Shown here in pieces: positions 1 through 64,000 of a stretch of DNA of 64,000 bases (position 1 is the stretch's first letter; each line of letters begins with the position of its first letter). Both the position numbers and the translations under genes were made by a program. Location: positions 4,712,001-4,776,000 of the forward strand of contig NC_089437.1 of the NCBI RefSeq assembly GCF_026210795.1. The letters run 5' to 3'. The DNA is from Rhizophagus irregularis. Its lineage: Eukaryota; Glomeromycota; Glomeromycetes; Glomerales; Glomeraceae. The notes beneath the pieces were generated by a model. The model did not search any database, was not told where the DNA came from, and saw nothing but the letters and a program-made list of their open reading frames with translations.

Positions 1-1966
1 GTTCCTCCTAGAACAGCAGCCATCGCTTCAATTGTTGTCCTTACAATATTGTTATAAGGATCCTATTTTATTAATTGTTGCCGCTATAATCAGCCCATAT
101 TTTACAGCAAGCAGTATTCAAAAATTGATTATTTCTGATAGAACATGCACCTGTTCTGTAAGTGACCAACCAGAAGTTTGACAATGTGTACGTAACATCA
201 TTGATTTTTGACTTTTTGGATGAAAATTTTCTTGGATCATACAAGCCCATAAACGGCGAGCTGCCCGCATTTTCGCGATTTCCTATTAATTCACTTATTT
301 TTGTTAAATTAACAAACCATACGAGATGGGAGAAAAACATTCATAGTACATTGTACCATGTAAAAATTCATTCCGATTCCCCAAAAGAACGACAGCCGCG
401 GTGCAAAATCATCTACTGTCATACCAGATTTGATTCCTATGAAGTAATCAAACATAGAATGTATTAATAATCAATTCGTGTAAATCATAACTGCATACTA
501 TATACCTGTTCTCACATATTCTAATCCATCTGCAACAGTAAAAGCCAATTCAAGCACGGCATCAGCACCAGCTTCTTGCATGTGATAACCAGATATTGAA
601 ATTGAATTATATTTTGGCATATGCTATCATTAATGAAATTACATGATTCAATCATCAAATGTTTCATAATAAGATCCTACATCACTTAACTAACCTTCGC
701 AGTGAAAGCAAAAATGTCCCCTATAATCTTCATAGAAGGCTCAGGTGGGTAGATGAAAGTATTACGGACCATAAACTCTTTTAGAATATCGTTTTGGATT
801 GTTCCAGATAATTCTTTTAATTGAGCTCCTTGTTCTAATCCTGCGACGATGTACATGGAAAGAATTGGCAACACAGCTCCGTTCATTGTCATTGAAACAG
901 ACATCTTGTTAAGCGGGATTCCATTAAAAAGAATCTATTATATATTTAAATTTTTTTATGATATAATGAATATGTTGGAGGAAATAATATCATACGACTA
1001 CAGTCAGAACTTGATATAACGACTATGCGATATAGATTTTTATCTTTATATATAAACATATTAAATTCGTTATACCAAACTTATAAATTTCGATACAGCG
1101 ATTTTGGTTCAGTGAACCGGAGGGTTCGTTATGTCGAGTTCTGACTGTAAATAGTAAATATATATTTTAATGCATTCGTTTCTATACCTTCATATCTTCC
1201 ACTGAATCAATTGCTACGCCAGCCATTCCGACATCTCCTATCACTCGAGGGTGATCAGAATCGTAACTAATCACAAATATCACAACTGATATTTTAATCA
1301 GCTAAAACTAACTGCATACTCTAACTGTGAAACATGACAATATAATACCCGCGATGTGTAGCCAAATCGAAAGCAACTGATAAACCTTGTTGACCAGCAG
1401 CCAAATTTTTACGATAAAACGCGTTCGATTCTTCCACAGTACTGAATCCTGCATACTATGTAAGAATCAAATTAATTAGTTAACCACCAAAAATAATGGT
1501 ACTTATGTGACATTCTTTCCGACCTGTCGAATTGTCCAAGGTCTTGCGGTATACATTGACGCGTAGGGACCTCTTGTAAAAGGAAACTTGCCAGGAATCT
1601 CGTCTGGAATATTTTCAGTATCAGCTTTGGTATATACCGGTTTCACGTCTAAACCCTAAAAAGTTTTCGGGACATAAAAATATGTTTAACCCTTTAAAGC
1701 TACTGGAGAAAGAACTAACCTCCGCAGTATGCCAAGTCAACTCTTTTACGGGATCCTTCCCTTTCAATTCCTTCGTCGCGTATTTATTCCATTCTTCATT
1801 TAAAGGTACTTTTGTTCGTTTAATTGAGGAAAATGACTAAAATTTTTTAAATTCTTCTTAGAAGTGATTAACTTGCCAGTACGTTTAGTATTAAATATGT
1901 ATTTACCTTTCGCTGAACATGCTTGCTTGTCCATTTCAACATACCAAAAGTTATAATGCGTTGCAT
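1..1966 (-). CDS. MUT: Methylmalonyl-CoA mutase, mitochondrial (3' end outside window)
   Basis: This gene encodes the adenosylcobalamin-dependent mutase that converts (R)-methylmalonyl-CoA to succinyl-CoA in mitochondria. I read ten exons on the minus strand: 1907-1966, 1720-1836, 1524-1655, 1349-1455, 1188-1266, 695-934, 506-623, 357-436, 151-282 and 1-62. All have GT-AG borders and matching phases. Exon 1 encodes 20 basic residues ([20 protein letters not shown]) that fit a mitochondrial presequence. The rest reads as the TIM-barrel domain without a break: [102 protein letters not shown]. From family knowledge, the Tyr of RQYAG, the Arg of VRNT and the His of GYHMQ contact substrate; all are present. 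The C-terminal B12-binding domain lies beyond position 1. Its start is about 200 bp from the start of the divergent OTU gene. Confidence 0.96.
1001..1147. mobile_element. Short MITE (Tc1/mariner-like ends) in a MUT intron
   Basis: A 147-bp palindromic element sits in the intron between the MUT exons 695-934 and 1188-1266. Both ends read CAGTCAGAACT inward, followed after two variable bases by ATAACGA. TA dinucleotides flank it at 999-1000 and 1148-1149, matching the TA target duplication of Tc1/mariner/pogo elements. It has no coding capacity, so it is a non-autonomous MITE. The arms match over about 23 bp with two differences. Confidence 0.75.
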
Positions 1967-2165
1967 TTTCTCACGGAATGTATAAGAACTGAACAGAAAT
2001 CTGTCGACACATTTGACTTCCAGGAGTATTATAAAAAGTGGCGTGGTATTATAAGTATTATGAAAAATGGCGATATTCAGATGCGATAAAAAAATTTTAG
2101 TTGTGTAACGTACCTTTTTTAACTTTGTTCGGTGCATCTTTTATCTTTATAGACTTTCTGAAATC
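1967..2165. promoter_or_regulatory. Shared divergent promoter region between MUT and the OTU gene
   Basis: About 200 bp separates the start codons of two divergent genes, so both promoters must overlap here. The stretch is AT-rich. I see no convincing TATA box or other named site. Confidence 0.5.
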
Positions 2166-4283
2166 ATGGGAAAGAAAAGAAATCGTTCACATAGACCACA
2201 TAAACAACATAAACCTAAGTTTCAACATGTACCTTTGATCTGTTGTTTATATTAAATATACTTTCAGTTTTCTGATAACATTAACGCCTCGTTTTTAAAA
2301 CAATTTCAGCATGGGCGAAAAAATAGGACAAAAATGGTATTGTTTGTCAAGATAATATAAAAACACTGTTTATTTCCATATATCTTAGTTATTTCTTACT
2401 TTGCAGAACGATCTGTCTGCTGACGAATGGACTCGAGCACAACAGGAATTAGATCAACAATTAAAAAAAATGGGTTTATATTGTAAAGAAATTGACGGGG
2501 ATGGAAATTGTTTGTTCAGGTATTTTTCAATGTTATAACCATTTTAAGTGAGAACTGGCACTATCACTAGGATATATAGATTTGATTAATTGAGTCTGTA
2601 ACTATTGTATAGATATTAGCGAGGTACGTAATAAAATAAATTCATAGCAATAAGTACACAAAATATAAGAGACAAATTTTCTTACAAGTTCAAAAAGCAT
2701 CCTATAACTTTATAATTTTTTACTATGTTTCGTTTTAGATTCTTTGTAATAATAACTTGTCCCCAAATCAATTTTTGAGATAGTGCCGGATTAGTTCTTA
2801 AAATAGTAATATTTAATATTAAAAAATTTTTCTTTAAAAGGTCTTTATCAGATCAATTTTATGGAAATACAAAGCAACATTCAAAGATTCGTAAAGAAGT
2901 ATGCGATTATTTAGAAAGGAATCGCGATCATTTCCAATACTTCGTAGAGGATGATAAAACTTTTGATTACCATTTGTCGCAGATGAGAAAAGTTGGTACG
3001 TATGGCGGAAACATGGAATTGGTAGCATTTGCACAACTTCACGAGGTTGATATAAAAGTATATCAACCTGGAACAATCTATGTTATTGAGGGAAAGGAAA
3101 ATGATAACACGAAAGATGATAGATCTACAAACGAAATTAGGACGAGGAGAACCTTACATATCATGTAAGTAATTACAGTAATTACTGTATTTTATAGGTT
3201 AAAGAAATTATATTTTTCTGGGATAATATTTATTTATATTTTAACGAAATTCAGAATTCTAATCATATTTATTTAGTTATCATAACTGGGAACATTATAG
3301 TTCGGTAAGGAACATTCAAGGACCGCATGAGGGTGACCCGGAAATAATATCTGAGGTAAAATTTACCTTTTATTTTTGGATTATTGAGTTCTAGGTTATG
3401 TTCTCTTATCGAATAATTTCTTCGCTTAGCCAATAAATACTGCAAATGATTCTATCGAAAAATGGATCATGGACTCTACTGGAGAGAGGAATTTGACAAA
3501 AATTCGAGAAATGATGAAGAGATTACAATTTGATCACAACGAAGTTATAAATGAATTACTCGATGGTTCACAAAAAAGCTTCATTGATGATGTTGGATCC
3601 AATTCAAAAAAGTTTGCCGACGAAGTCATAAACGAATCAATTGAAAGTTCACTGAAGAGTTCTATTAATGATGATGAATCCAATTCAAAAAAAACTATAT
3701 CCGAGGTCACAAACGATTCAGATCATGACGGATCCAATTCAAAAAAAACTATTTCTGAAATCTCGAACGAATCAGATCATGACGGATCTAATTCAAAAAA
3801 GTCTGTTGACGAAGTTACAAATGAATCAATCCAAAGTTCACAGAAAAGCTCCATCAATGACGATGGGTTCAATTCAAAAAAAGATATTGAATCAATTGGA
3901 AGCTCACAAAAAAGCTCGATTAACAATAAGACTGGTGAAGGTTAGTTTAATTTCTATTCACATTAATCTTAACGAATATGCTGTGAAATTAAATACACTA
4001 TTTATTAGATACAGAAGAGAATTCGCCTGTTAAACATCCTTCTCAAAAGACAATTGATAAGTCTTTAGATTCATTTCAAAACAAGCAATCTGAAATGGTA
4101 TCAAAAAAACGAAGTCAGAAAGCTTTAGACTCGGATCCAATATTGAAAAATCAATCTTTATCTAAAAAAGAAAAAAGAAAATTACGTAAAAAGCAAAACC
4201 GACATAAAAACAATTATAGGAATGATAGCGTGGTAAAACATAAAGATAAGGAAGATAAAGTAATATTACAATTGTTTATTTAA
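2166..4283 (+). CDS. OTU-domain deubiquitinase, OTUD3-like
   Basis: A predicted cysteine protease that removes ubiquitin. I read seven exons: 2166-2228, 2310-2336, 2407-2519, 2841-3164, 3277-3355, 3430-3940 and 4009-4283, giving 463 residues in consistent phase. The N-terminus is short and basic (MGKKRNRSHRPHKQHK). The OTU domain follows: IDGDGNCLFRSLSDQ holds the catalytic Asp and Cys, then VGTYGGNMELVAFA, and YHNWEHYSSVR supplies the catalytic His. Past the domain the protein has a region at about 3580-3935 built from repeats of SNSKK...EVTNES...SSQKSSINDD, then a Lys-rich tail (SKKEKRKLRKKQNRHK). The domain order and the HYDSVR-like motif fit OTUD3 best. The low-complexity repeats look lineage-specific. 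The stop lies about 140 bp before the next gene. Confidence 0.9.
3580..3935 (+). repeat. Degenerate in-frame tandem repeat in the OTU gene
   Basis: Within one exon the DNA repeats units containing 'tccaattcaaaaaa' (SNSKK) about five times, alternating with units for SSxKSSINDD. The units keep the reading frame and encode Ser/Asn/Asp/Lys-rich disordered protein. This suggests expansion by slippage or unequal exchange under coding constraint. Confidence 0.75.
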
Positions 4284-4419
4284 TAAATAATGATCGACAA
4301 GAAACGTTAATTCTGTTCCTTTCTTTCATGATATCATTATTTTGAAATGATTCCATTTACAATACTTCTTGGCAATAAAAAACGAAATATCGATTTTAAT
4401 CGTCAATAAAAATGTCGAA

Positions 4420-7400
4420 ATGTATTTGACCATTTGGTCTCGTACTTTACGGCATATCAGTTATTTAAATTCAAATGCAGTGTTGTATCGAGATACTTTC
4501 TCTATAAAATCACGTTATCTGATTATTCATTCTCTTGGTGCTATTCGTAATAAAGCTACTGCCGTAAACTCTTCACAACCTCAAGACTCAGTTTCTCAAA
4601 ATGGTTTTTCTCAAAGAAATGCGACAAATTATATTGAAGGAATATATGAAGCATGGTTAAGAGATCCTTCTTCAGTTCACTTGTCATGGCAGATATATTT
4701 TAAGAATATGGAATCTAATATGAAAACTTATCGGCCCTCACCAACAATCGTTCCTTTGACCGGGTTGACTACTTCTTTATCACCGAGCACGAGTCAATAT
4801 GATGATCATATGAAAGTTCAATTATTGGTAAGAGCATATCAAGTTCGCGGTCATCATATTGCAAAATTGGATCCAGATTTAAGTGATACCATTCCAAAAG
4901 AACTTGATCCGAGATATTATGGTTTCACAGAAAAAGATTTAGATGAGAAATTCTCACTTGGTCCTGGTATATTGCCGGCATTCGCTGAGACTGAAAAAAA
5001 AAAGACACTTAGAGAAATAGTGGATACATGCAAAACAATATATTGTAAGAAATTTAAAAAATGACACTTATTAATTTGGATCAATTATTAAAACATTTAT
5101 TATTATATAGGTAGCACTATTGGTATTGAATATACTCATATTTCTGATCGAGTACAGTATGATTGGATTTGTTCTAAAATAGAAATTCCAAAGCAATACG
5201 ATTACACATTAGAAGAGAAACGCACGATTTTAGATCGATTAATATGGTCCGATTCGTTTGAACGGTTTGTTTCCACAAAGTATCCAAATGAGAGGAGATT
5301 CGGTTTGGAAGGCTGTGAGAGATACCAGGAATGAAAGCTTTGGTATGATAAAAGTGCAAGAAATTTTTTTTAATAAATATCAAATTTACAAAATTCACTC
5401 AATTATAAATTATTTATTAGATTGATCGGTCTGTTGATCTTGGCATAGAGTCACTTGTACTTGGGATGGCTCATCGTGGACGTCTTAATGTCTTGAGTAA
5501 TGTAGTCCGTAAACCAAATGAGTCCATTTTCAATGAATTCAGTGGAATAGAGCCATCAGATGAAGGGACTGGTGATGTGAAATATCATTTGGGTATGAAT
5601 TATGACCGACCTACGCCTTCTGGCAAGCATGTACATCTTTCTTTAGCTGCAAATCCAGCACATTTGGAAGCAGTCGATCCTGTTGTACTTGGCAAAACTC
5701 GTGCGCTTCAACACTATGCAAATGATGAAAAGGAACATCATCGTTCAATGGCTTTATTATTACATGGTGATGCTGCTTTTGCAGCTCAAGGTGTCGTGTA
5801 TGAAACAATGGGTTTCCATGATCTGCCAAATTATACTACGGGTGGTACTGTTCATTTAATTGTCAACAACCAAATTGGTTTCACTACAGACCCTCGATTT
5901 GCTCATTCAACTCCATACTGCTCAGACGTGGCTAAGGTAGTAAATGCTCCTATCTTTCATGTTAATGGTGATGACGTAGAAGCAGTAAATTTTGTGTGCC
6001 AACTCGCCGCTGAATGGAGACAGACATTTAAAAAAGATGTTGTCGTTGATATTGTTTGCTACCGCAAATATGGTCATAATGAAGTTGATCAACCCAGTTT
6101 TACTCAACCTAGAATGTACCAACAAATAGCTAAACAAACACCAATTCTTGAAAAATATGTACAAAAGTTATTGAAAGATGGCACTTTTACTAAGGAGGAC
6201 ATTGAAAAGCATAAGAAACGGGTTTGGAATATATTAGAAGAAAACTATCAAAAAAGCAAAGATTATGTACCAACAAGTCGTGAGTGGTTATCTAGTTCTT
6301 GGAATGGTAAGAACAATAATTACTATCACTTTAATCGAGCTACTCTTATTCCAAAAATTCACAGCTAATTTTTTTTTATTAAGGTTTTAAATCACCAAAG
6401 GAGCTTGCCGAAGAAATTACACCAGCATATCCAACTGGTTCATCTTACGAGCTCCTTCAACATGTTGGTGAGGTTATTAGTTCATATCCAAAAGGTTTTA
6501 ATGTACATTCGGGTTTAGTTAGAATTCTTAAGGCTCGTGCTAAAGCTATCAACGAAGGACAAGGAATTGACTGGCCCACTGCCGAGGGTCTTGCACTTGG
6601 TTCATTACTTCTTGAAGGTAAACATGTTCGTTTATCAGGTCAAGACGTTGAGCGTGGAACTTTTTCACAACGTCATGCAGTACTTCATGATCAAGTAAAT
6701 GAAACACAATATGTACCATTAAACGATTTAAGACCTTATCAAGCTAAATTTTCCGTTTGTAATTCTTCTCTATCGGAATTTGGGGTTCTTGGTTTTGAAT
6801 ATGGATATTCGCTAGTCAACCCTAATTCTCTGGTTTTATGGGAAGCACAATTTGGGGATTTTATCAATAATGCTCAATGTATAATTGACCAATTCATAGC
6901 TTCTGGTGAAACAAAACGGTTACAACGTACTGGATTGGTTGTTTTATTACCACATGGTTATGATGGTCAAGGACCTGAACATTCTAGTGGACGCTTGGAA
7001 CGTTTCCTCCAATTATGTAATGATCATCCATATGTTTATCCTCCACCGGAAAAAATGGCGCGTCAACACCAGGATTGTAATGTGCAAATAATAAATGTTA
7101 CAACTCCTGCAAACTATTTCCATGTTTTGAGAAGGCAAATTCACCGTGATTTTAGGAAACCAGTAAGTTTTAAAATTTGAGATTTTTTTGGCACTTTATT
7201 TTAATATAATTAAATTATTATTATGAAATTTAGCTTATTGCATTTACGTCAAAGAGCCTTCTTCGCCATCCAATGGCACGTTCTTCTCTTGCTGAGATGA
7301 CTGGGGACACAACCTTTATGCGTTATATACCAGATCCACATCCTGAAACATTAGCATCACCTGAAAAAATAACACGGCATATTTTATGTTCTGGACAAGT

Positions 7401-7864
7401 TTACTATGCCCTACTTAGAGCTCGTGAACAGAATAAAATGGATCATGTTGCCATTTCTAGATTAGAACAAATATGCCCTTTTCCATACGATTTGTTATCT
7501 CAACATATTGATAAATATCCAAATGCTGAACTTATATGGGCACAGGAAGAACCATTGAATGGAGGTGCATGGACCTATGTTGCACCAAGAATTCGAACTT
7601 TAATGAACCATTCAAAACGTCATGAAGGTATGTAATTGTACGGACACGTAATTTAGTTAATTTTTTATTGATAATAATTAATTTATAATTAATTGTTATG
7701 TAGGTAAAACTGCTAAACCTGCAACCCGTTTACCTTCAGCATCTCCTGCTACCGGTAACAAAAAGCAACATATTCAAGAGGAACATGATTTGTTATCTCA
7801 AGCATTAATTGGTCAGATAATTGAACCAAAAAAAGTTGTTTCTGGAGTACCGGTCTGGGAATAA
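4420..7864 (+). CDS. KGD1: 2-oxoglutarate dehydrogenase E1 component, mitochondrial
   Basis: This is the thiamine-diphosphate E1 subunit of the 2-oxoglutarate dehydrogenase complex of the TCA cycle. Exons: 4420-5044, 5111-5342, 5421-6306, 6384-7162, 7234-7627 and 7704-7864, about 1,026 residues and close to yeast and human lengths. The start at 4420 gives a presequence-like N-terminus ([12 protein letters not shown]); an in-frame ATG at 4369 would add 17 residues. Motifs seen: the N-terminal E1 helix ([20 protein letters not shown]), [14 protein letters not shown], the TPP motif from [12 protein letters not shown] to [39 protein letters not shown], and the C-terminus [13 protein letters not shown]. 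Oddity: near 5320 the conserved '[13 protein letters not shown]' stretch is out of frame. About four bases appear to be missing after TGTGAGAG, and exon lengths confirm a net gap of one or four bases. This could be a sequence error, a defective allele or a true mutation. Confidence 0.93.
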
Positions 7865-8756
7865 AATGTTTCCATTTCATACTTCATAGTGGTTCGACTA
7901 TAAATAAACAGATATACAAGCAATTTACTTTCAGATAATCTAAATTTTTATAAAAATTGAACGTTTTCTCATTATATGTTGCGATACAGTGTAATATTAT
8001 TAAAAAGATTTGAGTTTCATTATGATTGTACTTTACTGATTAGAAAATATATTGTATGGGTATATTAACAGCTATTATTATAAATTAATTACCTTTCTAC
8101 GTTTGTAGCGGAAATGCTACCCTATCCTATTGTCTTGTATCAAGTTTCGTCGACGAAATCGTTGCAAACTTGTACGAAAGAGATTGTACTATTGCTATTT
8201 GTACAATTTTATAACTGAAGCAAAGAAGATAAAATGATGAATTTACTTTATTTTGCGTAAATGATTCTCATTTTTTATAAAATCCGAAGAATGAATTAAT
8301 TTATTTGTCGTTTCGCTTTACTAAGTGATTTTACTATATATTGAATTTTGATGAATTTTCGACCTTTTAGCATAATTTGAATTGTATATTAAATATTTGT
8401 GTGGCGAAATATTTTTTAACAGACTATTAATAAATCATCGGGCCTGAAGATCTTTTTTTTCGGAAATTTTAAATCCTGGACGCAGTAGCTACGTATAACG
8501 TGATTTAATAGCAATCTCACTTTCTCCCACAGCCTTGTTTGTTTGAATGCCCACCCCCAAAAACTTGAGCTAAGAACTTGCGCAATTCAAATATCCTATT
8601 AAACTTGTCCCCCTCTTCATCGCTCACATTCTTTCTTTAACATTTTCCTTTCACTACCTCCGACTTTATTAAAAATTTTTTTTAAGGGTTAATAATCCTT
8701 TCCTATCTTTTGTCTGTACCTAATATAAAAAAAAAATAAAGTGCATATAAGTTAAA
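7865..8756. other. Intergenic: KGD1 3' end and Ras promoter
   Basis: No gene seen. The first part should hold the KGD1 3' UTR ('ataaat' signals near 7900). The last 250 bp before the Ras start has pyrimidine-rich stretches ('cccccctcttc'-like, 8600-8720), common in fungal promoters and 5' UTRs of strongly expressed genes. Confidence 0.5.
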
Positions 8757-10004
<1,248 letters not shown>

Positions 10005-11643
10005 AAAATTAATAAAAATATACTATATTATACCCAAAAATTTAAAAGAAGACCTTTCCACTCATATATATATATTATATTATAATAAGTAACTTGCACT
10101 ATCATTTCCTCAGAAAGAATGGATGATGTACGTAGATGTTGATAGATAATAACCTTTTTTCTTAATGTATTTTTTTATTATTATTATTATTATTATTTCA
10201 TTTTATTTAGAACCAGAGAAATTTTTAGCTCAACAATTTAAGCCTTCTGGTCCAAAGGTGATAATTTGTATTCGTCGTCTTTTTTTTTTATTATACATTT
10301 TCATATTTCCCTCTTTTTTTTTGCAACTCGGAAAACGTCTCTATTTCTGTTTGCATTTTAATGAATGTTCAACAGAAAACCTAAAAAATATATATATATA
10401 AATATAATTTAATGAGATTGCCGTATGAGTTGGGCTTCAAAACTTTTACTTACTAACTTTAATATATATTTAGCCAATGTTTATATATCTCAATAAAAAA
10501 AGTTTAATTTGTCATCACATTTTTGACATCATTTAACATTATGTTGAGAACAAAATCTGAATGAATCAAAGAAATAAACTCAATTTATTTCCCATTTCTG
10601 GGGGAACGTTAAATGCCCCTACTCTTACGTATTTAAAATGGTATATGATAAATGTCTACTTTAAGAGGTTCCCGAAATTAATTTGCTATTTTTAGTTAGC
10701 ATCTGTATGACGATCAATTAATTCCTGGGAATTGGTTGTATACTTTGCTTTACAAACTAAACTTAAATTGGTTCATATCAAAATTTTTTCCGAAACGAAA
10801 TTTCCGGTAAACTGACAGGATATGATACTAAATTTTTGTGCCCCGCCCACGCCCCTGAATTATAAACCAGTTTGCATTAATTACTAATACTTTTTTGAAT
10901 ATTTTGAATATCGGTATATTATTATGGTAAGTAATGAAACGAAATAATTGCGTTTGTATTGCGAGTACATTTTAGTGAGTACGTAATATTAGAAATGAGA
11001 AAAATCATATTGTTTGTTTATTAGGGTGAATGATTCAGAATGAGCATATGAACGTTACTAATTATATTTAATTAATTTAATTTAAGTATCTTGATCTTGA
11101 TCTTGTCTTGGTGATCGCAGGATTTTTGATAGCTTATCCAGAATTTTTTGGTTATCGAACAATACAATAGTGAGTAATATTATGTATATAAAGAATCATC
11201 ACAAGCAAGCGTCACGTGGATTATTTATTTGTGACAAAAAACTTCGCGAAATTGAAAGCGCGAATCATAATAATAATTCTAATAATGCTAAACTAAATTA
11301 GTATTTAATAGCGGTTCTTTAAAAAAAAAAAAACAAAAACTCGTGATCTTCGTGATCTTGAGGTACGTGTTTACGAATAACATTCGACGCGATGTGATGA
11401 TTGAGGCGCGATGTGACACGTACTATCATAACAAACTGACAAATTTGGCCTGATCGTACTACAATTGTTTCTATATAAGCATTGTATACGCCCAATAACC
11501 ACAATCACGCACTTATAAAGCACTCTCAGTTCCCACAACTCAAGAAAATTTCTTTTAAAAAAAAAAAAATACCTTTTCTCTCTAATTAAATATTGTACAT
11601 TTCCCCCAACCACTTTTTAAACGAAAAGCTTTAATAAAAAACA
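10005..11643. other. Intergenic between Ras and histone H1
   Basis: No clear gene. It contains an ATT microsatellite at about 10175-10197, a short coding-like block at 10211-10257 (see findings), and from about 11200 the likely H1 promoter and 5' UTR. An A-run at 11321 and another at 11558 lie in the latter. Confidence 0.5.
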
Positions 11644-12670
11644 ATGGCAAGAGGCAGTCCAGCTAAGTCAAAGAAGCAAGCCAGCCCTCCTTCTCATCCC
11701 AAATACGAGGATATGATTCGAGGTGAGCTTACGGAAACTTTTTTATTAAATTTAAAAAAAATTTAAAAGCTTAAAATACGCTTTCTCTTGGCAATAACAA
11801 AAGAAAAATAAAAGGCTTCTATTACATTTATAGTTATACTATTCTTTCAATTTATTAATTTCTCACATTGTTAAATCTGTAGATGCTATTGTCGCTTTGA
11901 AAGAACGTAAAGGAAGCAGGTAAAGAAATAGTACTAAAATTGCCGTTTCGCTTAAAAGTCCTTATTGGTGACGCGTCTTTCTTTTTTTTCTTTTACTAAC
12001 AAATTTTCGTATTTATCGATTATTAGTCGTCAAGCTATTAAGAAATATATCTTAAATACATATAAACTTCCCGACAATGCCGTCACAAACAACCGTCTCA
12101 AGTTGGCCATTACTAAGGGCGTCGATAAAGGAACTTTTTCCTTCGTTAACGGTAAATACTCCTCCTAAAATCGTGAAAGATCAAACAAGCACTAAAATAT
12201 ATATTATCTTCGACATAATTTGAAAGCAACCGTTTATGAAAAATAAATTTTTTTGTACTATTTTCTAACTACTGTTTGTTACACACTTCAGGTCCCAGTG
12301 GAACTCTTAAACTCGTGAAAAAGGAAGCAGCCAAGAAAGAAAAGAAAGAAGTTGAGAAAAAGGAAAAGCCTAAGAAAGCTGAAAAGAAGGAGGTTAAGCC
12401 AAAAGCTGAAAAAGTACGTTTATTATTTTATTGTTAATACAGTTTTTGATTTTTTGATCTAGATTACGACTAAATATTTTTAATATTTAATTACAGAAAA
12501 CAACCACTAGAAAAGCACCAACCAGGAAGCCGGCAGCTACCACAACTAAAAAAGCACCTGCTAAACAAAAGAAGGCATCAACCTCCACCAAGAAGACCAG
12601 AGCTTCTTCTACATCCAAAAAAGCAAGTGAAAAGAGAACAACTGGAAGAAGGAAGGCCGCCTCTTCTTAA
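11644..12670 (+). CDS. HHO1: Linker histone H1
   Basis: Linker histone binding nucleosomes at the DNA entry-exit site. Five exons (11644-11722, 11883-11919, 12027-12151, 12292-12413, 12497-12670) give 178 residues. A short basic N-tail (MARGSPAKSKKQ) precedes one globular H1/H5 winged-helix domain, about residues 18-95: HPKYEDMIRDAIVALKERKG, SSRQAIKKYILNTYKL, then NRLKLAITKGVDKGTF and GPSGTLKL. The remainder is a Lys/Ala/Thr-rich tail with many KK, TKKA and AKK repeats ending RRKAASS. A single globular domain distinguishes it from yeast Hho1, which has two. Splice phases are all consistent. Confidence 0.95.
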
Positions 12671-15127
12671 ATTCATCATCAACCCACTAATTTTTATATC
12701 TTTTATCTTTTATAAACTTTTTATATATGAACTTATCTGTTTATTTTTTTCGTCTTATTCAAAGATAATTTGTGTAAATAAATAGCTCATAATTGAGTTA
12801 ATTACTTGATTAAAAAATTTTCTTTCATAATAATTAAATATAATATGAATTTTAAATCCTCGATCTCTTTCCCCGCACTCTAATCGTCTAAATCTAATCG
12901 ATAAATTTTTAGCATAAATTTTAGCACAAAATTATGAGCAATTCATACTTAACAAAATTCAAAGGCGTAATATATATATATATGTATCAATATAAGATAT
13001 ACTGTAGAATTGCAAATATGCAAAATAACTTAGCAAAAAAATAGATTAAAACATTGATTGCGTTCAATCATTATTCAATAAAATTAATAAATTGATCTTA
13101 AATACAATTTCTTCTTCCAGGTACAGTATCATCAAATCACGTACTAATTATCACTGTCACTTCTAAATAATTTGAGCCACAATTCAAGTGAGCCACATTT
13201 CACTCGCCTGCCTGTAGATCCTGTTCTCAATCAACCTTTTTTAAAAAAATAAAGAAAATAATTTTTCTTGGTTCTCAATTGAGAATAAAAAAATAAAGAA
13301 TAATGGCGAATTAATATTAATTATTTTAAATTAAAAAAAAAAATTATTTTCAATAAACTCGAAAAGAGAAATTCTTAGATTTTTTGGTAAGATGAAAGAT
13401 TAACAATGACAATCAAGAACCGTAATTTTTCCGCGAATTTTCCGCGCGAAAAAAAAAAATTAATTAATCATCCCCACGAGGTTTGTTCTCTGAGACGGAA
13501 AATCAAAAAAATACCAAAAAAGAATCTTTAATGATGCATTGCATTACAAAAAAGATTTATTTTTCGATCTACCATCACATAATCGCGCCAAAACTTTCTT
13601 TTCACGCGATATTTCTATTCTTTTTCTTTACCCCGCATTTTTCCAAATATAAACACATCATAATACGCCAAAACAAACAATAAAGTACATTTAATATTTA
13701 TAGAAAGGAAAAAAGATATAATCTTTTTCCCGCAAAACCTGATATATTTTTTTTTATTTATTTTTGACTTCTTTTTTTTTAAAAAAAATTTGAAAAAAAA
13801 AATACTCGAAAGAAAAAAAAAGAATTTAAAATGTTTGTTTTTCTGTAAAAACCCTTTAAAAGCTAGGACCAAAAAAAACCCATAAAAAAACAGAAACAAG
13901 AAAACAAAAAAAAAATATAAACAAAGAAAACGAATCTCAGCCGAAAAAAATATAAAATATAATCACAGACAAGATTCAAGTTAAAAAAAAAATTACAGAG
14001 AAGTTAATTTAAAAAATTTAACCATTTTAGAGACCAATATTTTTTTTTGTATAGAAAACTAAGAATAATTTAAAAGACAACCAATTCTTTCCTATTAACA
14101 CACCAGAAGAACTAGAGGAATGAATGAAAAAAAGTAACTTAGTTTTCGATCATTTGATAGATCATTTGAACTCTTAGGAGTTAAGTACCAGTTAAAAGAA
14201 ATACGAGAGATAAAAAAAAACCTTATATATGTAATTTGGGATAAAGGGAAATATGGATGGTGGATAAGAATATAACTTTTTTTTTTTGTCTTTTTTAAAT
14301 TTTTTGTAAGATAAGAAGGATATGGAAAAGGTTTATGTCGTAATAAAATGGAGATATAAAATAGGATAATGATAATATATCAATAAATTTTTTTTTTTTA
14401 GGAAAATTTTCGTTTATAATGGTAAAAATGCAATAGAGGAGGAAAATAAAGACCGGGGGATTGAGGAGTGAGGAGAAGAATGAGGAAAAAAAAAATATAT
14501 ATATATGTAAGAGAAAAAATATACAACAAACGTATTGACAGCGAACCATCGATAAACGTTTGCTTTCTGCCAGTCTATATTTAAAAAAAAAAAAAAGAGA
14601 AAAAAGGAAAAGGGGAGGAAAAATTTACAAAGTTGGCAGTCTATGTTGTCCAAGAACAAAAGAATAGTAAAATACCAACGCAGAAATGATCGGACATTTC
14701 CGATTGATAATTTCTCTTCATTTGAATCTCAAACTCTATGGTATTTAAGTCTATAGAAAAATAAATGCAAGTTGTTCTATGTATATATATATATAAAAAG
14801 AAAATGTTGATTTATAAACACAATGAAGCGAGAATATATATATTGGGTAGGGAGAAAAAAGTTGGAAAAAAAAATGTTTAAATAATACAAGGGAAAAAAA
14901 AAGCTAAAGGAAAGCTATAAGTGTCCTAGACCTTATTTAAAGGTCAAGACCGAAAATATTTCGGCCCGCACAAAATCGTCCATTCATATTATCTTTATTT
15001 TAATTCACAAAAGAGCAATACCAGACTCAGTCTTAGAAAACTCAAAGCAAATTTTTAACAATAAAACACAAAAAAAAATATAATTACTACAAATTGAACA
15101 AGTACTCGCACGTATCCATAAAAAAAA
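12671..15127. other. Intergenic between convergent H1 and HMG-box genes
   Basis: No gene supported. The H1 3' UTR should lie near 12671-12800. From about 13,200 to 15,100 the plus strand is strongly purine/A-rich, with many A-runs of 8-14. This would be a T/pyrimidine-rich 3' UTR of the minus-strand HMG gene. Open frames here encode only Phe/Lys low-complexity sequence and are not credible. Confidence 0.5.
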
Positions 15128-16639
15128 TTATAACCCTTGTAACAACATTTCTTGTTGCTTAAGACCGTGTTGGAAGTCGGCCAAAAGTTGCTGAGAATTA
15201 CGACGTGGAGTTTCAAGGACTAACGCGTAATGTTCGGCCAAGGTCGATTGACCTTCTTGCGAAGAAGAAAGTTCAAAAGAAGAATTATATACGTGATTAT
15301 GATAAGCAGATTCGGTATTATCATAATCATGGAAAAATCCTCCTTGTTCTTCAGTGGGAGAAGTTGTGAAATGACCCATTGCCATTAAATCATAATCAGT
15401 TGAGGTTGGTTGAGAATCTAAAAAAGAAGGGACGGTAGAGTTCGCTTTTAACATTGGAGCCTCATAAGAGTCAAGAACAAACCCATCATCAACGGGTAAG
15501 GAAGCGTTTATATCCAATTGACTTGAATATAAATTATTGAGATGCTCAACTTCATTGAACATCGTTTGAGAAGTCAACTCATGAGACAACAATAAATTAT
15601 TATGACCTTCATTATGATTATGGGCAGCTTCATATCTCAAAGCTGAAGATGACCTTCCGAATTGGCTACCGAATTGAAAAGTTGGTGGGGATAAAGAAGC
15701 AGGTGAACGTGCAAAAGGTGAAAGTAATGGGGTAGAAGCTGTGGAGTCACTTGTCCAAGAACTAACTGAATCTACGGAAGAGGCACGATAATGTCCGAAA
15801 AGAGCCTTTTTTTGTATATGAGTTAAATAAATCTCCTCTTGTTCATCATTACCTTCCAAACCTATTGGGTGATGGTAGATATGTTTTCCGTCATCACTAT
15901 CGCCCAATATTTCAGAACCATAACCTGAATCAGTAAAAATGATTTTTGAGTCAGAATTTGACTTCTTATTGTTACGGGCATTGGTGGTTTTTGACGAAGT
16001 TTTTGTGCTGCCAGGAGTTTTCAAGTTTTGCTTCTTCTTTTGTGGTTTGAATTTATAATCAGGATATTTGAGTTTATGTTCGAGTTTTAATTGCTTAGCG
16101 CGTTCTCTCCATAATTCTTTTACATCCTCTGGTTCATTATTCCACATATTTGCTGCAAGAACTGATACAACCTTATTGTTCATACCAGGATTTTCTGATA
16201 AGAACTTTTCTTTTATATGTTCACGATAGGCCATGAAACAATTTTTAGGACGTGGAATATAATTTTTATCAGCTTTACGTTTTCGATAAGCGGAGAGACG
16301 CGTGGTTGTAGTGGCTGTGGTTGAGGAAGCTTTCGCGTCAGTGGAACTAGGAGTTTTACTCTTTGGAATATCCATTGGTTTAGTAGCAGAACTTGAAGTT
16401 GGTTCTAAAGGAGAATCGATGGATGATTCTGAACATGCGTTATCAGGATATGTTTGTTCTTCAACTTTTAACGGAACCAAGACTACATCAAAACCTCTTG
16501 GCACGTGATAAACATTATAGTCATGGTTGGGAGAAGCAGAGTTTGATGGAGAAGATATGTCTGAAGGCGTGGAAGGTGAGGGCCACATAGAAACGGCTTC
16601 TTGTTTAAAGTATTCTTGGTCTGTAGTATTTGTGTTCAT
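15128..16639 (-). CDS. HMG-box transcription factor (MATA_HMG type)
   Basis: An intronless gene for a 503-residue DNA-binding protein. Residues about 128-198 form one HMG box of the MATA/SOX sequence-specific type: YIPRPKNCFMAYREHIKEK, NKVVSVLAANMWNNEP, VKELWRERAKQLKLEHKLKY, PDYKFKPQKKK. The RPxNxFxxYR start, the N-x-x-V/I-S-x-x-x-x-x-x-W core and the YPDYKFKP end match mating-type and Ste11-like boxes. The N-terminal 120 residues are Ser/Thr/Pro-rich; the C-terminal 300 are Ser/Gln/Asn-rich and probably disordered, with acidic patches that could activate transcription. Arbuscular mycorrhizal fungi carry large families of such genes, so a role in sexual identity is possible but not shown. The upstream region has long A/T runs. 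Confidence 0.9.
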   Translation of the reverse strand: MNTNTTDQEYFKQEAVSMWPSPSTPSDISSPSNSASPNHDYNVYHVPRGFDVVLVPLKVEEQTYPDNACSESSIDSPLEPTSSSATKPMDIPKSKTPSSTDAKASSTTATTTTRLSAYRKRKADKNYIPRPKNCFMAYREHIKEKFLSENPGMNNKVVSVLAANMWNNEPEDVKELWRERAKQLKLEHKLKYPDYKFKPQKKKQNLKTPGSTKTSSKTTNARNNKKSNSDSKIIFTDSGYGSEILGDSDDGKHIYHHPIGLEGNDEQEEIYLTHIQKKALFGHYRASSVDSVSSWTSDSTASTPLLSPFARSPASLSPPTFQFGSQFGRSSSALRYEAAHNHNEGHNNLLLSHELTSQTMFNEVEHLNNLYSSQLDINASLPVDDGFVLDSYEAPMLKANSTVPSFLDSQPTSTDYDLMAMGHFTTSPTEEQGGFFHDYDNTESAYHNHVYNSSFELSSSQEGQSTLAEHYALVLETPRRNSQQLLADFQHGLKQQEMLLQGL

Positions 16640-19600
16640 TGTGTATATTTTTTGCTAAAAAAAAAAAAAAAAAGTTACACATATATTAGAATATATATAA
16701 AATATTAATTTTAAAAGAAACTTTTTTTTTTCGCGATAGTTTAAAAACTTTTTTTTAAACTAATATAAAATTTCTTTCTTTAAAATAAACTTACTGTATA
16801 TGTATGTGTGTTTCTTTTTACAAGCGGAGGTATATTTCTTTGTTCTAATATGATAACAAAAAAATATATATCTATATATATAAAATAAAATAAAATAAAG
16901 AGAACCTAGTTTCTTTTATGGAACGAATAAAGAAAAAATTTTTGTGCGCAAAAAAAAAAAAAAGCAAGCTTTATAAAAGACGAAAAAGATGTCGAAAAGT
17001 TTATAATATTTTAGCGTTGATTGCTCTCAGAGCAAAGAACGAATATATGTATGAAATATATATATAAAAGTCTATTAAGTGTTAAGTGATTGGAAAGGGT
17101 TTTTTTTTTATGGGTGAAGAAGAAAAAGAAAAGGGAGAATGGGCAAGAAAAATAGTGGGGTAATATATAATAAAATAGGGAGCAGAGAAAAGGGGATGGA
17201 TGTTTGGTGGAGTAGCAAGATGGTGCGATGTAAGATTGCGCGATGATTGGACCAAATCAAGTAGGTTACGGCAAGTGTGTGAAATTAGAATTAAGAAGTC
17301 GAATAAGGTTAAGTGTATTGTTAAATATACATAAAATACATATATATAATTTATTTATTTATTTATTTATGTTATTTTGAGTTACCCACATTGAAATATG
17401 TTAATAAAACTGAAATTGAATTATTGAAACAACATATATATTTCAAAGGAACCTCTAATAATCATTTCACATTTTTTTTTATTGATGCACAAATATAAAT
17501 ATTTATCCAAACATTTGTATATCTTGTTCGCAATAGTCACTTCAAAAAAATTTTCCCCCTCACCCCACTTAACCCGCAGCTACGCAGCGGTTAATTTTTT
17601 TACTTCCACATACAGTTTTATAATTTTATAGACCTTATTAGGTATTATTATGTATGGATCTTTCAAGTTTGTCAATCAAATTTTAATAAGTCAACCCAGT
17701 TTTATAGAAGAGGATATTATAAATAATATATATGTGTGTATGTGTGTGTATGTATGTGTATAAGTATATAATGTATAAAGAGAGAGAGAAAATAAAGGTG
17801 ATAAAAATAGACAGAGAGAGAGAAAATTTGCCAAAGAAGCGGCAATGAGATCATTTGTCATCTAAAAAAAAAAAAGGTTTGATATTTTTTTGCTTACCAA
17901 ATAATTGTAAATTTTAACCGATAAGATTGTCAAGAAGCATTTACCGTAACCCAAAATGTAGATTTTAAGAATTTTTTTGTGGGATCCAAATTTGAAACTG
18001 AGAATAAGATCGTATGCACATGATAATTGCTTAAATATATGCTAATTAACACTGCTTATCAGTATACTTCATTAAAATAAAAAAAAAGGTTGCTCAATTT
18101 TCAATAATGGGTAATCGTTCGATATTGGAAAAAAGGGATGAAAATCATTGATGAGAGGAATGATAATTATAAAAACATGTGCTAAAAATCAACACCAATC
18201 AATTTAATACAAACAAAAAAAAAACGATAAACATTTGACTCTGCGGAAAAAGCAAGGAAAGCGAGGAAAACGAGGAAAAAAAAAAAAAAATTTCTCTACA
18301 CCAGAAGTCTAAGAATTTAATCCCTCATTTTGCCATAATCCCTCATTTCGCCAAATTTAGTTAACTAATTCTAGACCAAAGTGACAACTTTTAAAAAACC
18401 GTGATCTAAGATATCCAAAAATTTTTAGTATCATTTGTTTCACTTTTATAGTAATTTTTAACACAGCATGCTTCCGAAAATTTGAGATCGAATGACGTTG
18501 CAATGGAATCACTCGGGATAACCGCGGGAAGAGTCATATATGATATTAGTTCCCAATTCCAGTGTAACATGTACAATTGAATCATATATGGTACACAGAC
18601 ATTAAATGTCTCAGACTTTTCGTGTTCGGCATCAACAGGTACATACTCAGGTTGAATGTGTTGTCAATAATTGCACATGGGGTGAGAAACGAATTATTGC
18701 GAAAATGGGAAAAAGTTATATTACCTTTAAGTGTCACTTGTGCATTTTACTTAGTTGCATGCGTACGACATGAACTAGCAGTTATATGAACAATATTGAT
18801 AATATCGATAATTATTAGCTTTATTAACTGCAAATGCAGCAGAGTTAAAGAGGCTTTTCTGTCTGAGCATCACACGAGCATCACACGTTATCACTATTAA
18901 TCTAAAGAATAATTTTTTTTTTATATTTTCGCTTAAATTATACTTATTAAAACAAAGTTTAAAACGTCATTCATTATATAATATATAGTATATTACGTAT
19001 ATATTTAAATATTTACATATATATTTACAGTATATAAAAATATCAGGATATTTTAAAAATTATGTCTGTGAATTATAAACACGTACCTGTGCATTTTTTG
19101 ATGCTGATTTTTCTGCAACTTGCCGTTCATTACGTTAGCACAAAATTTATCTGATTAATAAAATGAATTGTGTTCTTGGCTGATTTTTTTTTTTAATCAG
19201 GTTATACATTTGGTTTGTTGTGTTGCGAAATACAACATGAATGTTTTGGCGTTAATTATTTATTTTATTTTTTTTTTAGCTTACATGAATTTTTTTTTTG
19301 GTGATAATTAGAACGGTTTTATACCTTGGGCAATCAGCCATCGGAAAAATTGGCGCAGTTAGTTATCTTTTTAGAACAAATTAAAATCCGCCATTGTCTT
19401 TATTTTATGCCAAAAGGTGATCTTTAATATGTACAATATCATGATTCTTTACATAAAAATGACTGGGGATATGTCAAAATTAGGGCCCCTTACATTTAAT
19501 CTATGATTAAGCTCACAGACAGATAGATAAACTCTATACATTAAATTTCTAATTTTTTAATTAAAAAAAAAAAAAATATTTAACTTGAAAAATAATTTTT

Positions 19601-22600
19601 TTTAGGTTTAGAAATTCTATAAAGTTTTTCCCTGCGTGGATCTTAATAACTTTTCATTCCTAAAAGATTGTCGCTGAAATTTAAAGAAACCCAATAAGAT
19701 AATAAGCTTGTTTATAACGTATGACAAAATATTCATCCGATAGTTCCGCTTAATTTCCGTTTAGAATAAGATTTAATTATCTCCGATTCGTGATTTTATT
19801 AAATACGATTTCACTATATTACACAGTAATATACTAGTAATGAACATCATACAATTAATTACAAAATACTAAAAATATCACAAATTTTTTCTCTTTTTTC
19901 TATTTCGTCTTGTAATTAATTATTAATTTAAATTTAATTATTAGAAATTTATTAATAACAAATAGTATAACAATTTGATATAATTATTTAAAACTTGTCC
20001 TCAAATTTTAATTATATCACATTTATTTTTATTTTTATATTTTTGTATTTTGCGTAACATTTAAAAAAAAATTTTCTTAAAAAAAGTTGTATAGGTTATT
20101 CCGATTTATACATAATTAAGTATCACAAATTTTTCTTATTAAGTTTTATGTATGTTGCTGCATGATTGTATGTATTCTATGTAATACAACTTCATTGTCA
20201 TCACGTTAAATATTTATTTTCAGCTCGAAACACTGAAAATAAAATGAACAGACCAAATTTATGTATATAATTTGTTGGCTAGCATTAAGATATAAAAGAT
20301 TTCACATGTTTCATGTGATTTTGATTATCATATGAATATACGTTTCGGGCATTTTTATTCAAAAATTATAGATTGTTATATTTCTATAATTAGTCGAAAG
20401 CACGTCCAAATTTTTGAAAATATAAACTTGCAACTATCAGCATGCAAATATTTTATGATTTTTTTTCATTTAATTAGTGTCTTGTTTTACTTACTGATCC
20501 TAATCCCAATGAATAAAAAAAGTTGTTTTTTTTTTGATTATTAAAAAATTATCTATAGATTATTTTAATCCTAAAAATATATCACTATTATTAGATAATA
20601 ATTCCAATATATTGAACAATTTTATTCCTTACCATTGATCATTAAATCAAAAACTTTGTAATAAAAATAGATTTAAAATGTTGGTTTAACACAAATAAAT
20701 TGTTAAAAATATCATTTGAATCACTTAAATATTTTATATATTGATTTTTATTTACTTAGCAAATGGAAATAAATCAATAGATTTATTCATCAGTATATTC
20801 AGTATATTCAGCATAATAAAAGTATTTCATAAAAAAACTTCAAAATATTTTATTAATTAAATTTTTGGTTTATTTACAATTATCATAATAAACAAAAGTT
20901 TTTTTTAAATATTAATATCAGAATATTAATGAATTATATACTGTCTTAAAATTAAATATTTCAAACAAAAAACAAAAACAAAATAAAAATAAATTAATTT
21001 AAAAAATATATAATCTGAAAATCCCATTTATAGATATAAAACTTTATAAATATCCCTTAATTTAAAAAAGTAATATTTATTATTTTATTTTTAAGATTAC
21101 ATTATACTAAAGTATTTGTTTTATATAAAATATAATTAAAATTATTAATATTATAAAATAAATAATTTATAAAAACAAACTTTAATATTAAAATTCCTTT
21201 TTTTAAAAATTGTATTTTTTGTTTTTTATTTTATAATATTATTTTAAAGAAATTGCTAAATATTACCAACAGTAATTGTTATAAATCTAAAAAATTTTTA
21301 ATATTTTATATGTAATTTTATGAAAAAAAAAATTATCTAAATTATTACTTTTATAAAAAAATGCAATATTTTGATTTTTATATATAATTTTTAATAAAAT
21401 TTAAGTTATAAAATTTTATTTAAAATTAACTAAAATGCTAATATTATTTAATTTTATTATATATTTTTGGGTATTGCTAAATCTCACCACAGGTAATTTT
21501 CACCACATCAGTATTAGAAAATATTAATGGGCAGAGTTTCATAACATTTTTAATTCTGCCCAAAATTCTATCTTAATTCTGGTAAGATGACAATTACCAG
21601 TAATAATATTTATCAATACTCTATATAATTTATAAATAAAATAAGATTTTCTGATATTAAAGAAGGTATTCATTATTTAAATAATTTTTTAAAAAACATA
21701 AAAATTTAATTTTTATAAATATATTTTTTTACTTTAAAAAAATTTCTTTTTATTAAATTTTCAAAATTTTAATATATAATATTATTTTAAATTAGGTAAT
21801 TTAGTAATTTTATTATGTATTACTTTAATTATTTTAAAAAAAAAAAAAAAGAAAAAAAAATCAAAAAAGTTATTATTTATAGTTTTAAAAAAAATTGTTT
21901 TAATTCTGCATTTTCTAAAGTGAATAATAATATAAGAATAAAGGAAGTCAAAAAGTCTAAAATTCAAATTATATTATTTCTGACTATTTCCTTATATAAT
22001 AGATGTATTAATTGCTAAAACTTACCAGCAGTAATGGTTATTATATTAGCATTATGAATTTATGATATATATTCAATCATAATTAAAATCTAATAAAATA
22101 CTAATTAGCATTATATCATAATTTCACTATTGATAATCATCACTACCAATGATATTTAATAATACTTAAAAAATAATACCTTTATAATAATCAAAATCTT
22201 ATTTTAAATAAATACTATAAAACTATTATTATAAAATATTTTAATATTAAAAAATTTATGTTTTTATAAATATAAGGTAAATTTTAATATAATTTTAAAA
22301 AATCACTATATATATAAAATAAAATTATAAAATAAAAAAAATTGGTAAAATTACTAGTAAATTTAGAATTTTATTTGAACTTTATTAAAAGTAAATGAAA
22401 TTCTATTAAAATATTTTAATAAATTTTTATAATTTTTATTAAAAAGAAATTTATAGTAATAAATAATATAATATTAAAAGAAATAATAAATTCAAAAAAG
22501 ATTTTTAAAGTAAATAGAGAAAAATGAATAACAAAGATACAATATTATAATTTTAAATCTATATACAAAAGTGAAAAAAAAATAAGAATGCAGATAGTTT

Positions 22601-23521
22601 ATATATGTAATATCTGGACTACAATTTATAGGAAAATATAAATATATCTGCTATATTTATAATTATTTTACTAGATTCTTTTAGATAAAATGCATGGTTA
22701 ATAAAAAAACTTAAGAAATAGTAATATTTTTATACAATATTTTTACAGTATTTGAAGTACTAGCAATTAGACAATATTAAAGAATTTACAGCTAATATTA
22801 TTGCTGAATTATTAACCCTTTAGCCAAAAGTTTAGGTATTTTGCAATTAATCAAACTTATAAAATAGATAAAAGTAATCATTTAAATAATTAGATAGAAA
22901 AATTGCCTTTAATTATTTGTAAAATTTGTATATTATATAGTATATTATATAGTTAAAACTATATTTATTAATTAATTTATTATTTTTAAATGTAATAAAC
23001 ATTCAAACTATTTGTACAATAAGTAAATCTTCTTATTTGAACAAGATCTATATACTATTTTCAATATTTAATAAATTTACATATATATATTGGCATTACC
23101 AAATAATTTTTTTAAGATCTTATAAAACCAGAAAATTATATAAATTAAAATGAAGAACAAAAAATCCAAAATAATTTGATAAATAGTTGTTATTTTTTAT
23201 TTAATTTGATTTTAAACTATATTTATTATAGTGATAAAGTTTAATGTAAAAATAGAAAAATAATAACTATAATAATATATTAGATTATTTATTTTATAAT
23301 TTTATTTTTTATATATAAAATACAATACTTACTAATATAAATAATATTGATAAAAATAATTATATATTCAATAATAAAAAAAAATATAAAGAATAAAAAA
23401 ATTATAAAGATAAAAATAATATAATAAACTATTCTAATTTTTATTGAAATTAAGTATATTAAATAGTTTTATTTATTTTATAATCTAATATCCAAAAACT
23501 ATTAAAAAATATTTAAAATAT
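16640..23521. other. Gene-poor AT-rich region
   Basis: No gene could be supported. The part to about 17,400 is likely the HMG-gene promoter and 5' UTR. 17.4-19.8 kb has mixed composition without recognisable coding. From about 19.9 kb the DNA is almost pure A/T with very few G/C, and the open frames are compositional artefacts. A recurrent motif of the form 'ttgctaaa..t.accag.agtaat' occurs near 21254, 21474 and 22011 and may mark decayed repeat ends. Confidence 0.5.
17728..17827. repeat. Simple repeats (TG/TATG and GA)
   Basis: A TGTG/TATG-rich stretch at about 17728-17770 is followed by two AGAGAG-rich blocks at about 17780-17827. It is an ordinary compound microsatellite in intergenic DNA. 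Confidence 0.7.
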
Positions 23522-23529
23522 ATAATTAC
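23522..23529. repeat. Left target-site duplication of hAT element
   Basis: The octamer ATAATTAC directly precedes the left inverted repeat. The identical octamer follows the right end at 26569-26576. Eight-base duplications are characteristic of the hAT superfamily. Confidence 0.88.
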
Positions 23530-26500
23530 TAGAAGTGCAGCCTTAATTACGCGACGTTTAATTTAAAGCATTACGCCATATATGTATTTACGACGTAACT
23601 CTAAATTAAATTTGACATAATGACGATGTCATAACTTATGACGCATTTAATATATTGACGTAACTTAAAATATAATAAATTTCAGTTTATTACTTTATTT
23701 ACTTTATTAAGATTTATGACAAAACAAAATTTAACAATTTACAAATTAGTTTTCCAAAACTTGATTTACTAAATCAATAGGATTAAAATCCATATTTCTA
23801 TCTATATTAGTTTCTTCACTAGTATTATTATCTATGTTTTCCAAATTTTCAAAAATTGGTTGTGTAAGATCGATAATATCCTCCAATATTATAGTAGTAC
23901 GTTCTTGTACACCCTAAGTTACCTGATCTTCCTCTAATAACAGATAATTAGTATTATCATTATTATCATCTAAAGCAACAATTTCACCAACTGCAGAAAT
24001 ATTGGCAACTTCTCTTAATTCTGCTTCGTCCAAATGCTTTCCATAATATGATAATTCATTTTTAATACTTGTTAGATAATAAGAACGAATTTTTGAAATA
24101 CCTTCAAGTTTTTGAACATCAAGCCTTGTACGTCTATCTCCAATAATCCATTTAAGTGTAGAAAAATTTCGTTCACATCCTGTTTGTAAAACAGCAATAC
24201 CAAATAGTCGGAGTGCAAGATTTCGTAGATGATATGGTTTGCTTCTTATAGAATCCCACCATAATTCAGGCATATCCATATTTTTTTCATAAGATAAATC
24301 ATAAGGCTTAAGTTTTTGATCATATTTCTGAAATTGTGTAAGTAGTTCTTTGCATTCTTGTTCAGAATATCCTAAATTTTGCCAAAGAGTTGTGGCTGTA
24401 ATTGCTGCATTTCTAAATCCTTCACCATTAAGACTCAAACCTAAAAAATTAAAATAATTTTATAGTGATAATAATTTTAAAAATTAACTGAAAAATATAA
24501 TATATACCTCGATAATAAGGGTGAAGAAAATAACATAAAAGATAAGCAGGATGCTGAAACTCAAGATAACGACGATTAAAGATTTGAATTGCTGAAACCT
24601 TATAGGGATTTGATGAAGGGAGACGAAATATAGCAATTGCTAATTTAATCATTTGCATAAAACAATCGGCTAAAGTGGCTGATTTTGATTTAAGAATATT
24701 GATGCATTCCTTGATAGGAGCCCAAATTGAACGAATATGATGACAATTTACGAAAAACTCCTCATCTTGGATTAAGAGAGAAACATGTGAATTTGTAATA
24801 AGACTATTATATTCCAATAAAATCTATAACATATAATTATTACAATTATTATATTATAAAATAAAGAATATTAATAAACGATTAAAAAAATATCTTGTCT
24901 AGTCAAAAATAGGACGCGCACGTAAAATTGAGTCTGTCGTCATATATAATGAACCCCATCTAGTCTTACACCATGTTTGCAATCTTTCAATATTAATTTT
25001 CATATTTTTTAAACCTTGAGCCAAAATTGAAGAAGCTTGATGTGAGTTATTAAAAAATCTTGTAATCATTCCACAATTTGAAATAAATTCCTTTATATCA
25101 TTAATTTTTACTAAATCAGCTGCTATCAAGTTAATAGCATGAGCTGCACATCGTATATCCCAAATATGACCATATTTTTCTTCTATCATTCTTCTAGCAA
25201 CTCGGCAATTAGAAGCATTGTCGCATTGTGTAGCTGTAAAATTTTGTTATTTAATTTTATTTCTGATTTTTGATATTTACGAGAAATGAGAATTCCCCTG
25301 TATGTAATTCCATAGAATAGTTGCGTAAAGCAACTAAATATTCTTTTCTATTGGGAGTTGTTACAACATAATTGTAAAGTGACTCATTTCGTTTAAACGT
25401 CCAACCATCTAGTGCTAATTATAGTAAAATAAATGATAGAAATTAATATTTAATAAATTTAATTATCAAAATAAATAATAAACACAATTTAAAAAAATTA
25501 AATTTTCTTTACTTAAAGTTAAACTATCTGCTATCTCCAATTCTGATTCAATTTTTTTATTAACATGTGAAATCTCTTCATCTAAACATCTACCAGACAA
25601 AGTAGTTCGAGATGGTGGGATATATGCCGGGTTTAAATTTTTAAATAAATCCAAAATAAATGGATTTTCAATGACCTCAAATGGGATTCCTGCCATCACC
25701 CATGCCTTTAATAAAGAGCAATCAATACGGCTGCTTATTTCGAGAGGAAGTGGATTATCTGAACTAAAGTGGTTTACAATTTTGGTTTGCTTATACCGAG
25801 GCTGTGGAGCTGGAGTTTGATCTTGATCTTGATCTTGATTTTGCGAAGAATCCATCTTTCGGGTATAATTTACCGTATTTTCAGCAAATTTATCACGTCA
25901 ATACTTGCTAATGTTTTCAGGATACGCCAAACATTCATTTGCTAAATGAGCTTTTAAAGCTACTGGCCTTCCCCTTGACCATTCCTTTTTGAAATGATAA
26001 CATGTAGCTTTATAATGACCTGGATTTATGTCGTCTCCTTGAATATAATATTGCCATACTTCGTCAAATTTTGGACCTCCTTTATTAGCTTTTTTTCGCG
26101 GAAGAGGTGTTTCAGATAAAGTGTCATTACTGCGCTTTTGTATATTAGTTCTAGTTGTTTCTGTCATAACGAGTTTTTGGTCGTGAGTTGTGACACGTAA
26201 AACAAAAAGAATGAAGTTAAATTTTGTGTTTATCGATCGAATTTATTATAAAAATAAGATCAACATTATGCATTGTACTCTGCAAAAATGAAATCAATTA
26301 CATTAAAGAAGTATTGGATATTTAACAAAAAGTATTTTTTTAAAAAAAAATAAAATAAAGTAATGCTAATAAGATAATTAAGTCACAATTTATTACTGAG
26401 TTACGTTAAATACAATACGTCATACGTCACATGTTACGTCAAAAGTCAGTAGTTACGGCATTAGCTTACATTATTATGTCAAACGTCACAAATTGTGACA

Positions 26501-26568
26501 TGCGTCATCTTCATATGACACATGACGCAATGTTATAACCCAAGGGGAAGGATAAGACTGCACCTCTA
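23530..26568 (-). mobile_element. hAT superfamily DNA transposon, 3,039 bp
   Basis: The element starts TAGAAGTGCAGCCTTA, and its right end reads TAGAGGTGCAGTCTTA on the other strand: 14 of 16 terminal bases match and the ends carry the TAnnG hAT signature. A perfect 8-bp duplication (ATAATTAC) flanks it. Both ends hold many subterminal copies of short motifs around TGACGT/ATGACG/TTACGTC (23550-23660 and 26380-26530), probable transposase binding sites. The single gene inside, on the minus strand, has BED-finger, DUF659-like and hAT C-terminal dimerisation regions but carries stops. The perfect target duplication suggests insertion not long ago. It sits in the most AT-rich part of the window. 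Confidence 0.93.
23746..26167 (-). pseudogene. hAT transposase, degenerate
   Basis: Read on the minus strand from ATG at 26167. The first block, to about 25898, has a BED-finger-like region (W-x-Y...YKATCYHFKKEW...LKAHLANEC). An in-frame TGA follows PENISKY, and the same frame continues into a Gln/Asp-rich linker and the IVNHFSSDNPLPLE block (25855-25466). Next come a stretch around 25250-25410 with LDGWTFKRNESLYNYVVTTP (DUF659-type), a block at 25189-24899 with CAAHAINLIAADLVK and WCKTRWGSLY, and, after probable introns, 24817-24514 and 24438-23914. The last block carries LWWDSIRSK and LQTGCERNFSTLKWI, the hAT C-terminal dimerisation region. Another in-frame TAG at about 23911 precedes about 55 more open codons. 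At least two or three stops make it non-functional unless read through. About 750 residues would be typical for the family. Confidence 0.87.
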
Positions 26569-26576
26569 ATAATTAC
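26569..26576. repeat. Right target-site duplication of hAT element
   Basis: ATAATTAC, identical to 23522-23529, directly follows the right terminus CACCTCTA. Confidence 0.88.
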
Positions 26577-28845
26577 ATTATTAGCTTTCCTATAATTATA
26601 CTAATAAATCACTTGTTAATTATAGGAATTAAATAAAAGATTTCAAATAAACTATTAAAGTAATAGCCTTTTTGTTTGATTTTTTTTTTTATTGATTTTC
26701 TTTCAACTATTAACAATTTAATAATAAAAATGAGTTTTTATATTAAAATTATCAAAAAATTTGTTAATCTTTAAACTTTCTATAAAAATTATTAATAAAA
26801 GATCTTATTATCTATAATTTCAAATTTAATAAAAAGGAAAAATAGTATTTCACAACAAAAATTTGAAAAGTAAAGAAAATTTCTGGAAAAAAAAAATCTT
26901 TAAAAAAAGAAACTTTGTTTAGTGATTTTATTTATAAATAATTCTATTTGTAGATTATATAAAAAATGCTTTATGAATTTATTTATAATAATAAATCTCA
27001 TGAAAATTATAGTTTAATTGATGAATTATTTATCTGAAATATTTTTCAATTAAAATTATAGATTTTAAAGACGTTAAATAAGAATTTAGACAATGATTTT
27101 GATTTTAATGAAATTCTTATATTACATTAATGTTATTTTATATGATAATATCTTTAGTTTTATTTATATAATTTTTATTTATTGTAATTTTATTAAATTT
27201 TTATAATTTTTATTGTAATTTTATCATAATTTTTATAAAGTTAATTTTTGATAAATTTTTAATGAAATTTGTAATTTTATAGTAAATTTTTATATAATTT
27301 TGTTATAATTTCACAATGAAATCTTTAATTAAATTTTATTATTTGAATTATAGGTTTTACAAAACTAATATATTTGGATTTATCGCAATTTTCAGAATTC
27401 TGTATATGTTATAATTACTTGATGATTATAATTACAGGACAATTATAGGACAATTACTGGACAAAATTGTCCAGTTTTTGTCCAGTAATCTTCCTGTAAT
27501 CATAATCTTATAATCTTTTTTATTAGATGATCTGCAGGGGGTAGCACAATTTTGAAAAGTGTAATAAAATATCTATCCTATCATATATAAAAATAAAATA
27601 TACAAATGTATCATTATTATAGTAAAATTAAATAAAGTAAAGTTTTGATTTATGTACAATTTAAGAATTTTTTATCTATAGTTAAGTTATCAAAATTATA
27701 TATTTTTTATCAAGATTTTTATATGTAAAAATTAGTTTATATATTTTTGATTTAAATTTGTCTATATATAATATATTTACTTTACATTATTATATTATAA
27801 TATTTAGTATTAATTGAAAGAAATTTCTAAAGGTTAAAAAGTGGAAAAATGATAAATTAAAATAAATTTTATTTTTTTATATTAATATTTGGTTTTATAA
27901 ATAATATAAAAGTTATGATAAAATAATTAATAACTTAATATCTGAAATTTTATTTGCAATATTTTTGCAGGATTTTTAATATCAGATGTCAATTATATAT
28001 ATTATTTAAATAAAAAGTTATATACAACTCTTATATATATATTTTTTGTTAATATTATGAATAAAGTTTCATTATAAAAAAAGGTTACAAACTATAAAAT
28101 ATTAAGAAAACTACTTAAAAAGTCCTTAAAAATTATATTAAAAAAATAGCTAATCAAATAAATAAAGGAAGAAAATAAAAAAAATAACTATAAAGTTAGA
28201 AATTTAATAAAAATATTAGTTTTAAAAATTAACTGTTTTACTACTGACTATTCTATACTTTTATATAAAATTTTAGAAAAAATTAATAATCAATATTAGT
28301 TAAAATTTCAGTTTGAAGTTATTAATATCTTTTATTTATTAAAAGAAATTAATCCCCTTAGTGTTAACCAATTTTCAGAACTTAAGTTTATTTAATTACA
28401 GTATAATTTATAATTGTAAGAAAATTGCAACCATAATAAGTACTATTATAGAAAATGTAAAAATTAATATTATAATGGTTAGCAATATTAAAATAAATAT
28501 GAAGTTTATTAAGTAAATAAAAATTTACCATTCATTAATTTACAATAAAAAAATTTTTTTTAATGTAATAAAACTTCTTATTTGATAAATAAAAAAACAA
28601 TTATATTTAAAAACAAAATTGTATTAAATAACAGTTGGTTTGCATTAAATGACAGTTAATATGTCTTAATTGTCAATTTTAACTAATATATATTAAGTAT
28701 TAATTAATATCTAATATACATCAGCTTATTCAGCTACATTTAATACAAATTGATATTTGACACATAATGTATATATATGACTAAGCTGATAATTATTCAT
28801 ATATAAATTGTATATAATTTACATTTTTTATATTGCAATACAATC
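26577..28845. other. AT-rich intergenic block
   Basis: Nearly pure A/T with no credible coding. One clear palindrome lies at 27424-27507. The last few hundred bases are presumably the promoter of the following ATPase gene. Confidence 0.5.
27424..27507. repeat. Perfectly placed foldback palindrome
   Basis: The left arm begins GATTATAATTACAGGA and the right arm, read on the opposite strand, begins GATTATGATTACAGGA. Both continue to ATTACTGGACAAAA, meeting around 'ttgtccag'. Arms are about 40 bp with few mismatches and stand out by their G/C content from the surrounding A/T. It may be a small MITE or remnant; no target duplication was established. Confidence 0.6.
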
Positions 28846-30344
28846 ATGTTCATTTTCAGTTTGATCAAATCCTTTAAGTGCATATCTACTAGTAGTAGTT
28901 ATATTTTAAATATACTGCATAATGGCTCTATTCGTTATTACAATACAGAATCTTTTTTTTTTAACCGAAAACGAGAAATGGCCAATTTCAAAAATGCATT
29001 TAGCGTTAAACAGCCAGATATTCATGTTGTTATAGGTCCTCCTAGTACTGGTAAAACTGCTTTGATTAGACAAGTTGTACAATCATCTAAATGTCTTTTT
29101 AAACCTATATTTATTAACTTGCGTAATGGACAATTTGATACACCACAAAGAGTATATGATTCAATTTATTCACAATTTAACCCATTTTTCAATAAATATA
29201 AGAGTTTATTGAAGAATAATTTTGTAAAAAAATTGTATCTTGAATATACTGATTTCAATTTACTAAATAGATTTAATAATAGATATAGAGAAAAAACTTC
29301 TGATGATGTTAGAATATTACTTGAAAAAATTAGTGATTATCTTCCAAATTGGAGCTTTTGGCATAATTATCAAATACCTTCACCTATTTTAATCATTGAT
29401 GAAGCAAACTTACTTAATCAACTTGAACATAAAGATAAATCTCTTCTTAAGTTAATTTTAAACTGGTTTGTACTAAATTCAAAAGAAAGGGAACGCTTTC
29501 ATATAGTACTTACTTCTTCTGATTCATTTTTTTTTACCTGGCTTACAGAATGTAAGTTTATTTTAAATATATTTATTAATAATATAAAAGCTAATTTGCA
29601 TTTATTTTTTAGGTTTAAATACCCTACATGTAAAGCCATATATTATTGGAGATTTAACTAATCAAGAAGCTGAAGAATATTTTGAAAAGCATGCTCTTCC
29701 TCAATATGGTATGTTTTTATTAAACTATCTATTTATATATATTATGATTTACATATATAATAATATTTTTTATTTAAAAAAGGATGTAAAGAACTTTCTG
29801 GCAAATTTAATCAAATTTGCAAAATAACAGGTACACGTATTCTCATTATTGATAAGTATATTAATGAGTATAAAATTTATAGGAATGATGGAATAAAGTT
29901 TAAAGGTATATATTAAATTTATTTTCTTTATAAGCATTTTTAAAAATCTAATGTTTAACAAATTAATTTACAGCAAATAGATTTTCAGTTTATGAATCAG
30001 AATATAATAAGTTAAATCATGGTCTTTATCCAGATAGCTATAATTTCAGATTTTTAGATAAGCTCAATCCACCACTTTGGAATGATGTTGATTTAATCAA
30101 AGTTATGAATGCAATAGTAAAGGCAGAGAATCAGGGATATATTTTTGAAAATGACTTAATTAAAGAAATTGGTGCTGAAAAAGTCTATTCACTTATAGAT
30201 TATAATTTTTTGCATCGCCGACTAACAACACGATTTACTTATGATATTATTGATCCACCAAATAAAATAATTCTGACTGCAATGAATCAGCCATCAGTAT
30301 GTGCAATGAAGCAAGTCTTATCTGAAATTGTAGAGAAAAAATAA
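28846..30344 (+). CDS. P-loop ATPase (archaeal-ATPase/STAND-like), possibly mitochondrial
   Basis: Four exons (28846-29551, 29613-29708, 29783-29905, 29974-30344) join in phase to 431 residues. The N-terminal 45 residues are rich in Ser, Asn, Lys and hydrophobics with few acids, resembling a mitochondrial targeting sequence. A P-loop NTPase follows: Walker A GPPSTGKTALIRQV at about residue 65, Walker B ILIIDEANLL at about 183, and sensor-1-like HIVLTSSDS at about 222. A C-terminal region (IIGDLTNQEAEEYFEKHALP) resembles the arm after the NTPase core of 'ATPase domain predominantly from Archaea' (PF01637) proteins. The end (ICKITGTRILIIDKY onward) is probably helical or winged-helix. Codon use is as AT-rich as its surroundings. 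The exact function is unknown; a chaperone- or STAND-like ATPase is the most that can be said. Confidence 0.8.
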
Positions 30345-31040
30345 AAGGAAAAAGAATAATTGCTATAAATTAGCAAATAATTCTATCAATTAATCTTTTA
30401 TATAGAATTATAAACTATTTGATAAAATAATAAAAAAAAATAATTGATCATTGATTTAAATTGCATAATTTATATTGTATAATATTATACATTTTATTGG
30501 TATATTTTGATTTTAAATATATAAAGTTATATTAACTTTTTGACTATTTTAAGAACCAGTTATTGGATTTTAATAATCTTAAACTTATTAGATTTATCTT
30601 GTTAAAATAAATATTTTGATATTTATTTCATTTCTATAGATGCAATATTGACTGGAATATTTCTTTTTAAAATTTTTGTTATTGAAATTTGAGTTATTTA
30701 ATATTATTTAATACTAATCTTTAAATTTATTATAGAATCTATATATTTAAGTACTATTACTATATAGTTATAAATAGATATTGATATTTCCTATATAAAT
30801 CAAAAAATATAAAAAATAAATATTTATAATAAAAACAAAAATAAAGTTTAATATAAATTTACTAATTTAATATAATAAAGTATAAAATTATTTGTTAATT
30901 TCTATCAAATTTATATATATATATATATAAAAACATTCTGTATTATATTATAATTTATGATTAAAAAATATTTATTCTATATTTATTTTTATATTCAAAA
31001 TTTTAAGTAACTATAATAAATTTATTAAATTTATTAAACT
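30345..31040. other. Convergent intergenic region, AT-rich
   Basis: Lies between the 3' ends of the ATPase and helicase genes. Includes a TA dinucleotide run near 30912-30928. No gene seen. Confidence 0.5.
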
Positions 31041-33584
<2,544 letters not shown>

Positions 33585-34027
33585 TTTTTTTTATGAGGAC
33601 TTTTTTGAAAGTTTTAGATTTTAAATTTTTATCATCTATTTGTAACACAAATCTTTGAAAATCAAATTACGTAATGCATCTAAATCCGATTTAGTTTGAC
33701 GCGTTTCTTTTGATTGTATGCAAATAACAGTTTTAATGTTTAATACAAGATATGAAAAATATGAAAATAATTAAAATTTCTCTATAAATAAAGTTTTTTG
33801 ATTTATTTTAATCATAACTTATAAACTATTGTATTACATAATAATTTTAATCGAAAAATTTGCCACCATTAAAACTACATATAATCAGATAATTAATTGT
33901 CCCTCACTCCCTCATTCATAATTAATCTATTAACATAGAATATTTCACTGTACAACAAAATTTTATTATCTTCATAATGAAGTAATTATTTTATATTTTA
34001 ACAATTGTAAAAAAAATACAAGGATGA
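33585..34027. other. Helicase promoter and 3' flank of the MRG gene
   Basis: About 440 bp between two minus-strand genes, AT-rich. No separate feature recognised. Confidence 0.45.
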
Positions 34028-36186
34028 TTATGCAGACTTATTTCGTAAGTTGTTCCAAAGATGTTCAGGACGATGCGATTTGTATTTAGAGAAGTAAAGA
34101 CCACATGCTGCAATAAATTAACGTTTATGGTTTAAATACTTAATTCCAAAATATTAAATTTTATGGTAAACTTACCATTACAAAGCTTCTTATCTGGAGT
34201 TTCACCTGCTCTCCATCCCGGTGTATTTGATGTTTTGCAATTTGCACAAACCCAACCTATATTCATAATAAAAATTAAACATTAACACAAGTCCAAAATA
34301 TAATTAAAAAAAAATAGAAAAATAAAACTACAACACTAAAAAAAGATACGTGGTTTTTTTTGTTCCAATGATACAATTATAAAAACACTTTTTTTAGTTT
34401 TAACCCAAAAAGTACAGATCACTGATTAAATTGAAATTGGGATATAGTCTAAATTACCCTCTCGTAATCTCTTACTAATATAACCACATGTCTTTTTTTC
34501 GGTTGCTTCTTGGATTTTTGGTAGTGGCATACCATGACGTTCATATTCCGTTTCGGCAAAATATTGATCTTCATTTTTTTGTATAAACCTTTAAATAGAT
34601 AATCAAATTAAAAAGAATTTTTGGCAACAAAATAAAAAATAAAAAAAAAAATATTACTTTAAGAAATCAATTAAATGTTCTTCAAGTGTCTCCGTAGCTG
34701 CTTGATCCATTGTAGTATGAGCAAGCAATCGTGGAAGTTCAACTATTTTTTTTAAAAAAAATCAGTTTAATTACGTTTAATGAAAAAAATTAACGAATTA
34801 ACTTACGAACCAAAAAGTCGCAACAAGTGCTCTGCTCCATATATTTCTGAATTCTCTTTATCAAGGAATTGCTTACGGATATTTACATATTGTTGACGTT
34901 CATCAGCATACAAAAGGATATTTCCAAGAGTTTTGTCAAAATATATTTTAATGCCTTGAACAACTTCAGAATGTATATCATCCCTTAAAAGATTTATATT
35001 ATTTTAATAAAAAAGCATATTTGTAATATATTTAAAATTTGTAATTAATTTGTATTCTCACTTATCAGATTTCTGGTTGTTAGCTGTAGATGCTATCAAA
35101 TTATGTTTGAACTCCAAATATTCATTCAAAATATCTGCAACAGTATATTTACGGGGCAATTTCAATAACTACGAAGAAAGAAGAAACATAAATAAAACAT
35201 CAATTTGCTAATAACAAACTATTTTAATATCTATCATATTACATACAGCATTATTCCTCGTAACGTTTTCCCAATCATCAATTAATTTGACTTTTAATGA
35301 TTCAGGCAGTGGTATTTTAATTTCGAGACGGTTCATGAACTCTTCCTCCTATAATATATAAAGTTGTATTAGAATTACATATTACACGTTTAAAACCTTC
35401 GAAATAATAATAAATAATAACAATAAAATTGATAAATACTAACTTCTTCATCATCATTAATCTTTTTTCTCTTTTTACCACGTTCATGGTTTTCTTTCTG
35501 TAGTTGATCTTCTTGTAATTCAGCTTCATTCTTATTATCTTCAATATCCACATCTTACGTTATAATAATGTTTGGTTTTAAAATCTTTGTTTAATATTAT
35601 TAAATTTTGATGTTACTTACCTCCTTGATGACTTGGTGAACTTTCTGAAACATCATTACTCTTTTCCTGATCCTCAATTGAACCTTTGTTTCCTATTCTG
35701 ACTGTTTTCTTTTTCTTGTTTGAATATGTATCTTTAAGTTGTTTTTGTCTCATTAAGTTTGCTTCGTTATGTTTCACTACTCTTTCCTCCGGAACCCATT
35801 CATCCCATCTATTAAAATATATGAAATTCGATATAATATTTATTACAAATCGAAAAATCCACGACATTTTAATTAAATATTTATAAAAAAAACAACTAAA
35901 ACGCGCTTAAGCGCGAAAATGTATATACGTTTTCTTCCAGCCTTTATAATGTACATAATAGTGTGGACCAGTGTCACCAGACTCTGAATCTTCAGGACCC
36001 CAGTTTTCAGCTTTTAGGATCTAAATAATTAAAAAAGTTATATAGTTCAGTATCATAAGAAAAAAAAAAGATAGTTTTTTTTTATTACTATACCTTAGCC
36101 TCATAAAGTAAAGGACCATGAAAGCACAAAACAAGTTCATTCTGCTCAAAATTTAGTTTATGATCAGTAGTTTCAGTGTCTGCCAT
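34028..36186 (-). CDS. EAF3: Chromodomain-MRG protein (Eaf3/MRG15-like) with C-terminal GATA zinc finger
   Basis: Eaf3/MRG15 proteins read H3K36 methylation in NuA4 acetyltransferase and Rpd3S deacetylase complexes. Start 36186 (MADTETTDHKL). The chromo barrel spans FEQNELVLCFHGPLLYEAK, ENWGPEDSES, YYVHYKGWKKTWDEWVPEER. A Lys/Glu/Ser linker follows, then the MRG domain: NRLEIKIPLPESLKVKLIDD, LPRKYTVADILNEY, LLYADERQQY, YGAEHLLRLF, LPRLLAHTTMD, EEHLIDFLK. Usual members end shortly after this. Here the reading frame continues through ETEYERHGMPLPK, a basic linker ISKRLREG, and a GATA finger: CANCKTSNTPGWRAG, then LCNACGLY, that is Cys-x2-Cys-x18-Cys-x2-Cys, followed by SKYKSHRPEHLW and the stop at 34028. 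Phases agree at the joining introns (REG|W and CN|A). No start codon or promoter-sized gap separates the finger, so it looks like one fused protein. Confidence 0.9.
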
Positions 36187-38044
36187 GTGAGAGTAAAGAT
36201 CTAATAATATTTTCTTATTAGAAATTGAAAATGTAAACACAAGGTAAAAAATGGATTGATAGTAGCAATAAAGCGTAAAGAAACATTCAAATCTTTAACT
36301 AAACGGATCATTTCTAAAATTGGAATTGATTTTCCAATTGGTATAAATGACACTTGCAAAAATTCGATATAGTACTTAATGAAACGTAGTATATATATAA
36401 GCCGCGATTTAATATTGTAAATCTAAGCCAATAACAGATAATGTTTTTAAATAAGATCTAAATTATAATTGATATGAATAAATATTTGCCAACTTTAATT
36501 ACCATAATTTTCTTAGATTTCTATCATTACACTATTAAATACAATATTTGTAAACGATAATACAATGATAACAGACTAATGCAAAGACTCTTTAATAATA
36601 TTATAAACCCATACCATTAGAAAGAATCTATTACTGCCTAAAATAAATAAGAAATATAAGAATTGTGTAAAGGCTTACAACTTTTATAACTATTTATACA
36701 TACCATACAATCAAATAAGAATACTTTTAATTCATTTATATCAAACGAACCTTTGGATAAGAAATCAATTATTCAGGAATTGGTAAGAATACGAGAAATT
36801 GGGCCAATAAAAATCAATATCATATTTGTCAGTTCAAACATTTCCAGACTTCCCAAATTTATTGCACAATATTACTCTTTAATTATAAAATAGAATTTGC
36901 TTTTGCTTCAAATTCGTCATTTTCAAATTAATAGTCCTTGCTGTAAACAATTTGAATCCCAAAATTACTAATAAAGGTTTTCTTTGGTACTACTAGATAA
37001 GTCTTTCTTGTAATGCGCACATAATCCAATTTGATTCAACTAAATACCCTTTTTATATTAATTAAATAATAAAGAATATATATATAAAAAGAATATATAA
37101 CAAATTTTTATCAAAGCGACATTTTTTTTTCCAAAAAAAAATATTTGTTGAATCTGTACTTCAAATATGCATGCAATATATGCATTTTTAAAATTTAAAA
37201 ATATTTCTATAAAATAGATGATTTCAAATGATTTTTTTAATAAATTAATAAAATCTAATACAAATGAAAATTTCATAAATACCAATTTGAAAAAGATATT
37301 TATACTATTTTTTCCAATTAATCGTAATTGTAAACACTTAGTGATATTTTTTTTTTAAAAAAAAAATAACTCAGCATTAAGCTTCTATAACTTTTGTATA
37401 AGTTTTTCCTTTTTTCCTTCCGAAAAACTGTCTAGATAGATAAACTTATGCTTTTTCTCATGAATATTTTACGACTCACTAACTACCTTTGTCTCTATCA
37501 TTATCGCTTTATTTCATAATATTCTTACTACATATTCATTCTCACTTTTGGATTGCCAAAAATAAAAACCCTCAGAGTTTCGCAAATTGAATATATTCAA
37601 AAGAAGTTTTATTGTGCACTATAATTGTGGCTTAATATCGACGCAATGATCACCATTTATATGTAAGATATTCATCAGATGATTTTGCAGAAAATATATC
37701 TATATATATATATTAAGAATAATAGATTTTAAAACTTTGCACCAAACGTTGGTGTTATAAATTATAAACCTTTCTTTCAAACAAAATAAACCTTTTAGCT
37801 AAACGAACAGAAGCTCAGTTCAGTTCCAAACTGTCCTCACCCTAGTTCTCCAGGGAAAAAGGTGATTTTAAGTGTACTAAGGAACGAACAAGTCTCAACT
37901 AAGAAACAGTTAATATCGAAAACAAATAATCATCAAGGACGATCTGGAAATTGAAGAAATTAAAGATAACAAACAAGAAAGTTACTTGAACGGTGACGAG
38001 AAAAGTATATATACATAAATATAAATATATATATACATTTTTTT
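36187..38044. other. Divergent intergenic region between MRG-GATA and CK2 beta
   Basis: Holds the promoters of both genes. The last 250 bp (from about 37,790) is less AT-rich and probably the CK2 beta 5' UTR. A 60-codon protein-like open stretch at about 36712-36894 has no visible start or partner exons and may be a relic (see findings). Confidence 0.5.
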
Positions 38045-39038
38045 ATGTTTACTTTTAATTTGTTATATGAACCGATGTTAATGGAAAAAATATTTCCTAC
38101 CAAACTTTTCATAGTGGATGATCTTACGAGCGGTTCGGATAGCGATTATGCAAAATACTGGATCGATTGGTTTTTGACCACCAAGGGGAATGAATATTTT
38201 TGCGAAGTAGATGAAGAATATATCCTTGATCGCTTTAATTTGACTGGGTTGAACTCTGAAGTTCAACATTATGTTCAAGCACTTGATCTGATAACGGATT
38301 CCTTGGGTAGAGTTTCAACAATATCTCTTAATTGAGACTACAAAAAGATATATCCTTTTTATTAAGACTTTTAAAAGTAAATGAGATATTTATAATATTT
38401 CGTTTCGTGAGAAGATAATTTACTGAAAACAGCCACATCACTTTCTATTTTATAGAAGAAGAATTGGATGATGAGATGCGTGAAGCAGTTGAAAAATCTG
38501 CTCGTCACTTATACGGTTTGATTCACGCGAGATTTATTATCACAAGCAGAGGCTTGGCAAAAATGGTATATAAAAATTATTATTACTCTAAATCATTATT
38601 AACATTATAAATGAAATATTCTTAATTTTTAACTTAATTGTTCGAAATATTTATTAGCTTGAGAAATACAAGAAAGCAGACTTTGGTCGTTGCCCACGTG
38701 TTCTTTGTCATAATCAACCTCTTTTACCAGTTGGACTTTCAGATCAACCTTATACAAAGTCCGTTAAATTGTACTGTCCTCGTTGTGAAGATATTTATAA
38801 TCCTAAATCCACTAGACATGCAAGTATTGACGGCGCTTACTATGGATCCACCTTTCCTCACATGCTCTTTCAAGTTTATCCACACTTGTTACCACCCAAA
38901 AGTAATGAGCGATACATTCCTAGGATTTTCGGATTCAAAATTCATGATATCGCTAAACAGCATCGTTGGCAAGATCAACAAAGGGAGGAACAGCAAAGAA
39001 GGATTACCGTAGTTGGAGAAGGAAATGTTAATAGTTAA
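38045..39038 (+). CDS. CKB1: Casein kinase 2 regulatory subunit beta
   Basis: Regulatory subunit that dimerises and docks catalytic CK2 alpha. Exons 38045-38306, 38456-38565 and 38658-39038 give 250 residues. Seen: [28 protein letters not shown], the acidic loop ([13 protein letters not shown]), [23 protein letters not shown], and the zinc ribbon with two Cys pairs CPRVLC and CPRC enclosing [11 protein letters not shown]. Then come [26 protein letters not shown] and PRIFGFKIH. All hallmark motifs are intact. The start is uncertain: 38045 ([10 protein letters not shown]) or the in-frame ATG at 38075 ([10 protein letters not shown]) are both possible; the N-terminus upstream of [10 protein letters not shown] is longer than in animals, as is usual in fungi. 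The tail is Gln/Arg-rich. Confidence 0.95.
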
Positions 39039-39970
39039 ATTCTCGGAGTTTTTTATTATATTGTATATTTTACAATATGAAACATTAGGATTACAATTTT
39101 ATCTTTATAATGCGATAAAAGATGGGATGGGTGGGTTTTTTTTAAAGTATTTTTTTTGTATTTATGTTGGTTATAGAATGCATTGCGGCAATACGGACAA
39201 AAGTTGTATTTGTTGTTTTATAAATTACCAATGCTTTTTAATATTACTGAAACTTCTGTCTAGTATTGAATTTATACCTTTTTTTTTTCTTCTTTATGTT
39301 AACGAGCAATAGATTTGAATTTTAATATATCGTACTTTTATACTTTGTAAAAAAAAAGTTTCTTTTAAAAATTTGATATCGCTATTATGTAAAAGGAAAT
39401 TGATTGCTATTTTTAGATCGGCGTAGAATTCATATATATATATATATATATATATATTTTCTAGGGTTTTATTTGCATTCAAGTAATATTTTAAACTTAT
39501 TTTCAAGAAAAAAAAAGGCAAAGTAATTATAACGGTAATAGACATATCAAACGAAAAATCTTAACTTTGTCAACTTTGTCATAACTCATAAGGTATAATG
39601 TTATATAAATTGACAAATATGTTTGTTATATATGAAACGTTAAATATTAAAACGTTAAATTGCATTTTATTGTAAACTAAAATTATAAAAGTTAAAAAAT
39701 TCTTTGAAAAAAAAAAAATTTTTTTTTTTATGATTTTTATTATTATATTATTATTTTTTTTTCTATGATTATTATATAAACATTTCATGAATATACAATG
39801 ATATACAATGCAAATTATGTTTTCAATTTTAAATAATTTTCTGCTCCCTACCTCCTCCTCCTCTCAAAAAAAAAAAAAGCTAATTTTTAAATAATTCTAT
39901 ATTATTACATACATATATATGATTCAATTATACAAGTAGAGTGTTTTATAAATTATTATAATTATTGTTA
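39039..39970. other. Convergent intergenic region (CK2 beta and ABCG 3' ends)
   Basis: AT-rich with a TA run at about 39434-39458 and A/T homopolymers around 39705-39760. Probably both 3' UTRs; no gene seen. Confidence 0.5.
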
Positions 39971-42791
39971 TTATTCTTTGTTTCTCCTACTGTTTCTACG
40001 TAATGAAAAATAGGCAAGAACACGCGCTACAATACAGAAACCTATTAATACCAATAGGTTAACATACCAAGGTAAATCATCTAATCCTTCACTCTGTAGT
40101 ATAGAAACACCGGAAATATTTGACATTGGACCATTATCTCCTAAATCACACATACTAACTTCTCCAGGAGGTAATTCTCCTGGTCTAGCACATCTAAATT
40201 GAGCTTTTGGTGTATCAAATTGAATTTGCATAAGCAAAGAATACGAGTATTTTACGAATGACTATAATAAAAAAAAAAAGAGAAATTGTTAATATTGTTT
40301 GGTTTGATATTTTTTTTTTTCTAACAATATGATTTATAATAATTCGGACTACTTACAAGATATTTTAACCAACTTAAGCCCATTGGTAAATGTTTTATAT
40401 AAAATCCACCTAATAACATAGATGCAAGCATAAATACCATACTAACAGCTATATTCAATAGGAAAAAAAAATCAGTTAATTAGATATATTACAATTAGAA
40501 TTTATAAAATTAAAATATTTAAAATAATACTTACATATACTTTTTTGTACGTTCAATAAAGTTGCACCAAAGAAATAACCGAAACTCTGAGAAGTTACTG
40601 TACCAAGTAAAATTACTATTAAATAAGCTACAAATCTGCCGAAATCTGGTAATAAATTTGCTGCCCAATATACTGGGATAGTAAATAATGCAGGATTAAA
40701 CATGACTAAAGGTAATTCGGCGATTTGTTTGGATAAGTAATATGATAATAAACGATAAGATCGTGATTGTCGTTCTTTCGATAACATGACTAAATCCAAT
40801 GGGAAAGATGATACAGCTCCAATCATTGGATGGAATGACCAAAATACACCACAGAAGAAAATCTATAATAAAATCAACAAGAAATTTAGAATAAATGACT
40901 TTTTTTTTTTAAAAAAAAAGAATTTTATATTATCTATACTCACACTTCCAACACGATCAGCTATGTTAGTTTCAGCGAAAGGAATTTGAAGCCAAACTAT
41001 AAGACAAATTATAGCCAAAGCAATAGTTTGAAATATATCAACTCTTGATAAAATAACACTTCTACTTTGTTTAAAGGTTCTTTGGGTAAGAATTGAGACT
41101 TGTTGTAAAAATGTAGCTTCCCAACGACGTGTACTTGTTACCGGAGCATTTAATATGGTATTACTTAATTGATTATCAGTTCGCGATCTTCGAGAATACT
41201 TTTCGATTGCTTGTTTTCCGGTTGGATCATCACGAATGCTATGCGCATATCCATTTATTAATTTTTGCTTGATTGTATTATCGTTCAAAAGTTCCACTAT
41301 AATAATAAAAAGAAGAATGTTATATATATATTAAAAAAATTATAAATGTAAATGCTTATAATAAAAAATAATACATACATATATAATCAGCAGGATTGAA
41401 ATTAGGGTGACATTTATATCCCTGATCAGCAAGGTAATCCACCACACCAGCTCTTTCACCAAAATAGACCATATGACCATCAGCCATTAACATTAATTTA
41501 TCAAAAGATTCAAATACTTGAGATGAAGGTTGATGGATAACCATAATAATGGTTTTCTTTTGTTTAACAGCGAATTCTTTAAGAATTTTCGTAAGCTCAA
41601 GAGCCAATGAAGAATCTAATAATGAAATTAAAAAATTAATAAAAAAAAAATGAAGCGAATATTTCAAAGATTTCTATGATTACTCACCCAAACCAGATGT
41701 TGGTTCGTCTAGTAAAATGACACTTGGATCTGTTAATAGTTCAGATGCAATATTGGTTCGTTTTCTTTCTCCTCCCGATACACCACGAGTTCTATGGTCT
41801 CCTATTATCGTATTGGCACATTTCGACAAATTCAATAATGACATAGTGTTATCGACTTGTTTTAATTTATCACGTCGGGACATTTCACGTGGAAGACGTA
41901 ATCGAGCCTATTAAATTTGTGAATAAGAAAGAAAGAGAAATTTAATATATATATAATACGGACTATGGCGCAGCATTTCAGTTTTGCGCAGTAAAGTTTT
42001 AACTTACAGTGTAGCTGAGAGTCTCCTTTACAGTTAATTGAGGGAAAAAGATATCATCTTGAGTACAATAAGCAACAAATCTCTTTGATTTTTTTGTTGG
42101 CTTATGACCATTTAGAGTTACAGTTCCTTGAACTCCTTTACTTCCAACGCGATCACCAAGAAGATTTAACAAAGTGGTTTTACCGCAACCGGAAGGTCCC
42201 ATAATCGCGAGAATCTCACCTTTTTAAAATTGAAATGATTAATTATATAAGATTAATACTTTTTTTAGAAAATATATATATATATATATGTGTACAAAAT
42301 TCATAGATTAATTACCTGGATTAGCACAACCATGAATATTTTCTATTAGTGTTCGTACATGTTTACCAGATTCTAGTTTAGAATCAGAATTTCCCATTTT
42401 GTTCCACCAGGATGGTTTATTACTTTCTTCGGTTATAGAATAATTTACTCCATGCCATTCTACATAAACAGGATTCTTTGCGGATGTTGATCCTTTTTCA
42501 GTACTCTCTATTAATTCTGTCCTTTTTGCTGATCTTTCTAATTGAACTGAGAGATCATTAACACCATCATTTCCTGTCTAAAAAAGAGAATGAAAGAATG
42601 AAAGAAAGAATGAATGAATGAATGAACGAATTATCAATTTTTATTTTCTTTAATTATTATTATTTTTTTTTTAAAAAAAAAAGAGAAATAATAAATACCA
42701 TTGTTTTCTCATTTATGGCCGTTGACATAGAACTTGAACTTGAATCAACTTCAGTCACAGTAATAATTTGATCGTTTTCAATTTGTTCCAT
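39971..42791 (-). CDS. ABC transporter, G subfamily (half-transporter)
   Basis: Membrane exporter with the ABCG order: ATPase domain first, membrane domain second. Start 42791 ([12 protein letters not shown]), stop 39971. A Ser/Glu-rich N-terminus leads to [10 protein letters not shown], then Walker [18 protein letters not shown]-loop [18 protein letters not shown], signature [15 protein letters not shown], Walker [16 protein letters not shown]-loop [14 protein letters not shown], and the ABCG marker NPADY. The membrane half has the usual segments, for example [92 protein letters not shown], and a last helix [20 protein letters not shown] with a basic end RRNSRRNKE. An extracellular loop ([18 protein letters not shown]) precedes the last helix. 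Around nine exons. The substrate is unknown; half-size ABCG proteins dimerise. Confidence 0.93.
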
Positions 42792-44759
42792 TAAAATTTT
42801 TTTAATTTTGAAATTATTATTATTATTTATTTATTTGAACGATTATTTTTTGTTTTTTTTTAATTGATTAGAGGGAAGATTTTATTTTTTTTTTTAAAAA
42901 AAAAATTTTATGGAAAAAAAAACTGGAATGAAAAAATCCAAAGAAAATTCCAACTCCTTTTATATTTTTAAAAGCCAAAACTGTATTTTATTTTATTTTT
43001 TATATATTTTTATATTTTACTTTGTTAGAAAGACGATAAGTAACACACGGGAAAAAATTCATCATCTTGGATCGTAGCACATTTGATAAAATAATAGAAA
43101 AAAAAAATAGGAATCAATCTTTTAATTGTTAAAAAGATTTCAATTTTTTATAATAATTAATATAAAAAAAAAAGGAATTAAATAAATAAAGTTTAAAGAG
43201 GAGGCAATATAATTTTCCGGTGTAAATTTAAATTAATTGTACAACAAATAAACTCGAACTTTAGAATTTTTTAAATAAAATATACTATAAAAAAAATTTC
43301 TCAAATTTATTCGGAAAAATTATACCCGATATATAGATTTTATCCAGATAATACTGAATAAGGAAATATATTAATTGATCATTTCAACGTCATCTTTCAT
43401 TATACATAGAAATCAAGCCATTTTCAAGCCGCTTTATTTGCTTTTTTGAATCTTATAATATATATGAAATCGTGTTTATATTCCGAAGGAAAAAAAGAAA
43501 TATTATTTCTACAATGATACTAAATTTGAATATAAAACAATGTTCTAGATTTACATCATACTTACCATATTAGTGAAATTATTGAAAGCAAGGCGTAGTA
43601 AGTAATTAGCGCCCAACTCCGCAGTACATAAAAATTACAAATCATTTCGCGTCATTTCCTCAAAAAAGGAACCATTGCCGAAATACTGCGCAAACCGGAT
43701 TCGGATAAATTATTTTTCTCAAAAAATGGTCGGCATTGATTGAAGCCGAAAATACAAACGTTTAAAATGTATATTATTATCTTTTTTAACTAATACTAAT
43801 TCGATTTTTTATCTTTTCCTTTAAGAAAAATTTAAACCAATAATAACCAAAAATGACAAAATCATTCATGAATAATGAATGAGAATTTTATTATATTATA
43901 AAAAAAAATCTACAATGGTATTCTAAATACTTTGCTATTTCTTTGCGCAGTTATTTCATTGCGCAGTTAATATGAATCCGTTCTTGATATTATCGCGCCT
44001 CGGCCGCTTCGTCCTCCTCTTATTTAGTTGAACAAAAAATGTTGATGCATAATTTCGATTACATCTTGCATATTTGTTATTAATATATCCTTTTAGTTGG
44101 TAAGTTTGCCAAGAAAAGGGAGTATTAAAATATACAATATATATATATATATACTGTGTAATGTGTGTGTACAGTATATAATGCACAACACATATGTATT
44201 TACATATACTATATATCCATTTTGTACATTTTTTATATATATACTGTATATATAAAACGGTAGATTATTATGCTCTTCCGATCCGAAGATATATTTGTTT
44301 GTCAGTTATGTACGAATTAAATTAAATTCTTTTGTTTTTTTTTTCTTTTTTTTTTACATCTGTTACATCTGATAAAAACCAACGTATTACGTATAACAAA
44401 ATTTTGACATGTTTTCGCGACATTTTTTCTTTATTAGTTCAAACTCTATCTTCAACAAATAATATTAAATTATTCTAAATTTGATTATTAATATTTCTTT
44501 TTCGAATTTTTCGGTTGATTTTCATATAATTTATCCGATCCGATCGGGAAATTATTTACGAATTTTAATTATCATTTTCCATTTTTGGATTGATTATCAT
44601 GAAAATTTTGATTTCTAAGCAAAAATCTATTGTGCGGTCAAATTGCAAGAAAAAAAAACAGTGAATAAAGGAATATTCTTATTATTTATGATTATTGCTC
44701 TTCTAATATTTTTTTCCGATGAAATTGTAACGTCATATGTTTAGTTATATAAAGTAAAT
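42792..44759. other. ABCG upstream region, no gene seen
   Basis: A/T-runs near 42850-42910 fit a 5' UTR. Farther out, 'tgcgcag' recurs at about 43687, 43945 and 43961, and simple TA/TG repeats occur at 44140-44250. Nothing recognisable as coding. Confidence 0.45.
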
Positions 44760-45640
44760 TACCGTTTTCATCCTAAAATTCCCCAACAATTTCGTCCATT
44801 ACTACAAATCTAGATTGACCTCTTGAATTGTATTTAGTGTGTTTAAAGTAGGTGTTAAAGTAGCATACCAAAATTCTCCCTACAATACTTCTTTTCCAAT
44901 ATAATTTGGAGATGCTTGAAAAAATAAATCGCTGATCGATCTATTAATAGTAATTTTAGTAATTTTAGTAATTTTCATTTTTTATTATTATTAAAAAAAG
45001 CTGTATAAAAAATGCTCTAATAAAATAATATCTAATTTTCTATTATCAGTCAATTTCTTGATCTTTAAATTTTTGATTGGTGTATCTATTATCTAATAAT
45101 ATTTTCATGATTACCCATAGTAGTAATTAATTTTAGGAATTCACAATCTGATTGAGCTACATCGAATGAAATTATTTATATCACCGAATATTACTGTAGC
45201 TTCAATATATAGCCCTTTATTTAAAGAAAAAAATGATAAATATATATGAAAACTTTTTACAGATTTTTAAGAAACCTTACCAGTTGTTTAAATACAACAT
45301 GCACAATCGATTCAATTAATTTCAATAACACAAGGTCCTGGTAAACTTCTATTTATGAAATATGAAGTGGATGTGAATGAATGTTTCTAAAATGGTGCGT
45401 GAATGCATTTAAAATCATTATATTAAAATTTTATAAAAAAATATAAAAATATAAAAAAATATACTGATGTCTAAGAAATCTCAATTATTACTACTCCATA
45501 ATCAAAATTCATACCTACACGTTGAACTGAACCAAATTTACGTTTCCTTTATATTCTAATTTAATAGCCTCGTCAAAAACAAACGAAGAAATCACTTTCG
45601 TCTCATTCATATCTTCAGTTCAATGTTATCTACTATATGC
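44760..45640 (-). pseudogene. Decayed protein-coding gene of unknown family
   Basis: Minus-strand fragments read as protein but are broken by many stops and frame changes. Examples are MNETKVISSFVFDEAIKLEY near 45600-45540, then in another frame FGSVQRVGMNFDYGVVIIEI near 45530-45470, SLPGPCVIEIN near 45345, FDVAQSDCEFLKLITTMGN near 45170-45110, and QSRFVVMDEIVGEF near 44812-44770. I do not recognise the family. Blocks separated by spacers suggest a former multi-exon gene. The adjacent MITE-like palindrome begins right at its 5' side. Confidence 0.4.
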
Positions 45641-45645
45641 GTATC

Positions 45646-45884
45646 CCTATAAAAAAGGAATGTTCAGAAAACATACATAAAATAAACATAAAATGTACAT
45701 TATACATAAAATGTCTATAGAATGTCCATAGAATACATAGGATATATGCAAAGGGGCTTTTTTGTACATTTTATATACAGTGAGCCCATTTTGTATATTT
45801 TTTATATATTTTATGGACATTCTATAGACATTTTATGTATATTGTATATTTTACGTATATATTCTAAACATTCCTTTTTTATAG
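45646..45884. mobile_element. MITE-like long palindrome (about 240 bp)
   Basis: The left side starts CTATAAAAAAGGAATGTT and the right side, read from the other strand, starts the same. Arms of about 90-100 bp share blocks such as ACATAAAATGTCTATAGAATG and meet around 45,760-45,785 (AAAGGGGCT / AGCCCATTT). A TA lies just outside each end (45642-45643 and 45887-45888), which fits a Tc1/mariner-type TA duplication. It has no coding capacity. Confidence 0.7.
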
Positions 45885-45889
45885 GTATG

Positions 45890-47600
45890 TGTGTATTTTT
45901 TTAATATCATCTTGTACAATGGCAGAAACTTGGCAGAAATTACTGTTAACATTAATAATTTACAGCGATTTGTTTTTTTCTTTTATGACGAAAAAAATGA
46001 AGATATTTGGTTGTAAATTATTAACCATTGTGAAAAAATACGTTTGTATGACATAGATCAATGAATGCTCGAAAAGGTTTCTACAATGACAATATAATGA
46101 ATTAGGATTTTTGTTTTCCACATTGTTTTCTATGTACGGTATGAAATGTTACCTTTATTGAATTACAACTATCATGTCGTTTTTTTCTTGACATTGTACT
46201 GATTTTAAGACTCTTGCTTCTAATTTACTTTCATATTAGTTATATATTAAAAGTTGAAAAAATACTTTTTTGATAAAAAAATACTTTCCCAATTTCATGC
46301 TAATAACATAATATTATGATATATGGCATTACGGTTACAACACTTGCCATAATGCTATAATCTGGTTGTAAGCGATTCAAACTTTAAAAAGTAATTCAAC
46401 AACCGGATGGCAATACTCAACATTATTATTCAAACAATGATTATATTCCGCGATTACAAAGTTTGACACACAACCTTATCATTATATATTATTTCGGCTA
46501 TAATTTGTAATGAAATTTCTTTGATTCATCCCGTAATTTTGTAATGAATTTCTTTCGATTCGCCAAGATATAACGATCTGCTAATCTACTGGATCACGAA
46601 TTGGCAATTTATACGATCGGCAAATTTATACTAATTACGAATTGGAATTCAATAAGAATTAGCGAATTTATACGAGAATTTACACGAGTTAGTGAATTCA
46701 TACGAATTCGCGAATTTTACGAATTTGTGAATTTATATGAATTTGCGAATTTATAACGAATTGGCGATCGATATAAGAAATAAAAGTTATATTGCAACGT
46801 CTAACAAATAAAAGTTATATTGCGATATCAAATATATCTCCGATTATATCAAAATTTTATTTTAATATATTGTCCTTTTTACAGATATTATATAATTTTA
46901 CTCATTTATACTATTATAGTATTATTACTAATGCTAATTGATGATCATCTATTCTAATAAGCGAGGTTAAATTATGTAAGCAAGAAATAATTGAGAATAT
47001 TGGATCAAAAAAGGATTTCTCAGGGTTATCTTCATGATCTTTTACCGATTGTTTACAATGTTTAAATGTTTACCTTATAATAATAATTTTTTTTTTTTGT
47101 GTCATGATTTTGTAATGTTTTCTAATGATTAATGAGTGAACGTTGAATGAATACCATAAAACGGGATTCATTAAACAGCTAATAAAATTTCGGTATTACC
47201 TTTAAAAATAAAGGGTATAATTCAATTAAAGTTTAGTTTTTTTTTTACTTTTAACAAATTATAACAAGGTGTAACCGATTACAAGGGAGCCAGGGGTGAG
47301 ATATTATTTATTTATTTATTATTAAACGTTTTGTTATCTCTCTCATTTCAATGGTTAAATTTATTTCTTTTTTTATTTGTTATTTTGATAGATTATCATA
47401 TTAGGAAAGTACCAACATTTGAATCGTAAGAACAATCAAAAAAAAAAAAAAATTAAAAATTTTTTTTTGTGTAAATGATTATCTCCGTCAAATATTTTAA
47501 TATAGTAAATTAAACAAGGTAAAATTTTTTTTTTCCGGAAATTTTATTTTTCATTTTTGGTATAATATATAATATATATATATGTATGTATTTTATGTAT
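45890..47600. other. Intergenic region before the Kelch array
   Basis: No gene supported. It holds a degenerate repeat at about 46600-46760 and long T-runs around 47,087 and 47,455. Confidence 0.45.
46600..46760. repeat. Degenerate GAATTTATACGAATT tandem repeat
   Basis: Units resembling 'gcgaatttatacgaatt' recur about eight times with variations ('gaattggc', 'gagttagt', 'gaattcgc'). The block is AT-rich and partly palindromic because of GAATTC cores. Probably a slippage-derived minisatellite. Confidence 0.6.
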
Positions 47601-47859
47601 TTTTTTAACTTTAACTAAATAAATGATGAAACTCCGGTTCGTTAGAAAATAATTGAAGTTAAAATTCATTAAAGTTAAAATAATAATAAATAATAAATAT
47701 TTTTTTTATGAAATGATATTTAATATTTTTTTTATATACAAATAAATAAAAAATTTTTATTTTTTATTTTTTATTTTTTATTTTTTAATTTATTCCTAAT
47801 TCCTAATTCCTCATAATTCCAAATTCAATAATTCTATAATTCTTTTTATTATTGTTATT

Positions 47860-49328
47860 TTAATAACTACTTCCGGATGCTCTGGATGATATTTCTAAAT
47901 CACTTTTTACATTTTCACCATTATCAGGAATTGGAAAAGTTGTTTCATTTAATGATTTTTTACGTCTTTTTATAAAAAAGAAAATACTTAATGATGTAAT
48001 ACAAATCATACCTAAAACACCAAATACTACACCAATTATAATTCTTGTATTATTTTTATTGTTATATTGTTGTTGTTGTCGAGGTAGTGGTATAGCAGCA
48101 TCAGAATCAAAATAAGTGGTCCAAGTATAATTTGAAGGATCACCGATATCAAGTAAAAGTACATCACTTTCACCTTCTTCCCTATAATTAAAATCTAAAC
48201 CAGGACCAGAACCTAAATAAAGGATAGTATTAAAACATTATAAATAACGTAATTTTATTTTTTCTTAAAAAATCGATCAACAATTCAAATTTATTTTTTT
48301 TTCACTTACCAAATGCTATGACCATATATTTTCCAATTACATTGGCAGTATGATCAAAACGTTTCATGATGGGACCTTTTCCTGAAACATTTGGTTCAGA
48401 CCAATTATAATTTGTGGTATCCAGTACATATAACATTTTATTATCAATATCAACACCACAAAAAACGATTATTCTAAAACCATCTAATCCAAGTACAGAA
48501 GATATACCATTATCACCTTTTGGGATAGAACCAGTAGTAGGTTTACTTGCCCAAGTACTATTATTAGTATAATATAAATATACCGTACTAAAACCATCAG
48601 TGAAGTTTGTACCATCAGATCCCTTTCCACCCATATAAACTATTATATCATTTAGTAATAAAGTAGCGGAATATTCAACTCTTAACATCCTAGTATATAT
48701 ATCATGATAATTTAGTACACAAGATGAATTTATTGTATCAAAAATAAACATTCCTCCATTACGTTTTGCATTTTGAAGAGTTGTAAAATTAAAACCGGCA
48801 AGTAAATATATTTTACCATTACGATCAGTTATAGGTTTCATTTTATTTCTACCAATAGGTATATCACCTGTTATATTTGGTTGGGAAAGACTATTCCATG
48901 AATAATCACTTGTATTAAAAGTTAGAACTGGAGGTAATGTTTTATCAAGTTCATTATTTATTATTTATAAAATATATTGTATCATTATTATTACCACCAT
49001 AACTCGCTGCTACACCTCCAGAAAGCACGGATGAAAAATTGTTCAAAGGAAGATTTTTATTATCTTTTATTGCAGTCCATGGTAATTTTGAAGTATCAAA
49101 AGGTTTTGATACATCAAGATAAAAAAATCTATCATCTGGATATAGATTATATGTACTTTCAATCGTATCAGAAAATGAATTATCTCTGAATCCACCAAAA
49201 ATATAAAGTTTTTTATCGACAAGAATTGAGCTATGTAATAAACGAACTTTAGGTAATGTAGGTATTGATAATTCAGATTTCACTATCGTTAAAATTTGAA
49301 GTAATAATAATAGTCTAAAATTAAACAT
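47860..49328 (-). pseudogene. Kelch-TM gene copy A, frameshifted
   Basis: Exon 1 is 48310-49328 and exon 2 is 47860-48212. It encodes signal peptide MFNFRLLLLLQILTIVKS, Kelch blades (KKLYIFGG, KIYLLAGF, IVYMGGKG, FRIIVFCG), then a juxtamembrane segment (GESDVLLLDIGDPSNYTWTT), a transmembrane helix (IIIGVVFGVLGMICITSLSI) and the cytoplasmic FFFIKRRKKS tail ending SSRASGSSY. Compared with copy B it has a 7-base duplication at about 48958 (attatttattattta), which shifts the frame after DTIYFINN. Without it exon lengths would sum to 455 codons. It therefore encodes only a secreted 124-residue N-terminal fragment, unless the shift is an assembly error. Otherwise it is nearly identical to copy B. 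Confidence 0.88.
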
Positions 49329-51010
49329 TTTTTTTTTTTAAAAAAAATGGGGGATAGATGTTTATTTAATATTTGGCTTTCTAGTTTCCATTTTCAAATA
49401 AGCTTTTGAAAATATTAAATCACATGCCAGTGGTTTATTTTGAACATATAATAAATATATTTTTTGATTCATAAAAAAGGTACAATTTTAGTAATCTGGG
49501 TACTTTGCTTTGTACATTTTTACTTATAAGGAATTGGTCTATTTGACCATTGGTCTATAAAGGTCTGGTTCGCAGTGAAAATATGCAATTGTATGTAAGA
49601 ATACTTTATTACAATGGTTTTTTTTGGAGATTTTACTGCGTATTTTTTATTATCCCATCAGATCTAAGATTTATTAGAGTCAATTCGTATTGTATATATT
49701 ACGTATTATAACATGGTTTTATTTAATCTTTTGAGACCATTAAATAATTTTTTGAAATAAAAACGTACTAATTATCAAAATTATCTAGGGAAAGTAAAAA
49801 AAAAAAAGTTCAAAAAAGTGGAATTAATACAAATTATTTATCTAGAAAAAAAAGTTTTTTTTTTTAATTTCGTAATAAATTTCTTTCTTTCCTAATATTA
49901 GTCTTTGTTTCGATTCATTTCTTGATCTTGTCATATTTTTTCTCATTAGAACCAAAAAAAATTCTTAACCTAGTCTTTTCATTTAAATTGAGAGAATTTA
50001 TTTTATCGGTTACAATTGTTTCATCTGAAAATCCACGAGCAATTAGACTATTGGTTGGAAAAATAAGCAAAATATTTAAATTCTAATTCCCTCCTTAATG
50101 ACATTTGCGTCAATGACTTTTTGCTTCAATTTGGAATTTTTTTAAAATCTTGAATTTCGCAGATGTCTGAAAAAAAGTATTATTATAATTGAAATTATTG
50201 AAATTGATTTTTTTTTTACGAATTGGTTGAAGACTCCTATTTGTTAGTCCGAACTCCGAAATAAGGTTTGATATGCGCAAAAGTGTCATTCTTGATATAT
50301 AAAGAACAAAATAAATATATATCTATCAAGAATCATACTATAAACATGTCAAGAATGATATTGTTGCTTCGCATGTGATACTGTAACGAAAAACTTTAAT
50401 TGGCTTATAACGCCCTGTAATCATTTTTCTAAAAATTTTTATGGGGACGGTTTCCGTTTCCTATGTAGTAGATAGGATTTTAACTCTATTAACGGAATCT
50501 AAATAAGAAGAGAAAGCATGTAATCACGGATTTGTAAGGTATGTTTTCATGGGATATTTCAACATTTTGAACATGTGAAATATTTTGTACATTTCTAATA
50601 TTTGGAATATTTGGAATATGTTGAATAATTGGCATCACGAAAACTACAAACTCCATGATTCTTTTTCATCCAATTTTTTGTCTGCAAAATTTTCAATAAA
50701 GACTTGACTTCCTTTTATTTTCTTTTCATTGGATAATCATACGTATGTAATTTAATGTATTTTTAACTTTAGTTAAATAAATGATGAAACTCCGGTTCGT
50801 TAGAAAATAATTGAAGTTAAAATTCATTAAAGTTAAAATAATAATAAATATTAAATATTTTTTTTATGAAATGATATTTAATATTTTTTTTATATACAAA
50901 TAAATAAAAAATTTTTATTTTTTATTTTTTATTTTTTAATTTATTCCTAATTCCTAATTCCTCATAATTCCAAATTCAATAATTCTATAATTCTTTTTAT
51001 TATTATTATT
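49329..51010. other. Spacer between Kelch copies A and B
   Basis: Repeated, with small changes, at 52482-53872 and in part at 55724-57152. It contains a foldback around 50287-50365 (TCATTCTTGA ... TCAAGAATGA) and a GAATATTT-rich stretch at about 50570-50630. No gene seen; it must hold the promoter of copy B or A depending on unit phase. Confidence 0.6.
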
Positions 51011-52481
51011 TTAATAACTACTTCCGGATGCTCTGGATGATATTTCTAAATCACTTTTTACATTTTCACCATTATCAGGAATTGGAAAAGTTGTTTCATT
51101 TAATGATTTTTTACGTCTTTTTATAAAAAAGAAAATACTTAATGATGTAATACAAATCATACCTAAAACACCAAATACTACACCAATTATAATTCTTATA
51201 TTATTTTTATTGTTATATTGTTGTTGAGGTAGTTGTTGAGGTGGTATAGCAGCATCAGGATCAAAATAATCGGTCCAAATATAATTTGAAGAATTACCAA
51301 TATCAAGTAAAAGTACATCACTTTCACCAATGTTTCTATATGTAAAATTAAAATTAGTACCAGAACCTTAAAAAAATATATATGTATATAAATAAAGAAT
51401 AGTATTAAAATATTATAAATAAGAAATAATGTAAAATAATTAATTGACAATTCAAATTTATTTTATTTTTTCACTTACCAAATGTTATGACCATATATTT
51501 TCCAATTACATTGGCAGTATGTTCTAAACGTTTCATGATGGGACCTTTTCCTGAAACATTTGGTTCGTACCAATTAGAATTTGTAGTATCCAATACATAT
51601 AACATTTTATTATCAATATCACCACCACCAAAAACAATTATTCTAAAACCATCTAATCCAAGTACAGAAGATATACCATTATCACCATTTGGGATAGAAC
51701 CAGCAGTAGATTGCCGTTCCCAATTACTATTATTAGTATTATATAAATATACCACACGAAAACCATCAGTGATGAGTGTACCATCAGATCCCTTTCCACC
51801 CATATAAACTATTTTACCATTTGGTAATAAAGTAGCGGAATATTCAACTCTTAACATACTAGTAAATATATCATAATCTAGTACACAAGATAAATTTATT
51901 GTATCAAAAATAAACATTCCTCCATTACGTTTTACATTTTGAAGAGTTGTAAAAGAAAAACCGGCAAGTAAATATATTTTACCATTACGATCAGTTATAG
52001 GTTTCATTTGATTTCTACCAATAGGTATATCACCTGTTATATTTGGTTGGAAAAGATTATTCCATGAATAATCACTTGTATTAAAAGTTAGAACTGGAGG
52101 TAATGTTTTATCGTGTTCATTATTTATAAAATATATTGTAACATTATTATTACCACCATAACTCGCTGCTACACCTCCAGAAAGCACGGAAGAAAAATTG
52201 TTCAAAGGAAGATTTTTATTATCTGCAGTCCATGGTAATTTTGAAGTATAAAAAGGTTTTGATACGTCAAGATAAAAAAATCTATCATCTGGACTTTGAT
52301 TATATGTACTTTCAATCGTATCAGAAAATGGATTATCTCTGAATCCACCAAAAATATAAAGTTTTTTATCGACAAGAATTGAGCTATGTAATAAACGAAC
52401 TTTAGGTAATGCAGGTATTGATAATTCAGATTTCACTATCGTTAAAATTTGAAGTAATAATAATAGTCTAAAATTAAACAT
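51011..52481 (-). CDS. Kelch-repeat membrane protein, copy B (intact)
   Basis: Exon 1 is 51479-52481 and exon 2 is 51011-51366, joined in phase through a GT-AG intron of 112 bp (TTTG|GTAAG...AAG|GTTCT) to 452 residues. The N-terminal signal peptide MFNFRLLLLLQILTIVKS is followed by about six Kelch/galactose-oxidase-like blades, each with a YIFGG-, LLAGF-, YMGGK- or VFGGG-type strand and a downstream Trp (NWERQS, NWYEPN). Exon 2 encodes a short stalk (QQLPQQQYNNKNN), one transmembrane helix (IIIGVVFGVLGMICITSLSI) and a tail beginning FFFIKRRKK. The topology is type I: Kelch propeller outside, about 40 residues inside. It is probably a cell-surface recognition or adhesion protein, but no ligand can be named. 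One of only two intact copies in the array. Confidence 0.92.
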
Positions 52482-53872
52482 TTTTTTTTTTTTAAAAAAA
52501 AAGGGGGGAAGATTTTTATTTAATATTTGGCTTTCTAGTTTCTATTTTCAAATAAGCTTTTGAAAATATTAAATCACATGCCAGTGGTTTATTTTTGAAC
52601 ATATAATAAATATATTTTTTGATTCATAAAAAAGGTACAATTTTAGTAATCTGGGTACTTTGCTTTGTACATTTTTACTTATAAGGAATTGGTCTATTTG
52701 ACCATTGGTCTATAAAGGTCTGGTTCGCAGTGAAAATATGCAATTGTATGTAAGATACTTTATTACAATGGTTTTTTTTGGAGATTTTACTGCGTATTTT
52801 TTATTATCCCATCAGATCTAAGATTTATTAGAGTCAATTCGTATTGTATATATTACGTATTATAACATGGTTTTATTTAATCTTTTGAGACCATTAAATA
52901 ATTTTTTGAAATAAAAACGTACTAATTATCAAAATTATATAGGGAAAGTAAAAAAAAAAAAAGTTCAAAAAAGTGGAATTAATACAAATTATTTATCTAG
53001 AAAAAAAAGTTTTTTTTTTTAATTTCGTAATAAATTTCTAATTCCCTCCTTAATGACATTTGCGTCAATGACTTTTTGCTTCAATTTGGAAATTTTTTAA
53101 AATCTTGAATTTCGCAGATGTCTGATATTATTATAAATAAATTATTGAAATTGATTTTTTTAAAAGATTTTGATTTTTACCTCACGAATTGGGTTGAGGA
53201 CTCCTATTTATTAGTCCGAACTCCGAGGTAAGGTTTGATATGTCCGTCCAGCAAAAGTGTCATTCTTGATATATAAAAAACAAAATAAATATATGTCTAT
53301 CAAGAATCATACTATAAACATGTCAAGAATGATATTGTTGCTTCGCATGTGATACTGCAACGAAAAACTTTAATTGGCTTATAACGCCCTATAATCATTT
53401 TTCTAAAAATTTTTATGGGGACGGTTTCCGTTTCCTATGTAGTAGATAGGATTTTAACTCTATTAACGGAATCTAAATAAGAAGAGAAAGCATGTAATCA
53501 CGGATTTGTAAGGTATGTTTCATGGGATATTTCAACATTTTGAACATGTGAACATTTCGAACATTTTGAATAATTGAATATTTGATAATTGCCATCACGA
53601 AAATTACATGATTTTTTTTTTCAGGATTGATCTCTTCCAATTTTTTGTCTGTAAAATTTTCGATAAAGACTTGACTTCCTTTTATTTTCTTTTCATTGGA
53701 TAATCATATGTATGCAATTTATTTACTTTAACTAAATAAATGATGAAACTCTGGTTCGTTAGAAATAATTAAAGTTAAAATTCATTAAAGTTAAAATAAT
53801 AATAAATAATAAATTCTTTATGAATTATATTTATTTTATACATATAAATAAAAAAAATTTTAATTATTATTA
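52482..53872. other. Spacer between Kelch copies B and C
   Basis: Close copy of the A/B spacer, including the 'tatatatctatcaagaatca' region of the foldback near 53260-53335. No independent gene seen. Confidence 0.6.
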
Positions 53873-55723
53873 TTATTTTACTAAACTTCTTCCGGATGAT
53901 AATTCTAACCACTCGGTACATTTTCGCTATTACCAGGAATCGGAAGGGCATTTTCATGTAATAAAATATTACGTCTTTTTATAAAAAAGAAAATACCGAA
54001 TGGTATAATACAAATAATACCTAAAACACCAACTACTACACCAACTATAATTCTTGTATTATTTTTATCGTTATATTGAGTTGAGGTGGTGATGGATGTG
54101 GCGACGGTTGAGGTGATGATGATTGAGGTGGTATAACAGCATCAGGACTAAAATGATCGGTCCAAACATAATTTAAAGAATTACTAACATCAAGTAATAG
54201 TACATCAGCTTCACCTTTTTCTTTATATTCAAAATTAAAATTAGGACCAGAACCTAAAAAAAAATTATATATATATAAATAAAGAATAGTATTAAAATAT
54301 ATAGATAAGATAGAAATAATGTAAAAATAAACTTTTTCTTTTAAAAAAAAATGACCAATTAATCGACTAAAACTAACAATTCAAATTTATTTTATTTTTT
54401 CACTTACCAAATGCTATGACCATATATTTTCCAATTACATTGGCAGTATGACCAGAACATTTCATGGAGGGTTGTGTTCCTGAATTATTTGGTTCATACC
54501 AATTAAAATTTGTAGTATTCAATACATATAACATTTTATTGTCAGTATTATCACCACCGAAAACTATCATTCTAAAACCATCTAATCCAAGTACAGAAGA
54601 TATACCATTATCACCATTTGGGATAGATCTGAACCACCAATTTCATCGACAATAACTGTCTTGACATTCATCTGGGAGTTGGAGGAAATCAAATAATAAG
54701 CAAATCATTGCAACATTTATAATAATATGATAACTTCGATTCATCTTAGCTAGTAGTTCACTGAGTGTTAAACGAACTTTGGACTCTGCAATCTCTTGGC
54801 TCCTCTTCCAGACAATATTACTGATTTCTGATGATGAATTCTCACACAGTTGATAAAGAAGGTAAACAAGTTAGATAATGGAAATAATATTTAACATGTT
54901 GATGACGACATAAAGCATTTTTCATGCACGTCGGTAAGTAGGTGTACACGCGAAAGAATCACACATTGATGAGCAAAGCCGTCGCGTTTCTCCTCCCCAT
55001 CGAGTTAGAAAGCATCCAACCCTCCTCGAAAGCATCGAGCGGCGTAATGACAAGAAGTCTTGCCTGACACACCCTTTTTTGCATGGAACTAACCTTTAAA
55101 TGTTTTTGCAATATCCGCGCTTTCTCCGCGCACAATCTGAATATATTGTATCAAAAATAAACATTCCTCCTTGATTACGAGTTACATTTTAAGAGTTGTA
55201 AAAGGAAAACCGGCAAGTAAATATATTTTACCATTATAGGCAGTTATAGGTCTCATTTGATTTCTACCTATAGGTCTTTCACCCGATATATTTTGTTGTG
55301 AATATGAATGCCATGAATTATCTTTTGTATTAAAAGTTAGAACTGGGGTAATGTTTTATCCTTTTCATTATTTATAAAATATATTGTATCGTTATTTGCA
55401 CCACCATAACTCGCTGCTACGCCGTTAGAAATTATAGAAAAAAAGGCCAAAGGAAGATTTTTTCATTATCTGGTATTGCAGTCCATGGTAAAGTTGAAGT
55501 ATCAAAAGGTCTTGATACGTCAAGATAAAAAAAATCTATCATCTGGACTTTGATTATATGTACTTTCAATCGTATCAGTAAGTGGATTATCTCTGAATCC
55601 ACCAAAAATATAAAGTTTTTTATTAACAAGAATTGAGCTATGTAATGTACGAACACTAGGTGTCAAATCAGATTTCACTATCGTTAAAATTTGAAGTAAT
55701 AATAATAGTCTGAAATTAAACAT
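53873..55723 (-). pseudogene. Kelch-TM gene copy C, heavily damaged
   Basis: Starts at 55723 with MFNFRLLLLLQILTIVKSD and Kelch motif KKLYIFGGFRDN, then loses frame in the run after DDRFF (an extra A near 55530). Further small changes are seen around 55350 and 55440. The middle, 54628-55144, is not Kelch sequence at all and replaces about 205 bp found in the other copies. The part near 54410-54627 is again Kelch, including FRMIVFGGDN. Exon 2 (53873-54252) keeps the transmembrane region but has an early stop after NVPSG. It cannot make the normal protein. Confidence 0.9.
54628..55144. other. Unrelated ~515-bp sequence replacing the middle of Kelch copy C
   Basis: From just after GGGATAGA to just before ATATTGTATC, alignment with the other five copies stops. 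The segment is richer in G+C than its surroundings, especially 54,940-55,135. On its minus strand about 54657-54872 is open for some 70 codons and reads like protein (CENSSSEISNIVWKRSQEIA). I do not recognise it. No inverted repeats or target duplications are visible at the joins. Confidence 0.75.
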
Positions 55724-57152
55724 TATATTTTATTTTATTTTTTTAAAAAAAAAAAGGGAAAAAAATTTTTATTTAATATTTGAGTTTCATAGTTTCTATT
55801 TTCAAATAGGCTTTTGGAAATAATAAATCACATGCTAGTGGTTTATTTTCAACATTGAAACTACTGAATGAAATACATTTTTTGATTGATAAAAAAGATT
55901 AAGTTTACAATTTTAGTAATCTGGTAATTTACTTTGAACAATTTTACTTATAAGGAATTGGTCTATTGGTCTATAAAAGTCTTGCTCACAATGATAAAAT
56001 ATGCAATGTAGATACTTTATTACAATGATTTTTTTTGGAGATTTTATTGCGGATTTTTTATTATTCCATCAGATCTAGAGTCAATTCGTATTGTACATAT
56101 TACGTATTATCACATGGTTTTATTTAGTCTTTTGAGATCATTAAATAATTTTTGAAAAAAAAAAGTTCAAAAAAGTGGAATTAATACAAATTATTTATCT
56201 AGAAAAAAACCTTTTTTTCTTAATTTCGTAATAAATTTCTAATTCCCCCCTTAATGACATTTGTGTCAATGACAATCTAGAATTTTTTAAATTTAAAATC
56301 TTGAATTTCGCAGATGTCTGAAAAAAAGAATTATTATAAATGAATTGAATTGAAATTATTGAAATTGATTTTTACCTCACGAATTGGTTGAATACTCCTA
56401 TTTATTAGTCCGAACTCCGAAATAAGATTAGATATGGATGTCCTTCCGGCAAAAGTGTCATTCTTGATATATAAAAAACAAAATAAATATATATCTATCA
56501 AGAATCATACTATATTTTGCTTCGCATGTGACACTGTGCAACAAAAAAACAAATTTTCTGAAAAAAATTCCTTATTTTTCTAGTTTTTATTTCAGAAAAA
56601 CTCAGACATGTGAACATTTTTTTAAAAATTTTTATGGGGACGGTTTCCTGTTGTAGATATTTCTCGTCGTATATTTATATAATCAGTCAAATCAATCGAA
56701 TTAGATTTAGGGATTTTAGGGATTTTAACCCTATTAACGCAATCTAATCCAAAATAAGAACAGAAAGGCATATTTTTGTAAAGGTATGTTTTCACGGGAT
56801 ATTTCAACATTTTGAACGTGAAATATTTTGAACATTTTGAATATTTGAATATTTGATAATTGGCATCACGAAAATTACAAACTCCATGATTCTTTTTCAG
56901 GAAGATCTCTTCCAATTTTTGTCTGTAAAATTTTCGATAAAGACTTGACTTCCTTTTATTTTCTTTTCATTGGATAATAATATTTATGTAATTTAATGTA
57001 CATTATTTATAAATGATGAAACTCCGGTTCGTTAGAAATAATTGAAGTTAAAATTCATTAAGTTAAAATAATAATAAATAATAAATTCTTTATATACTGT
57101 TTATTTTATACATATAAATAAATAAAATTTTAATAATATAATTCTTCTATTA
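55724..57152. other. Spacer between Kelch copies C and D
   Basis: Related to the preceding spacers but more diverged. The foldback near 56455-56515 is shortened. No gene supported; the short open frame at 56622-56915 is a by-product of the repeated GAATATTT/CATTTTGAAC sequence. Confidence 0.55.
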
Positions 57153-58674
57153 TTATGATTTTTTTACTAAACTTCTTCCGGATGATAATTCTAAATCACT
57201 CGGTATAGCCATTACATTTTCGCTATTACTAGGAATTGAAAGGGCTTTTTCATGTAATAAATTTTTACGTCTTTTTATAAAAAAGAAAATACATAATGAT
57301 ATAATACAAATAATACCTAAAACACCAACAACTACACCAACTATAATTCCTGTATCATTTTTATTGTTATATTGAGTTGATGATTGAGGTGGTGATTGAG
57401 GTGGTACAACAGCATTAGGATCAAAATGATTGACCCAATTATAATTTGAAGAATTACCAATATCAAGTAAAAGTACATCATTTTCACCATTTTGTTTATA
57501 ATCAAATTTTAAATTAGGATCAGAACCTAAAAAAAATTATATATATATATATATATATAAAGAATAATATTAAAATATTATAAATAATGTAAATAATTTT
57601 TTTTTTTTAAAAAAAACGACCAATTGATCGACCAACCAAATCCAACAATTCAACACTTACCAAATGCTATGACCATATATCTTCCAATTACATTGGCAGT
57701 ATGATCACGACGTTTTAAGGTGGGACCTTTTCCTGAAACATTTGGTTCATACCAATTAAAAGTTGTAGTATCCAATACATATAACATTTTATTGTCAATA
57801 TTATGACCACCAAAAACTATTATTCTAAAACCATCTAATCCAAGTACAGAAGATATACCATTATCACCATTTGGGGTAGAATCACCAAAAGTGGGTTGCG
57901 GTTTCCAAGTATTATCAATAGTATTATACAAATATACTATACGAAAACCATCAGCGACGGGTTTACCATCAGGACCTTTAGGATCCTTTCCGCCCATATA
58001 AACTATTATACCATTTGGTAATAAAGTAGCGGAATATTCAACTCTTAACATACCATCTATAGCATCTTTTAGTACACAAGATAATTCTATTGTATCAAAA
58101 ATAAACATTCCTCCTTGATTACGAGTTACATCTTGAATAGTTGTAAAAGGAAAACCGGCAAGTAAATATATTTTACCATTATAATCAGTTATAGGTCTCA
58201 TTTGATTTCTACCGATAGGTCTTTCAACTGATATAGATGAATATTTAAGCCATGAATTATCACTTGTATTAAAAGTTAGAACTGAAGGTGATGTTGTATT
58301 TTCATTATTTATAAAATATATTGTATCATTCTTTTCACCACCATAACTCGCTGCTACACCTCCAGAAAGCACGGAAGAAAAAAGGTTCAAAAAAAGAGTT
58401 TTTTCATTATCTGGTATTGCAGTCCATGGTAAAGTTGAAGTATCAAAGGTCTTGATACGTCAAGATAAAAAAATCTATCATTTGGACTTTGATTATATGT
58501 ACTTTCAATCGTATCAGTAAGTGGATTATCTCTGAATCCACCAAAAATATAAAGTTTTTTACCAACATAAATTGAGCTATGTAATGTACGAACACTAGGA
58601 CTAGGTGTTAATAATTGAGATTTCACTATCGTTAAAATTTGAAGCAATAATAATAATAATATAAAATTGAACAT
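57153..58674 (-). pseudogene. Kelch-TM gene copy D, single frameshift
   Basis: Exon 1 57661-58674, exon 2 57153-57526. Reads as the same signal peptide-Kelch-TM protein except for one missing A in the run at about 58446 (tatcaaagg where copies C and E have tatcaaaagg). The lengths sum to 1,388, one base short of 463 codons, which confirms a single gap. Downstream of it the frame is open to the end of exon 1 (VYMGGKDPKG, FRIIVFGGHN, NWYEPNVSGKGPT), and exon 2 is intact (IIVGVVVGVLGIICIISLCI, FFFIKRRKNLL, tail to SLVKKS). A homopolymer sequencing error would restore a normal gene, so this copy may really be functional. Confidence 0.85.
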
Positions 58675-59975
58675 TTTTTATTTTATTTTTTTTATTTTTT
58701 TTTAAAAAAAAACAAAAGAAAATAAAATTTTTATTTAACAATTAATATTTGACTTTCTAATTTCTATTTTTGATTTACTATTTTTAGAGAAGTTTTTTAA
58801 CTATATTTGAATCTCATCGGGCCTTTATAACCGATCCACTTAAAAAAAAATGCTCATCAAACGATTCATTTAAAAAAACAAAATGCTCGTCAAACGATTC
58901 ATAACAATATTAAATCACATGACTGATTTTTTGAACATTGAAACGAAATAATGTCAGAATGGAACCTGTAATTATATTTTTTGTAATCTTTAAATTTACA
59001 ATTTTAGTAATCTGGTACTTATAAAAATTTTGTTTTTGTATAATTTTACTTATAAGGAATTGGTCTACCGGATATACAATCCGTATGTAGATTTTTATTA
59101 TTTTAAGAGATTGATAATTTCGCTTATTTTTACGCATTACCACGTATTAATCGTATTATATGAAAGAAAAAGTGTACAAATTACAAAATTAATCAAAAAA
59201 GTGGAATTAATACAAAAAATAAATTCTTTTTTTTTTAATTTCGTAATAGATTTCTAATTCTTTCAATTCTCTCCTTAATAACATTTGTGTCAATGACTTT
59301 TGTTTCAATCTAGAATTTTTTAAAATCTTGAATTTCGAAGATGTCTGAAAAAAAAAAATGTTCAATAATAATAATTATGATTATTATAAATGAATTGAAT
59401 TGAATTTGATTTTTTAAAAAGGCTTGATTTTATCTCACAAATTAGTTAGACTCCTATTTATAGATATTTCCGTCGCACGTATAATTGTATAATCGGTCGA
59501 ATCAGATTTAGAGATTTTAGGGATAACGCGATCTAATCCTAAATAAGAAGAGAAAGGTATGTAACCACGGGTTTTGGTTTTCACGAGATATTTCAACATT
59601 TTGAACATGTGAAATACTTTGAACATTTGAATATGTTGAATATTTTGAATATTTGAAATAAATACTTGGGATACGTTGAATATTTGGAACATCTTGAACA
59701 TCACGAACATCACAAACATTACGAAAATTACGAATTTCATGATTTGACTTTTTTTATTTTCTTTTCATTGGATAATCCTTTGTATGTAATTGAATGTATA
59801 TTTTAATTGAAACTCCGGTTCGTTAGAAATAATTGAAGTTACAATTCGTTAAAATTAAAATATAATAATAAATAATAAATTCTTTATGAATTATATTTAT
59901 ACACATAAATTAAATAAATTATTTTTTTTATTCTCATTTCAAATATAACAATACAGTATAATTCTATTATTATTA
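58675..59975. other. Spacer between Kelch copies D and E
   Basis: Shorter and more diverged than the A-C spacers. It contains a small local duplication 'tgctcatcaaacgattcat' / 'tgctcgtcaaacgattcat' at about 58850-58900. No gene seen. Confidence 0.55.
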
Positions 59976-61453
59976 TTATTTTACTAAATTTCTTCCGGAC
60001 GATAATTCTAAATCACTCGGTATAGGCATTACATTTTCACCATCACTAGTAGCTTTTTCATGTAGTAAATTTTTACGTCTTTTTATAAAAAAGAAAATAC
60101 TTAATGATGTAATAATAATAATACCTAAAACACCAACTACTACACCAACTATAATTCCTGTATTATTTTTATTATTAGAATTATTATCAGATTGAGTTGA
60201 ATCTGATGTTGATGATGATTGAGGTGGTATAACAGCATTAGGATCAAAATTATTGGTCCAAATATAATTTGAAGAATTACCAATATCAAGTAAAAGTACA
60301 TCACTTTCACCATTTTTCCTATAATTAAAATTTAAACCAAAACCAGAACCTAAATAAAGGATAGTATTAAAACATTATCAATAACGTAATTTTTTTTTTA
60401 AAAAAAAAACGACCAATTGATCGACCAACCAAATCCAACAATTCAACACTTACCAAATGCTATGACCATATATCTTCCAATTACATTGGCAGTATGATCA
60501 AAACGTTTTATGGTGGGACCTTTTCCTGAAACATTTGGTTCGTACCAATTAAAATTTGTAGTATCCAATACATATAACATTTTATTATCAATATCATCAC
60601 CACCAAAAACAATTATTCTAAAACCATCTAATCCAAGTACAGAAGATATACCATTATCACCATTTGGGATAGAATCACCAAAAGTGGGTTGTGGTTTCCA
60701 AGTATTATCATTAGTATTATATAAGTATACCACACGAAAACCATCAGTGGCGGGTTTACCAGCAGGTTCCTTTCCACCCATATAAACTATTATACCATTT
60801 GGTAATAAAGTAGCGGAATATTCAACTCTTGATATAGCAGTATCTTTTAGTACACAAGATAAATTTGTTGTATCAAAAATAATCATTCCTCCTTGATTAC
60901 GAGTTACACCTTGAAGAGTTGTAAAAGGAAAACCGGCAAGTAAAAATATTTTACCACTATAATCAGTTATAGGTCTCATTTGATTTCTACCAATAGGTCT
61001 TTCACCTGATATAATTTGTTGTGAATATGAATTCCATGAATTATCTTTTGTATTAAAAGTTAGAACTGGAGGTAATGTTTTATCCTTTTCATTATTTATA
61101 AAATATATTGTATCGTTATTTGCACCACCATAACTCGCTGTTACGCCTCCAGAAATTATAGAAGTAAAAAAGTTCAAAGGAAGATTTTTGTCATTATCTG
61201 GTATTGCAGTCCATGGTAAAGTTGAAGTATCAAAAGGTTTTGATACGTCAAGATAAAAAAATCTATCATCTGGATTTAGATTATATGTACTTTCAATCGT
61301 AACATTAGGTACAAAATCTTTGAATCCACTAAAAATATAAAGTTTTTTATCGACAAGAATTGAGCTATGTAATGTACGAACATTAGGTGTTAATAACTGA
61401 GATTTCACTATCGTTAAAATCTGAAGTAATAATAATAGTCTAAAATTAAACAT
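59976..61453 (-). CDS. Kelch-repeat membrane protein, copy E (intact)
   Basis: Exon 1 60454-61453 and exon 2 59976-60349, with the same phase-1 GT-AG intron, giving 457 residues. Signal peptide MFNFRLLLLLQILTIVKS, then Kelch blades (KKLYIFSGFKD, KIFLLAGFPF, IVYMGGKEPA, FRIIVFGGDD with Trp-containing loops), a stalk that is longer and Ser-rich (PPQSSSTSDSTQSDNNSNN), the transmembrane helix IIVGVVVGVLGIIIITSLSI and tail FFFIKRRKNLL ending SSGRNLVK. It differs from copy B most in the stalk and the cytoplasmic C-terminus. The gene is fully open. Likely surface display of a Kelch propeller; function unknown. Confidence 0.92.
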
Positions 61454-63236
61454 ATTTTTTTTTTGTTTTTATAAAAAAAAAAGGAAGGGAAAAAAATTTT
61501 TTTATTTAATATTAGTTTCTATTTAATTTTACTATTTTTAGAGAAACTTTTAAACTATATTTGAATGCTCATTTAAAAAAAAAAAACAAACTTGGAAAAT
61601 ATTAAATCACATGACACTGTTTTCTTAACATTGAAACCTGTTTACAATCTCTAAATTTACAATTTTAGCAATCTGGTGCTAATTAAAAAAATTGGTTTGT
61701 ATAATTTTACTTATAAGTAATTGAACTACCGCCCTATATAGGTCTGGCTCAATATGCAATTGTATGTAGGATGCTTTATTGCAATGTTTCATCCCTTGTT
61801 TTTGTCGGAGATTTACTGCGGACGTTTTTGTGGATTTATTATTTTACCAAAATGGGAGATATACAGTATATAATTTTTTGTTAATTAGAGATGATAATCA
61901 ATTTGTTTACTTGCCTTTACGTATTACAGTGTATTATACGTATTTTTTTTTATTAAAAGAAAGGAAAAGAAAAGAGAAAAAGTGTACAAAATTAATCTAG
62001 GAAAAGTAAAAAAAGTTCGAAAAAGTGGAATTAATACAAATTATATACAAAGAATTTTCTAAAAAAAAGTTTTCTCTCTTAATGACATTTGTGTAGAATA
62101 GAATTTTTTAATTTAGTAGATGTCTAAAAAAAAGTTTTTTAATAATTATGATTTTAAAAGATTTGATTTTTACCTCATGAAGACCCCTATTTATAGATAT
62201 TTCCATCAGATCAGATTTAACAATGATAGGGATTTTGGCGCCATTAGCTCAATCTAATCCTAAATAAGAAGAAAAGGTATATAATCAAGGTATGTTTTCA
62301 CAACATTTTAGACATGTGAAATATTTTGAACATTGGAATATTTGGAATATTTGAATATGTTGAATATTTGGAAACGAACCTGTACGAAAATTTGATATAC
62401 TGAACCATATATTACAGACCCGATTTTTTTTATAACTAATTGTGCTAGATATAACGAAACTATATAATAAAATGCTATCGCATCCGAACCTATTTTAACC
62501 GGGCGATTATATATTAAACCTATATATTTGATACCAAATATCACGTTATATAAATTAGTTACACCACAAAATTCAAGAAAGAGAGTTACTGTACAAAAAC
62601 GTAAACTTTGCGAAACAAAAGAAAAAATCCAACCCTTTCTAATGTTAGCTTTGTAAAACAATACCGTGTCGGAAAGTCAACAATAACTGACATTTTGAAA
62701 GAAAAAGAGCGTATAGAAGTATTAAATTCGTAAATCATCAAAATAGTCACATGTCTATATTTTATCATTGGTTACTGAACAATTCGGTATAAAAATATAT
62801 TATATAATGAACTCATCCTATACCAAACCAAACGAAAGGTTCGTTATATCCAGAATTGATTGTATTTTGAATATTTTGAGTATATTGAATGTTTGGAATA
62901 TGTGGAGAATATGTGGAGAATATGTGGAATATTTGGAATATTTAGAATATCTTGAACATATCACAAAAATTACGAACTTGATCTTTTTCAATTTTTTGTC
63001 TGTAAAATTTTCGATAAAGACTTGACAACCTTTTATTTTCTTTTCATTGGATAATCCTATGTTATGTAATTTAATGTATATTTTAACTAAATAAATAATG
63101 AAACTCTGGTTCGTTAAAATAATTGGTTTAAAATTCGTTAAAGTTAAAAGAATAATAAATATTACAGTCTTTATGAATTATATTTTATACACATAAATAA
63201 ATAGAATTTTTTTTTTTTATTCCCAATTCCTCATTA
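61454..63236. other. Spacer between Kelch copies E and F
   Basis: The outer parts match the other spacers. The middle, about 62370-62850, has no counterpart in them and appears inserted (listed separately). No host gene is recognised. Confidence 0.55.
62370..62850. mobile_element. Putative non-autonomous insertion in the E/F spacer
   Basis: About 480 bp interrupts the GAATATTT-rich spacer. The left side reads ACGAACCTGTACG. The right side, on the other strand, reads ATATAACGAACCTTTCG, so ACGAACCT is shared in inverted orientation, and the GATATAACGAACC core resembles the ends of the MITE at 1001-1147. Exact borders and a target duplication could not be fixed. Confidence 0.4.
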
Positions 63237-64000
63237 TTACGAATTTCTTCCAGATGATAATTCTAAACCACTTGGTATAGGCATTACATTTTCACCATCT
63301 CTAACAATTGGAAGAGCTTTTTCATGTAGTAAATATTTACGTCTTTTTATAAAGAAGAAAATACTTAATGATGTAATAAAAATAATACCTAAAACACCAA
63401 ATACTACACCAACTATAATTCCTGTATTATCATCAGATTGAGTTGAATTTGATGATGGTATAACAGCATTAGGATTAAAATTATTGGTCCAAATATAATT
63501 TGAAGAATTACCAATATCAATATCAAGTAAAAGTACATCACTTTCACCATTTTTCCGATATTAAAATTTAAAACAGGACCAGAACCTAAATAAAGGATAG
63601 TATTAAAATATTATGAATAACGTAATTTTTTTTTCTTAAAAAATCGACCAAAAATTCAAATTCAAATTCATTTAATTTTATTTTTTTCACTTACCAAATG
63701 CTATGACCATATATCTTCCAATTACATTGGCAGTATGATCAAAACGTTTCATGGTGGGACTTTTTCCTGAAACATTTGGTTCGTACTAATTAAAAGTTGT
63801 TGTATCCAATACATATAACATTTTATTGTCAGTATTATCACCACCAAAAACAATTATTCTAAAACCATCTAATCCAAGTACAGAAGATATACCATTATCA
63901 CCATTTGGGATAGAATCACCAAAAGTGTTTTGTGATTTCCAAGTATTATCATTAGTATTATATAAATGTACTACACGAAAACCATCAGCGACGGATTTAC
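63237..64000 (-). pseudogene. Kelch-TM gene copy F, broken and cut by window end
   Basis: Exon 2 63237-63585 and the 3' part of exon 1 from 63695 onward. The C-terminal Kelch blade (FRIIVFGGDN) and TM region are recognisable. Two lesions are visible: TAG replaces TGG in the FNWYEPN motif (about 63787), and one base is missing in the exon 2 stretch corresponding to FNYRKNGES (about 63560). The remainder of exon 1 lies beyond position 64000. Confidence 0.85.

Follow-up and report, generated by a model that had tools for sequence, protein, structure and literature searches.

A predicted MRG15/Eaf3-family protein extended in frame by a C-terminal GATA-type zinc finger in Rhizophagus irregularis

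MRG15/Eaf3 is a subunit common to several histone-modifying complexes, and its placement on chromatin is normally achieved via H3K36 methylation and via partner proteins. Members of the MRG15/MORF4L1-Eaf3-Alp13 family contain a chromo-like domain, a charged linker and an MRG domain in the same order as the protein described here; their solved chains end directly past the MRG domain, whereas our protein continues with a coding linker and a GATA-type zinc finger. Eaf3 is also found in Rpd3S, a complex that contacts nucleosomal and linker DNA (PMC10432269, excerpt). In the ASH1L-MRG15-Caf1 (AMC) complex, MRG15 binds an FxLP motif present in the Ash1 proteins of fly and human, and it stimulates the dimethylation of H3K36 (PMC5963871, excerpt); this motif has been reviewed (PMC8701324, excerpt). 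A GATA finger appended to a histone-complex subunit is already known from the SNF5/Sfh1-GATA proteins of fungal SWI/SNF-type complexes, and the SNF5-GATA architecture was described in Aspergillus oryzae (AoSnf5; PMC8055810, excerpt) and repeated in a further paper (PMC8706292, excerpt). Our predicted protein would be built alike, but on another host protein, and its finger has a loop of 18 residues where that of AoSnf5 has 20 (PMC8055810, excerpt). For an MRG15/Eaf3 host we found no report: searches for an MRG domain or Eaf3/MRG15 together with a GATA finger returned no papers in open-licence PubMed Central. As this was the scope of the search, predicted MRG-GATA proteins may well be present in public proteomes.

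The window analyzed here is a stretch of 64,000 nucleotides on contig C9 (4712001-4776000) of a genome that was searched over 146.7 Mb in 32 contigs. Our gene model, built from the DNA, places the MRG-GATA gene on the minus strand at 36186..34028, where 11 exons form a single 413-residue frame closed by a TAA stop. The start codon and the chromo domain begin in exon 1 (36094..36186); the domain continues through exon 2 (35929..36020) and ends in exon 3 (35621..35808), which also opens the linker. Exon 4 (35444..35553) encodes the charged linker, and the MRG domain occupies exons 5 (35247..35348), 6 (35062..35168), 7 (34811..34983) and 8 (34658..34742). It ends in exon 9 (34458..34588), which also carries a 28-codon C-terminal linker assigned from the gene model, paralogue comparison and coding score. 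The fusion junction is intron 9 (34257..34457; 201 nt, phase 1, GTAATT...AATATAG), the removal of which joins RE-G to WVCANC in phase. Exon 10 (34176..34256) is flanked by phase-1 introns and encodes the first part of the GATA finger, as judged from the gene model, Pfam and a sister gene described below. Intron 10 (34108..34175; 68 nt, phase 1) splits LCN/ACG, and exon 11 (34028..34107) supplies the second part of the finger, a short tail and the stop codon. Past this stop, an AATAAA at 33962..33967 on the same strand may serve as a poly(A) signal.

Pfam searches with the 413-residue protein identified the MRG domain (PF05712) at residues 153-333 with an E-value of 9.5e-61 (204.9 bits against a cut-off of 22.8) and a GATA finger at residues 364-398 with 1.7e-12 (47.1 bits against 26.8). 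Near the N-terminus, the MSL3_chromo-like (1.2e-18) and Tudor-knot (6.8e-13) models both scored above their curated cut-offs, and the general Chromo model fell below its own (16.9 against 25.1 bits). The protein continues for 80 residues beyond the end of the Pfam MRG match. Its finger has the spacing Cys-x2-Cys-x18-Cys-x2-Cys, which fits the GATA-type pattern Cys-x2-Cys-x17-20-Cys-x2-Cys. A first-pass annotation of this DNA had proposed a chromo-MRG protein running in phase, through a REG/W junction, into a GATA finger followed by a stop; the 11-exon frame, the Pfam matches and the phase of intron 9 agree with it on each of these points.

The best solved relatives of the protein are 8i02_D, 'eaf3' (1.9e-60), which we take to be fission yeast Alp13, and 8bpa_D, 'Mortality factor 4-like protein 1' (7.3e-55). 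The alignments reach close to the end of both chains (residue 325 of 337 and 351 of 362, respectively). As regards a putative aromatic cage for methylated H3K36, the PLLYEAK, HYKGW and WDEWV blocks are conserved relative to 8i02_D. A genome search in which the best candidates were scored gave at least five MRG matches in at least four genes. Seven introns interrupt each of the copies on contigs C5 and C21, whose last residues are EYQKFKD and EYEEINI, respectively. The copy on C3 is intronless, consists of one 336-residue frame that ends just past the MRG domain, and lacks both linker and finger. None of the 42 GATA matches of the genome search lies near these three copies. The usual end of MRG15/Eaf3 proteins, which the earlier annotation had placed just after the MRG domain, is thus seen in the solved chains and in the three paralogues alike. 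In comparisons with 8i02_D the window copy scored 207 bits and the other three MRG genes found scored 195, 169 and 108; with a MORF4L1 fragment the values were 136 against 98, 97 and 88. As it ranks first among the four MRG genes found, the finger-extended copy seems to be the main MRG15/Eaf3 gene of this fungus and not a spare. Scans of bacterial and archaeal contigs (9 pattern stretches) and of viral contigs (8) confirmed no relatives.

Two observations concern the paralogues themselves. The intronless chromo-MRG gene on C3 (L001, C3:2311511-2315032, at about 1054-2061) is possibly an old retrocopy. Among the sequences compared, the C5 and C21 copies are most closely related to one another, with 54% identity.

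Beyond the MRG domain the reading frame stays open for 28 further codons that are absent from the three paralogues. In frame, this linker has a coding score of 26.9 bits, compared with 7.3 and 16.0 for the two alternative frames, and none of the 337 open windows among 2743 noncoding windows tried at linker length reached that value (maximum 18.9); the test is unevenly sensitive, because the part of exon 9 that certainly encodes MRG sequence reaches 1.6 bits. The GC content falls at the proposed donor, from 0.38 in the linker to 0.21 in intron 9, and 28 of the 2743 noncoding windows reach the GC content of the linker. None of the 22 reference introns (65-120 nt) is as long as intron 9, whose donor score of 4.8 falls in the lower third (range 0.6-8.5). 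Its GTAATT donor and AATATAG acceptor are each present in the C5 paralogue. The length of the intron, its middling donor and the short open tail that leads to a stop past the donor would all suit regulated splicing, in which intron 9 is sometimes retained and one locus yields both an ordinary MRG15, ending in NLDYIPISI and a stop, and an MRG15-GATA protein. The retained tail, however, has a GC content of 22% and resembles noncoding sequence, and we regard regulated splicing as unlikely.

The annotation had also claimed that the finger exons lack a start codon of their own. This does not hold: an in-frame ATG at 34266-34264 (minus strand), inside the final ten nucleotides of intron 9, precedes the finger and could act as an independent start. 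Unspliced reading from this codon gives a 56-residue finger protein beginning MNIGWVCANC, so that the case against a reading as two genes must be made on other grounds. According to that reading, an MRG gene ending in REGNLDYIPISI and a stop is followed by a separate 56-residue GATA-finger gene, and besides the ATG it can draw on the stop that lies within a few codons past the proposed donor. Against it, the coding linker would be left without a purpose, and the GC content drops at the donor and not at the stop. A bare 56-residue gene was seen at none of the 29 other finger loci, for part of which gene models were built. Moreover, the start of the finger exon coincides exactly with a splice boundary of the homologous finger exon in a BRD7/9-like gene, where the finger forms the tail of a long protein. 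On this evidence we consider two adjacent genes very improbable, and the predicted MRG-finger fusion is well supported from the DNA alone. Two further leads on intron 9 and its junction were dropped. A repeat or mobile-element origin was not borne out, as a genome search that skips simple repeats matched the intron to itself alone, and a retrocopy of the spliced fusion, which could have served as proof of the junction, did not turn up: exons 9, 10 and 11 match together solely in the window.

The BRD7/9-like gene carries the sister of the window finger. This paralogous gene (C30:2045269; about 1737-5490 within C30:2040000-2047500) encodes a bromodomain (8.8e-24), DUF3512 (3.1e-12) and a C-terminal GATA finger (1.5e-12) according to Pfam; we take DUF3512 to be a domain of BRD7/BRD9-like proteins. 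It resembles the window gene in its C-terminal finger and differs in its host, a bromodomain reader as against a chromo/MRG protein. Among the papers listed in a literature search for BRD7/9-GATA proteins, none dealt with them. The two fingers are identical at 32 of 43 residues, and in each gene one phase-1 intron interrupts the third codon ahead of the first cysteine and a second one falls at LCN/ACG. Thirty finger loci were taken from the genome, 29 of which had readable fingers and 24 a scorable TGYAAYG (LCN) motif. GT directly follows this motif in 2 of the 24, namely the window and its C30 sister alone. At the exact upstream boundary AG is present in 4 of the 29 (L013, L029, L031 and L033); L013, lying in a 79-codon open frame, and L033, with an acceptor further upstream, have coding sequence at this position and were dropped as boundary matches, leaving two. 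Over the 43 codons, the sister fingers differ at 14 first, 3 second and 29 third positions, and the contrast between second and third positions indicates protein-level constraint on the finger. The NG86 estimate of dN is 0.19, and dS is saturated. Two results weigh against a close link between the pair. Two unrelated intronless fingers outscore the sister in single matches (46.6 bits against 44.7 and 22.5) because the sister finger is split in two. Homology of the linkers that precede the two sister fingers was not significant, with 128 of 2000 shuffles scoring as high. As the finger of the BRD7/9-like gene closes a long protein, the simplest reading of its homologue in the window is likewise that of an internal exon.

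Whether the finger would recognize GATA sites is less certain than its presence in the protein. It keeps all four cysteines, the NACGLY of the second knuckle and the HRP, and its score is well above the Pfam cut-off for GATA. In an alignment with GATA-1, its loop reads TPGWRA in place of TTLWRR and its helix YFSKY in place of YYKLH; the finger residues thus differ at positions that we take to contact DNA in GATA-1. Behind the finger comes a short, weakly basic tail, PEHLWNNLRNKSA, with few basic residues, contrary to the basic tail claimed at first. Given the loop and helix differences and the few basic residues of the tail, strict GATA-site reading is doubtful, and the targeting of NuA4/Rpd3S to GATA sites through the finger, as first proposed, should be viewed as possible. 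A finger that is real but serves protein-protein or general nucleosome contact would suit these substitutions and the tail, and the host of its nearest relative is another chromatin-complex subunit rather than a sequence-specific factor. This is a substantial possibility, somewhat short of an even chance. It is opposed by the conserved residues and the Pfam score given above, and fingers of the plant type whose loops are similar do bind GATA.

GATA-type fingers also occur on other chromatin proteins of the same genome. A SNF5 gene on C31 (C31:1346500-1352500, at about 2600-3820) combines SNF5 (3.7e-54) with a C-terminal GATA finger (1.6e-9) by Pfam. A PHD-finger protein (C13:3451500-3457500, at about 3640-4500) has a degenerate GATA-like finger scoring 18.2 bits against the cut-off of 26.8. 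An LCN/ACG intron common to these two fingers was considered and rejected, as the DNA places the SNF5 intron at K/TLCN in phase 0 and gives a phase-2 intron for the PHD protein. Another GATA-finger protein (L056, C5:2379) gave no Pfam hit over a stretch of 502 residues. An AWS-SET gene (C14:2425500-2431500, at 2706-4870) has ASH1L as its best solved relatives (7.5e-49, with the next family at 1.5e-35). A GATA-type finger (3.5e-7) lies near the N-terminus of its product, about 200 residues before AWS-SET, with a first pair spaced Cys-x4-Cys, and FPLP and FRLP motifs are found upstream of the AWS domain. The FRLP aligns with the FQLP of ASH1L in 6ine_A (2.6e-56), an entry that also holds MORF4L1. 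An ASH1L-like gene with an FxLP motif makes an MRG15-ASH1 pairing plausible in this host, as in the AMC complex (PMC5963871, excerpt); here, unlike in that complex, both putative partners would carry GATA fingers. Taken with the finger of the BRD7/9-like protein, those on SNF5 and on the ASH1L-like protein point to repeated addition of GATA modules to chromatin machines in this lineage.

Our preferred explanation, to which we assign a probability of roughly 0.6, is that the main MRG15/Eaf3 gene was extended by a shuffled-in GATA module that adds a DNA- or nucleosome-contacting arm. The module would consist of the symmetrical phase 1-1 exon and the terminal exon, copied between genes for chromatin proteins by exon shuffling. 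In such a protein the chromo domain would read H3K36 methylation, and the MRG domain would dock FxLP-type partners, which may include Rpd3S- or NuA4-like subunits and the ASH1L-like H3K36 methyltransferase of this genome. The finger would raise or bias the chromatin binding of the complex; strict specificity for GATA sites is possible and is the least certain step. A built-in finger on the main MRG15/Eaf3 copy would combine mark reading and DNA contact in one subunit, and the question of how such general complexes come to particular loci could be tested by removing a single pair of exons. A bolder and rather improbable extension is that the ASH1L-like H3K36 writer, MRG15 as its presumed activator and reader, and the BRD7/9-like acetyl reader form a write-and-read loop nucleated at DNA sequences through their GATA-type fingers. 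If true, the loop would seed itself at chosen sequences, with no separate transcription factor to recruit it.

Downstream of the MRG-GATA gene, from window position 33584 downwards on the minus strand, the next gene looks by eye like a DEAD-box RNA helicase with an AKSGTGKT motif.
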